A stretch of 45,430 nt of DNA from an uncultured Alphaproteobacteria bacterium (lineage in GTDB: Bacteria > Pseudomonadota > Alphaproteobacteria > UBA11222): contig CALAQW010000196.1 of assembly GCA_937888955.1 (NCBI GenBank), positions 1-45,430 of the forward strand, given 5' to 3'. The notes beneath the pieces are model-generated. The model was not told where the DNA came from, made no database searches, and was given only the letters and a program-made list of their open reading frames with translations. Positions 1 to 45,430 of the stretch are shown piece by piece (position 1 is the stretch's first letter; each line of letters starts with the position of its first letter). The position numbers were made by a program, and so were the translations under genes.

Positions 1-2
1 GC

Positions 3-605
3 GCCGCGCTGGGTGTTATTCGGCTTGTTCTCGAAAATGGGCTGCGCTTGCCGCTTGCGCCGCTGTTTGGTGCGCAGGCTGAAGATCTGCTCGGCTTTTT
101 CGCCGACCGCCTCAAGGTGCATCTGCGTGGCGAAGGGGTGCGTCACGATCTGATCGACGCGGTATTCGCACTTGGCGATCAGGACGATCTTGTGCTGCTG
201 GTCGCGCGGGTTCGGGCGCTTGAGGCGTTCTTGCAATCCGATGACGGGGCGAATTTGCTTGCTGCCTATAAGCGGGCGGCCAACATCCTGCGGATCGAGG
301 AAAAGCGCGACGCTGCCTCCTATGACGGGCATGCGGATCCCGCGCTTTTCGCGCAGGATGAAGAGCGCACTTTGTTTGACCAGATCGCGGAAGCGGCGGC
401 CGAAGCGGATGCCGCCCTCGCGCGGGACGATTTCACCGCCGCCATGGGGGCGGTGGCGCGGCTCAGGATGCCGGTCGATGCGTTCTTTGATAAAGTGACT
501 GTCAATGCGGATCAGGCTGAGCGGCGGGCAAACCGGTTGCGGCTTTTGTCGCAGATACGGGGTGCCTTGGAAGCGGTGGCCGATTTCTCAAAAATCGAAG
601 GGTAA
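3..605 (+). CDS. glyS: Glycine--tRNA ligase beta subunit, C-terminal part (5' end outside window)
   Basis: Frame is open from the window edge ([18 protein letters not shown]...), with the GlyS C-terminal motif ([12 protein letters not shown]...[10 protein letters not shown]...[10 protein letters not shown]). Confidence 0.93.
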
Positions 606-613
606 GAAAGCGT

Positions 614-3316
614 ATGTCCAGCAAGCATGCGGCAAATGCCGGCCATAAATGGGTTTATTTCTTTGGCGACGGCATGGCCGAGGGCGCGGCGGATATGCGC
701 GATCTGCTTGGCGGCAAGGGTGCAAACCTTGCGGAAATGAGCAATATCGGCCTGCCGGTACCGCCCGGCTTTACGGTCACGACCGAAGTATGCACCGCCT
801 TCTACGCAAATAACCGCAGCTACCCGGACGGGCTCGATGCGCAACTGGCGGCGGCGCTGGATCAGGTGGGGGCGATCACCGGACGTGTTTTCGGTGATCC
901 CGAACGCCCGTTGCTATTGTCGGTGCGGTCGGGTGCGCGGGTCTCGATGCCGGGCATGATGGACACGGTGCTCAATCTCGGACTGAATGATGCAACCGCC
1001 CAGGCGCTTGTCAAGGAAACAGGCGATGCCCGCTTCGTGTATGACAGCTATCGCCGCTTCATCCAGATGTATTCGGCGGTCGTGCTCGATGTTGCGCATC
1101 ACCTGTTCGAGGATGCGCTTGACGATCACAAGCTTGGTCTCGGGATTACCCAGGACACGGATATGAAGGCCGAGGATTGGCGCGATCTCGTCGCAACCTA
1201 CAAGCAGATCGTGCAAGACGAGCTGGGCGAGGCATTTCCCGAAGACGCGAAACAGCAGCTGTGGGGCGGCATTGGCGCGGTATTCGGATCGTGGCAGTCG
1301 GCACGGGCGAAAACCTATCGCCGTATCCATAATATCTCCGACGATTGGGGCACCGCGGTCAATGTGCAGGCAATGGTGTTCGGCAATATGGGGAATGACA
1401 GCGCCACGGGCGTGGCCTTCACCCGGAATCCCGCAACCGGCGAAAAATCCTTCTACGGAGAGTTTCTTGTCAATGCGCAGGGTGAGGATGTGGTGGCCGG
1501 TATCCGCACGCCGCAGCATCTGACCCGCGCGGCACGTGAACAGGCGGGCGAAAGCGATCTGTCGCTTGAAGAGCGCATGCCCGAGGCATTTGCCGAGCTG
1601 ACCGAGGCCTATCGCAAGCTCGAAGCCCATTACCGGGATATGCAGGATATCGAATTCACAATCGAGCGCGGCAAGCTCTGGATGCTTCAGACCCGCTCGG
1701 GCAAGCGCACCACTCAGGCTGCGCTGAAGATTGCGGTCGATATGGTCGCGGAGGGGCTGATCGACCGGGCCGAAGCGGTCGGGCGGATCGATCCCGCATC
1801 GCTTGACCAATTACTGCATCCAAGTCTTGATCCGGACGCGCCGCGTGAGGTGCTGACACGTGGCTTGCCCGCCTCCCCCGGCGCGGGCACGGGCGAGGTG
1901 GCGCTGACGCCGGAGAAAGCCGAGGAGATGGCTGCCGCCGGAAAATCAGTCATCCTTGTGCGGACTGAAACGAGCCCGGAAGATATTCATGGCATGCATG
2001 TCTCCGCCGGCATTCTGACGAGCCGTGGCGGCATGACCAGCCATGCGGCGGTCGTGGCGCGCGGCATGGGCAAGCCATGCGTATCGGGCGCGGGCGCAAT
2101 CCGCGTCAATGCGGCCGAAGGCGGTTTCGAGGTCGCCGGCCGCAAGATCGCCGAGGGCGATGTGATCACCATCGACGGATCGACGGGGGAGGTGATTCTC
2201 GGCGCCGTACCGATGATCCAGCCTGAACTCAGTGGCGACTTCGCGGCCTTGATGGGGTGGGCGGATGAAATTCGCCGCCTGAAGGTGCGCACAAATGCCG
2301 AAACGCCCGAAGATGCGCGCACCGCGCGGCAATTCGGGGCGGAAGGCATCGGTCTGTGCCGGACCGAGCATATGTTCTTTGAGGGCAACCGCGTCGTTGC
2401 GATGCGGGAGATGATCCTGGCAGAGGATGAGGCGGGGCGTCGCGCCGCGCTTGCCAAGATCCTGCCGATGCAGCGCGATGATTTCGTGCAGCTTTTCACG
2501 ATCATGGCGGGGTTGCCGGTCACTGTGCGGTTGCTTGATCCGCCGCTGCACGAATTCCTGCCGCATAAGGATTCCGAATTTGCGGAAGTTGCCGCGGCGA
2601 TTGGCTGCGATGTGGCGGAACTGCGCGCCCGGGCCTCGGATCTTGCCGAGGCCAATCCGATGCTTGGCCATCGCGGGGCGCGGCTTGGCATCAGCTATCC
2701 CGAGATTTATGAGATGCAGGCGCGGGCGATTTTCGAGGCCGCACTGACCGCGGGCGCGCAGACCGGTGCGCCGGTGACGCCTGAAATCATGGTGCCGTTG
2801 ATCGCAACGCGCAAGGAGCTGGAAATCCTGAAAGCGCGGATCGATGCGGTGGCGGCGGAAGTCGGCAAGGAAAAATCCGCAAGCCTTTCCTATCATGTGG
2901 GCACGATGATCGAGTTGCCGCGTGCCGCCCTGCGCGCCGGTGAGATCGCCGAGCAAGCGGAATTCTTCAGCTTTGGCACCAATGACCTGACGCAGACGAC
3001 CTATGGCATCAGCCGCGACGATTCAGCGTCCTTCCTGAACGATTATCTGCGCGCGGGTATCTTTACCCAGGATCCGTTCGTCAGCCTCGATCAGGAAGGG
3101 GTGGGGGAGCTTGTCGCCCTGGCCGCCGAACGCGGCCGCGCCACCCGCCCTGACATCAAGCTCGGCATTTGCGGCGAACATGGCGGCGATCCCGATTCGG
3201 TGCGTTTCTGCAATGCGATCGGGCTCGATTATGTCTCATGTTCCCCTTACCGGGTGCCGATTGCCCGGCTTGCCGCGGCGCAGGCGGCGATGGCGGCGCG
3301 CGAGCGCGACGTCTGA
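614..3316 (+). CDS. ppdK: Pyruvate, phosphate dikinase
   Basis: 900-aa ORF; GGKGANLAEMSNIGLPVPPGFTVTTE, swivelling His motif GGMTSHAAVVARGMGKPCVSG, C-terminal PEP-utiliser domain (FSFGTNDLTQTTYG, CGEHGGDP). Confidence 0.97.
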   Translation: MSSKHAANAGHKWVYFFGDGMAEGAADMRDLLGGKGANLAEMSNIGLPVPPGFTVTTEVCTAFYANNRSYPDGLDAQLAAALDQVGAITGRVFGDPERPLLLSVRSGARVSMPGMMDTVLNLGLNDATAQALVKETGDARFVYDSYRRFIQMYSAVVLDVAHHLFEDALDDHKLGLGITQDTDMKAEDWRDLVATYKQIVQDELGEAFPEDAKQQLWGGIGAVFGSWQSARAKTYRRIHNISDDWGTAVNVQAMVFGNMGNDSATGVAFTRNPATGEKSFYGEFLVNAQGEDVVAGIRTPQHLTRAAREQAGESDLSLEERMPEAFAELTEAYRKLEAHYRDMQDIEFTIERGKLWMLQTRSGKRTTQAALKIAVDMVAEGLIDRAEAVGRIDPASLDQLLHPSLDPDAPREVLTRGLPASPGAGTGEVALTPEKAEEMAAAGKSVILVRTETSPEDIHGMHVSAGILTSRGGMTSHAAVVARGMGKPCVSGAGAIRVNAAEGGFEVAGRKIAEGDVITIDGSTGEVILGAVPMIQPELSGDFAALMGWADEIRRLKVRTNAETPEDARTARQFGAEGIGLCRTEHMFFEGNRVVAMREMILAEDEAGRRAALAKILPMQRDDFVQLFTIMAGLPVTVRLLDPPLHEFLPHKDSEFAEVAAAIGCDVAELRARASDLAEANPMLGHRGARLGISYPEIYEMQARAIFEAALTAGAQTGAPVTPEIMVPLIATRKELEILKARIDAVAAEVGKEKSASLSYHVGTMIELPRAALRAGEIAEQAEFFSFGTNDLTQTTYGISRDDSASFLNDYLRAGIFTQDPFVSLDQEGVGELVALAAERGRATRPDIKLGICGEHGGDPDSVRFCNAIGLDYVSCSPYRVPIARLAAAQAAMAARERDV

Positions 3317-3331
3317 TCCGGGCGCGCGCGG

Positions 3332-4273
3332 GTGGCGGAAATTCCGACATTCGAGGAATTGCAGACAGGCGGCAAGCCGGTCATGGCCCGTGCGCTGGCC
3401 GCTGCCGAGCGTTTCGCTGACCGGCCCGCGCTTGTCGGGCTGCTTGATGCATGCTGGGCGGGTGCGCGCGCGCATGTTGTGGGGCTGACCGGTCCGCCCG
3501 GCGTCGGTAAATCGACGCTCATCAACAGCCTGATCGGTGCCTGGCGCGCGGCCGGGCGTACTGTTGGCGTGATCGCCGTTGACCCGACATCGCGGCGCAC
3601 CGGCGGCGCGCTTCTTGGCGACCGCACAAGGCTTGCGACCGATCCCGAGGATCACGGTATTTTCGTGCGTTCCATGGCGGCACGCGATCGGCTTGGCGGG
3701 CTGGGGGGGGTGACGATGCCCGCCATGGTGTTGATGCGTGCGGTCTATGACATCGTGCTTGTCGAAACCGTCGGGATTGGCCAGTCCGAAACCGATATTG
3801 CCGATCTTGCCGATACAGTGATCTTCTGCATCCAGCCGGGTTCCGGCGACAGTTTGCAATATATGAAGGCCGGCATCATGGAGGTGCCGCATATCGCGGT
3901 TGTGACAAAAGCCGATATGGGTGCGGCCGCCCGCCGCGCCAAGGCCGATGTGGAAGGCGCAATGGGGCTTAGCGATTTGGGGGGTGACGGCTGGATGCCG
4001 CAGGTGCTGACCCTGTCGGCCGCCCGGTCGGAAGGCATCGACGCGTTGGTGGCAGAGATCGACCGGCATCGCGATTGGCTTGAGCGCTCTGGCGAAGGGG
4101 CGCGGACCCGTCTTGCTCAGGCGCGGCATTGGCTGCACGAACTGGTGCGGGAGGAATTCGGCCGTCATGGTCTTGCTCAAGCCCGCGATCAGTTGACAGG
4201 GCAATCGGGGAACACGCCCTTTGCCGCCGCCCGCGCCATCAGTCAGACCCTGCGGCAGCGCCCGTCTGCCTAA
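3332..4273 (+). CDS. meaB: MeaB/ArgK-family methylmalonyl-CoA mutase-associated GTPase
   Basis: 313 aa, GTG start; P-loop GPPGVGKSTLI, AVDPTSRRTGGALLGDRTRL, VETVGIGQSE. Confidence 0.93.
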   Translation: MAEIPTFEELQTGGKPVMARALAAAERFADRPALVGLLDACWAGARAHVVGLTGPPGVGKSTLINSLIGAWRAAGRTVGVIAVDPTSRRTGGALLGDRTRLATDPEDHGIFVRSMAARDRLGGLGGVTMPAMVLMRAVYDIVLVETVGIGQSETDIADLADTVIFCIQPGSGDSLQYMKAGIMEVPHIAVVTKADMGAAARRAKADVEGAMGLSDLGGDGWMPQVLTLSAARSEGIDALVAEIDRHRDWLERSGEGARTRLAQARHWLHELVREEFGRHGLAQARDQLTGQSGNTPFAAARAISQTLRQRPSA

Positions 4274-4393
4274 AAGACGGGCATTTGCCCTGAAATCCGG
4301 CATGGATGTGCCAATTCAAACGCGACTTAACCCGAAATTCACAATAATTGAATTCCGCATCCGGTTTGGCACGGGGCTTGCGTTATGTTGGTT

Positions 4394-4520
4394 GCGTCTA
4401 GGGTTCCGGTATCGGTTCGGGCGACAGTGCCCGGTCTGATATGACTGGTCCGAGGGATGCAATCCGGCATCTGTATATGCCGGACACACGGCGGGATAAA
4501 AGCCCGGGAGGTCTCGTGCG
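4394..4520 (+). promoter_or_regulatory. Guanidine-I (ykkC-type) riboswitch aptamer
   Basis: Ordered conserved blocks: TCTAGGGTTCCGG ... GACTGGTCCGAGGGA ... ACACGGCGGGATAAAAGCCCGGGAG. Lies in the leader of an ABC transporter/ureohydrolase operon. Boundaries approximate. Confidence 0.93.
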
Positions 4521-4628
4521 GCGGTCGTTTCGGCCGATGTGCGGTGAGACTCCACACCTTCTCGCCGCCCCGCCCCGGACCTGCCTTTGCTGCCCGCCAA
4601 GCGGCGAAACAAGCAGGGAGCCCGGAAC

Positions 4629-5693
4629 ATGCTGAAATCCATCCGCAAACAATTCATGCTGGCCGTCACGGCAGTGACGCTTGCCTTAGTTCCCTTATCC
4701 GCGCAGGCGGAAGCAAAAGACAGTTTCAAGGTCTGCTGGTCGATCTATGTCGGCTGGATGCCCTGGGGCTATATTCAGGACAGCGGCATCATGAAAAAGT
4801 GGGCCGATAAATATGATATCGATGTCGAGATCGTTCAGATCAACGACTATATCGAATCGATTAATCAGTATACAGCCGGTGCGTTCGATGGTTGCACCAT
4901 GACCAATATGGATGCGTTGACGATCCCGTCGGTCGGCGGGGTCGATACGACCGCGCTGATCGTCGGTGATTTCTCGAACGGTAATGACGGGATCGTGCTC
5001 AAGCAGGGCGATGCGGTTGCTGACCTCAAGGGGCGTGAGGTCAATCTCGTCGAATTGTCGGTATCCCACTATCTGCTTGCGCGTGCGCTGGAAAGTGTGG
5101 GATTGGCCGAGCGCGACCTGACGGTTGTCAATACATCGGATGCCGATATCGTCGCAGCCTTTGCAAGCCGTACCGATGAGGCAGCAGTCGTTACCTGGAA
5201 CCCGCAATTGTCCGAGGTCGCGGCACTTCCGGGCGCGGCGAAGATCTTCGATTCCGCTGATATCCCCGGTGAGATCATCGATCTGATGGTCGTGAACACC
5301 GAAACGCTGGCCGATAACCCCAAGCTGGGCAAGGCGCTGGTCGGCGCATGGTACGAGATGATGGGCCTGATGCATGAGGATGCCGACATCCGCGCCAAAC
5401 TGGGCAAGGCGGCGGGCACAGACCTTGCGGGCTATGATGCGCAGCTTGCGACGACGCGGATGTTCTATGCGCCGGCGGAAGCGGTCAGCTTCACCGAAAG
5501 CGCTGATCTTGTTGCGACCATGGACGCGGTGCGCAAATTCTCCGATGCCCATGGGCTGCTTGGTGAAAGCGGCCAGTCCGTCGATGCGGTCGGCATCGCT
5601 TTCTCCGGCGGCAAAACGCTTGGCGATACGGCAAATATCCGCTTGCGCTTTGATCCGGCCTTTATGGCGCAGGCTGCGTCCGGCGGGCTTTAG
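4629..5693 (+). CDS. ABC transporter substrate-binding protein (nitrate/taurine/urea-carboxylase-region type; probable guanidine importer)
   Basis: Signal peptide MLKSIRKQFMLAVTAVTLALVPLSAQAEA; FKVCWSIYVGWMPWGYIQDSGIMKKWADKY; directly downstream of the riboswitch. Confidence 0.88.
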   Translation: MLKSIRKQFMLAVTAVTLALVPLSAQAEAKDSFKVCWSIYVGWMPWGYIQDSGIMKKWADKYDIDVEIVQINDYIESINQYTAGAFDGCTMTNMDALTIPSVGGVDTTALIVGDFSNGNDGIVLKQGDAVADLKGREVNLVELSVSHYLLARALESVGLAERDLTVVNTSDADIVAAFASRTDEAAVVTWNPQLSEVAALPGAAKIFDSADIPGEIIDLMVVNTETLADNPKLGKALVGAWYEMMGLMHEDADIRAKLGKAAGTDLAGYDAQLATTRMFYAPAEAVSFTESADLVATMDAVRKFSDAHGLLGESGQSVDAVGIAFSGGKTLGDTANIRLRFDPAFMAQAASGGL

Positions 5694-5738
5694 CGCCTGG
5701 GCGCGCGCGGGCGGTTGCGTCGGTCGGAGGCGGGGACA

Positions 5739-6563
5739 ATGCGGCGTATCATCAACTGGCAACCGTCGCGGGCAGGGGCAATTCTGCTCGGGGCGGCACC
5801 GTTCATTCTGCTGATCGTCCTGTATCTGATCTTTTCGGATTTGCGACTTGCCGCCAATCCGAACGACAAGCTGCTGCCCTCGCCTGCGCGGATCTGGGAC
5901 ACGGTCCTGCGGCTTGCGCTGGAAGAAGATCGTCGCAGCGGTACAGTCCTTCTGTGGCGTGATACCGGGGCCAGCCTGCTGCGCCTTTTTATCGGGCTGG
6001 GCGTTGCGACACTGGTGGGGCTTTGTGTCGGTATAGCAACGGGCCTCATCCCCTATGTGCGGCGCACGCTCGGACCGCTTATTGCCATCGTGTCGATGGT
6101 GCCCCCGATGGCTGTATTGCCGATCCTGTTCATCATTCTGGGACTTGGAGAGGTTGCCAAGATTGTCCTCATCGTTATCGGTGTCGCGCCCTTTCTGATG
6201 CGCGATCTGGCCATCCGTGTCGCCGAGCTGCCGCGCGAGCAGCTTGTCAAGGCGCAGACGCTTGCGGCCTCGAGCTGGCAGATCGTGTTGCGGGTGGTGC
6301 TGCCGCAGATCATGCCGCGCCTGATCGACGGGGTCAGGCTGTCGCTCGGGCCCGCATGGCTGTTCCTGATCGCGGCAGAAGCGATTGCGGCGACCGAAGG
6401 GCTTGGCTACCGGATCTTTCTTGTGCGGCGCTATCTGGCGATGGATGTGATCCTGCCCTATGTCGTCTGGATCACATTGCTTGCCTTTGCGATGGATTTT
6501 CTTCTGCGTCTGGCGAAGCGCGTGTTTTTCCCCTGGGCGGTCATTGGGGGCGACAAGATATGA
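5739..6563 (+). CDS. ABC transporter permease (SsuC/TauC-like)
   Basis: Multiple TM segments; EAA-like loop (LPREQLVKAQTLAASSWQIVLRVVLPQIMPRLIDGVRLSLGPAWLFLIAAE). RBS cggagg before the 5739 ATG. Confidence 0.9.
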   Translation: MRRIINWQPSRAGAILLGAAPFILLIVLYLIFSDLRLAANPNDKLLPSPARIWDTVLRLALEEDRRSGTVLLWRDTGASLLRLFIGLGVATLVGLCVGIATGLIPYVRRTLGPLIAIVSMVPPMAVLPILFIILGLGEVAKIVLIVIGVAPFLMRDLAIRVAELPREQLVKAQTLAASSWQIVLRVVLPQIMPRLIDGVRLSLGPAWLFLIAAEAIAATEGLGYRIFLVRRYLAMDVILPYVVWITLLAFAMDFLLRLAKRVFFPWAVIGGDKI

Positions 6564-7342
6564 GCGCGGTGACCATTCGCGACGTCGCGAAGCTGTATGA
6601 CAATGTGCCGGTGCTGCGCGATATCAATGTCACGGTAGATACCGGGGAATTCTGTACTGTAGTCGGGGCGTCGGGCTGCGGGAAAAGCACCTTTTTGCGG
6701 ATGCTGTTGAGTGAGGAGCAACCGAGCAGCGGCGTCATTCTGATTGATGGTAAGCCGATTGCCCCCGAACCGGGGCCTGACCGCGGTGTTGTCTATCAGC
6801 GTTATTCCGTCTTCCCGCATCTGAGTGTGCTTGACAATGTCATGCTCGGCCCGAGTTTTTCCCGTGCACCTTTCATGGCGCGGCTGTTCGGCGCTGCCGC
6901 GCGCGCCCTGCGCGAGGAGGCGATGCATTATCTCGACGCGGTCGGGCTTGCGGATGCGCGCGATCAATATCCGGCAGCCTTGTCGGGCGGTATGCAGCAA
7001 CGGCTTGCCATTGCCCAGACGCTCATCATGCAGCCTAAATTGCTGCTGCTTGACGAGCCGTTTGGTGCGCTCGACCCGGGAACGCGCAAGGACATGCATG
7101 ACTTGTTGCGCACATTGTGGCGTGACAGCGGCATGACCGTCTTCATGGTTACCCATGATCTGCAGGAAGGTTTTTCGCTCGGTACAAGGGTGCTTGTCTT
7201 TGACAAGCCGCCAATGAGCGCTTCGGGGGCCAGCCGGGGTGCGACCATCACTTACGACCTTCAACTCAAACGCAGGCCAAGCGCGGATGCGATCTGGGGG
7301 CCTGCCCACTTCAAGGAGATACAGGAAAATGCACAGGGTTAA
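6560..7342 (+). CDS. ABC transporter ATP-binding protein (SsuB/TauB-like)
   Basis: Walker A GASGCGKST, signature LSGGMQQRLAIAQ, Walker B LLLLDEPFGALD. ATG overlaps the permease stop (ATGA). Confidence 0.94.
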   Translation: MSAVTIRDVAKLYDNVPVLRDINVTVDTGEFCTVVGASGCGKSTFLRMLLSEEQPSSGVILIDGKPIAPEPGPDRGVVYQRYSVFPHLSVLDNVMLGPSFSRAPFMARLFGAAARALREEAMHYLDAVGLADARDQYPAALSGGMQQRLAIAQTLIMQPKLLLLDEPFGALDPGTRKDMHDLLRTLWRDSGMTVFMVTHDLQEGFSLGTRVLVFDKPPMSASGASRGATITYDLQLKRRPSADAIWGPAHFKEIQENAQG

Positions 7343-8561
7343 CCGCGTTGCTCACCAGCATCACGTCGGGGCTCACCGGCATGGCTTCGGGGCAGGGGCG
7401 CTTGTTCCCGGGGAGCGGCGCGCCCACCATCCCGATTTCGACAAGATGCAGGCGCGCGGCTGGAAGGCCGCGCTGGCGGAGGCGGATATCGGTGACAGCA
7501 AGTGGAAGGCGGAACAGGCGCGTGCGCTGGAACTTGGGCTGGATGCTGCCGACAGCATACAGGACCGCACGATTTCGACTTTCGCGCGGGGGGAGTTGCC
7601 GCATTTTGCCGGGATCAATACCTTCCTCAAAGCGCCCTATGCGGAGGATGTCCGCGCGGTCGGCAATTACGATGCGGCGGTGATCGGCGTTCCGTTCGAC
7701 GGGGGGACGACCTATCGACCGGGTACCCGTTTCGGGCCGCAGGGAATGCGCAAGATTTCTGCGCTCTATACGCCGTATAATTACGAGCTGGGCGTCGATC
7801 TGCGCGAACAGATGAGCCTGTGCGATGCCGGGGATGTCTTCACCATTCCCGCCAATATCGAAAAGACGTTCGATCAGATCAGCCGTGCCGTGTCACATAT
7901 CTTTTCCTCAGGCGCATTGCCGATCATCATGGGGGGCGATCATTCGATCGGCTTTGCCACGGTGCGCGGCATCGCGCAATGCACCAGCAAAAAGATCGGT
8001 ATCATCCACTTCGATCGCCACGCCGATATCCAGGAACGCGACCTTGACGAGCGTATGCATACGACACCCTGGTTCCATGCAACCAACATGCCCAATGTGC
8101 CAGCGACCAATCTGGTGCAGATCGGGATTGGCGGCTGGCAGGTCCCGCGCGAGGCGGTCAGCGAAATCCGCAACCGTAATACCAATATCCTGACCATCCG
8201 CGATGTCGAGGAGCTTGGCATCGACAAAACGGCCGAGATCGCGCTTGAGCTTGCCTGGAAGGATGCGGATGCGGTTTATCTGAGCTTTGATATCGATTGT
8301 GTGGATTGTGGTTTTGTCCCCGGTACCGGCTGGCCTGAACCGGGTGGTTTTCTGCCGCGCGAGGCGCTGTCGCTTGTCGGCAAGGTCGCGGCGGAGGGGA
8401 TTTGCGGGCTTGAGGTTGTGGAGGTATCGCCACCTTATGATCAGTCCGAAATCACCGCACTTTTCGGAACGCGGGTGATTGTCGATGTGCTCGGTTCCCT
8501 GGTGGCGCATGGCAAGCTTGGTGCCCATAAGCCGATGATCGACAAGCCGGTGAGCTTTTGA
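7329..8561 (+). CDS. gdmH: Ureohydrolase (arginase/agmatinase superfamily), probable guanidine hydrolase
   Basis: Metal-binding motifs GGDHS, HFDRHADIQE, SFDIDCVD; long N-terminal extension before YDAAVIGVPFDGGTTYRPGTRFGPQGMR; fourth gene after a guanidine-I riboswitch. SD aaggag upstream. Superfamily is certain; substrate inferred from context. Confidence 0.85.
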   Translation: MHRVNRVAHQHHVGAHRHGFGAGALVPGERRAHHPDFDKMQARGWKAALAEADIGDSKWKAEQARALELGLDAADSIQDRTISTFARGELPHFAGINTFLKAPYAEDVRAVGNYDAAVIGVPFDGGTTYRPGTRFGPQGMRKISALYTPYNYELGVDLREQMSLCDAGDVFTIPANIEKTFDQISRAVSHIFSSGALPIIMGGDHSIGFATVRGIAQCTSKKIGIIHFDRHADIQERDLDERMHTTPWFHATNMPNVPATNLVQIGIGGWQVPREAVSEIRNRNTNILTIRDVEELGIDKTAEIALELAWKDADAVYLSFDIDCVDCGFVPGTGWPEPGGFLPREALSLVGKVAAEGICGLEVVEVSPPYDQSEITALFGTRVIVDVLGSLVAHGKLGAHKPMIDKPVSF

Positions 8562-8562
8562 G

Positions 8563-8904
8563 ATGCCCCATGATGGTGCCCCCGGCCGCAGCGCGGCGGA
8601 TGAGGCGGCGGCCGCCGCCGAACGCGCCTTTATCGACGGGTTTCGCGCAGCCGGCGACAAGCGCGCCTTCCTTGAACTTGCGCAGATCCCGCTTGAACTG
8701 GGCGATTTGAAACTGATGCAGGTGCGGATTGGCGACAGCTATGATGTCGGGTCTGCAAGTCCCGGATTCGGGCAGCGTGAAATGGTTTACCACCCTTTGC
8801 CCGGCACGATGATCAGTGCAAGGACAAGCCTGCATTTTGTCTATGTCGCGGCCGACCGCAAGGAGGAGCGGCACCTGGCCGGTTTGCGCCCCGATGCGGG
8901 CTAG
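8563..8904 (+). CDS. Uncharacterised 113-aa protein in guanidine operon
   Basis: ATG one base after the guanidinase stop (TGAgATG); 113 codons with typical codon usage; no family recognised. Confidence 0.65.
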   Translation: MPHDGAPGRSAADEAAAAAERAFIDGFRAAGDKRAFLELAQIPLELGDLKLMQVRIGDSYDVGSASPGFGQREMVYHPLPGTMISARTSLHFVYVAADRKEERHLAGLRPDAG

Positions 8905-8985
8905 TGCAGCGCCGCGATTCCCAATCAGGAGAAAATGCGATAGGACATCACTATCGAAAAATCGCAATAAATTCGGGAGGATGAA

Positions 8986-9741
8986 ATGTCACTGGAAGGA
9001 CGTGTGGCGCTTGTGACCGGCGGAAGTCGGGGCGTGGGGCGCGGGATTGCTTTGGCGCTGGCTGAAGATGGCGCCGATGTCGCGGTGAATTACCGCAGTG
9101 ACGCGGATGCGGCGCAGGATGTGGTGGCGGAGATCGAGGCGATGGGCCGCAAGGCCAAGGCCTATCAGGCATCGGTTGCGAATTTCGAGGAAGACGAACG
9201 GATGGTTGCTGAAATCCTGAGCGATTTCGGCCATATCGATATCCTCGTCAATAATGCGGGTATCGCAAGCCAGGGGCGCAGCGTTGTCGATACCGATCCT
9301 GCCGAACTTGCACGCGTTGTCGGCGTGCACGCTTTTGCGCCGCATTATCTGAGCAAGCTTGTCGTGCCGCAGATGCGTAAGCTCGGTCGCGGCGACATCA
9401 TCATGATTTCAAGCGTGGCGACAAAATCGCTCGGTGCCAACGGTGCGCCGTATAATATGGGCAAATGCGCACTGGATGCGCTGGCCTTTACCCTGTTCAA
9501 GGAGGAACGCAAGCACAATATCCGCGTCAATATCGTGGCGCCGGGACTTGTGGAGACCGATATGGGCGAACGGCTGATGCGCGCGGTCGCGGGTGTGAAA
9601 AGCCTGCGCGAGCTCGATAAATCGAGCCCGTTTGGCAGGGTCTGCCTGCCCGAGGATATCGCCAATGTGGTGCGATTTCTGGTTTCCGAGCAGAACAGCT
9701 ATGTCACCGGGGAACGCATTTATGTGAGCGGCGGGGCCTAG
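8986..9741 (+). CDS. SDR family NAD(P)-dependent oxidoreductase
   Basis: TGGSRGVGRGIA, NNAGIA, YNMGK catalytic motif; SD gggagg upstream. Confidence 0.93.
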   Translation: MSLEGRVALVTGGSRGVGRGIALALAEDGADVAVNYRSDADAAQDVVAEIEAMGRKAKAYQASVANFEEDERMVAEILSDFGHIDILVNNAGIASQGRSVVDTDPAELARVVGVHAFAPHYLSKLVVPQMRKLGRGDIIMISSVATKSLGANGAPYNMGKCALDALAFTLFKEERKHNIRVNIVAPGLVETDMGERLMRAVAGVKSLRELDKSSPFGRVCLPEDIANVVRFLVSEQNSYVTGERIYVSGGA

Positions 9742-10106
9742 CTGCTGTAAAAGTTCAGCTCGATTTTCACGCCGTCGGGATCGTGCAGGAAGATTTGCCG
9801 CAGGTCGAAATCAGGGATATTGACCTCGGAAAACTCCACTCCCTTTTCCTTCAGTGTCTTGCGGGCGGCGTCGAAATCTTCCGCGCGGAAGGCGACATGG
9901 TCAATCGTGCCTGCCCCGCTTTTGTCATTCCTGTCGACGCCAATCAGGTGGACGACCGCGCGTGCGCCTGAATAAAGCCACGCGCCCGGAATGCCGAAAT
10001 CGGGGCGCTCCCCGTTTCGAAACCCGAGCACCTGCTCGTAGAACGCGACGGATCGTTCAAGGTCGGCAGTGATGATATTGTAATGGTCGAGTTCGCCAAT
10101 CCGCAT
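9738..10106 (-). CDS. VOC family (glyoxalase/bleomycin-resistance/dioxygenase) protein
   Basis: MRIGELDHYNIITADLERSVAFYEQVLGF...LHDPDGVKIELNF; SD aaggag before the 10106 start. Confidence 0.9.
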   Translation of the reverse strand: MRIGELDHYNIITADLERSVAFYEQVLGFRNGERPDFGIPGAWLYSGARAVVHLIGVDRNDKSGAGTIDHVAFRAEDFDAARKTLKEKGVEFSEVNIPDFDLRQIFLHDPDGVKIELNFYSS

Positions 10107-10436
10107 TTTCCTCTCCTTGCTTTTCAGGGGCCGGGCAAGTTGTTTGTTCTTGTCCCCCTTTCGCGTGGTCGCGCCGCGCAAGGCTCAGTTTAACGCAGGG
10201 CGCGCTGTCGCCAAAGCCAAAGCAGGCGGGTCAAATCCCCACTTGGCGGAAGCCGCGGAACAAGCTAGTTTCCTGCGTTTGTTGCGATGCGCACGAATAG
10301 GCACGAATGCGCCCGCCCGGTCTGTTAACAAATTATCCGCAGATTGGGGCTAGTTAAATTCGCAGCGAGCGTTGCCGACAGATGCGGCGTTCCCCAAAAA
10401 AGCCCGATGCCGGGCAAATGTGTGCAGGCGATTTCA

Positions 10437-12815
10437 ATGTTGCAATTTGTGGAAAATCTGGTTTTCCGGTTCCGACTGGTGATCCTGGCCCTGCTGGCCA
10501 TATTCACCTTGTGGATGGGGTTTTACGCCACGCAGTTGCGCCTTGATGCGGGCTTTGACAAACAATTGCCCACCGACCATCCCTTCATCGAAACATTTGC
10601 GGAATATCGCGACAAGCTGCCGCCGCCAAACAGTATTACGATCGGTGTGCATCCCCGGGAGGGAACGGTCTGGACACCCGAAACGCTGCAAAAACTCAAT
10701 GATGTGACCGATGCGATTTTCTATCTGCCGGGCATTTATCGCGGATCGGTACAGTCATTATGGACACCCAATACCAGGGTGCTCGAAGTCAATGAGCAGG
10801 GGTTGCGCGCTTATAATGTGATCGATGCCCATACGACACCGGAAAATCTGACAGATAAGAATATCGCCCGCATTCGCGATAATGCGATCCGGGGCGGCCA
10901 TGTCGGACAGCTTGTCTCCCATGACTTCACGATTGCAGCGGTCCGCGCAAAGCTGAATGATTTCGATCCGCTGACCGGGGAGAAGCTCGATTATATCGAG
11001 CTTGCCGCCCGGCTTGAAACAGATATCCGCGACCGGTTCGAGGATGAGGATTTTGAAATCCACATCACCGGTTTTGCCAAGATGATTGGCGATATCGCCG
11101 ATGAGGCAAAAAGCGTGCTGGTGTTTTTCGGGCTGGCATTTCTGCTGACGACTGCGGCGGTCTACGTCTATGCGCGATCTTGGGTGCTGACTTTTCTGGC
11201 CGTTTTCTGTTCGCTTGTTTCGGTGGTCTGGCAGTTCGGCCTGCTGATCGTGCTGGATATCGGTCTTGATCCGCTTGCTATTCTTGTGCCGTTTCTTGTT
11301 TACGCCATCGGCGTGTCGCACGGGGTGCAGCAGATCAATCTGATCTCGGCGGAAGTCTGCGCGGGCCATGATAGTGAAACCGCCGCCCGGGCAACATTCC
11401 GCCGTCTGCTTGTGCCCGGTTCGATGGCGCTTGTGACTGATCTGGTCGGCTTTGTCACGCTGGTGCTGATTCCCATCCCGATGATTCAGGAACTGGCCAT
11501 CGCCGCAACAATCGGTGTGGCGCTCAAGATCATCACCAATCTGATCATGCTGCCGATCCTTGCTTCCTATTTCAGCTTTGACGGGCGTTATATCGAACGC
11601 ATTTCGCGCGCCCGCGAACAGCGTATCGCCTGGATGAAACGGCTTGCTGTTATCGCAAAGCCGCGGCCTGCGGCCATCACGCTTGTTATTTGCGGCGGCA
11701 TTCTGGGTGCCTCGATCCTTGCGACGAACGACCGGCATGTGGGCGATCTGCATCCGGGTGCGCCCGAGCTCTGGCCAGGTTCGCGCTATAATGTGGATAC
11801 CAATCTGCTGGTCGAGCGGTTTTCGGAAAATTCCGATGCCTTCATTGTTATCGCGGAAACGCCCGAGCTTTCCTGTCTTGATTACGGGGTGATGAACCTG
11901 ATCGACCGTTTCGGCTGGCACATGCAGAATATTGCCGGTGTGAAAGCAGCCGTTTCGCTGCCGACCATCGCGAAACGGGGTTATGCCACATGGTCGGAAG
12001 ATAATCTGAAATTCCGGGCGCTGCCGCGCAATGACAAGACGCTGGTCCTGACGACCGGGGGCATTTCATCGGGCACCGGCCTGCTGAACGATAATTGCAC
12101 CATGTTGCCGATGATTGCCTTCACGGTCGACCACAAGGCGACAACGATCAAGCGTGTTGTCGCGGCAGCGGAGGAATTCATCGCCGATAATCCCTATCCC
12201 GGCGTCACGTTCCGTCTGGCGTCGGGCAATGTCGGGATCATGGCCGCCACCAATGATGTGATCGAACGCTCCGAACTGCCGATGCTGGTCTATGTCTATA
12301 TCGCGATCGTCATTCTGGTCTTGCTTGCCTATCGCGATCTGCGTGCGCTGATTTGTTGCTGTCTGCCGCTGCTGCTTGCGACCTTTGCGGGATACTGGCT
12401 GATGTCGATGCTGCAAATCGGCCTGAAGGTCTCGACGCTTCCGGTGCTCGTGCTGGCGGTCGGCATCGGCGTCGATTATGCCTTCTATATCTATAGCCGC
12501 TTGCAGCGTTATCTCAATGAGGGGATGGATATCTACAACGCTTATTCCCAAGCCTTGCAGGAAACCGGCATGGCGGTGATGTTCACCGGCGCGACGCTTG
12601 CGATCGGTGTCTCAACCTGGGCGTTTTCAGGGCTTAAATTTCAGGCGGATATGGGGCTTTTGCTGTCATTCATGTTCGTTGCGAATATGATCGGCGCGGT
12701 GACGGCCCTGCCTGCGCTTGCGGTGTTGCTTGAGAAGTTGTTCCCGCGGCGGAAAAAGTTTGAAGCTGTCGCGGGCGGAGTGACAGCGGCCATCAAGGAA
12801 CAAGGCGCGGATTAG
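10437..12815 (+). CDS. RND/MMPL superfamily transporter
   Basis: Starts MLQFVENLVFRFRLVIL; about 12 TM, two sterol-sensing-like repeats (GVSHGVQQIN, GIGVDYAFYIYSRLQ), two large periplasmic loops. Confidence 0.88.
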   Translation: MLQFVENLVFRFRLVILALLAIFTLWMGFYATQLRLDAGFDKQLPTDHPFIETFAEYRDKLPPPNSITIGVHPREGTVWTPETLQKLNDVTDAIFYLPGIYRGSVQSLWTPNTRVLEVNEQGLRAYNVIDAHTTPENLTDKNIARIRDNAIRGGHVGQLVSHDFTIAAVRAKLNDFDPLTGEKLDYIELAARLETDIRDRFEDEDFEIHITGFAKMIGDIADEAKSVLVFFGLAFLLTTAAVYVYARSWVLTFLAVFCSLVSVVWQFGLLIVLDIGLDPLAILVPFLVYAIGVSHGVQQINLISAEVCAGHDSETAARATFRRLLVPGSMALVTDLVGFVTLVLIPIPMIQELAIAATIGVALKIITNLIMLPILASYFSFDGRYIERISRAREQRIAWMKRLAVIAKPRPAAITLVICGGILGASILATNDRHVGDLHPGAPELWPGSRYNVDTNLLVERFSENSDAFIVIAETPELSCLDYGVMNLIDRFGWHMQNIAGVKAAVSLPTIAKRGYATWSEDNLKFRALPRNDKTLVLTTGGISSGTGLLNDNCTMLPMIAFTVDHKATTIKRVVAAAEEFIADNPYPGVTFRLASGNVGIMAATNDVIERSELPMLVYVYIAIVILVLLAYRDLRALICCCLPLLLATFAGYWLMSMLQIGLKVSTLPVLVLAVGIGVDYAFYIYSRLQRYLNEGMDIYNAYSQALQETGMAVMFTGATLAIGVSTWAFSGLKFQADMGLLLSFMFVANMIGAVTALPALAVLLEKLFPRRKKFEAVAGGVTAAIKEQGAD

Positions 12816-13927
12816 CGTAGCAGCGTTTCGGGATCTGTCAGCCCAAGGCCGAGGGCATGGGCCACGGCTTCATGGGTAACCCTGCCCCCCTGAATATTCA
12901 GGCCCGCGCGCAGATGCGGGTCATCGCTCATGGCCTGCTGCCATCCCTTATCGGCCAGCGCCAGCACAAAGGGCAGGGTCGCATTGTTGAGGGCGAAGGT
13001 CGATGTGCGGGCGACCGCGCCGGGCATATTCGTCACGCAATAATGCACCACCTCATGTTTGCGGTAGGTTGGTTCCGCATGGGTTGTGGGGCGCGAGGTC
13101 GCCGCGCTGCCGCCCTGATCGATCGCAACATCGACAAGCACGGTGCCGCGCCGCATCTGGCGGACCATATTCTCGGTGATCAGCCTGGGCGTTGCGGCGC
13201 CCGGCACAAGCACCGCGCCGATCACAAGGTCCGCTTCCGCAATCAGGGTTTCGACCGCATCGACGGTTGAATAAATTGTGTTCAGCATCGGCCCGAACTG
13301 CATATCCAGCTCCTGCAATCGCGCCAGATTCTTGTCGAGCACGGTGACATGCGCCTCAAGCCCCATCGCCATGCGCGCGGCGTTGGTACCAACCACCCCG
13401 CCGCCCAGAATCACGACCCGCGCGGCACTGACGCCGGCCACCCCGCCAAGCAGCATGCCGCGACCCCCCTGTTCCATTTCAAGACAATGGGCACCCGCCT
13501 GAATGGCCATCCGCCCGGCAACCTCGCTCATGGGGGCAAGCAGTGGCAGATGACCGGCCCGGTCAGTCACCGTTTCATAAGCGATGGCGGTGCAGCCAGA
13601 TCGGCATAATTTTTCCGTCTGAGCGCGGTCGGCGGCAAGATGCAGATAGGTGAAAAGCGTCTGGTTTTCTGAAAGTTGTGCGATTTCGCTCGCCTGTGGC
13701 TCCTTGACTTTCACGATCATTTCCGCACGGGAAAAAATATCCTCTGCTGTCTGAACGATTTCAGCGCCGGCACTCTGATAATCGGTGTCATGCAGGCCGA
13801 TTGCCTCTCCCGCGCCCTGCTCGATGATGACCGCATGGCCGTGATGGATCAGCTCGCGGACGCTGGCCGGGGTGAGGCCGACACGATATTCATGCACTTT
13901 GATTTCCCTGGGCACGCCAATCAGCAT
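12812..13927 (-). CDS. ald: Alanine dehydrogenase
   Basis: MLIGVPREIKVHEYRVGLTPASVRELIHHGH; VVILGGGVVGTNAA; NMPGAVARTSTFALNNATLPF. Confidence 0.96.
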   Translation of the reverse strand: MLIGVPREIKVHEYRVGLTPASVRELIHHGHAVIIEQGAGEAIGLHDTDYQSAGAEIVQTAEDIFSRAEMIVKVKEPQASEIAQLSENQTLFTYLHLAADRAQTEKLCRSGCTAIAYETVTDRAGHLPLLAPMSEVAGRMAIQAGAHCLEMEQGGRGMLLGGVAGVSAARVVILGGGVVGTNAARMAMGLEAHVTVLDKNLARLQELDMQFGPMLNTIYSTVDAVETLIAEADLVIGAVLVPGAATPRLITENMVRQMRRGTVLVDVAIDQGGSAATSRPTTHAEPTYRKHEVVHYCVTNMPGAVARTSTFALNNATLPFVLALADKGWQQAMSDDPHLRAGLNIQGGRVTHEAVAHALGLGLTDPETLLR

Positions 13928-13938
13928 TTTCACTCTCC

Positions 13939-15273
13939 TCATTCAAGCTGTTGCAGCAATCGGCGCAGCCGTTCAACAAGCAACGCTATTTCTGTTTCGC
14001 TGATGATCAAGGGGGGTGACAGGGCGATGGTGTCGCCTGTTATGCGGATCATCATGTCGTGGGTGTGAAATGCGCTCTGCACGGCCTGAAACCCCCGTGC
14101 GCCGGGGCTTGCCGCCGGTTCAAGGTCGATTCCCGCAGCAAGCCCGATGGTCCGGATATCGCGCACGATTCCGAATTCTGAAAGCGTGTGGATTGCATCC
14201 GCCCACGGGTTTTCAAGCGCGGCCGCCCGCGCAAACAGATCTTCCTGCGCATAAAGATCAAGCGTTGCCTCCCCCGCCGCCATCGCCAGCGGGTGGCCGG
14301 AATAGGTATAGCCGTGAAACAATTCGATCCCGTGATCGGGCAACCCCGTCCGTGTTGAGACGATTTGCGCGTGAATTTCATCGCTGACAAGCACCCCGCC
14401 CAATGGCACGGCACCATTGGTGACGCCCTTGGCGAAGGTGATCATGTCGGGCGTGACCGAAAAGCGCATCGCCCCGAAAGCCGATCCCAACCGTCCGAAG
14501 CCTGTGATGACCTCGTCAAAAATCAACAGAATGCCATGCCGTGTGCAGATATCGCGTAGCCGCTCAAGATAGCCTTTGGGCGGTGCGAGCACGCCGGTCG
14601 ACCCCGCGACCGGTTCGACGATCACCGCGGCAATCGTGTCTGCGCCATGCAGGGCGACAAGATGCTCAAGCGCATCGGCGCGTTCGATGCCCCATTCGGG
14701 TTCGCCCCTGCTATATGGCTGCTTTTCAATGTCATAGGTATGGGGGAGGTGGTCCGTACCGGGAAGAAGCGGGCCGAACATGTTCCTGTTATTGACGAGC
14801 CCGCCCACAGAGATGCCGCCAAAGCCTGTGCCGTGATAACCCCGTTCGCGGCCGATCAGCCGCGTGCGTTGGCCCTGCCCGCGTAATTGCTGGCAGGCGA
14901 GTGCGATCTTGAGCGCGGTATCGACGGCTTCCGAGCCGGAATTGCAGAAGAAGACATGATTGAGTGGCGGCGGTGCCAGGGATGCGAGCCGTTCGGCAAG
15001 CGCAAAGGCGCCGGGGTGGCTGAACTGGAAACTCGGCGCATAATCGAGTTTTTTTGCCTGCGCCGCGATTGCTTCGGCGATGGATGTGCGGCCGTGACCG
15101 GCATTCACGCACCACAGCCCCGCCGTGGCATCGAAGATCTTTCTGCCATCTTCTGCGATGTAATACATCCCGTCCGCTCCGGTCAGGATGCGCGGATGTT
15201 TGCTGAAATGCCGATTGGGTGTGAAAGGCAGCCAGTAGGGCGAAAGGTTGTGGCCCGAAGGCGGCTTGGCCAT
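13939..15273 (-). CDS. Class III (PLP-dependent) aminotransferase, omega-amino acid/beta-alanine--pyruvate type
   Basis: FCNSGSEAVDTALKIAL, ERGYHGTGFGG, LLIFDEVITGFGRLGSAFG, TFAKGVTNGAVPLGGV (PLP Lys). Confidence 0.9.
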   Translation of the reverse strand: MAKPPSGHNLSPYWLPFTPNRHFSKHPRILTGADGMYYIAEDGRKIFDATAGLWCVNAGHGRTSIAEAIAAQAKKLDYAPSFQFSHPGAFALAERLASLAPPPLNHVFFCNSGSEAVDTALKIALACQQLRGQGQRTRLIGRERGYHGTGFGGISVGGLVNNRNMFGPLLPGTDHLPHTYDIEKQPYSRGEPEWGIERADALEHLVALHGADTIAAVIVEPVAGSTGVLAPPKGYLERLRDICTRHGILLIFDEVITGFGRLGSAFGAMRFSVTPDMITFAKGVTNGAVPLGGVLVSDEIHAQIVSTRTGLPDHGIELFHGYTYSGHPLAMAAGEATLDLYAQEDLFARAAALENPWADAIHTLSEFGIVRDIRTIGLAAGIDLEPAASPGARGFQAVQSAFHTHDMMIRITGDTIALSPPLIISETEIALLVERLRRLLQQLE

Positions 15274-15472
15274 ATCGCAAAACGCTCCTTTTCGACAGGG
15301 GACAGCATCGCGATGCGGGCGCGCTGTCCAAACCGGGCGTGGTTACCAAACAAGCCTTGTTCAGACGACAAGAGCCGGTTCAGGTGACAACAGCGGAAAC
15401 GATCTTAATATAATCCGGTAAAGTTTGTTTTACAGGCCCGCAATAATGGTGAAAGGCCGCTTGCCTGCGCGG

Positions 15473-15504
15473 AAGAAAAAACCGCCGGGTGGTTGCCCGG
15501 CGGT
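15473..15504 (-). terminator. Intrinsic terminator for the ferritin-like gene pair
   Basis: On the minus strand: ACCGCCGGG-CAACCA-CCCGGCGGT followed by TTTTTTCTT; about 50 nt past the 15555 stop. Confidence 0.88.
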
Positions 15505-15554
15505 GCAGTTGCTTTGATGTTTAGGGGAATTTCCCCGATTTTTCAGGGAATCTG

Positions 15555-16235
15555 TTAATGGGTAACCACCATTTCCTCGCCGGTGACCCCGCCGCATTGG
15601 GCAAGCCGGGCGGCCAGCGCGTCGCGCCGTTTGGCGCGGCGGTTTTTGCTTGGCGCGTCTTTGCATAATTCATCGAGAATTGCAGTGCCCCAGGCGATAT
15701 GCGCGCGGCTGCGGCGAATGATATCCTCAAGCAATATGATTGTCGGCGCATCGCAGATCTGGTCCGTTTCCGCGCAGAACCTTTCATAGACATCGACAAG
15801 ATGCGGTTTCAGCACATCGAAAATGCCGGTCAGTTTTTCGATCGTCTGTTCCGGACTTTCGGGGGCCGAGATTTCCTGTATCAACCCGGCAAACCCCTCA
15901 TTGCCGGGTTGCGAACCGAATTGCCCGACCTTGGAGCCGCAGCGCAGCTCCGGCAACCGCTTGCCAAGTTCATCGGCAGCTACCGCGCTGTCCCAGATGA
16001 TTTTGCCCAGTCCGGTTTTCACGGGCAGCTCGGGGATGGTTGCAACCCATCCGCCCATGATCAACATCATCCATTCTTCGGCATATCGCCAGTTGCGCAC
16101 CCGCAGGGCCACCGCCTCGACATCGAAGCGGCCATGCAGGGTGCGCAGATCCGCGGGAATATCGAAAGCGGAATAGGGCGCGAAACTTGTCCGTTCGTCC
16201 TGGCCGGAGCCCGGATAAAGCCGTTGTTCACTCAT
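15555..16235 (-). CDS. Ferritin-like-superfamily-related protein, degenerate ligand set
   Basis: 226 aa; helical segments (NWRYAEEWMMLIMGGW; WDSAVAADELGKRLPELR; LLEDIIRRSRAHIAWGTAILDEL); in tandem with a ferritin-like gene. Confidence 0.65.
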   Translation of the reverse strand: MSEQRLYPGSGQDERTSFAPYSAFDIPADLRTLHGRFDVEAVALRVRNWRYAEEWMMLIMGGWVATIPELPVKTGLGKIIWDSAVAADELGKRLPELRCGSKVGQFGSQPGNEGFAGLIQEISAPESPEQTIEKLTGIFDVLKPHLVDVYERFCAETDQICDAPTIILLEDIIRRSRAHIAWGTAILDELCKDAPSKNRRAKRRDALAARLAQCGGVTGEEMVVTH

Positions 16236-16246
16236 ATCCGCGCCTC

Positions 16247-17206
16247 CTATTCCGCTGCCGTCTGCTTCTGCTGCGCTTTCTTGGCGCGGTGCCGTTCAGC
16301 CAGGATGCGTGCTGCCTCGCGCAGGGTTTCACGGCTCGGCCCGCCGACACTGAGCGCCCCGATCTCGTCGATTTCTTCCGCCGTGAAGCCTGCTTCCAGC
16401 CGGTCCTGAACGGCCAGCGGGATCGCCGCATCCTCGCGTGCGCTGCGCGCGCCGCCAAAGCTGAAGCGCTTGTCGACTTCCCTGCGGAATTCCTGCGTAC
16501 GCTTGAAATAGTCCGGATCGTCCTTGGTGAATTCCTTCACCCAGTTGCTGCCGAAACGGACATGGGTGATCTCATCCGCCAGAACGAAATCGACGGCTTG
16601 CTTGATGGTATCGTCGCCAACTTTTTCGGCATAGCGGATCAGATCGCGGAATACATCGCAGGCAAGCCCTTCCAGTCCGCGATTGACGCCTGCCACCCGC
16701 ATTGCGGGATCTTCGCTGCAGGCGCATTCAAACAGAAAGGTGTTTTCGGGATAATCGCCGATTTCACCGCCCATATATTGCAGCAGCTTTTCGTAAATCT
16801 GTACATGCCGGGCCTCGTCCCAGGCCTGGCGGGCCATATTCATCTTGAATTCCCAGGGTGCTTCGGGAAAGTCCCACAATGAGCGTGATGCCCCTTCAAG
16901 TGCCTGCAATTCGCCGATCAGAATACCGTGCAGCCGGAAACGCAGGCGATTGACGAGCGCGGGATCATCGGGATGAATAGGCTCGTTCAGCACCACCAGA
17001 TTGTAGGCGGGGCCATATTCTTCATAAAGCGGCTCGGCGGCGGTGCCGCGGGTTGCCTTTTCAATCATCGGGGCGAGTTGTTCGAAGATATCGACGACCG
17101 TATCCACATCGTCGGGCAGTGATGCGAGCACACTGTTGGCCGCGCCGTCCTGCCGGATAAACCGGCTGTCGCGCGCCAGTTCTTCATGATCAATAAAGCG
17201 TTTCAT
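16247..17206 (-). CDS. Ferritin-like domain protein (DUF455-like)
   Basis: MKRFIDHEELARD...; two candidate diiron motifs (ARQAWDEARHVQIYEKLL and VLADEITHVRFGSNW). RBS aggagg upstream of 17206; the ORF-track extension to 17992 is not needed. Confidence 0.82.
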   Translation of the reverse strand: MKRFIDHEELARDSRFIRQDGAANSVLASLPDDVDTVVDIFEQLAPMIEKATRGTAAEPLYEEYGPAYNLVVLNEPIHPDDPALVNRLRFRLHGILIGELQALEGASRSLWDFPEAPWEFKMNMARQAWDEARHVQIYEKLLQYMGGEIGDYPENTFLFECACSEDPAMRVAGVNRGLEGLACDVFRDLIRYAEKVGDDTIKQAVDFVLADEITHVRFGSNWVKEFTKDDPDYFKRTQEFRREVDKRFSFGGARSAREDAAIPLAVQDRLEAGFTAEEIDEIGALSVGGPSRETLREAARILAERHRAKKAQQKQTAAE

Positions 17207-17428
17207 CCTAGGTGCCTCCTGACGTTCCAAGCCCGTCCCGCTTACAGTACGCACCACTTGCCGTGGCAGCGAACAGGCGCAATGCACACAACATTTCTTA
17301 TATATTAAAGCAAATATATTAACCTGTGCGGCCCCTGTCCAGCACTTGGTGGAATTTTTTACGTCATAACCGCGTGAAATCCCCGGTTGCGGCTGGCAAG
17401 ACCGCGGGCTTCGCCCTATAACCCGCCT

Positions 17429-18307
17429 ATGGAAGAAATCGAGTTCATAAAGATGCACGGTCTTGGCAATGACTTTGTGGTCATTGACGCGCGCGCGCGC
17501 GCGGTACCGCTTGATCCCGCCTTGCTGCGCGCGGTGGCGGACCGGCGGCTTGGCATCGGTTTCGATCAGCTGATCCGGATCGAGCCCGCGCGGAATGCGG
17601 ACAGCGCGGCCTTCATGCGAATTTATAACGCCGATGGGAGCGAGGTGGATGCCTGTGGCAATGCGACCCGCTGCATTGGTTGGCTGTTGATGTCGGAAAC
17701 CGGCGATACGCAGGTCGCGGTTGAGACCAATGCGGGTCGGCTTGTCTGCAATCGGGCGGGCGCGCAGCGGATCACGGTCGATATGGGGGTTCCCGCTTTT
17801 GGATGGCAACAGATCCCGCTGGCCTGCGAGATGGATAGCCGGAATTTGCATTTCGATCCGGCACTGCCCGACATCCCCGGACTTGTCGGGCCGCCGGTCG
17901 CGGCCAATATCGGCAATCCGCATTGCATCTTTTTTGTGTCCGACGTGGCGGCCATCCCTTTGTCTGAGATTGGTCCGCTTGTCGAACATCACGCGTTATT
18001 TCCCGCGCGGGTCAATGTCAGCTTTGCGGAAATTTCAGCGCCTGAGCGGATACGTCTGCGGGTCTGGGAGCGCGGTGTCGGGATAACGCGCGCCTGCGGC
18101 ACGGCGGCGTGCGCGGTTGTCGCTGCCGCCGCCCAACCCGGTGTTGCGCGGGCCAATCGTCAGGTTTGCGTTGCGCTTGATGGCGGGATGCTTGAGATCG
18201 ATTGGCGCGCGGATGACAACCACATATATATGACAGGTGAGACCGCAATAAGCTTTCGCGGCCGTTTCGCGCCCGAGGCGCTGCGCGCCGCACAATCGAC
18301 GATGTAA
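17429..18307 (+). CDS. dapF: Diaminopimelate epimerase
   Basis: IEFIKMHGLGNDFVVID; YNADGSEVDACGNATRC; RVWERGVGITRACGTAACAVV. Confidence 0.97.
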   Translation: MEEIEFIKMHGLGNDFVVIDARARAVPLDPALLRAVADRRLGIGFDQLIRIEPARNADSAAFMRIYNADGSEVDACGNATRCIGWLLMSETGDTQVAVETNAGRLVCNRAGAQRITVDMGVPAFGWQQIPLACEMDSRNLHFDPALPDIPGLVGPPVAANIGNPHCIFFVSDVAAIPLSEIGPLVEHHALFPARVNVSFAEISAPERIRLRVWERGVGITRACGTAACAVVAAAAQPGVARANRQVCVALDGGMLEIDWRADDNHIYMTGETAISFRGRFAPEALRAAQSTM

Positions 18308-18312
18308 CCGAT

Positions 18313-19596
18313 ATGACGCGCGATGCTAAAATTCTGACCTTCGGCTGCCGGTTGAACAGCTATGAATCGGAGATCATGCGCGCGCATGCCGCCCAGGCGG
18401 GTCTGGACGATGCGGTGATCGTGAATAGCTGCGCGGTAACCGGGGAGGCGGTGCGCCAGACGCGGCAGGCGATCCGCCGCGCGCGGCGCGGCGACCGCGA
18501 TGCCCGGATTATCGTCACCGGCTGTGCCGCACAGATCGCGCCGCAATCCTTTGCTGATATGCCCGAGGTGGATGTCGTGCTCGGCAACCGCGAAAAGCTG
18601 CGCGCGGAAAGTTTCACGAAGATAGCCGCAACCTCGCCGGCAGATGAGACACAAGTTGATGCCGCAGCCGTCATGGTGAGCGACATCATGGCTGAAACGG
18701 TCGCGCGGCCAAGTGCGGTAACCGGGCTTGGGGGGCGGATGCGTGCGGTGGTGCAGGTGCAGAATGGCTGCGATCATCGCTGCACATTTTGCACGATCCC
18801 TTTCGGACGGGGCCGGTCGCGCAGCGTGCCGGCAGCGGATGTGATCGCGCAAGTCAGGCAAGTGGTGGAAAGCGGCTATAGCGAAGTCGTGCTGACCGGG
18901 GTCGACATGACCGCCTATGGTGCTGATTTCGCGCAGCCGATGCGGCTTGGCGATCTTGTCTGGCAGATTCTGGAGCAGGTGCCGGAGCTGCCGCGGCTAC
19001 GCCTGTCCTCGATCGATTCGGTGGAGGTTGATCCGGCTTTGTTTGAGGCTGTCGCCACCCATCCGCGGCTGATGCCGCATCTGCATCTGTCCTTGCAGGC
19101 GGGCGACGATATGATCTTGAAGCGGATGAAGCGGCGGCATGCGCGTCAGGATGCCATCGCGCTCTGTGCAGCGTTGCGCGCGCGCCGGCCCGATATTGTG
19201 TTCGGTGCGGATCTGATCGCGGGTTTCCCGACCGAGACCGAGGCGATGTTCGAAAACAGCCTGCGGCTTGTTGAAGAATGCGGGCTGACCTTCCTGCATG
19301 TCTTTCCTTTCTCCGCGCGGCCCGATACGCCGGCGGCACGCATGCCGCAATTGCCCGTCGCGGTGCGCAAGCAGCGCGCCGCCCGGCTGCGTGAGGCCGG
19401 GGCGGCGGCCAAGCAGCGCTATCTCGATGCGCAGCAGGGGCAGATATTACGGGTACTGATGGAAGATGACCGGCGCGGCCGCGCCGAATCCTTTGTCGAG
19501 GTGATGGCCGATCGGGGTCAGCCCGCCGGCAGTATCCTGGATATGCGGATTACAGGCGTCGACGAAGACAAGCTTTTAGGGGTGATTGCGGCATGA
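18313..19596 (+). CDS. mtaB: tRNA t6A37 methylthiotransferase MtaB
   Basis: Radical-SAM CxxxCxxC (NGCDHRCTFCTIPFGRGRSRS); N-terminal methylthiotransferase domain (TFGCRLNSYESE). Confidence 0.95.
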   Translation: MTRDAKILTFGCRLNSYESEIMRAHAAQAGLDDAVIVNSCAVTGEAVRQTRQAIRRARRGDRDARIIVTGCAAQIAPQSFADMPEVDVVLGNREKLRAESFTKIAATSPADETQVDAAAVMVSDIMAETVARPSAVTGLGGRMRAVVQVQNGCDHRCTFCTIPFGRGRSRSVPAADVIAQVRQVVESGYSEVVLTGVDMTAYGADFAQPMRLGDLVWQILEQVPELPRLRLSSIDSVEVDPALFEAVATHPRLMPHLHLSLQAGDDMILKRMKRRHARQDAIALCAALRARRPDIVFGADLIAGFPTETEAMFENSLRLVEECGLTFLHVFPFSARPDTPAARMPQLPVAVRKQRAARLREAGAAAKQRYLDAQQGQILRVLMEDDRRGRAESFVEVMADRGQPAGSILDMRITGVDEDKLLGVIAA

Positions 19597-20711
19597 AGCG
19601 GTTCGGCTGGAAGAGAAACAGGCAACAGCCGAACGCGGCGGCGACAGGGGAGAATGAGGATGCGGCTTCGCCCGCTGCGCCGGTAGCCGATCATTCAGCC
19701 GACGCCGCACCGCCCACCGAAGCGCCGTCTGCAATCACTGATGTGGATGCCGCTATCGCGCAAGAACCGGCTGAACGTGAGAAAAAAGGCTGGTTCAGCC
19801 GACTGAAATCCGGCCTCAGCCGGTCCACCGGGGCGCTCAGCGACGGGGTGAGCGGCATCTTCACCAAGGCGCGGCTTGATCGCGAACGGCTCGACGAGCT
19901 TGAGGATGTGCTGATCCAGGCGGATCTGGGTGTCGATGTGGCGATGGAAATAACCGACGCTCTGGCATCTGAACGGTTCGATAAGGAGATTTCGCCCCAG
20001 GAGGTGCGGGAGTTTCTGGCAGATCATATCGCCGAAATCCTGACGCCGGTGGCCGCACCGCTGATTATCGAACGCGGCCGGGATGCGCCGTTTGTCATTC
20101 TGGTTGTCGGCGTCAATGGCACAGGCAAGACGACGACGATCGGCAAGCTGGGCAACTGGCTGCAGGGTGAGGGGTATAAGGTGATGCTGGGTGCGGGCGA
20201 TACATTCCGTGCCGCCGCCATCGAGCAGTTGCAGGTCTGGGGCGAACGGCTGAATGTGCCGGTGATCGCCCGCGAACCCGGTGCGGATGCGGCGGGGCTT
20301 GCCTATGATGCGCTTGAAAAAGCCTGTGAAGCGCAGGCGGATGTATTGCTGATCGATACGGCGGGCCGGCTGCAGAATAAAGCCGGCCTGATGGATGAGC
20401 TGCGCAAGATCAAGCGCGTGCTGGGCAAGCTTGATGCGGAAGCGCCGCATGCGGTGCTGCTCGTCCTCGATGCGACGACGGGGCAGAATGCGATATCGCA
20501 GGTTGAGGTCTTTCAGGAAGTGGCGGGCATTACCGGGCTCGTTATGACCAAGCTTGACGGGACAGCGCGCGGCGGGATTCTTGTTGCTGTTGCGCGTAGG
20601 TTCGGTTTGCCCATCCATGCGATCGGCATTGGCGAGGGGATCGAGGATCTCCGTCCGTTTGATGCGCGGCAGTTCGCGCAGGCGCTGACCGGCGCCACGG
20701 CTGAGGAATAA
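19593..20711 (+). CDS. ftsY: Signal recognition particle receptor FtsY
   Basis: GVNGTGKTTTIGKLG, DTFRAAAIEQLQVW, DTAGRLQNKAGLMDEL, TKLDGTARGG; acidic N-terminal region. Confidence 0.97.
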   Translation: MKRFGWKRNRQQPNAAATGENEDAASPAAPVADHSADAAPPTEAPSAITDVDAAIAQEPAEREKKGWFSRLKSGLSRSTGALSDGVSGIFTKARLDRERLDELEDVLIQADLGVDVAMEITDALASERFDKEISPQEVREFLADHIAEILTPVAAPLIIERGRDAPFVILVVGVNGTGKTTTIGKLGNWLQGEGYKVMLGAGDTFRAAAIEQLQVWGERLNVPVIAREPGADAAGLAYDALEKACEAQADVLLIDTAGRLQNKAGLMDELRKIKRVLGKLDAEAPHAVLLVLDATTGQNAISQVEVFQEVAGITGLVMTKLDGTARGGILVAVARRFGLPIHAIGIGEGIEDLRPFDARQFAQALTGATAEE

Positions 20712-20771
20712 ATCGCGGCACCTATAGCGGCCTGGATTGACGCAAGGGGCAAGAAAGGGTGAATTGACGGA

Positions 20772-21344
20772 ATGAATATGCTTGTGAAGCTTGCTCTTGA
20801 TCTCGGGCCGCTCATCGTCTTTTTCGTGGTGAACAGCCTTTACGGCATTTTCCCGGCTACCGCTGCATTCATGGTTGCGATCGGGGCGTCGCTGGCGATC
20901 AGTTGGGTGATACATCGCGAAATTGCCCCAATGCCGTTGATTACCGCGGTCTTTGTGCTGATTTTCGGTGGGCTGACGCTTTATCTGGATAATGAGCTCT
21001 TTATCAAGTTGAAGCCGACAATCGTCAATTTACTGTTTGCGGCCATCCTGTTTGGCGGGTTGCTCGTCAAACGGCCGCTATTGCAGCCATTGCTTCATTC
21101 GGTGATTCAGCTGGAAGAGCAGGGCTGGCGAATTCTGACACTCCGCTGGGCATTGTTTTTTGTGTTTCTTGCCTTGGCGAATGAAGTTGTGTGGCGCTAT
21201 TTTTCGACGGATTTTTGGGTAAGCTTCAAGCTTTTCGGCGTTATGCCGATGACCGTTCTGTTCGGCATGGCGCAGGTTGGATTGCTGAAGCGTTATGCGC
21301 CTGCCGGCGATGAACTGTCGCATCAGACAGACATGCAATCGTAA
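20772..21344 (+). CDS. yciB: Inner membrane septation protein YciB/IspZ family
   Basis: LDLGPLIVFFVVNSLYGIFPATAAFM; FGGLTLYLDNELFIKLKPTIVNLLFAAILFGG; W.SFKLFGVMP. Confidence 0.93.
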   Translation: MNMLVKLALDLGPLIVFFVVNSLYGIFPATAAFMVAIGASLAISWVIHREIAPMPLITAVFVLIFGGLTLYLDNELFIKLKPTIVNLLFAAILFGGLLVKRPLLQPLLHSVIQLEEQGWRILTLRWALFFVFLALANEVVWRYFSTDFWVSFKLFGVMPMTVLFGMAQVGLLKRYAPAGDELSHQTDMQS

Positions 21345-21346
21345 GG

Positions 21347-21751
21347 GTGGGTGTGAAGGTGATGCGCGGAGCGGCATTCTGGCTTTGCCTTGCGGGGGTG
21401 AACGGGGCGCTGGGGATCGGTGCGGCAGCGTTTGGGGCGCATGGGCTGGAAAACCAAATTCCGGCCACAGATCTTGCGGCATTCCGCACCGGTGCGGAAT
21501 ATCAGATTTATCATGCGATCGCGTTGTTTACGCTTGGCGGGTGGCTGCGCAACGAGACAGCGCCGGTGGCAACGTTTCAATTATGCGGCTGGCTTTTCCT
21601 CATGGGTATCCTGTTGTTCAGCGGCTCGCTTTACTTTCTGGGCCTGACCGGCAGCCGCGCGCTTGTTCTGCTGACGCCCGTTGGCGGGCTTGCATTCCTG
21701 GCAGGATGGCTCGCGCTTGTTCATGCGGCCTGGCGGATCCGTTCGCACTGA
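21347..21751 (+). CDS. DUF423 family membrane protein
   Basis: GVNGALGIGAAAFGAHGLE; FRTGAEYQIYHAIALF; C-terminal TM segments. Start codon uncertain (21347-21362). Confidence 0.9.
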   Translation: MGVKVMRGAAFWLCLAGVNGALGIGAAAFGAHGLENQIPATDLAAFRTGAEYQIYHAIALFTLGGWLRNETAPVATFQLCGWLFLMGILLFSGSLYFLGLTGSRALVLLTPVGGLAFLAGWLALVHAAWRIRSH

Positions 21752-21851
21752 GCTCATCGCCTTATCCCCAGCAGGGAAAAATTATAAATGAATTCCCGTT
21801 AAAAGTGTGAAACCATGAACGCTCCCTCTAAAAGAGAGTTGGAGTACGCAG

Positions 21852-22166
21852 TTGGGACAGAGCAGGCCGATAGGGTTACAGGAAAAACTGGCGGAGATTG
21901 GCGGGCAGTTGCAGAAGCTCCGCTGGGAAGCGCAGGAACAGGGAAATCCTGATTTGGCGCGCAATATCGCGTTGGCGGTGGATGCGATTGCCTGGGCTGC
22001 GGGGATCTATGCGCCTGACAATAATGTGGTCGCTGCGCCCAAGATGCGCGATGGCGATGACAAGCCGGCACAGGGGGCAAAAACTGAGCGCAATTCCGCA
22101 GCAACCGTTACGCCGCATCGCGGGGCGGAAGTTTCTGTTCCGCGCAAACCTTGCACCGCTGCCTGA
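21852..22166 (+). CDS. Hypothetical 104-aa protein
   Basis: TTG-initiated ORF with helical start (LQEKLAEIGGQLQKLRWEAQEQGNPDLARNIALAVDAIAWAAG); no family recognised. Confidence 0.45.
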   Translation: MGQSRPIGLQEKLAEIGGQLQKLRWEAQEQGNPDLARNIALAVDAIAWAAGIYAPDNNVVAAPKMRDGDDKPAQGAKTERNSAATVTPHRGAEVSVPRKPCTAA

Positions 22167-22195
22167 GACACAGGTCACACGCATTCCAGCGTAAT

Positions 22196-22771
22196 TTATC
22201 GTAACTTATATAGCCGCTTTGTCTGATCGAGGGTTTCCAGGAAGTGCAGATTTCCCGGGTCAAGCGCATAGGCTTTTTCCATGTCCCGGATCGCTTCTTC
22301 CTCCTTGTTCAGATAGTGATAGGCAATGCCCCGGTTGAAATAGAGCGCAGCGCGCGGTTCGTAATCACGCGATAGCAGCCGGTCATAATCGGCGATTGCG
22401 GCCTCATACTGGCCGAGCTTGCGCAAGGTTGCGGCCCGGTTGAGCAGCAGATCCTCCGAATCGGGCGCGATTTCCAGTGCGGCATTGAAATCATCAAGTG
22501 CCTTTTCCGCCTGTCCCTGCGCGAGATAAGCCTGGCCGCGATTATAAAGTGCCGCGCCACGTGCATTGTCCGAAAGATCGCCCGCAGTCAGGACCATGCT
22601 GCAATTGGCGATGCGAATCGTATGGTTCGCCACCTTATCGGTGCACAGGCTGAGATCCTGATCGGTAGTTGGTCCCGCTGTGGCCGGCAGGTGAAGGCTG
22701 CCAGCCAGTATTGAAATGGCCGCAATAAGCCGCGTGCGGTAAAGTCTTGCGCGGTTATCAGAATGCTGCAT
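22196..22771 (-). CDS. Exported TPR-repeat protein
   Basis: MQHSDNRARLYRTRLIAAISILAGSLHLPATAG signal; TPR repeats (ALYNRGQAYLAQGQAEKALDDFNAALEIAPDS; ALYFNRGIAYHYLNKEEEAIRDMEKAYALDPGN). Confidence 0.87.
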   Translation of the reverse strand: MQHSDNRARLYRTRLIAAISILAGSLHLPATAGPTTDQDLSLCTDKVANHTIRIANCSMVLTAGDLSDNARGAALYNRGQAYLAQGQAEKALDDFNAALEIAPDSEDLLLNRAATLRKLGQYEAAIADYDRLLSRDYEPRAALYFNRGIAYHYLNKEEEAIRDMEKAYALDPGNLHFLETLDQTKRLYKLR

Positions 22772-22833
22772 GTCACCTCTCCTCAGGGCGATGATTGGCC
22801 GGCTTGCGCTGACATTTCTGCATGTGATGCGGG

Positions 22834-23598
22834 CTAGAACTGAACCCTTTGGGTCAGCCCGCCATCGACCACCAGATTGACACCGGTAATGAAGCTCGCG
22901 CATGGGCTTGCCAGATAGACGACAGCTTTTGCAACCTCCTCAGGGGTTGCCATCCGGCCTGAGGGATTGCGTGCGATGGTTTGTTCGAACCGCTCAGGCA
23001 TATGTTCTTTCACCCGGTGCCAGACGCCGCCCTCGAAATAAACGGAACTTGGCGAGACGGTATTCGCGCGAATTTGCTTTGCGGCCAGGCTGTGGGCCAG
23101 GCCGCTGACATAATGCAGCAGACCCGCTTTCATCGCGCCGTAAGGTTGCGGGCCGCCGGTACCCGAAATGGCGGCTGTCGTTCCGACCACGACAATGGCG
23201 GCAGCCGTCGATTGTTCAAGATAGGGCAGGCACGCATCGACCGAGCGGATGGTGCCGAGAATATCGGTCTGGAAACTTTTTTCCCAATCGGCTTCGGTCG
23301 GGCCCACGGCCATCGCGCTGACATTCTGCACCAGAATATCGAGCCCGCCGAGCTTTTGTGCGCTTGCTTCTATCGCTTGCTTGAGCGACGCGCCGTCACC
23401 GCCAAGATCGGCGACATGGCCAACAACCTCAACCCCCTTCTGCTCAAGTTCAGCGGCTGTTGCGTCAACACCTTCCGCATGCCGCGCGCAAAAGGCGATA
23501 TTGGCGCCTTCTTCAGCGAAAATGCGGGCGATGCGCAGGCCGATACCGCGGCTTGCGCCGGTGACGAATACATTCTTGCCTTGCAGTCCAAGATCCAT
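22834..23598 (-). CDS. SDR family oxidoreductase
   Basis: MDLGLQGKNVFVTGASRGIGLRIA; PYGAMKAGL; C-terminal SPCASFITGVNLVVDGGLT. Confidence 0.93.
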   Translation of the reverse strand: MDLGLQGKNVFVTGASRGIGLRIARIFAEEGANIAFCARHAEGVDATAAELEQKGVEVVGHVADLGGDGASLKQAIEASAQKLGGLDILVQNVSAMAVGPTEADWEKSFQTDILGTIRSVDACLPYLEQSTAAAIVVVGTTAAISGTGGPQPYGAMKAGLLHYVSGLAHSLAAKQIRANTVSPSSVYFEGGVWHRVKEHMPERFEQTIARNPSGRMATPEEVAKAVVYLASPCASFITGVNLVVDGGLTQRVQF

Positions 23599-23668
23599 TT
23601 CCTGCCTCTCCCCATTGTTTGTTCTGTGATCTAGACTATAGCATTGATCCATCGGAAGGGGGCACAGG

Positions 23669-24115
23669 GTGTTGCAGGGTGAACAATGGCAGCAGGCGGA
23701 TTTTCCTGCGTCCCCGGGTGCCTATGCTTTCACCATTGCGCTGTCTTCACCGCTTTTGCTGAATATACCCAGATTTACGGGGATATCGCTGCCGGCGGGG
23801 CGCTATGTCTATGTCGGTAGTGCCCGCGGCAGCGGCGGTTTACGCGCCAGATTGCGGCGTCATCTTCGGCGATCGAAGACAGCTCACTGGCATATCGACC
23901 GGCTGACGGTCATCGGCGCGGTTCAGCAGGTAATTGCCGTTCCGCATGGCCGCGAATGCGCCTTGATGCAAAAACTGTCGCAAATGCCCGGTGTCACGGT
24001 GCCAGTCGCGGGGTTTGGCGCAAGCGATTGCCGGTCTTGTCAGGCACATTTGGCAGCGGTGCCGGCGCGGTTCGACCTGCGCGCGCTTGCCCCTTCAGCG
24101 CTTAACTGGCATTGA
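23669..24115 (+). CDS. GIY-YIG nuclease-like DUF123 protein
   Basis: GAYAFTIAL...LPAGRYVYVGSARGSGGLRARLRRHLRR...HWHIDRL; ECALMQKL; C-terminal GASDCRSCQAHL. Confidence 0.87.
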   Translation: MLQGEQWQQADFPASPGAYAFTIALSSPLLLNIPRFTGISLPAGRYVYVGSARGSGGLRARLRRHLRRSKTAHWHIDRLTVIGAVQQVIAVPHGRECALMQKLSQMPGVTVPVAGFGASDCRSCQAHLAAVPARFDLRALAPSALNWH

Positions 24116-24794
24116 CGTCGAGCGAGTAGCCCGCGCCGCGAACCGTGCGGATAATGTCGGGGTCGCCATGGACGTTGAGCGCCTTGCGCAGGCGGCGGAT
24201 ATGCACATCCACGGTGCGGCTTTCCACATACACATCGCGCCCCCAGACATGGTCAAGCAGATGTTCGCGGCTGAACACCCGGCCGGGGCGTTCAAGGAAA
24301 AAGCGCAGCAGACGAAATTCGGTCGGGCCGAGGCGGATCGGCTCGCCATTCCGAGTCACCCGATGTTCCACCAGATCCATCTGCACATCATTATAGTCGA
24401 GTTTCTCTTCCGCCAGTGCGGGGCGCGTGCGCCGCAGCAAGGCGCGAATCCTGGCGACCAGCTCATTGGGCGAAAATGGTTTGACGAGATAATCGTCAGC
24501 GCCGGTTTCCAGACCGCGAATTCGATCCGATTCTTCGCCGCGTGCGGTCAGCATGATAATGGGGAGCGACTTGCTTTCGCGCCGTTGCCGGATCTGCCTG
24601 CACACCTCAATCCCTGAAAGTTCAGGCAGCATCCAGTCAAGCACCACAAGATCGGGCGTTTCTTCTTCGAGTAACAACAGCGCCGAACGCCCGTCGGTCG
24701 CGACAATCGTATTGAGTTCGGAGGCTTCGAGATTGTAGCGCAGCATCTCAACCTGGGCAGGTTCATCTTCGGCAATCAGGACCAGGGGCTTCAC
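24102..24794 (-). CDS. phoB: Phosphate regulon response regulator PhoB
   Basis: LIAEDEPAQVEMLRYNLE; receiver Asp LVVLDWMLPELSG; winged-helix C-terminus with RTVDVHIRRLRKAL...RTVRGAGYSLD; in the pst operon. Confidence 0.95.
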   Translation of the reverse strand: MKPLVLIAEDEPAQVEMLRYNLEASELNTIVATDGRSALLLLEEETPDLVVLDWMLPELSGIEVCRQIRQRRESKSLPIIMLTARGEESDRIRGLETGADDYLVKPFSPNELVARIRALLRRTRPALAEEKLDYNDVQMDLVEHRVTRNGEPIRLGPTEFRLLRFFLERPGRVFSREHLLDHVWGRDVYVESRTVDVHIRRLRKALNVHGDPDIIRTVRGAGYSLDVNAS

Positions 24795-25516
24795 TTTTGG
24801 GCATCCTCCGGATGGATGAGGGTCGAGCTGGAGAGATCGCCTTTAAGGCGGTCATCGGATGGTAATTTCCCCGCTACCAGGAACAGCACATATTCAGCGA
24901 TATTCGTCGCGTGATCGCCGATGCGTTCAATATTCTTGGCGATGAAAAGCAGATGCGTGCAGGCGGTGATGTTCCGCGGATCCTCCATCATATAGGTGAC
25001 GAGTTCGCGAAACAGGCTGGTGTGTAATTGATCGACTTCCGCGTCCCGCGCGCGTACATCTTCGGCTTTTGCGGCGTCGCGGTTGATATAGGCGTCAAGG
25101 ACATTGGAAATCATGCCCTGAACCACCGACGCCATGCGTCCAAGCGAGCCCGCCGCGCCGCCGACAGGGGGGGCAGCGACGACCGTTGCTGTCCGCTTGG
25201 CGACATTTTTGGCGTAATCGCCGATGCGTTCGAGCTCGGTCGCCGTCTTCAGGCTGGTCAGGACCGCGCGCAGATCGACGGCCTTGGGCTGGCGCAAGGC
25301 GAGTAGCCGCAATGCCTGATCATCGGCTTCAAGCTCCAGTTCATCGATGCGCGCATCCTGCACGATCACCTGGGCGGCCAGATCCGCATCGCGGCGCACC
25401 AGCGCCTTGATCGCATTGGCGAGCTGATCCTCGGCGAGGCCGCCCATCTGCGCGATGATATGCGTCAACTCATTTAGTTCCGAGTCGAACGATTTGACGA
25501 TATGTTCTTTTTCCAT
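24791..25516 (-). CDS. phoU: Phosphate signalling protein PhoU
   Basis: MEKEHIVKSFDSELNELTHIIAQMGGLAEDQL; LKTATELERIGDYAKNVAKR; IAKNIERIGDHATNIAE. Confidence 0.95.
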   Translation of the reverse strand: MEKEHIVKSFDSELNELTHIIAQMGGLAEDQLANAIKALVRRDADLAAQVIVQDARIDELELEADDQALRLLALRQPKAVDLRAVLTSLKTATELERIGDYAKNVAKRTATVVAAPPVGGAAGSLGRMASVVQGMISNVLDAYINRDAAKAEDVRARDAEVDQLHTSLFRELVTYMMEDPRNITACTHLLFIAKNIERIGDHATNIAEYVLFLVAGKLPSDDRLKGDLSSSTLIHPEDAQK

Positions 25517-25544
25517 GCGCACTGCTCCCGCCGGGTTATCGGGA

Positions 25545-26378
25545 TTATCCGATCCGGCCTGTAATATATGCTTGGGTGCGCTCATCGCGCGGATTGGTGA
25601 AAAGCTGTCCGGTTTCATTGAATTCGACCAGATTGCCCAGATGGAAAAAGGCTGTCTGCTGCGATACGCGCGCGGCCTGCTGCATGGAATGGGTCACGAT
25701 CATGATCGTGAAATTCTCGCGCAGCTCGTCCATCAGTTCCTCGACCTTGGCTGTGGCAATCGGATCAAGCGCCGAGCAGGGTTCATCCATCAGAATGATT
25801 TCGGGCTGCACGGCAATCGCGCGGGCGATGCAAAGCCGTTGCTGCTGTCCCCCTGAAAGCCCGGTACCCGGGGTGTCCAGCCTGTCATGTACCTCTTCAA
25901 TCAGGCCTGCGCGTTCAAGGCTATAGGCAACGATATCGTCAAGTTCGCCCTTGCTGGCCGCAAGTCCGTGAATACGTGGCCCGTAAGCGATGTTTTCGTA
26001 AATGCTCTTGGGAAACGGATTAGGCTTCTGGAATACCATGCCGATGCGCGCGCGCAGCTGCACCACATCCTGCTGTTTGGAATAGATATCGATGCCGTCG
26101 ACCAGGATGGAGCCTTCCACATGGCAGCCCTCGACAATATCGTTCATGCGATTGAAGCAGCGCAGGAAGGTGGTCTTGCCACAGCCCGAGGGACCGATCA
26201 GGGCGGTAACCTGATTGGCCATCACATCAAGATCGACGCCGAACAGCGCTTGCTTGTCGCCATAGAAAACACTGACGCCGCGCGCCTGCGCCTTTATTTG
26301 CTGCGCGGCCGGCCCGGACTCCGCATCGGTTGTCGCGGTGATGTTCGGTCGGGCTGCTGTATCGGCTGCTTGGCTCAT
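25545..26378 (-). CDS. pstB: Phosphate ABC transporter ATP-binding protein
   Basis: [55 protein letters not shown]. Confidence 0.97.
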
Positions 26379-26415
26379 ACTACGCGTCCTTTACTCGGGG
26401 TGGGATTATCTGCTG

Positions 26416-27702
26416 TTACCAGCGGCGCGTGAAACGCCGCCGCAGCAAGACCGCAGACAGGTTCATGATGATGAGAAATCCCAACAGCACCATGATCCCC
26501 GCCGCTGTCTTGGCAAGGAATGCGCGTTCGGGACTATCGGCCCAGATAAAAATCTGTACAGGCAGGGCGGTTGCCGGATCGAAAACGCCCTGTGGAATAT
26601 CGACGATGAAGGCCACCATACCGATCATCAAAAGCGGCGCGGTTTCGCCAAGCGCCTGCGCCATACCAATGATCGCACCGGTGAGCATGCCCGGCAGGCC
26701 AAGCGGCAGCACATGGTGAAACACCGTTTGCATGGGGCTTGCGCCAACCCCGAGAGCGGCCTCGCGGATGGAGGGCGGGACAGCTTTAAGGGCAGCGCGC
26801 GCAGCGATGATGATGGTGGGCAGCGTCATCAACGCCAGCACCATTCCGCCGACAAGCGGGGCGGAGCGGGGCAGATCCATGAAATTAAGGAAAATCGCCA
26901 GCCCGAGCAGCCCGAAAACGATCGAGGGTACGGCGGCAAGATTGTTGATGTTGACTTCGATCAGATCAGTCAGCCGGTTGGTGGGGGCAAATTCCTCAAG
27001 ATAGATCGCCGCCATCACGCCGATCGGGAAAGACAGGATAAAGCAGACGAAAAGCGCAAGAAACGACCCCACCATCGCGCCCCAGATGCCCGCCAGTTCG
27101 GGCTCGCGCGAATCGCCATTTGTCAGAAACCGGTGATTGAAATGACGCTTCGCAAGCCCATCGGCCTGCAGGGCCAGTCCCCAGGCGATCTGCTGATCGC
27201 TGATCTGGCGTTGCGCTGCGGGCAGGCTGGTATCGATCTGGCCCTTGATCAACATATCCAGATCATCCGATGCAGGCAGCCACAAGGTGCGGCTGCTGCC
27301 GATAATATCTGGGTCCTCTTTGACCATTTCGCGCAATTCGTTGGATGCGCCCCGGCTGAGCAAGCCGTTCAGCGCGCGCCTGTCGCGTCTTCCGGTCACG
27401 TCGGGGAAATAGTCGCGCAAAGCGTTGCGAGCCAGCGTCTGGTAATTGGCAGTGCTCAATTTTGTGGGGTCGCGCTCGCCCGTCGGGTCGATTACCGCGG
27501 GATCAAAATATATATCGAGCTTGATTTCGGTTTGCTGGAAAGCTGTGTAGCCCAGCCCGAAAATGCTGACCAGCATGACGCCCAAAAAGGCGATGGCAAT
27601 CAGAATTGCGGTGATGCCATAGGCACGGAAACGTCGCTCCGCCCGGTAGCGCTTCTGCAATAGCGGGCTGTCGGCGCGGGTATTTTCGGTCAACTCAGTC
27701 AT
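26416..27702 (-). CDS. pstA: Phosphate ABC transporter permease PstA (N-terminal DUF3333-like extension)
   Basis: PSIVFGLLGLAIFLNFMDLPRSAPLVGGMVLALMTLPTIIIAAR; LPLGLPGMLTGAIIGMAQALGETAPLL. Confidence 0.95.
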   Translation of the reverse strand: MTELTENTRADSPLLQKRYRAERRFRAYGITAILIAIAFLGVMLVSIFGLGYTAFQQTEIKLDIYFDPAVIDPTGERDPTKLSTANYQTLARNALRDYFPDVTGRRDRRALNGLLSRGASNELREMVKEDPDIIGSSRTLWLPASDDLDMLIKGQIDTSLPAAQRQISDQQIAWGLALQADGLAKRHFNHRFLTNGDSREPELAGIWGAMVGSFLALFVCFILSFPIGVMAAIYLEEFAPTNRLTDLIEVNINNLAAVPSIVFGLLGLAIFLNFMDLPRSAPLVGGMVLALMTLPTIIIAARAALKAVPPSIREAALGVGASPMQTVFHHVLPLGLPGMLTGAIIGMAQALGETAPLLMIGMVAFIVDIPQGVFDPATALPVQIFIWADSPERAFLAKTAAGIMVLLGFLIIMNLSAVLLRRRFTRRW

Positions 27703-28729
27703 ATCGTTCCTGATAGCGGCGCACGAACCGCAAAGCTGTCACATTCAATGCCAGGGTAATGACAAACAAGGTCAGGCCCAGCGCGAAGGCGGCAAGGGTT
27801 TTGGGCGTGTCGAATTCCTGGTCGCCGGTCAACAGCCCGACAATCTGGACCGTGATGGTTGTCACCGCCTGCAATGGATTGGCTGTCAGGTTCGCCGCAA
27901 GTCCTGCCGCCATCACCACGATCATGGTTTCCCCGATTGCACGGGAGGTGGCGAGCAACATTGCCGATACGATGCCCGGCAAGGCTGACGGCAATACCAC
28001 CCTGCGGATTGTTTCCGATTGCGTGGCGCCAATGCCATAGGACGCTTCACGCAGTGACATAGGGACTGAAGATATCACATCGTCCGACAGGGAAGAGACG
28101 ATCGGAATGATCATCACCCCCATGATCAGCCCCGCTGCCAGCGCGCTTTCGGAGGCGACATCAAGCCCAATTGCGCCGCCGCCCTCGCGGATGATGGGCG
28201 CGACGATCAATGCGGCGAAAAAGCCGTAAACCACCGTCGGAATGCCGGCCAGAATTTCCAGCAATGGCTTGACGATGCTGTGCACATGGTGGCTGGCATA
28301 TTCGGCCAGATAAATTGCCGATAAAAGCCCGATCGGTCCCGCGATCAACATTGCAATCAGACTGATCAGCGCGGTGCCGGCAAATAACGGTACGGCGCCG
28401 AACGCGCCGGACGAGCCGACCTGATCGGAACGCATCGCGGTTTGCGGGCTCCATTCCAGGCCGAACAGAAATTCGGTAATCGGTACAGCTTCGAAAAAAC
28501 GAATGGATTCAAATAGCAGCGACAGCACAATTCCGACTGTCGTGAGGATCGCAACAAGCGAACTTGCGATAAGTAATACAAGGACGCAGCGTTCCCACAG
28601 GATGCGCGCCCATTTGGGGCGCGCACCGAGGGTTGATTGTCCTGCGCTTGCCTCGTCGGAGGCGAGCACCGGATTACATTGAAAGGTTGGCAAGGGTCTC
28701 TGTCCCTTTTCTGAATTCGGCACGCTCAT
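27695..28729 (-). CDS. pstC: Phosphate ABC transporter permease PstC (start uncertain)
   Basis: LLEILAGIPTVVYGFFAALIVAPIIR; SLREASYGIGATQSETIRRVVLPSALPGIVSAMLLATSRAIGETMIVVMAAG. The ATG at 28729 overlaps pstS by 56 nt; a GTG at 28669 is the alternative. Confidence 0.92.
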   Translation of the reverse strand: MSVPNSEKGQRPLPTFQCNPVLASDEASAGQSTLGARPKWARILWERCVLVLLIASSLVAILTTVGIVLSLLFESIRFFEAVPITEFLFGLEWSPQTAMRSDQVGSSGAFGAVPLFAGTALISLIAMLIAGPIGLLSAIYLAEYASHHVHSIVKPLLEILAGIPTVVYGFFAALIVAPIIREGGGAIGLDVASESALAAGLIMGVMIIPIVSSLSDDVISSVPMSLREASYGIGATQSETIRRVVLPSALPGIVSAMLLATSRAIGETMIVVMAAGLAANLTANPLQAVTTITVQIVGLLTGDQEFDTPKTLAAFALGLTLFVITLALNVTALRFVRRYQERYD

Positions 28730-29717
28730 CTTCCGGCATCGGGATCAGCCCCTTGTCGGTCAGATAGCCTTCCGGGCCCCACGCCTTTTCGCTTGTGAAT
28801 TCGGCCATATATTCCTTGATGCCGGGGACTTTACCGACATGGGCTGCTTTCACATAGAAGTAGAGCGGACGCGAGATCGCGTATGAACCGTCGGCGATCT
28901 TTTCAAATTCCGGCGATGCGCCATTGACCTTGCTGCCCTGGATCATGTCAGCATTCTGGTCAAGGAAGCTGAAGCCGAAGATCCCAAGTGCCTTGGGGTT
29001 GGCATCAAGCTTCTGAACGATCAGATTATCGTTTTCACCGGCTTCGATGTAAGCGCCGTCTTCGCGAACCGTGTGGCACAGCTTCTTGTATGCCTTCTTG
29101 TCCGACTTCTTCATGGCCTTGATCCAGTCGAAGGTCTTGCAACCGCCTTCCATGGCCAGCTCGACAAAGGCGTCACGTGTGCCCGAGGTCGGCGGCGGGC
29201 CCAGCACTTCGATTTCGCTGTCGGGCAAGCTTGGGTTGACGTCCTTCCAGGTCTTGTAGGGATTGGCAATCAGTTTGCCTTCACCATTCGGTACATCCTT
29301 GGCCAGCGCCAGGAAGATGTCCCGAAGGCTCAGTTCAAACTGGTCGGATTTGCGCGAGTTGGCGAGGACGATGCCGTCATAGCCAATTTTGACCTCGACA
29401 ATTTCCTTGACGCCATTCTTGTCGCAAAGCTCGACTTCCGATTTCTTAATGCGGCGCGAAGCATTGGTAATGTCGGGATGGCTTTCGCCGACGCCCGCAC
29501 AAAACAGCTTCAGTCCGCCGCCCGAGCCTGTGCTCTCGACAACCGGGGTTTTAAATTGCGTGCTGCGGCCAAATTCTTCGGCGACCGTTGTTGAAAACGG
29601 AAAAACCGTGGACGATCCGACAATACGAATCTGGTCCCGTGCCTGGGCAGCACCGACGGTTGTGCTGGCAAGGGCGATGCCCGCCAGCGCCATAAGGGTG
29701 AGTTTTTTCTGAACCAT
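28674..29717 (-). CDS. pstS: Phosphate ABC transporter substrate-binding protein
   Basis: Signal peptide; IRIVGSSTVFPFSTTVAEEFG; VVESTGSGGGLKLFCAGVGESHPDITNASRRIKKSE; PTSGTRDAFVELAM. Confidence 0.95.
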   Translation of the reverse strand: MVQKKLTLMALAGIALASTTVGAAQARDQIRIVGSSTVFPFSTTVAEEFGRSTQFKTPVVESTGSGGGLKLFCAGVGESHPDITNASRRIKKSEVELCDKNGVKEIVEVKIGYDGIVLANSRKSDQFELSLRDIFLALAKDVPNGEGKLIANPYKTWKDVNPSLPDSEIEVLGPPPTSGTRDAFVELAMEGGCKTFDWIKAMKKSDKKAYKKLCHTVREDGAYIEAGENDNLIVQKLDANPKALGIFGFSFLDQNADMIQGSKVNGASPEFEKIADGSYAISRPLYFYVKAAHVGKVPGIKEYMAEFTSEKAWGPEGYLTDKGLIPMPEDERAEFRKGTETLANLSM

Positions 29718-29806
29718 TTAAGGAACTGGCTCCTGCTGAATGAAATGTACAGGACGAGACCGTTCCCGTCCTTGGCGGCACCCTAGGTAGCTCCTGAATC
29801 TCTTCT

Positions 29807-29835
29807 ATGACAGTTGTGTTACATTTTTTTTACAG
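29807..29835 (-). promoter_or_regulatory. Pho box array (PhoB operator) upstream of pstS
   Basis: Minus strand reads CTGTAAA-AAAA-ATGTAAC-ACAA-CTGTCAT: three 7-nt half-sites at 11-nt period, matching the CTGTCAT-N4-CTGTCAT layout. Confidence 0.85.
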
Positions 29836-29900
29836 AAATGGCGCGGCCTGCGGCAGGATGCGGCAATTTGCCCGTTTCGGTTTGCCACGAAAGCGGCGCT

Positions 29901-31157
29901 TCAGGGCGCTTTCTGGGGGTCGGCGTAGAGCGGCAGCATGACGGTGAAAACAGTGCCGTTTTCCGCATCGCTTGTCACATTCAGCCGGCCACGATGCCGG
30001 TTGACGATATGTTTGACGATTGCCAGACCAAGACCGGTGCCGCCGACATCGCGCGAGCGTGCCTTGTCGACACGGTAGAAGCGTTCTGTCAGCCGCGGCA
30101 GATGTTCGCGCGGAATCGGCTCGCCGAAATTGCAAACCTCAACCTGAATACCGCGCCCGCCGACATCAGGGATACGCTCGATCTCGTGACAGCGGATGGA
30201 AACCACAGATGCAGGAGTGCAATATTTAACGGCATTATCGACGAGATTACGGAACACCTCGATCAGCTCATCCATCTCCCCACGCACATCCGGCAGGGTC
30301 GCAGGCGCAGTGATCTCGATGCTGACCTGGCGTTTTTCCGCCTGCAATCGCTGCAATTCGGCAATCTCGTTCAGCAACCCCGGTAAAGCGACCCTGCCCA
30401 TCGGACGGATATGCTCGTTCGATTCGACGCGCGAAAGCGACAGCAAATCATCGATGATCCGGGCCATCCTGCGCGCTTCATCTTCCATGATGGTCAAAAA
30501 GCGCTGCCGCGCCTGCGGGTCGTTCTCCGCCGGCCCGCGCAATGTTTCGATAAAACCCGCAAGCGATGTCAGGGGAGAGCGCAATTCATGGCTGACATTG
30601 GCAACGAAGTCGGCGCGCATTTCCTCTGCATTGCGGGCGGCGGTTACATCGAGCAGCACCAGCGCGGCCCTCACGATCTGCGATTCCTGCGTGCTGACCG
30701 ACATTGCATGGCCTTCATAGCGCCGGACGACAGGGACGGAGAGCGTGATCTCGGCGGTGAAATATCCATCGCCCGCCACCGCATGCGCGACCGCGTCAAG
30801 CGCGGCGGGGTGGCGCAGCGTCAAGGTCAGGCTCTTTGCCTCGATGTCATCGCCGAACAATTCCTTCGCCGCCTTGTTCGCTTCGGTCACATTGCTGTCT
30901 TCATCAAACAGCAGTACCGGGGCGGGGAAGGCGTCGAGAATACGGGTCGTCAAGCTGGGAGCATGCCCCGCATTTTCTTCCTTTTTATAGGGCAGGGTCG
31001 TGCGACCCGTCAGCGCATAAGCCAATGCCAGCGGCGATGCCACAAGCAAAGCCGTCAGCCAGCTCAATTCGCCTGCCAGCGCAAGGGCAACACAAATCGC
31101 CAGACTGCCGGCCGCGCCATAGCGCAGCCGGTATTCAGCGGGATTAAAGGAACGCAA
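29901..31157 (-). CDS. phoR: Phosphate regulon sensor histidine kinase PhoR
   Basis: PAS-like region, H box FVANVSHELRSPLTSLAGFIETL, N box FRNLVDNAVKY, G box GGTGLGLAIVKHIVNRHRGRL. TTG start predicted. Confidence 0.92.
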   Translation of the reverse strand: MRSFNPAEYRLRYGAAGSLAICVALALAGELSWLTALLVASPLALAYALTGRTTLPYKKEENAGHAPSLTTRILDAFPAPVLLFDEDSNVTEANKAAKELFGDDIEAKSLTLTLRHPAALDAVAHAVAGDGYFTAEITLSVPVVRRYEGHAMSVSTQESQIVRAALVLLDVTAARNAEEMRADFVANVSHELRSPLTSLAGFIETLRGPAENDPQARQRFLTIMEDEARRMARIIDDLLSLSRVESNEHIRPMGRVALPGLLNEIAELQRLQAEKRQVSIEITAPATLPDVRGEMDELIEVFRNLVDNAVKYCTPASVVSIRCHEIERIPDVGGRGIQVEVCNFGEPIPREHLPRLTERFYRVDKARSRDVGGTGLGLAIVKHIVNRHRGRLNVTSDAENGTVFTVMLPLYADPQKAP

Positions 31158-31218
31158 GACCGATTACCTCCGCACGCCCAAGACTGTGACGCCCGATCTG
31201 GCGTTCACCGGGTTCCGA

Positions 31219-33684
31219 TTAAACGAATATCCCGGCATCCCGCAAGCGCGATACCTCCGCCGCCGGCATGCCGAGCAGTTCAGTGAGTACATAGTCGGTA
31301 TCTTCGCCAAGCATGGGCGCGGCCTTTGACAGCCTGGCGGGCGTGTCGGAAAAAATCGTCGCAGGCCCGTCATAGGGGGTCGGGCCCATCTTGCTGTGGG
31401 GCAAGGTGACGAAAAACTTCCGATGCAGCAATTGCGGATCCTCGTAAAGATCGCTTGGCCGCAAGACGACCGAAGCGGGAACCCCCGCCGCGCGCAATGC
31501 GGATGCCAGCGCGAAGGGGGGCTGACCGGCGCAGAACTGCGTCAGCGCCGCATTGATGTCGTCCTTCACGGCAAGCCGCGCGGCCAGGCTGGCGAAACGG
31601 TCATCGGCAAAGGCCGACAGCCCGGCGGCCTTGCAGAGCGCGCGCCATTCGGTTTCATTGCTTACCGAAATGGCGACATAGCGTTCAATGCCAGCGGTTC
31701 GGTAAACTCCGTGCGGGCATTCCGACTGGGAATCATGCCCCCCCGCCGGTGCAATCCGGCCATTTACCGTATAATCGAGCAGCAGCGGCTCAAGGAAATG
31801 CACACCGGCTTCGACCTGCGACAGATCGATATGCTGGCCCTTGCCGCTGCGGGCGCGTTCGAAAATTGCCGCAGCAATACACAGCGCGCCGAACCGCGGT
31901 GCAATCATATCGGTATAGGCGCCATAAGGTCCTGCCGGCGGCCGGTCGGGCCAACCGGTAATACTGTGTAGTCCCGCGAGTGCCGCGCCCTGATTGCCGA
32001 AGCCGCCAAAACTGCGTTCGGGTCCGGTCTGGCCGCGCAGGCAGGTGCTGAGCCGGATAAGGTCGGGATGGTCGCGGCTGACTTCATCCCATCCAAGGCC
32101 GAACTTGTCCATGGTGCCCGGGGTGAAGCTTTCCAGCGTGACATCGCACCAGTCGATCATCTGGCGTGCGATCTGGCGGCCTTCCGCAGTTGACATATCC
32201 AGCGCCAGACCCAGTTTCGAACTATTGAAATTTGCGATGAACTGACTGTTGTTAATGTCCGGCACGCGCCGTTTGAAAGGGGGCGCCATGCGCAGCACGT
32301 CGGGCCGTTTGGACGATTCGATCCGCACGACGGTCGCGCCATGATCGGCCAGGAATTTGCTGATGATCGGGCCAACCCCGACCCAGGCGAAATCGGCGAC
32401 TTTCAGTCCCTTGAAGGGTTGTGGATCGCCATCGATCTTGATCGGGTCGATCATGGCGGGGCGGTGCGCGGCGGGTGTCGCCGCGCTGCGCGCGGCAGAC
32501 AGCGTGGGCGCGGGCGCGTCATTGCCCACATTGTTGCGTGAAAAGCGCGCGAACGGGCCCGCATGGGTGCGTCCGCCAATCCTGACCCAGAAGTCGCGGG
32601 CCTGGAATTGCACGTCCTCCAGCAGATCGGCGGTACTGGCGATCGGCACATTCAGCAACCCGTGCGAATTGGCGCGGGCGATGATTTCACGTTTGGTTTT
32701 GGTTCCCAGAAACGCGATGCCAAGCTGTGTCGCCTCGTTCACCTGGGCAATCGTGATCTTGTTTGCCTTCCATTCCCTGGCCCATTCATTCCACTCTATT
32801 TGGGGGATGTGATCAGGCAGCGGGCCTTCTTCCTCGATCCGCCAATAGACCACCTCGCCCAGGGCGCGGGCGGTGGGGCCCACCGTCCCCATCAAATTCG
32901 TGACATACCCATCGGCGCATTTGAGGATTCCCGGTGTTTCGAGGCCGGGCACCCGTGGCGGCTCGGGCAACGGCCGTTCAGGCCCGGTGCCGGGGACATC
33001 GCGCCCCTCATTGGGGGGAAAGCCGGTCGCGTTCATCAGACACCAGACCATGCAGGCCTGCATGGATACATCGAGATGCTGCCCTGCGCCGGTCCTGTCG
33101 CGCGCATTCAGCGCGATGACCGCATCGGCTGCCGCCTGGACGCCGGCATGATAGGCCGCTTGCGGAAAGCTGATCGGTACCGGCGGGCGGTCGCCATCCC
33201 CTTGCAGACCAAGCAAGCCGCCGGCTGCTTCGAGTGTCAGGCTTGTTGCCGGGTCGCGGGCTGCGGGCCCGTCCTGTCCGAACGGCGTAACCGATACATA
33301 GACGAGTGTCGGGTTGCGCTTGTGCAGCTCGGCATAGCCCAGGCCGAATTCCGCGAGATAACCCGGATCGAAACTTTCGATGAGGATATCGGCGCCTGAG
33401 ATCAGCTCAAGCAGCCGGTCGCGGTCGTCCGGTGACTGCAAATCCAGTGTCATGCATTGTTTGCCCCGCCCCATTGCGGCCCAGTAAAGCGACGCGTCGG
33501 GGTCATTTTCGCGGCCTTGCTCGAATGGTGGCAGGAAGCGTGCCGCGCTGCCTTCGGGCGGTTCGACCTTGATCACTTCCGCTCCCAGATCGGCAAGTAC
33601 CCGGCCGGCCATCTCCGCCCTTGCATTCGCAAGATCGATTACGCGGACCCCATTCAACGCGCCAGTTTGTTTTCCGTCAGACAT
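31219..33684 (-). CDS. Double-length CaiB/BaiF-type CoA-transferase (family III)
   Basis: 821 aa with two CoA-transferase III domains: N-half [32 protein letters not shown]-half LKVADFAWVGVGPIISKFLADHGATVVRIES. Confidence 0.9.
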   Translation of the reverse strand: MSDGKQTGALNGVRVIDLANARAEMAGRVLADLGAEVIKVEPPEGSAARFLPPFEQGRENDPDASLYWAAMGRGKQCMTLDLQSPDDRDRLLELISGADILIESFDPGYLAEFGLGYAELHKRNPTLVYVSVTPFGQDGPAARDPATSLTLEAAGGLLGLQGDGDRPPVPISFPQAAYHAGVQAAADAVIALNARDRTGAGQHLDVSMQACMVWCLMNATGFPPNEGRDVPGTGPERPLPEPPRVPGLETPGILKCADGYVTNLMGTVGPTARALGEVVYWRIEEEGPLPDHIPQIEWNEWAREWKANKITIAQVNEATQLGIAFLGTKTKREIIARANSHGLLNVPIASTADLLEDVQFQARDFWVRIGGRTHAGPFARFSRNNVGNDAPAPTLSAARSAATPAAHRPAMIDPIKIDGDPQPFKGLKVADFAWVGVGPIISKFLADHGATVVRIESSKRPDVLRMAPPFKRRVPDINNSQFIANFNSSKLGLALDMSTAEGRQIARQMIDWCDVTLESFTPGTMDKFGLGWDEVSRDHPDLIRLSTCLRGQTGPERSFGGFGNQGAALAGLHSITGWPDRPPAGPYGAYTDMIAPRFGALCIAAAIFERARSGKGQHIDLSQVEAGVHFLEPLLLDYTVNGRIAPAGGHDSQSECPHGVYRTAGIERYVAISVSNETEWRALCKAAGLSAFADDRFASLAARLAVKDDINAALTQFCAGQPPFALASALRAAGVPASVVLRPSDLYEDPQLLHRKFFVTLPHSKMGPTPYDGPATIFSDTPARLSKAAPMLGEDTDYVLTELLGMPAAEVSRLRDAGIFV

Positions 33685-33898
33685 AGTCGTTCCCCGGGCT
33701 GATGCCAGGAAGGTTGCGCCTTCCCGGAATTATTCTTGTTCATCGATTGTTACTCTAGCATGCGGCCCGCGCAAGGCAATTGGCGCGCATCGCTGGCAAT
33801 GCTGGTTCTTCTGCCAAGCCTGACCTATGCTGTGCAGGCGCGATGATCCGGTGTGGCCGGGCTTGCCGGGATTGTCCGGCGCGCCGGCGGGAGGAAAT

Positions 33899-34855
33899 AT
33901 GAACGACTTTGTCGAACCCCATTTCGTCGAAACGAATGGTATTCGGATGGCCGTGTATGAACAGGGGCAGGGCATACCCGTCATCCTGTGTCATGGCTGG
34001 CCGGAGCTTGCCTATTCCTGGCGGCATCAATTGCCTGCGCTGGCGGCCGCCGGATTTCGGGCAATTGCGCCCGATCAGCGCGGTTATGGTGAAACCGATG
34101 CCCCGCCGGCGATTACCGATTATGACATTCATCATCTGACGGGCGATCTTGTCGGTCTGCTGGATGCGCTGGGTATCGAGAAGGCGGTTTTTTGCGGTCA
34201 TGACTGGGGCGGCATCGTCGTCTGGCAGCTGCCGTTGCTGCATCCGGACCGGGTGGCCGGGGTGATCGGGCTGAATACGCCGTTTCTGCCACACGGGCCG
34301 ATTGACCCGATCGCCGGATTTCGGGCCGCGTTCGGCGAAGATATGTATATTGTCTGGTTTCAGGAGCCCGGTGTCGCTGAAGCGGTGCTCGATCCGCAGC
34401 CTGAAAAGCTGCTCAGCCTGCTGATGCGTCGGTCGGGCATGCGTTTGGATGAATATGATGCGCAGCCCGCCGAGCGGCGCAACTTTGCGATCAAGGATAT
34501 GCTCAAGGCGGATCTTGCCATGCTGTCTGGTGAGCCGTTGCTTGACGATGCTGAACTTGCGGTCTTTGCAAATGCGTTCCGGCGCACCGGATTTCGCGGC
34601 GGCATCAACTGGTATCGCAACTTTTCACGCAACTGGGAGCTAACCGCAGAGCTGACCGAGCGGATCGATGTGCCTTGCCTGATGGTCATGGCGGAAAATG
34701 ACGCGGTGTTGCGGCCGGCCATGGCGGACGGCATGGAGCAATATTGCCCGCAACTTGAAAAACATCTGGTGCGCAATTGCGGTCACTGGACCCAGCAGGA
34801 ACATCCCGAAGAGGTCAATCGTGTAATTATCGATTGGTTGAAGCGGCATTTCTGA
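33899..34855 (+). CDS. Alpha/beta hydrolase, epoxide-hydrolase-like
   Basis: VILCHGWPELAYSWRHQLPALAAAGFRAIAPDQRGYGETDAP; nucleophile FCGHDWGGIVVWQL; NCGHWTQQEHPEEVN. Confidence 0.93.
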   Translation: MNDFVEPHFVETNGIRMAVYEQGQGIPVILCHGWPELAYSWRHQLPALAAAGFRAIAPDQRGYGETDAPPAITDYDIHHLTGDLVGLLDALGIEKAVFCGHDWGGIVVWQLPLLHPDRVAGVIGLNTPFLPHGPIDPIAGFRAAFGEDMYIVWFQEPGVAEAVLDPQPEKLLSLLMRRSGMRLDEYDAQPAERRNFAIKDMLKADLAMLSGEPLLDDAELAVFANAFRRTGFRGGINWYRNFSRNWELTAELTERIDVPCLMVMAENDAVLRPAMADGMEQYCPQLEKHLVRNCGHWTQQEHPEEVNRVIIDWLKRHF

Positions 34856-34893
34856 TCGGGTTTGCCGTTCTTGCCGAAACAGCGTGCCGAGGT

Positions 34894-35301
34894 ATGCGCA
34901 TGAGTGGACATGAAGCCGTATTGTTTGCCAATGACATATTCTATCAGGCATTCGCGACCCGCGATCTTGAGGCGTTGCGCGAATTGTGGGCGGCTGAGCC
35001 GGTTGTGACCTGCATCCATCCGGGATGGGGACCGATTTTCGGCCGCACGGCCGTGCTGGAAAGCTTTCATGCCATTTTCAATGGACCCAACCCGCCTGAT
35101 GTGCGCTGTCAGGCGGCGCGGGCGGTATTGCGTGGCGATACGGCTTATGTGCTGTGCTACGAGCATATTGACGGGCAGTTTCTGGTCGCCACCAACATCT
35201 TCACCCGGTCTGAAAATCAATGGCGAATGATCCACCATCAGGCCGGACCAACGGCGACGGCACCTGAGGTGACTGAAGAAACGCCGCATGCAATTAACTG
35301 A
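34894..35301 (+). CDS. NTF2/SnoaL-like family protein
   Basis: ANDIFYQAFATRDLEALRELWAAEPVVTCIHPGWGPIFGRTAVLESF...FTRSENQWRMIHHQAGP. Start 34894 or 34900. Confidence 0.88.
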   Translation: MRMSGHEAVLFANDIFYQAFATRDLEALRELWAAEPVVTCIHPGWGPIFGRTAVLESFHAIFNGPNPPDVRCQAARAVLRGDTAYVLCYEHIDGQFLVATNIFTRSENQWRMIHHQAGPTATAPEVTEETPHAIN

Positions 35302-35609
35302 CATTTCGTCGGTCATTTTAGCTGTGGCTTGATTTTACGCGCCATATGAACAATTTTGTCTGCGCTGACGGTTGGCTTTATCCGCGCACTAAATCGGGTA
35401 AGTTACCGTTTTACAGGGTAAATCCGCCGCAAGAGCTGATCGGGAAATGGGGGTTTCCTGTTGTTGCTGCTGGTCGGGCCGATATATTCGGCTGTTAATC
35501 AGGCTGAATCGCTGGTGCGTATCGGCCTGTCTGGCGGCATTGAACAAATAGGCGATGGCGAACGAATGGAGCTTTGGGTGATCCGTTTTAGAGTGTGTGG
35601 TGAGGCGCT

Positions 35610-36962
35610 ATGAACGAACAGGTGGTATCACCCCTGTCGCAGCCCGACATGACCCCCTTGCCCGATGGCGCCGCGGCGCGGGCAGTCGGCATTGACGCCA
35701 CCATGCAGGCGAAGCTTACGGCGCGTCCGCTGCGGATTCTGCTGCCGAGCTATCGCAGCCATCCCCATACCGGCGGGCAGGGCGTTTATATCCGGCATCT
35801 CAGCAAGAGCCTGGTGGATCTCGGTCATCATGTGGATGTCATTTCCGGGCCGCCATATCCCGAGCTTGATCCCCGGGTGGGACTGATCAAGCTGCCTTCC
35901 CTGGACCTTTACGCACAACCAAAACCCTTGCTTGGTTTCCCGCGCGCGCAATGGGGCAGTGCGGTCAACTGGATCGAATATCTCAGCTTCGCTTCCGGCG
36001 GATTTCCCGAGCCGCTGACCTTCGGTCGCAGGCTGGTCGACTATCTGCGGCAAACCCGCGCGTCCTACGATATCATTCACGATAATCAGACCCTGTGTAC
36101 CGGATTGCTGGAACTGCGCGATATGGGGTATCGGGTGATCAGCACGATCCATCACCCGATCACCAAGGATCGTGCCCTTGCCATCGCGGCACAGAAAAAC
36201 CCCTGGTACAAGTTCCTGGTCTGGCGCTGGCACTTTTTCCTCAATATGCAGCAGCGGGTGGCGCGCGCATTGGATGATATCGTTGTGGTATCGCAATCCA
36301 CCTATCGCGATTTGATCGATGAATTCGGCCTGCGGCCCGCGCAGATGGAAGTCATTCTGGAGGGGATCGAGACTGAAAAATTCCATCCCCTGTCCGATGT
36401 CGCGCGCAAGCCGAACCGTCTGATGGCGACCGCCAGCGCCGATGTCGCGCTGAAGGGGCTTGTCTATCTAATTCGGGCCTATGCGCGGCTGCTGCCGGAA
36501 TTCCCCGATCTTGAGCTGGTTGTTGTCGGCAGCCTGCGCAAGGGGCCGACGGATGACCTTCTGCAGCAGCTTGGTATCAAGGACCGGGTGCGGTTTGTCT
36601 CGGGCATTACCGATGCGGACATCAACAAACTTTATGCCGAAGCGACGGTTGCGGTCAGCCCGTCGCTTTATGAAGGATTTGGCTTCCCGGCCGGTGAGGC
36701 GATGGCGGCCGGCGTGCCGCTTGTCGCGACGACCGGCGGGGCATTGCCCGAAGTGGTCGGCGATGCGGGGGTTCTGGTTCCACCGGGGGATGCCGCGGCG
36801 CTGGCGGACGGGATTGCCGCGCTGTTGCGCGATCCGGCGCGGCGCGCGCATTTGTCGGAAGCAGGGCGCGCGCGGGTCCTGCGGGAATTCCAATGGTCCC
36901 GGGTCGGTGTGGAGCTGACAAAATACTACTACGCCAGATTGGATCAGCATGCGGACAATTAA
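35610..36962 (+). CDS. Glycosyltransferase family 4 protein
   Basis: HTGGQGVYIRHLSKSLVDLGHHVDVISGP; VAVSPSLYEGFGFPAGEAMAAGVPLVATTGGALPEVVGDAGVLVPPGD (EX7E motif). Confidence 0.93.
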   Translation: MNEQVVSPLSQPDMTPLPDGAAARAVGIDATMQAKLTARPLRILLPSYRSHPHTGGQGVYIRHLSKSLVDLGHHVDVISGPPYPELDPRVGLIKLPSLDLYAQPKPLLGFPRAQWGSAVNWIEYLSFASGGFPEPLTFGRRLVDYLRQTRASYDIIHDNQTLCTGLLELRDMGYRVISTIHHPITKDRALAIAAQKNPWYKFLVWRWHFFLNMQQRVARALDDIVVVSQSTYRDLIDEFGLRPAQMEVILEGIETEKFHPLSDVARKPNRLMATASADVALKGLVYLIRAYARLLPEFPDLELVVVGSLRKGPTDDLLQQLGIKDRVRFVSGITDADINKLYAEATVAVSPSLYEGFGFPAGEAMAAGVPLVATTGGALPEVVGDAGVLVPPGDAAALADGIAALLRDPARRAHLSEAGRARVLREFQWSRVGVELTKYYYARLDQHADN

Positions 36963-37665
36963 GATTGAAACATTGCCGTTGCGCGATGGTGACAGGGTGC
37001 TTGATCTGGGCTGCGGCCATGGCCGGCATATGCATGCGTTATACTATGCGAAACGGTTGCATGCGGTCGGTGTCGATCTCGGGTTCGAGGATCTGAAGAT
37101 CACGCGCAAGGGGTTCGAGGATAATCCCGACCTGGAAGAAAATTCGCGCCGCACATACAGTCTCGTGCAGGCGGATGCGGGGATATTGCCGTTTCCGGAT
37201 GCGACGTTCGATACGATTGTCTGTTCCGAGGTGCTTGAGCATATACCCGATTATGAAACGGTGCTGGAGCAGATATTCCGTGTGCTGAAGCCGGGCGGAA
37301 CCCTGGCTGTCAGCGTGCCGCGCAGCTGGCCTGAATGGATCTGCTGGAAGTTGAGCCCTGAAGGTTATGCCAATGATCCCGGCGGCCATGTGCGGATCTT
37401 CAATGCTGCCGAACTCAGATGTCAGATCGAGCGTCGCGGCTTGCGGTTTTTGCGAAAACATTGGGCGCACGGGCTGCATTCGCCTTATTGGTGGCTGCAA
37501 TGCCTGAACTGGGAAAAGCGTGACCGTTCGCGGGCGGTGAAAGCCTATCACCGTTTTCTGGTCTGGGATATCACCAGGCAGCCGCTTGTGACGCGTCTTC
37601 TTGAGGCCATCAGCAGTCCGGTCATGGGAAAAAGCGTCGTCATGTATTTTGTGCGAGAGGGGTAA
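36949..37665 (+). CDS. Class I SAM-dependent methyltransferase
   Basis: RVLDLGCGHGRHMHAL; FDTIVCSEVLEHIPDYETVLEQIFRVLKPGGTLAVSVPR. ATG overlaps the GT4 stop by 14 nt. Confidence 0.92.
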   Translation: MRTIKIETLPLRDGDRVLDLGCGHGRHMHALYYAKRLHAVGVDLGFEDLKITRKGFEDNPDLEENSRRTYSLVQADAGILPFPDATFDTIVCSEVLEHIPDYETVLEQIFRVLKPGGTLAVSVPRSWPEWICWKLSPEGYANDPGGHVRIFNAAELRCQIERRGLRFLRKHWAHGLHSPYWWLQCLNWEKRDRSRAVKAYHRFLVWDITRQPLVTRLLEAISSPVMGKSVVMYFVREG

Positions 37666-37668
37666 GGG

Positions 37669-38784
37669 ATGGAGAAGCTCTATCTCGGCAAGGGACAGTT
37701 TCCGCCAAAATTCTTCGATGGGGCGGCGCAGCGCATTCTTGACCTGCAGCGTGGTGACGGGGCGATCCCCTGGTTCGATGGCGGTGTTGTGGATCCCTGG
37801 AATCATATCGAAGCGGCAATGGGGCTCAGCATTCTTGGACATCGCGATGATGCGGAATCCGCCTATCGCTGGCTTGCGCAGACGCAATTGGCCGATGGGT
37901 CCTGGTGGGGGGAGCTGGGTGCTTCTGTCCCGGTCGATCTTGAGGATCATAAATTCAAGGGCGATGGCTCCGAAGGCGAGCCGCCGGTGCGCGATACCAA
38001 TTTCTGTGCCTATATCGCGACCGGGATCTGGCATCATTATCTGATCACGAAGGAGCGGCGGTTTCTGGCCGAGTTCTGGCCCTGCGTGGAACGGGCGATC
38101 GACTTTGTCCTGCAATTGCAATCCGAGCATGGGGAGGTGCGCTGGGCTGCTGATGATCCGCACCGCGAAACCGCTGATGACGCGCTGCGTACCGGTTGTG
38201 CGTCAATTTACAAAAGCCTGGAATGTGCGTTGCGCATTGCGACCGAACTTGGCCATCCGCGCCCTGACTGGGTGGCGGCGCGGTCGGCACTGGGGCAGGC
38301 TTTGCGCCACAAGCCGCACCGTTTTGACCGGACCTGGGACTCAAAGGAGCGTTATTCGATGGACTGGTATTACCCGGTCCTGGCCGGCGCATTGCAGGGG
38401 GAAGCGGCACGATCGCGTATTGCGGGAAAATGGGATCTGTTTGTCGAGGAAGGGCGCGGCTGCCGCTGTGTGTCCGACGAGCCCTGGGTGACGGTTGCCG
38501 AAACCTGCGAACTGACGCTCGCCCTGATGGCCATGGGCCAGCCGGTGCGCGCGATGGAGCTGTTCAGCTGGGTGCATCAATACAGGGACGATACCGGCGC
38601 CTATTGGATGGGCTATCAGATGGTTGAAGAAATCCACTGGCCCCAGGAAATGCCCGCCTGGACGGCCGGCGCTGTGTTGCTGGCCGCTGATGCGTTGTGC
38701 CAGGCGACCGACGGCGCGCGATTGTTTGTCGAGGTCTTAGACGAGGATGCGGCGCAGGACAGCGAGCGTTTTTACCGTCGCTAG
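37669..38784 (+). CDS. Alpha/alpha-barrel protein of the type usually annotated 'prenyltransferase' (terpene-cyclase/six-hairpin-glycosidase-like fold)
   Basis: QW-like repeats ILDLQRGDGAIPWFDGG and LAQTQLADGSWWGEL; repeating helical pairs; starts 3 nt after the methyltransferase stop. Confidence 0.7.
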   Translation: MEKLYLGKGQFPPKFFDGAAQRILDLQRGDGAIPWFDGGVVDPWNHIEAAMGLSILGHRDDAESAYRWLAQTQLADGSWWGELGASVPVDLEDHKFKGDGSEGEPPVRDTNFCAYIATGIWHHYLITKERRFLAEFWPCVERAIDFVLQLQSEHGEVRWAADDPHRETADDALRTGCASIYKSLECALRIATELGHPRPDWVAARSALGQALRHKPHRFDRTWDSKERYSMDWYYPVLAGALQGEAARSRIAGKWDLFVEEGRGCRCVSDEPWVTVAETCELTLALMAMGQPVRAMELFSWVHQYRDDTGAYWMGYQMVEEIHWPQEMPAWTAGAVLLAADALCQATDGARLFVEVLDEDAAQDSERFYRR

Positions 38785-39369
38785 TTCCTCGAAAAGCCCC
38801 GAAGCCAGGGCCAGCTTGTAAATTTCATACGGTGCCTGACCGCCATCCGCCGGGTCGGGGAAGATATCATGGATCGCCAGAATGCCGCCGGGTTGCACAT
38901 GCGGCGCCCAGCAGCGGTAGTCATTCGCGGCGGCTTCGAATGTGTGGCCGCCATCGATAAATACGAAAGATAGCGGCATCGTCCAGAAACGCGCGGCCAG
39001 CGTCGAACGCGTAACAAGCGGAATGACGGTTTCCTCAAGCCGGGCGGCGCGCAATGTTCGGCGCAGGAACGGCAAAGTATCCATGGCGTCCGCCGCCTTG
39101 TCCCAAAGATCCGTATCGTGATAATCCCAGCCGGGCTGGTTTTCTTCAGACCCCCGGTGATGGTCAAGCGCGAACAGAAGACTGCCCGCAGCCTTGAAGG
39201 CGGTCCCCAGATAGACCGTCGATTTGCCGCAATAGGAACCGATTTCAAGGCCGGGCCCGCGCTCCGCCACTTGCGCGGCATAGTGATGAAGTGCCGCGCC
39301 TTCCTGCGCATCCATGAAGCCCTTGACCTGCTGGATGTCGATCGGCAGTTGCGGCAACGTGAATTGCAT
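38737..39369 (-). CDS. Class I SAM-dependent methyltransferase (Methyltransf_24-like)
   Basis: GLEIGSYCGKSTVYLGTAFKAAGSLLFALDHHRGSEENQPGW; LSFVFIDGGHTFEAAANDYRCWAPHVQPGGILAIHDIF. Start Met at 39369. Confidence 0.87.
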   Translation of the reverse strand: MQFTLPQLPIDIQQVKGFMDAQEGAALHHYAAQVAERGPGLEIGSYCGKSTVYLGTAFKAAGSLLFALDHHRGSEENQPGWDYHDTDLWDKAADAMDTLPFLRRTLRAARLEETVIPLVTRSTLAARFWTMPLSFVFIDGGHTFEAAANDYRCWAPHVQPGGILAIHDIFPDPADGGQAPYEIYKLALASGLFEELATVKTLAVLRRILV

Positions 39370-39417
39370 GTTTGTTCCCTTTCCGGATAATCGCGCCATG
39401 GCAGCCCGACAGGCGCG

Positions 39418-40761
39418 TCAGTGATTGTTAGCTTGCGGGGAAAATAGCGGCAAGGATTGAATGCGCGCGTCGATCTCCGCGATCGCCGCCTGATAGGGGG
39501 GGCTGTCGAAATCGCGGTAGATGCGTTCGAAATCCGCCTGCTGCAAAACCTGTGGAAAGTCATCGAGCCGCGGAAAAAAATCGCGTGCGTTTCGGGTCTC
39601 GGCAAGTTGCTGTTGCACATGCCGTGCCGTCAGCGGATCAAGCGCCTGCTGCGCCAATAATGTGCCGACCCGGCCTGCGGCAAGGTCGGCGAAGCTGAAG
39701 CCTGTGCCGCCGGGCGCTGTGTCTGTGAATTCCTTGATTTCGCCCAACGCGTTGGCCAGCCCGGAATTGCCGGTGATTTGCAGCGCGGCGGAGGTGGCAA
39801 GATGTTGCACAAGGTCATGCCGGCCCTGAATGCGGACCGCGCGCGCATTGGGCGGCGGTCCGGCAAGCGCCGCCGTGCGGACCGCCGCCGCAAGATGCGG
39901 CATGGGCAGATCGCCAAAATAAAGCGCAAAGGCCAGCAGGGCGGCCCGGTTTTCCATAACGGCCGTGGCATCGCCCTTGGTGCCGCTACGCGCTTGTGCC
40001 AGCGAAAAAATCTCGCGCAGCATGTCTGTTACCGGATAGCGGCGGTCTTCGAATGCGATGCCCAAGGCATGCAGCCTTGTATAGTAAAGCCTGACTTTTT
40101 CGGGCGGCGCGGCCCAATCGGGGGTGTTTCGGGTCAAGGCTGTGAATAGCTGATTGGCAAGATCCGCATTCGCGCGGTACTGAACGCCCATATCGTTTTC
40201 TGTCAGCCGCAATGTCAGAATGGCGGCGCTGATCTCGTCTGACTTTGCGGTTTCGAACAGGAACAGCGGCAGAAGCCGCGCGACAAGTTGCCCCATCATA
40301 TCGGGTAGCTGCTGCTCGCCGGCTTTGACATAGGCCAGCCTCAACCCCTTGTCCGATGGCGGGAAGCCAAAGCTGAAATTCGCGAATTCGGCAATCGGGT
40401 TAGGGGGCAGCCGGTGGGAGATCCGAACTTCCAGCATTGTCTCAGACAGCGAAGCCATGCCGCGCGTATCGCGCATGCTGCGTGAGATGACCCGTCCCAG
40501 GCTGTCCAGTTCCGGTTTGGAAATGACCAGACTTGCCGGCTCCTCCCCCGATTTCAGGTTCGCGCGATATTGTGCCAGCACCGCGCGCGCATGATGCGCA
40601 TCCTGCCATTGCACCGGGCCGGGTGGCGGGACGGTGGCGTGCCGGTCCAGGGCGTGCCATGCGCCCCAGCCCGCGACCGCCATGACGCCTGTCACAAGGC
40701 CCGCGATGACCGTGAGCGAGGAGCGGACGATTGCCGGTCGCCATTTCCGCTTGCTGTGCAT
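39418..40761 (-). CDS. Uncharacterised membrane-anchored protein, 447 aa
   Basis: N-terminal TM (SSLTVIAGLVTGVMAVAGWGAWHAL); GRHDLVQHLATSAALQITGNSGLANALGEIKEFTDTAPGGTGFSFADLAAGRVGTLLAQQAL. Confidence 0.8.
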   Translation of the reverse strand: MHSKRKWRPAIVRSSLTVIAGLVTGVMAVAGWGAWHALDRHATVPPPGPVQWQDAHHARAVLAQYRANLKSGEEPASLVISKPELDSLGRVISRSMRDTRGMASLSETMLEVRISHRLPPNPIAEFANFSFGFPPSDKGLRLAYVKAGEQQLPDMMGQLVARLLPLFLFETAKSDEISAAILTLRLTENDMGVQYRANADLANQLFTALTRNTPDWAAPPEKVRLYYTRLHALGIAFEDRRYPVTDMLREIFSLAQARSGTKGDATAVMENRAALLAFALYFGDLPMPHLAAAVRTAALAGPPPNARAVRIQGRHDLVQHLATSAALQITGNSGLANALGEIKEFTDTAPGGTGFSFADLAAGRVGTLLAQQALDPLTARHVQQQLAETRNARDFFPRLDDFPQVLQQADFERIYRDFDSPPYQAAIAEIDARIQSLPLFSPQANNH

Positions 40762-40828
40762 GATTTACCGATCCACGGGCGTTGCCGGGGACCAAACCGC
40801 GTTGCGTGACTTCCGCGTGGCGGTCGCG

Positions 40829-42931
40829 TCAGGGAGCACCGAAAACGCCTTCCAGCACATCGCGCAGGATCTGCTCTTTCTGCGGTACCGGCGCGGGCGA
40901 TTGCGGGACGGTTTGCGTACCTGTCTCGCCGGTCGCCGGTTGTGGTGCGGCGGGCGATGTGGCCCCGCTGTTGCCCGATTCCGGAGTGGTTTTCGGCACG
41001 CCGAGCAACTGGTCAAGCCCCTTGCCAAAAAGCTTCTTCGTGAAGAAGGCTTCAAGTTCGCGTGTTCTGATATTGCGGACAGGATTATCCAGCGGTCCCT
41101 TGAAGGAAATGCCGATGGCCGGCGCTTCGGGATGTTCGGACAGTGCAAATCTGCTGGACGCATCCAGTTGATAGCGAGGCAGGTCGATCACCGCGTCGAG
41201 GGAGCCGGTCGCGGCATCGACATCCATCACGACATTCTGGGTCTGAACGATGCCGTTCTTGATGGTGAGCGGCACGGTGATCTGTCTGTAGCCGGTCTGC
41301 CCGCCCGAAAATGCACCGCCAATAAGGCCCAGGAAATCGCCAGCCTTGTTAAGCGTGCCCAGACGCGCACTCAATGCAGGCAGGTCGATGCCGCGAAATA
41401 CGCCATTGGTGGCGGCAAGCTGCGCATTGCCACCAAGGCTTGAGATCAGCGCCGCTTCGCTTTGACCGCGCCCGGATATGTCACCACTCAGGTTGAATTT
41501 CCCGGTGACCAGCGGCTCGCCGATCAGAGCGAGGCTTGCTTTTTCAATATTCGCATCGCGCAGATCGACATTGGCGGATAGCTCGGGCGTTGCTTCGCCA
41601 CCGCGCAAGCTGCCCCGGATGGTGACCGCGCCATCGTAAAGTTTGCCGGTCAGGCTTTTCAGCTCCGCCGTCCCATCCTTGACCGCAAGGGTGATTTTGG
41701 GTTCGTTGAAATCCAGCGCGCGCAGGGACAATGCATTTGCCGCCACGGTCAGATCCGCGTCGAATTCACTCAGAAACTGCAAATCCAGCGGTTCACGCGA
41801 CCAGGGCGGTCCGGCAGTCATGCCGCCCCCCGATGGCGGCAGTCTGCCGGCCCGTGGCTGTGTCGTGGAACCGGTTTGTGTTACGGGCGGCAGGAACAGA
41901 TCGGCCAGAATATCGCTGGTCTGCAATTGCAGCGCGATATAGGGGCGTGGCCTCGCATATTCCGCTTTGCCGCTGGCCTGCAGGGAGACAGGGCCGACCG
42001 AACCGCTCAGCCGCGTCAGCGCCGCCTGCTTCGCGTCAGCGGTCAGCTCCGCAGCAAGCGCCAGTGCGCCAAGATTGCGTGCTGCCGGTTCGAATGCAAT
42101 GCCGAGCCCTTGCAGAAACGGGGTCAACTGCGCTGCGGCAAGGGTGAGTTTGCCGTCAGCCGCAGGCGCAGACAGAAGCTGTTTCACCTGGCCGTCAAAC
42201 TGTATCTGCCCACGGGCCGCGTTTGCTGCGATCGTGCCGTTTATCTGCGCTGCCGTGCCGCCGATCTCCGCGGTCAATGACACAGGGGCATCGGCGCCCG
42301 CACCCGGTGCAAGCGGCAGGTTGAACTGTTTCGACAGGGCAGCCAGGCTTGCATTTTCAAGTTTGGCATCGAGCTTCAGCTGTGCGCGTTCAAGCGTGGC
42401 AGCCGGCTCGCTCAGGGATAGTTGCGTTACCGTCATCCGGGCATCGAGCCGCGTGCCCCCCAATGTGGCATCGAGGCTCGATTTCACACCATCGGCAGGC
42501 GACAGGCCGAAATCCGCGGTGAGCTTTGCCGCGCCCAGCTGTGCAGCCGGGACAGGCAGCTTGAGGCCTGTCAGCGTTGCGATGCCCGCAAGATTTTTTG
42601 CGTCAAGCTGCAGCCTTGCGGTGCCTTCGGGGACGCTGCTCAATGCCTTCAAATCGGCGCGCAGATTTATCGATGCGCCCGCGACGTCGCCGATCGCCGC
42701 CTGTGCGAGCTGCAACTGCCCGTCAAGCAGCGTTCCGTTCAGGGTAAGCGCTTTCAGCACGACGCCTTGATAGGTCAGCGCGTCGACGGAAAATTTGAAA
42801 TTGCTGTCGAAGCTATCCAGAATTGCGAGGGGCGACGGCTCCGCCGATTTGCCCGTGCCGCCCGATTTCGGCTTTGCCGTGGCCGTCGCGCCTTGCCGGC
42901 GGCGCGGCGGCGGGAAGGTAGGCGTCGGCAT
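40829..42931 (-). CDS. AsmA family protein, C-terminal fragment (split from 42813..44546 by a frameshift)
   Basis: AsmA C-terminal features: NLSGDISGRGQSEAALISSLGGNAQLAATNGVFRGIDLPAL; FKGPLDNPVRNIRTRELEAFFTKKLFGKGLDQLLG. Confidence 0.85.
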   Translation of the reverse strand: MPTPTFPPPRRRQGATATAKPKSGGTGKSAEPSPLAILDSFDSNFKFSVDALTYQGVVLKALTLNGTLLDGQLQLAQAAIGDVAGASINLRADLKALSSVPEGTARLQLDAKNLAGIATLTGLKLPVPAAQLGAAKLTADFGLSPADGVKSSLDATLGGTRLDARMTVTQLSLSEPAATLERAQLKLDAKLENASLAALSKQFNLPLAPGAGADAPVSLTAEIGGTAAQINGTIAANAARGQIQFDGQVKQLLSAPAADGKLTLAAAQLTPFLQGLGIAFEPAARNLGALALAAELTADAKQAALTRLSGSVGPVSLQASGKAEYARPRPYIALQLQTSDILADLFLPPVTQTGSTTQPRAGRLPPSGGGMTAGPPWSREPLDLQFLSEFDADLTVAANALSLRALDFNEPKITLAVKDGTAELKSLTGKLYDGAVTIRGSLRGGEATPELSANVDLRDANIEKASLALIGEPLVTGKFNLSGDISGRGQSEAALISSLGGNAQLAATNGVFRGIDLPALSARLGTLNKAGDFLGLIGGAFSGGQTGYRQITVPLTIKNGIVQTQNVVMDVDAATGSLDAVIDLPRYQLDASSRFALSEHPEAPAIGISFKGPLDNPVRNIRTRELEAFFTKKLFGKGLDQLLGVPKTTPESGNSGATSPAAPQPATGETGTQTVPQSPAPVPQKEQILRDVLEGVFGAP

Positions 42932-44546
42932 TCAGCTGGTCGATTTTCAGCTCCACACCGAATGAGGGGCGGGCACGCAAGGCATAGGCAAGTCCGCCGC
43001 TTACGGATGAGGAATCCAGTGTCGCGGTGAGGGCGTAAATCTGCGCGAGTTCGGGCGTCACATTGAGTTCCGCCTTGGCGTTGAGCCGCCGCAAACGCTC
43101 CTCGGGCACCGCGCTGATATCGGTTCCCGACCATGCAAGCAATTGCCGCAGGCTCTCGGAAGAGAAGCTCATGCGGCCGCCGAAGCTCGGTTTGCCATCG
43201 GTCGCGACGGCTGCGCCCGACAGGCGGAACTTGCTGCTGCCGGGCAGGTTCAGGCTGAGATTGCGCAGATTGGCGTTACCTTTGGCAATTTGCAGATCAA
43301 GCGCGATGTCGCGTACGAAATCGCCATTGAATTTGACCGCCTGCACCGCGACGCCGACGGTGCCTGAAATATTTTCGGGCAGCAGGCTGTTACCTGTTGC
43401 CGGGATTGCGGCGGTTCCCCCATTTGCGGCAGTGTCATCCGCTTGCGGATTGGTTGATGCGGGCTTGCTGCTGCTGGTGTTTGCGAATTGCCAGTTCGAC
43501 AGATCGAGGGTGTTCGCGGACAACAGCATCTCGAAATTCGTGTCGGCGCCGATTTCCACCGCGCCGCTGCCATTGATCGTGGCATCGCCCAGCCGGGCGG
43601 CCAGGTCGCGTATGCGCACAAGATCGCTCGTCGCCGTCATGTCGAATGCCAGATGATAGGGCTGTGCAAGAAAGGGCGGCAGGGTGGCTGGCGGGGCGCC
43701 GCTGCCAGGCAGTTGCGACAGGGTGGCAAGCAGTGCGGACAGGTTTTTGCCGCTTGCACCCACCGCGCCGCTGACCCGCAGGGCGGGGCCGGGATCTGCG
43801 ACGCTGCCGCGGAAATCGATACGGCCTTTTCCGGAATCGATATCGAGTGTGGCGGTCACAGGCGTCGCCCGCGTTCCTGCCAGATTTCCGACCGACGATT
43901 CCAGCGCCAATGCGGTGCCGTTCAACGTCACCGACGCATCGATCGTGAACGGACCCTGCAGCGAATTCGCCGACAGGGTGGCTTTGATCCCGGTGATCTG
44001 GAGTTGTGTGTCGGTCTGCCTGTTGGTGTAGGTTACCGCGCCATCGCGGATATTCAACTCATCCAGCCGGATATCAGGGGCTGCGCCGTTTGCTTCCCCG
44101 GTCTCGGGAACTGTTGCCGGGGCCGATGCTTCTTCAGCTTGCGGTGTGGCCGCGAAAGTCCAGTTATTCTGGCCCTCAGGCGTGATTTCGAGAAAGATTT
44201 CGGGTTGCTGCAGATCAAAACGGGCGATTTTGATTTTTCCTGTCAGCAATGGCAGAAGGCTGATCTGCGCATCCAGCCTTTTCAGGCGCAGCAGCGGCGT
44301 CTCGCTGGCGCCGGGAATATTGGCCAGCGCAACTTCGGCCACCGCCAGTGTGGGCGCGGGCAGGACCGAGAAGCTGATATCGCCGCCGATGGTAAGTTCC
44401 CGTCCGGTGGCAAGCCGCGCCTGGGACTCGATTTCCGCCTTGAACCGGTTCCAGTCGATGAAGCTTGGCACGATCAGCGCCGCCAACAGGATCAGTGTCA
44501 GCGTTACCGCAAAGCCGATAAGTATCTTTCTCACATGTTGCTCCAC
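42813..44546 (-). CDS. AsmA family protein, N-terminal fragment
   Basis: N-terminal TM plus FIDWNRFKAEIESQARLATGRELTIGGDISFSVLPAPTLAVAEVALANIPG (AsmA N-terminal signature). Confidence 0.88.
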   Translation of the reverse strand: MEQHVRKILIGFAVTLTLILLAALIVPSFIDWNRFKAEIESQARLATGRELTIGGDISFSVLPAPTLAVAEVALANIPGASETPLLRLKRLDAQISLLPLLTGKIKIARFDLQQPEIFLEITPEGQNNWTFAATPQAEEASAPATVPETGEANGAAPDIRLDELNIRDGAVTYTNRQTDTQLQITGIKATLSANSLQGPFTIDASVTLNGTALALESSVGNLAGTRATPVTATLDIDSGKGRIDFRGSVADPGPALRVSGAVGASGKNLSALLATLSQLPGSGAPPATLPPFLAQPYHLAFDMTATSDLVRIRDLAARLGDATINGSGAVEIGADTNFEMLLSANTLDLSNWQFANTSSSKPASTNPQADDTAANGGTAAIPATGNSLLPENISGTVGVAVQAVKFNGDFVRDIALDLQIAKGNANLRNLSLNLPGSSKFRLSGAAVATDGKPSFGGRMSFSSESLRQLLAWSGTDISAVPEERLRRLNAKAELNVTPELAQIYALTATLDSSSVSGGLAYALRARPSFGVELKIDQLNADAYLPAAAPPARRDGHGKAEIGRHGQIGGAVAPRNSG

Positions 44547-44911
44547 ATGGGGCGCATCCCCCGTTGCTTGCCGTTGCGTTCAGCCGACGGTTGTCGCGGG
44601 CCATCGTTCCGCTGCTGCCGCGTGAGTGTTTTAGCCCCCAATTCACGCAATTGCGTAGCAAAAACGTGATATTTTGACAGTGCGCGGCAAGCGGGCGGCA
44701 TACTGCGCCCGGACGATAGCTCCTTGCCCCGCAGCGATCATATTACGTTTTGCCGCGTTCAGATGATATGTTGCAGCGAAAATCGCGATGCAACCGAAAC
44801 CCACCAAATATTTTGCTTTTGCATCTAAGATGCCGTGATTACGCACGCATTGCTTGATCTGGCGTAAGCATCACGTTATTCGAGCGGTGAACCGGCTGAA
44901 AGCGGATCGGC

Positions 44912-45139
44912 ATGGCGCAAATAGTGAATTTGAACCGGCGGCGCAAACAGCGCAAACGGCAAGAAAAAGAAAAACGCGCAGAACAGAACAGAAGCCTGCA
45001 TGGGCTGCCAAAGGATGCGCGGCGGAAGGCGGCGATGAGCCGCAGTCTGCAGGAACGGGGTTTGGACGGGAAACGCCTGTCGGAATCCGGGGAACCAGCG
45101 GTGCCCGCGGATAGTCAGGCCGAAGAAGAAGAGCGTTAG
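44912..45139 (+). CDS. DUF4169 family small basic protein
   Basis: MAQIVNLNRRRKQRKRQEKEKRAEQNRSLHGLPKDARRKAAMSRSLQERGLDGKRL. Confidence 0.83.
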   Translation: MAQIVNLNRRRKQRKRQEKEKRAEQNRSLHGLPKDARRKAAMSRSLQERGLDGKRLSESGEPAVPADSQAEEEER

Positions 45140-45270
45140 TGATCAGTGTCAGTAGTTGCGGCTTATAGACGGCATGAAGCACGTTTTTGGGGGAAAGCAG
45201 TGCTTTTTGGCCAAATTTCGTGCTGTCGGCGCAACTTGCCGGGGCTGCCGTTCGCGCGGGGAGTGTGGTG

Positions 45271-45430
45271 ATGAGTCAGTCCGGCCCTTTGGCGGGGATT
45301 ACCGTAATCGACCTGACAAGGGTTCTTGCCGGACCATATTGCACAATGGTGTTGTTGGATCTGGGGGCCGAGGTCATCAAGGTGGAAACGCCTGCGGGCG
45401 GTGATGACAGCCGTTCGATCGGGCCGTTTG
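45271..45430 (+). CDS. CaiB/BaiF CoA-transferase family protein, N-terminal part (3' end outside window)
   Basis: [53 protein letters not shown]; open to the window edge. Confidence 0.93.

What the first reader, a model, noticed from the sequence alone, without database searches (positions are those of the whole stretch)
35610..39369. Compact GT4 / SAM-methyltransferase / alpha-barrel / SAM-methyltransferase cluster of unknown product
The first three genes are coupled (14-nt overlap, then 3-nt gap) and a fourth methyltransferase converges on them with an overlapping 3' end. GT4 and MTase chemistry plus a barrel protein suggests synthesis or tailoring of a small methylated glycoconjugate or glycolipid. 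There are no flippase, polymerase, nucleotide-sugar or O-antigen genes, so it is not an ordinary polysaccharide locus. I know of no characterised pathway with this set.
Basis: inference. Interest (0 to 1): 0.7.

Follow-up and report, generated by a model that had tools for sequence, protein, structure and literature searches.

The report
Methylmannose-polysaccharide gene cluster in an alphaproteobacterium
These four genes are the gene set that mycobacteria use to make and recycle a cytoplasmic methylated-mannose chain (MMP); here it lies in an alphaproteobacterium and recurs in many marine proteobacteria, which means that the chain is probably not a special device of mycobacterial fat synthesis.

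Summary
In detail: 35610-39399 holds a GT4, a SAM methyltransferase and a barrel protein, tightly coupled, and a convergent second methyltransferase. The pathway is not unknown. GT4, barrel and convergent methyltransferase are clear homologues of three solved enzymes of mycobacterial 3-O-methylmannose polysaccharide (MMP) synthesis: ManT (7qsg, E 7e-105), MmpH (7qsj, 2e-93) and MeT1 (6g7d, 1.5e-62). The remaining gene occupies the place of the putative 3-O-methyltransferase pMeT3. The order manT-meT3-mmpH with convergent meT1 is the same in the window, its relatives, Parvibaculum, OCS116, PS1, Halieaceae, SAR86 and 18 of 20 sampled actinobacterial loci. Catalytic residues are conserved. The published account covers only Actinobacteria; I found no paper on MMP in Proteobacteria. 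By sampling, MmpH occurs in 46% of actinomycete, 9% of Alpha- and 2.6% of Gammaproteobacteria genomes. Type I fatty acid synthase, which MMP is thought to regulate, is absent from all 57 non-actinobacterial carrier handles tested, so FAS-I control cannot be the general role. All but one alphaproteobacterial MmpH has Asn for Asp50, pointing to Asp47 as catalytic acid. The product has not been shown chemically. In many Gammaproteobacteria the cluster lies among LPS-core genes, so an LPS-related use there is not excluded.

The parts
35610..36962 (+). manT homologue: GT4 (GT-B) alpha-(1->4)-mannosyltransferase of MMP
   Evidence: phmmer to M. hassiacum ManT 7qsg E 7.3e-105, next hit 5e-25; 47% identity over 397 aligned columns; residues equivalent to G15, H142, K240, E313, E321 invariant in 120 homologues
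36949..37665 (+). pmeT3 homologue: class I SAM methyltransferase, inferred 3-O-methyltransferase of the mannose chain
   Evidence: position and co-conservation; Methyltransf_23; nearest folds are the sugar O-methyltransferases RebM and AtmM. Activity inferred; pMeT3 itself is still 'putative' in the literature (PMC9883506)
37669..38784 (+). mmpH homologue: (alpha/alpha)6-barrel MMP endo-alpha-(1->4)-mannosidase
   Evidence: phmmer to 7qsj E 2.2e-93; Foldseek to 7qsj E 4.8e-31, TM 0.83/0.88; D47, W49, M215, Y219, E262, E265 conserved, D50 is Asn
38737..39399 (-). meT1 homologue: reducing-end 1-O-methyltransferase (likely start 39369)
   Evidence: phmmer to 6g7d E 1.5e-62; IDGGH and IHD motifs conserved; AGGGA upstream of ATG 39369

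Best explanation
The locus is an alphaproteobacterial 3-O-methylmannose polysaccharide (MMP) cluster that works as in mycobacteria. ManT extends an alpha-(1->4)-mannan chain from GDP-mannose. The second gene (MeT3) adds 3-O-methyl groups. MmpH cuts mature chains into short primers that ManT extends again (partially conservative self-replication). MeT1 caps the reducing end of fragments with a 1-O-methyl group. The product is a free, slightly hydrophobic, cytoplasmic methylmannan that can bind long acyl chains or acyl-CoA. Shown here: homology of ManT, MmpH and MeT1 to the enzymes, gene order, catalytic residues, GDP-mannose supply in relatives, absence of signal or membrane segments. Inferred: substrate identity, chain length, MeT3 activity, acyl-CoA buffering as the role.
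For: Best solved relatives of three proteins are the three solved MMP enzymes, by large margins. MmpH fold match to 7qsj, next structure 22 orders of magnitude weaker. Identical order manT+ meT3+ mmpH+ meT1- in 18 of 20 actinobacterial loci, 19 of 20 further proteobacterial loci and 58 of 80 named loci, most of the others being cut by contig ends or having meT1 moved. Six genomes whose meT1 is not beside mmpH each keep exactly one MeT1 elsewhere, so the four travel as a set even when unlinked. Active-site residues invariant. GDP-mannose enzyme GMP/PMI over the curated cut-off in 8 of 8 relatives and as a fragment at a contig edge in the window genome. No membrane or signal segment in any of the four. 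Mechanism and names: PMC9883506.
Against: Identity to the characterised enzymes is only 47-52%, so acceptor, chain length or methylation pattern could differ. MmpH has Asn at Asp50, where D50A strongly lowers activity of the mycobacterial enzyme. No MMP has been isolated from a proteobacterium as far as the searched library shows. In Halieaceae and SAR86 the genes sit among LPS-core genes.
Confidence: 0.85

Rival explanations
1. The proteobacterial version makes a methylated mannan or mannose cap attached to LPS or another envelope glycan; the gene set was adopted from MMP but serves the outer membrane.
For: In SAR86 manT follows a GT9 heptosyltransferase, a GT4 and a Kdo kinase with a 3-nt gap, and meT1 abuts hldE, a lipid A acyltransferase and waaA. 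18 of 32 long gammaproteobacterial loci have glnE, ilvE, hldE or waaA nearby. 3-O-methylmannose O-antigens exist (Oligotropha, alpha-1,2-linked; cited in PMC9883506).
Against: No lipid-carrier, flippase, ABC exporter or ligase gene in the unit. MeT1, kept in every genome tested, would cap the reducing end needed for attachment. An endo-hydrolase of the product is always kept. The LPS context is absent in all 19 long alphaproteobacterial loci apart from a distant ilvE in four, and the same set exists in actinobacteria, which lack LPS.
Confidence: 0.08
2. A paralogous pathway on a different oligosaccharide (other sugar, other linkage): same enzyme types, different product.
For: 47-52% identity only; MmpH Asp50 to Asn; the ManT residue aligned with Asp293, a guanine contact, varies.
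Against: All other active-site and donor-site residues tested are invariant or nearly so, including both ManT glutamates and the MmpH subsite residues W49, M215, Y219 and E265. The same Asp50/Asn variation occurs inside actinobacteria (4 of 22 rows). MmpH is single-copy in the window genome and nearly all carriers, with the same gene order as in mycobacteria.
Confidence: 0.07

Closest known systems
MMP cluster of Mycobacterium (M. hassiacum MHAS_04402-04405; M. smegmatis MSMEG_6481-6484), PMC9883506
   Same: All four genes, order and orientation (mycobacterial-like loci L119, L122, L130); ManT, MmpH, MeT1 catalytic residues; fold of MmpH
   Different: 47-52% identity; MmpH Asp50 to Asn; host is an alphaproteobacterium without FAS-I; product not shown
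Mycobacterial 6-O-methylglucose lipopolysaccharide (MGLP) pathway
   Same: Also a glycosyltransferase plus methyltransferase route to a cytoplasmic polymethylated polysaccharide (PMC2674218, PMC9883506)
   Different: Glucose polymer with other enzymes; the window proteins match the MMP enzymes instead
LPS core / O-antigen loci with methylated mannose (e.g. Oligotropha 3-O-methylmannan, cited in PMC9883506)
   Same: 3-O-methylmannose units; LPS-core neighbours of the cluster in many Gammaproteobacteria
   Different: alpha-1,2 linkage and lipid-linked in the known case; here no export genes, and a reducing-end cap enzyme and an endo-hydrolase are present

Membership tests
MMP biosynthesis cluster | ManT: GT4 orthologue with donor and catalytic residues (G15, H142, K240, E313, E321) | tested here: met
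   7qsg E 7e-105; residues invariant in 120 sequences including the window
MMP biosynthesis cluster | MmpH: (alpha/alpha)6-barrel with base Glu262 and acid Asp47 | tested here: met
   7qsj E 2e-93 and fold match; E262 and D47 in 131 of 131
MMP biosynthesis cluster | Asp50 of MmpH (not defining: Asn also in 4 of 22 actinobacterial rows) | tested here: not met
   Asn in the window and 52 of 53 alphaproteobacterial rows; Asp in 46 of 46 gammaproteobacterial rows
MMP biosynthesis cluster | MeT1 1-O-methyltransferase orthologue | tested here: met
   6g7d E 1.5e-62 over 195 residues
MMP biosynthesis cluster | pMeT3 methyltransferase between manT and mmpH | tested here: met
   Same place and 40-46% identity in actinobacterial clusters; its activity is unproven in any organism
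MMP biosynthesis cluster | Gene order manT-meT3-mmpH with convergent meT1 | tested here: met
MMP biosynthesis cluster | GDP-mannose supply | tested here: met
   GMP/PMI in 8 of 8 relatives; C-terminal fragment at a contig edge in the window genome
MMP biosynthesis cluster | Cytoplasmic alpha-(1->4)-linked 3-O-methylmannose chain of 11-14 units | not testable with these tools
   Needs chemistry; only the absence of signal and membrane segments was seen
LPS core / O-antigen synthesis | Export, ligation or lipid-carrier genes in the unit | tested here: not met
   None in the unit or its immediate neighbours in the window
LPS core / O-antigen synthesis | Location in an LPS gene cluster | tested here: inconclusive
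   No in the window and Alphaproteobacteria, yes in SAR86 and many Halieaceae

The most novel reading that the evidence does not exclude
MMP is an ancient, general bacterial cytoplasmic acyl-chain carrier, kept in streamlined marine bacteria (SAR86, OCS116, PS1) and independent of FAS-I; in the Gammaproteobacteria its placement among lipid A and LPS-core genes reflects a role in handling acyl chains for the outer membrane. The mycobacterial FAS-I link is then a secondary use.
Probability: 0.25. Interest if true: 0.85.

Novelty: new member of a known kind. Interest (0 to 1): 0.6.

Why it matters
MMP has been studied for decades as a peculiarity of mycobacteria and a few other actinobacteria, with an unproven role tied to FAS-I and the lipid-rich envelope. 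Finding the intact, ordered gene set in Alpha- and Gammaproteobacteria, including Parvibaculum, Haliea and SAR86, gives non-mycobacterial hosts without FAS-I in which the function can be tested. Natural variation in these hosts also suggests which aspartate of MmpH is the catalytic acid, a point the published mutants left open.

Tried and rejected
Pfam and NCBIfam do not name the pathway: gene 3 has no Pfam hit and only a weak, misleading partial hit to oligosaccharide amylase TIGR01577; the PDB sequence search did. Contamination as the source was rejected: the neighbourhood is collinear in a second genome of the same genus and MmpH is in all six genomes of the family. Mobile or plasmid-borne origin: one match among 72,556 plasmid records, in an 11.85-Mb Nonomuraea record, which is chromosome-sized. 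Promoter and terminator scan: not above shuffled sequence. Most apparent minus-strand conserved neighbours in the neighbour clustering overlap the cluster and look like antisense shadow ORFs; I dropped them. The 2019 MeT1 paper (PNAS) is not held, so I could not check whether it mentions Proteobacteria.

Full report
What is there. The four ORFs are at the stated places. Gene 1 ends at 36962, gene 2 starts at 36949; gene 2 ends at 37665, gene 3 starts at 37669; gene 4, on the minus strand, ends at 38737 inside the last 48 bases of gene 3.

Identification. A sequence search of solved structures gives an unambiguous answer. Gene 1 matches M. hassiacum ManT (7qsg) over 401 residues at E 7e-105, with the next GT4 at 5e-25. 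Gene 3 matches MmpH (7qsj) at 2e-93 and its predicted structure (mean pLDDT 83) matches 7qsj at TM 0.83/0.88, the next fold being far weaker. Gene 4 matches MeT1 (6g7d) over 195 residues at 1.5e-62. Gene 2 has no solved orthologue; its model (pLDDT 89) is nearest to the sugar O-methyltransferases RebM and AtmM, and it holds the position of the putative 3-O-methyltransferase pMeT3. These are the four genes of the MMP cluster described in PMC9883506.

Conservation of the set. All ten relatives first examined carry the four genes in the same arrangement (in L023 manT is broken into several pieces, which I did not examine further). Of 80 named loci from a scan of GTDB genomes, 58 show manT-meT3-mmpH followed by convergent meT1, three have meT1 upstream, nine have the triad without a neighbouring meT1, and the rest lack one or more genes, mostly at contig ends. 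Six genomes with the triad alone have exactly one MeT1 elsewhere. In 20 actinobacterial loci 18 have the identical arrangement. Some loci come from the same genome, so counts are not independent.

Distribution. MmpH was found in all six genomes of the window's family, 34 of 385 sampled genomes of the class, 7 of 274 of the class of Seongchinamella, i.e. Gammaproteobacteria, and 138 of 297 of the class of Marinactinospora, i.e. actinomycetes. Named carriers include Parvibaculum, Rhodobiaceae, OCS116, PS1, IMCC14465, Halieaceae, SAR86, Zhongshania, Spongiibacter, Microbulbifer, Marinibactrum, one Syntrophaceae and one SAR324 bin. A tree of the four proteins joined (72 rows, quick method, SH-aLRT only) separates actinobacteria from the rest with full support, and most Alpha- and Gammaproteobacteria fall in separate clades. 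This fits old presence with patchy loss, or few transfers; the root is not known.

Active sites. Over 131 MmpH sequences Asp47, Trp49, Met215, Tyr219, Glu262 and Glu265 are invariant. Asp50 is Asn in 52 of 53 alphaproteobacterial rows and 4 of 22 actinobacterial rows but Asp in all 46 gammaproteobacterial rows, with at least three changes on the tree. The published mutants left open whether Asp47 or Asp50 is the acid; natural replacement of Asp50 favours Asp47. The four actinobacterial Asn rows also have Tyr for Trp315. In ManT the five donor and catalytic residues tested are invariant in 120 sequences; the column aligned with Asp293 varies.

FAS-I. Polymethylated polysaccharides were proposed to regulate FAS-I and to hold acyl-CoA (PMC2674218; PMC9883506). 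A FAS-I marker (PF08354) is absent from all 7 proteobacterial carriers and all 50 non-actinobacterial handles (G484 and G1021 appear to be the same genome, and G708 is a Syntrophaceae). It is present in 6 of 21 actinobacterial carriers, and those six plus M. hassiacum form one clade of the tree. So the cluster is mostly found without FAS-I.

Rival. In SAR86 the cluster follows waaC/F-like GT9, GT4 and Kdo kinase genes and abuts hldE, lipid A acyltransferase and waaA, and Halieaceae are similar. A link to LPS in those groups is therefore possible. The reducing-end cap enzyme, the endo-hydrolase, the lack of export genes and the absence of this context in Alphaproteobacteria and in actinobacteria argue against it as the general role.

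Limits. The product has not been shown. Literature was searched only in an open-access library; subscription papers, including the 2019 MeT1 paper, were not available. Frequencies are from samples of genomes.

Noticed in passing
L099:3417-15396 (SAR86) and L039, L043, L048, L056, L076 (Halieaceae and relatives): The MMP genes sit inside or beside the LPS-core/lipid A region (GT9, GT4, Kdo kinase, hldE, acyltransferase, waaA, tolC).
   Followed up: partly
window 31219-33684: 821-aa protein with two class III CoA-transferase (CaiB/BaiF) domains in one chain; conserved in the same genus.
   Followed up: no
window 33827-35301: An alpha/beta hydrolase (epoxide hydrolase/haloalkane dehalogenase-like) and a SnoaL-like gene lie upstream of manT; one or both recur there in many alphaproteobacterial carriers.
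   Followed up: partly
window 39418-40761: 447-aa protein without any Pfam family, beside two AsmA-like genes; conserved next to meT1 in the window's family, not seen in the other alphaproteobacterial loci checked.
   Followed up: no
MmpH alignment, residues equivalent to 50 and 315: Four actinobacterial MmpHs change Asp50 to Asn and Trp315 to Tyr together.
   Followed up: partly
G000 contig C95:3-437: GMP/PMI gene (GDP-mannose synthesis) of the window genome is cut by a contig edge; intact in relatives.
   Followed up: yes
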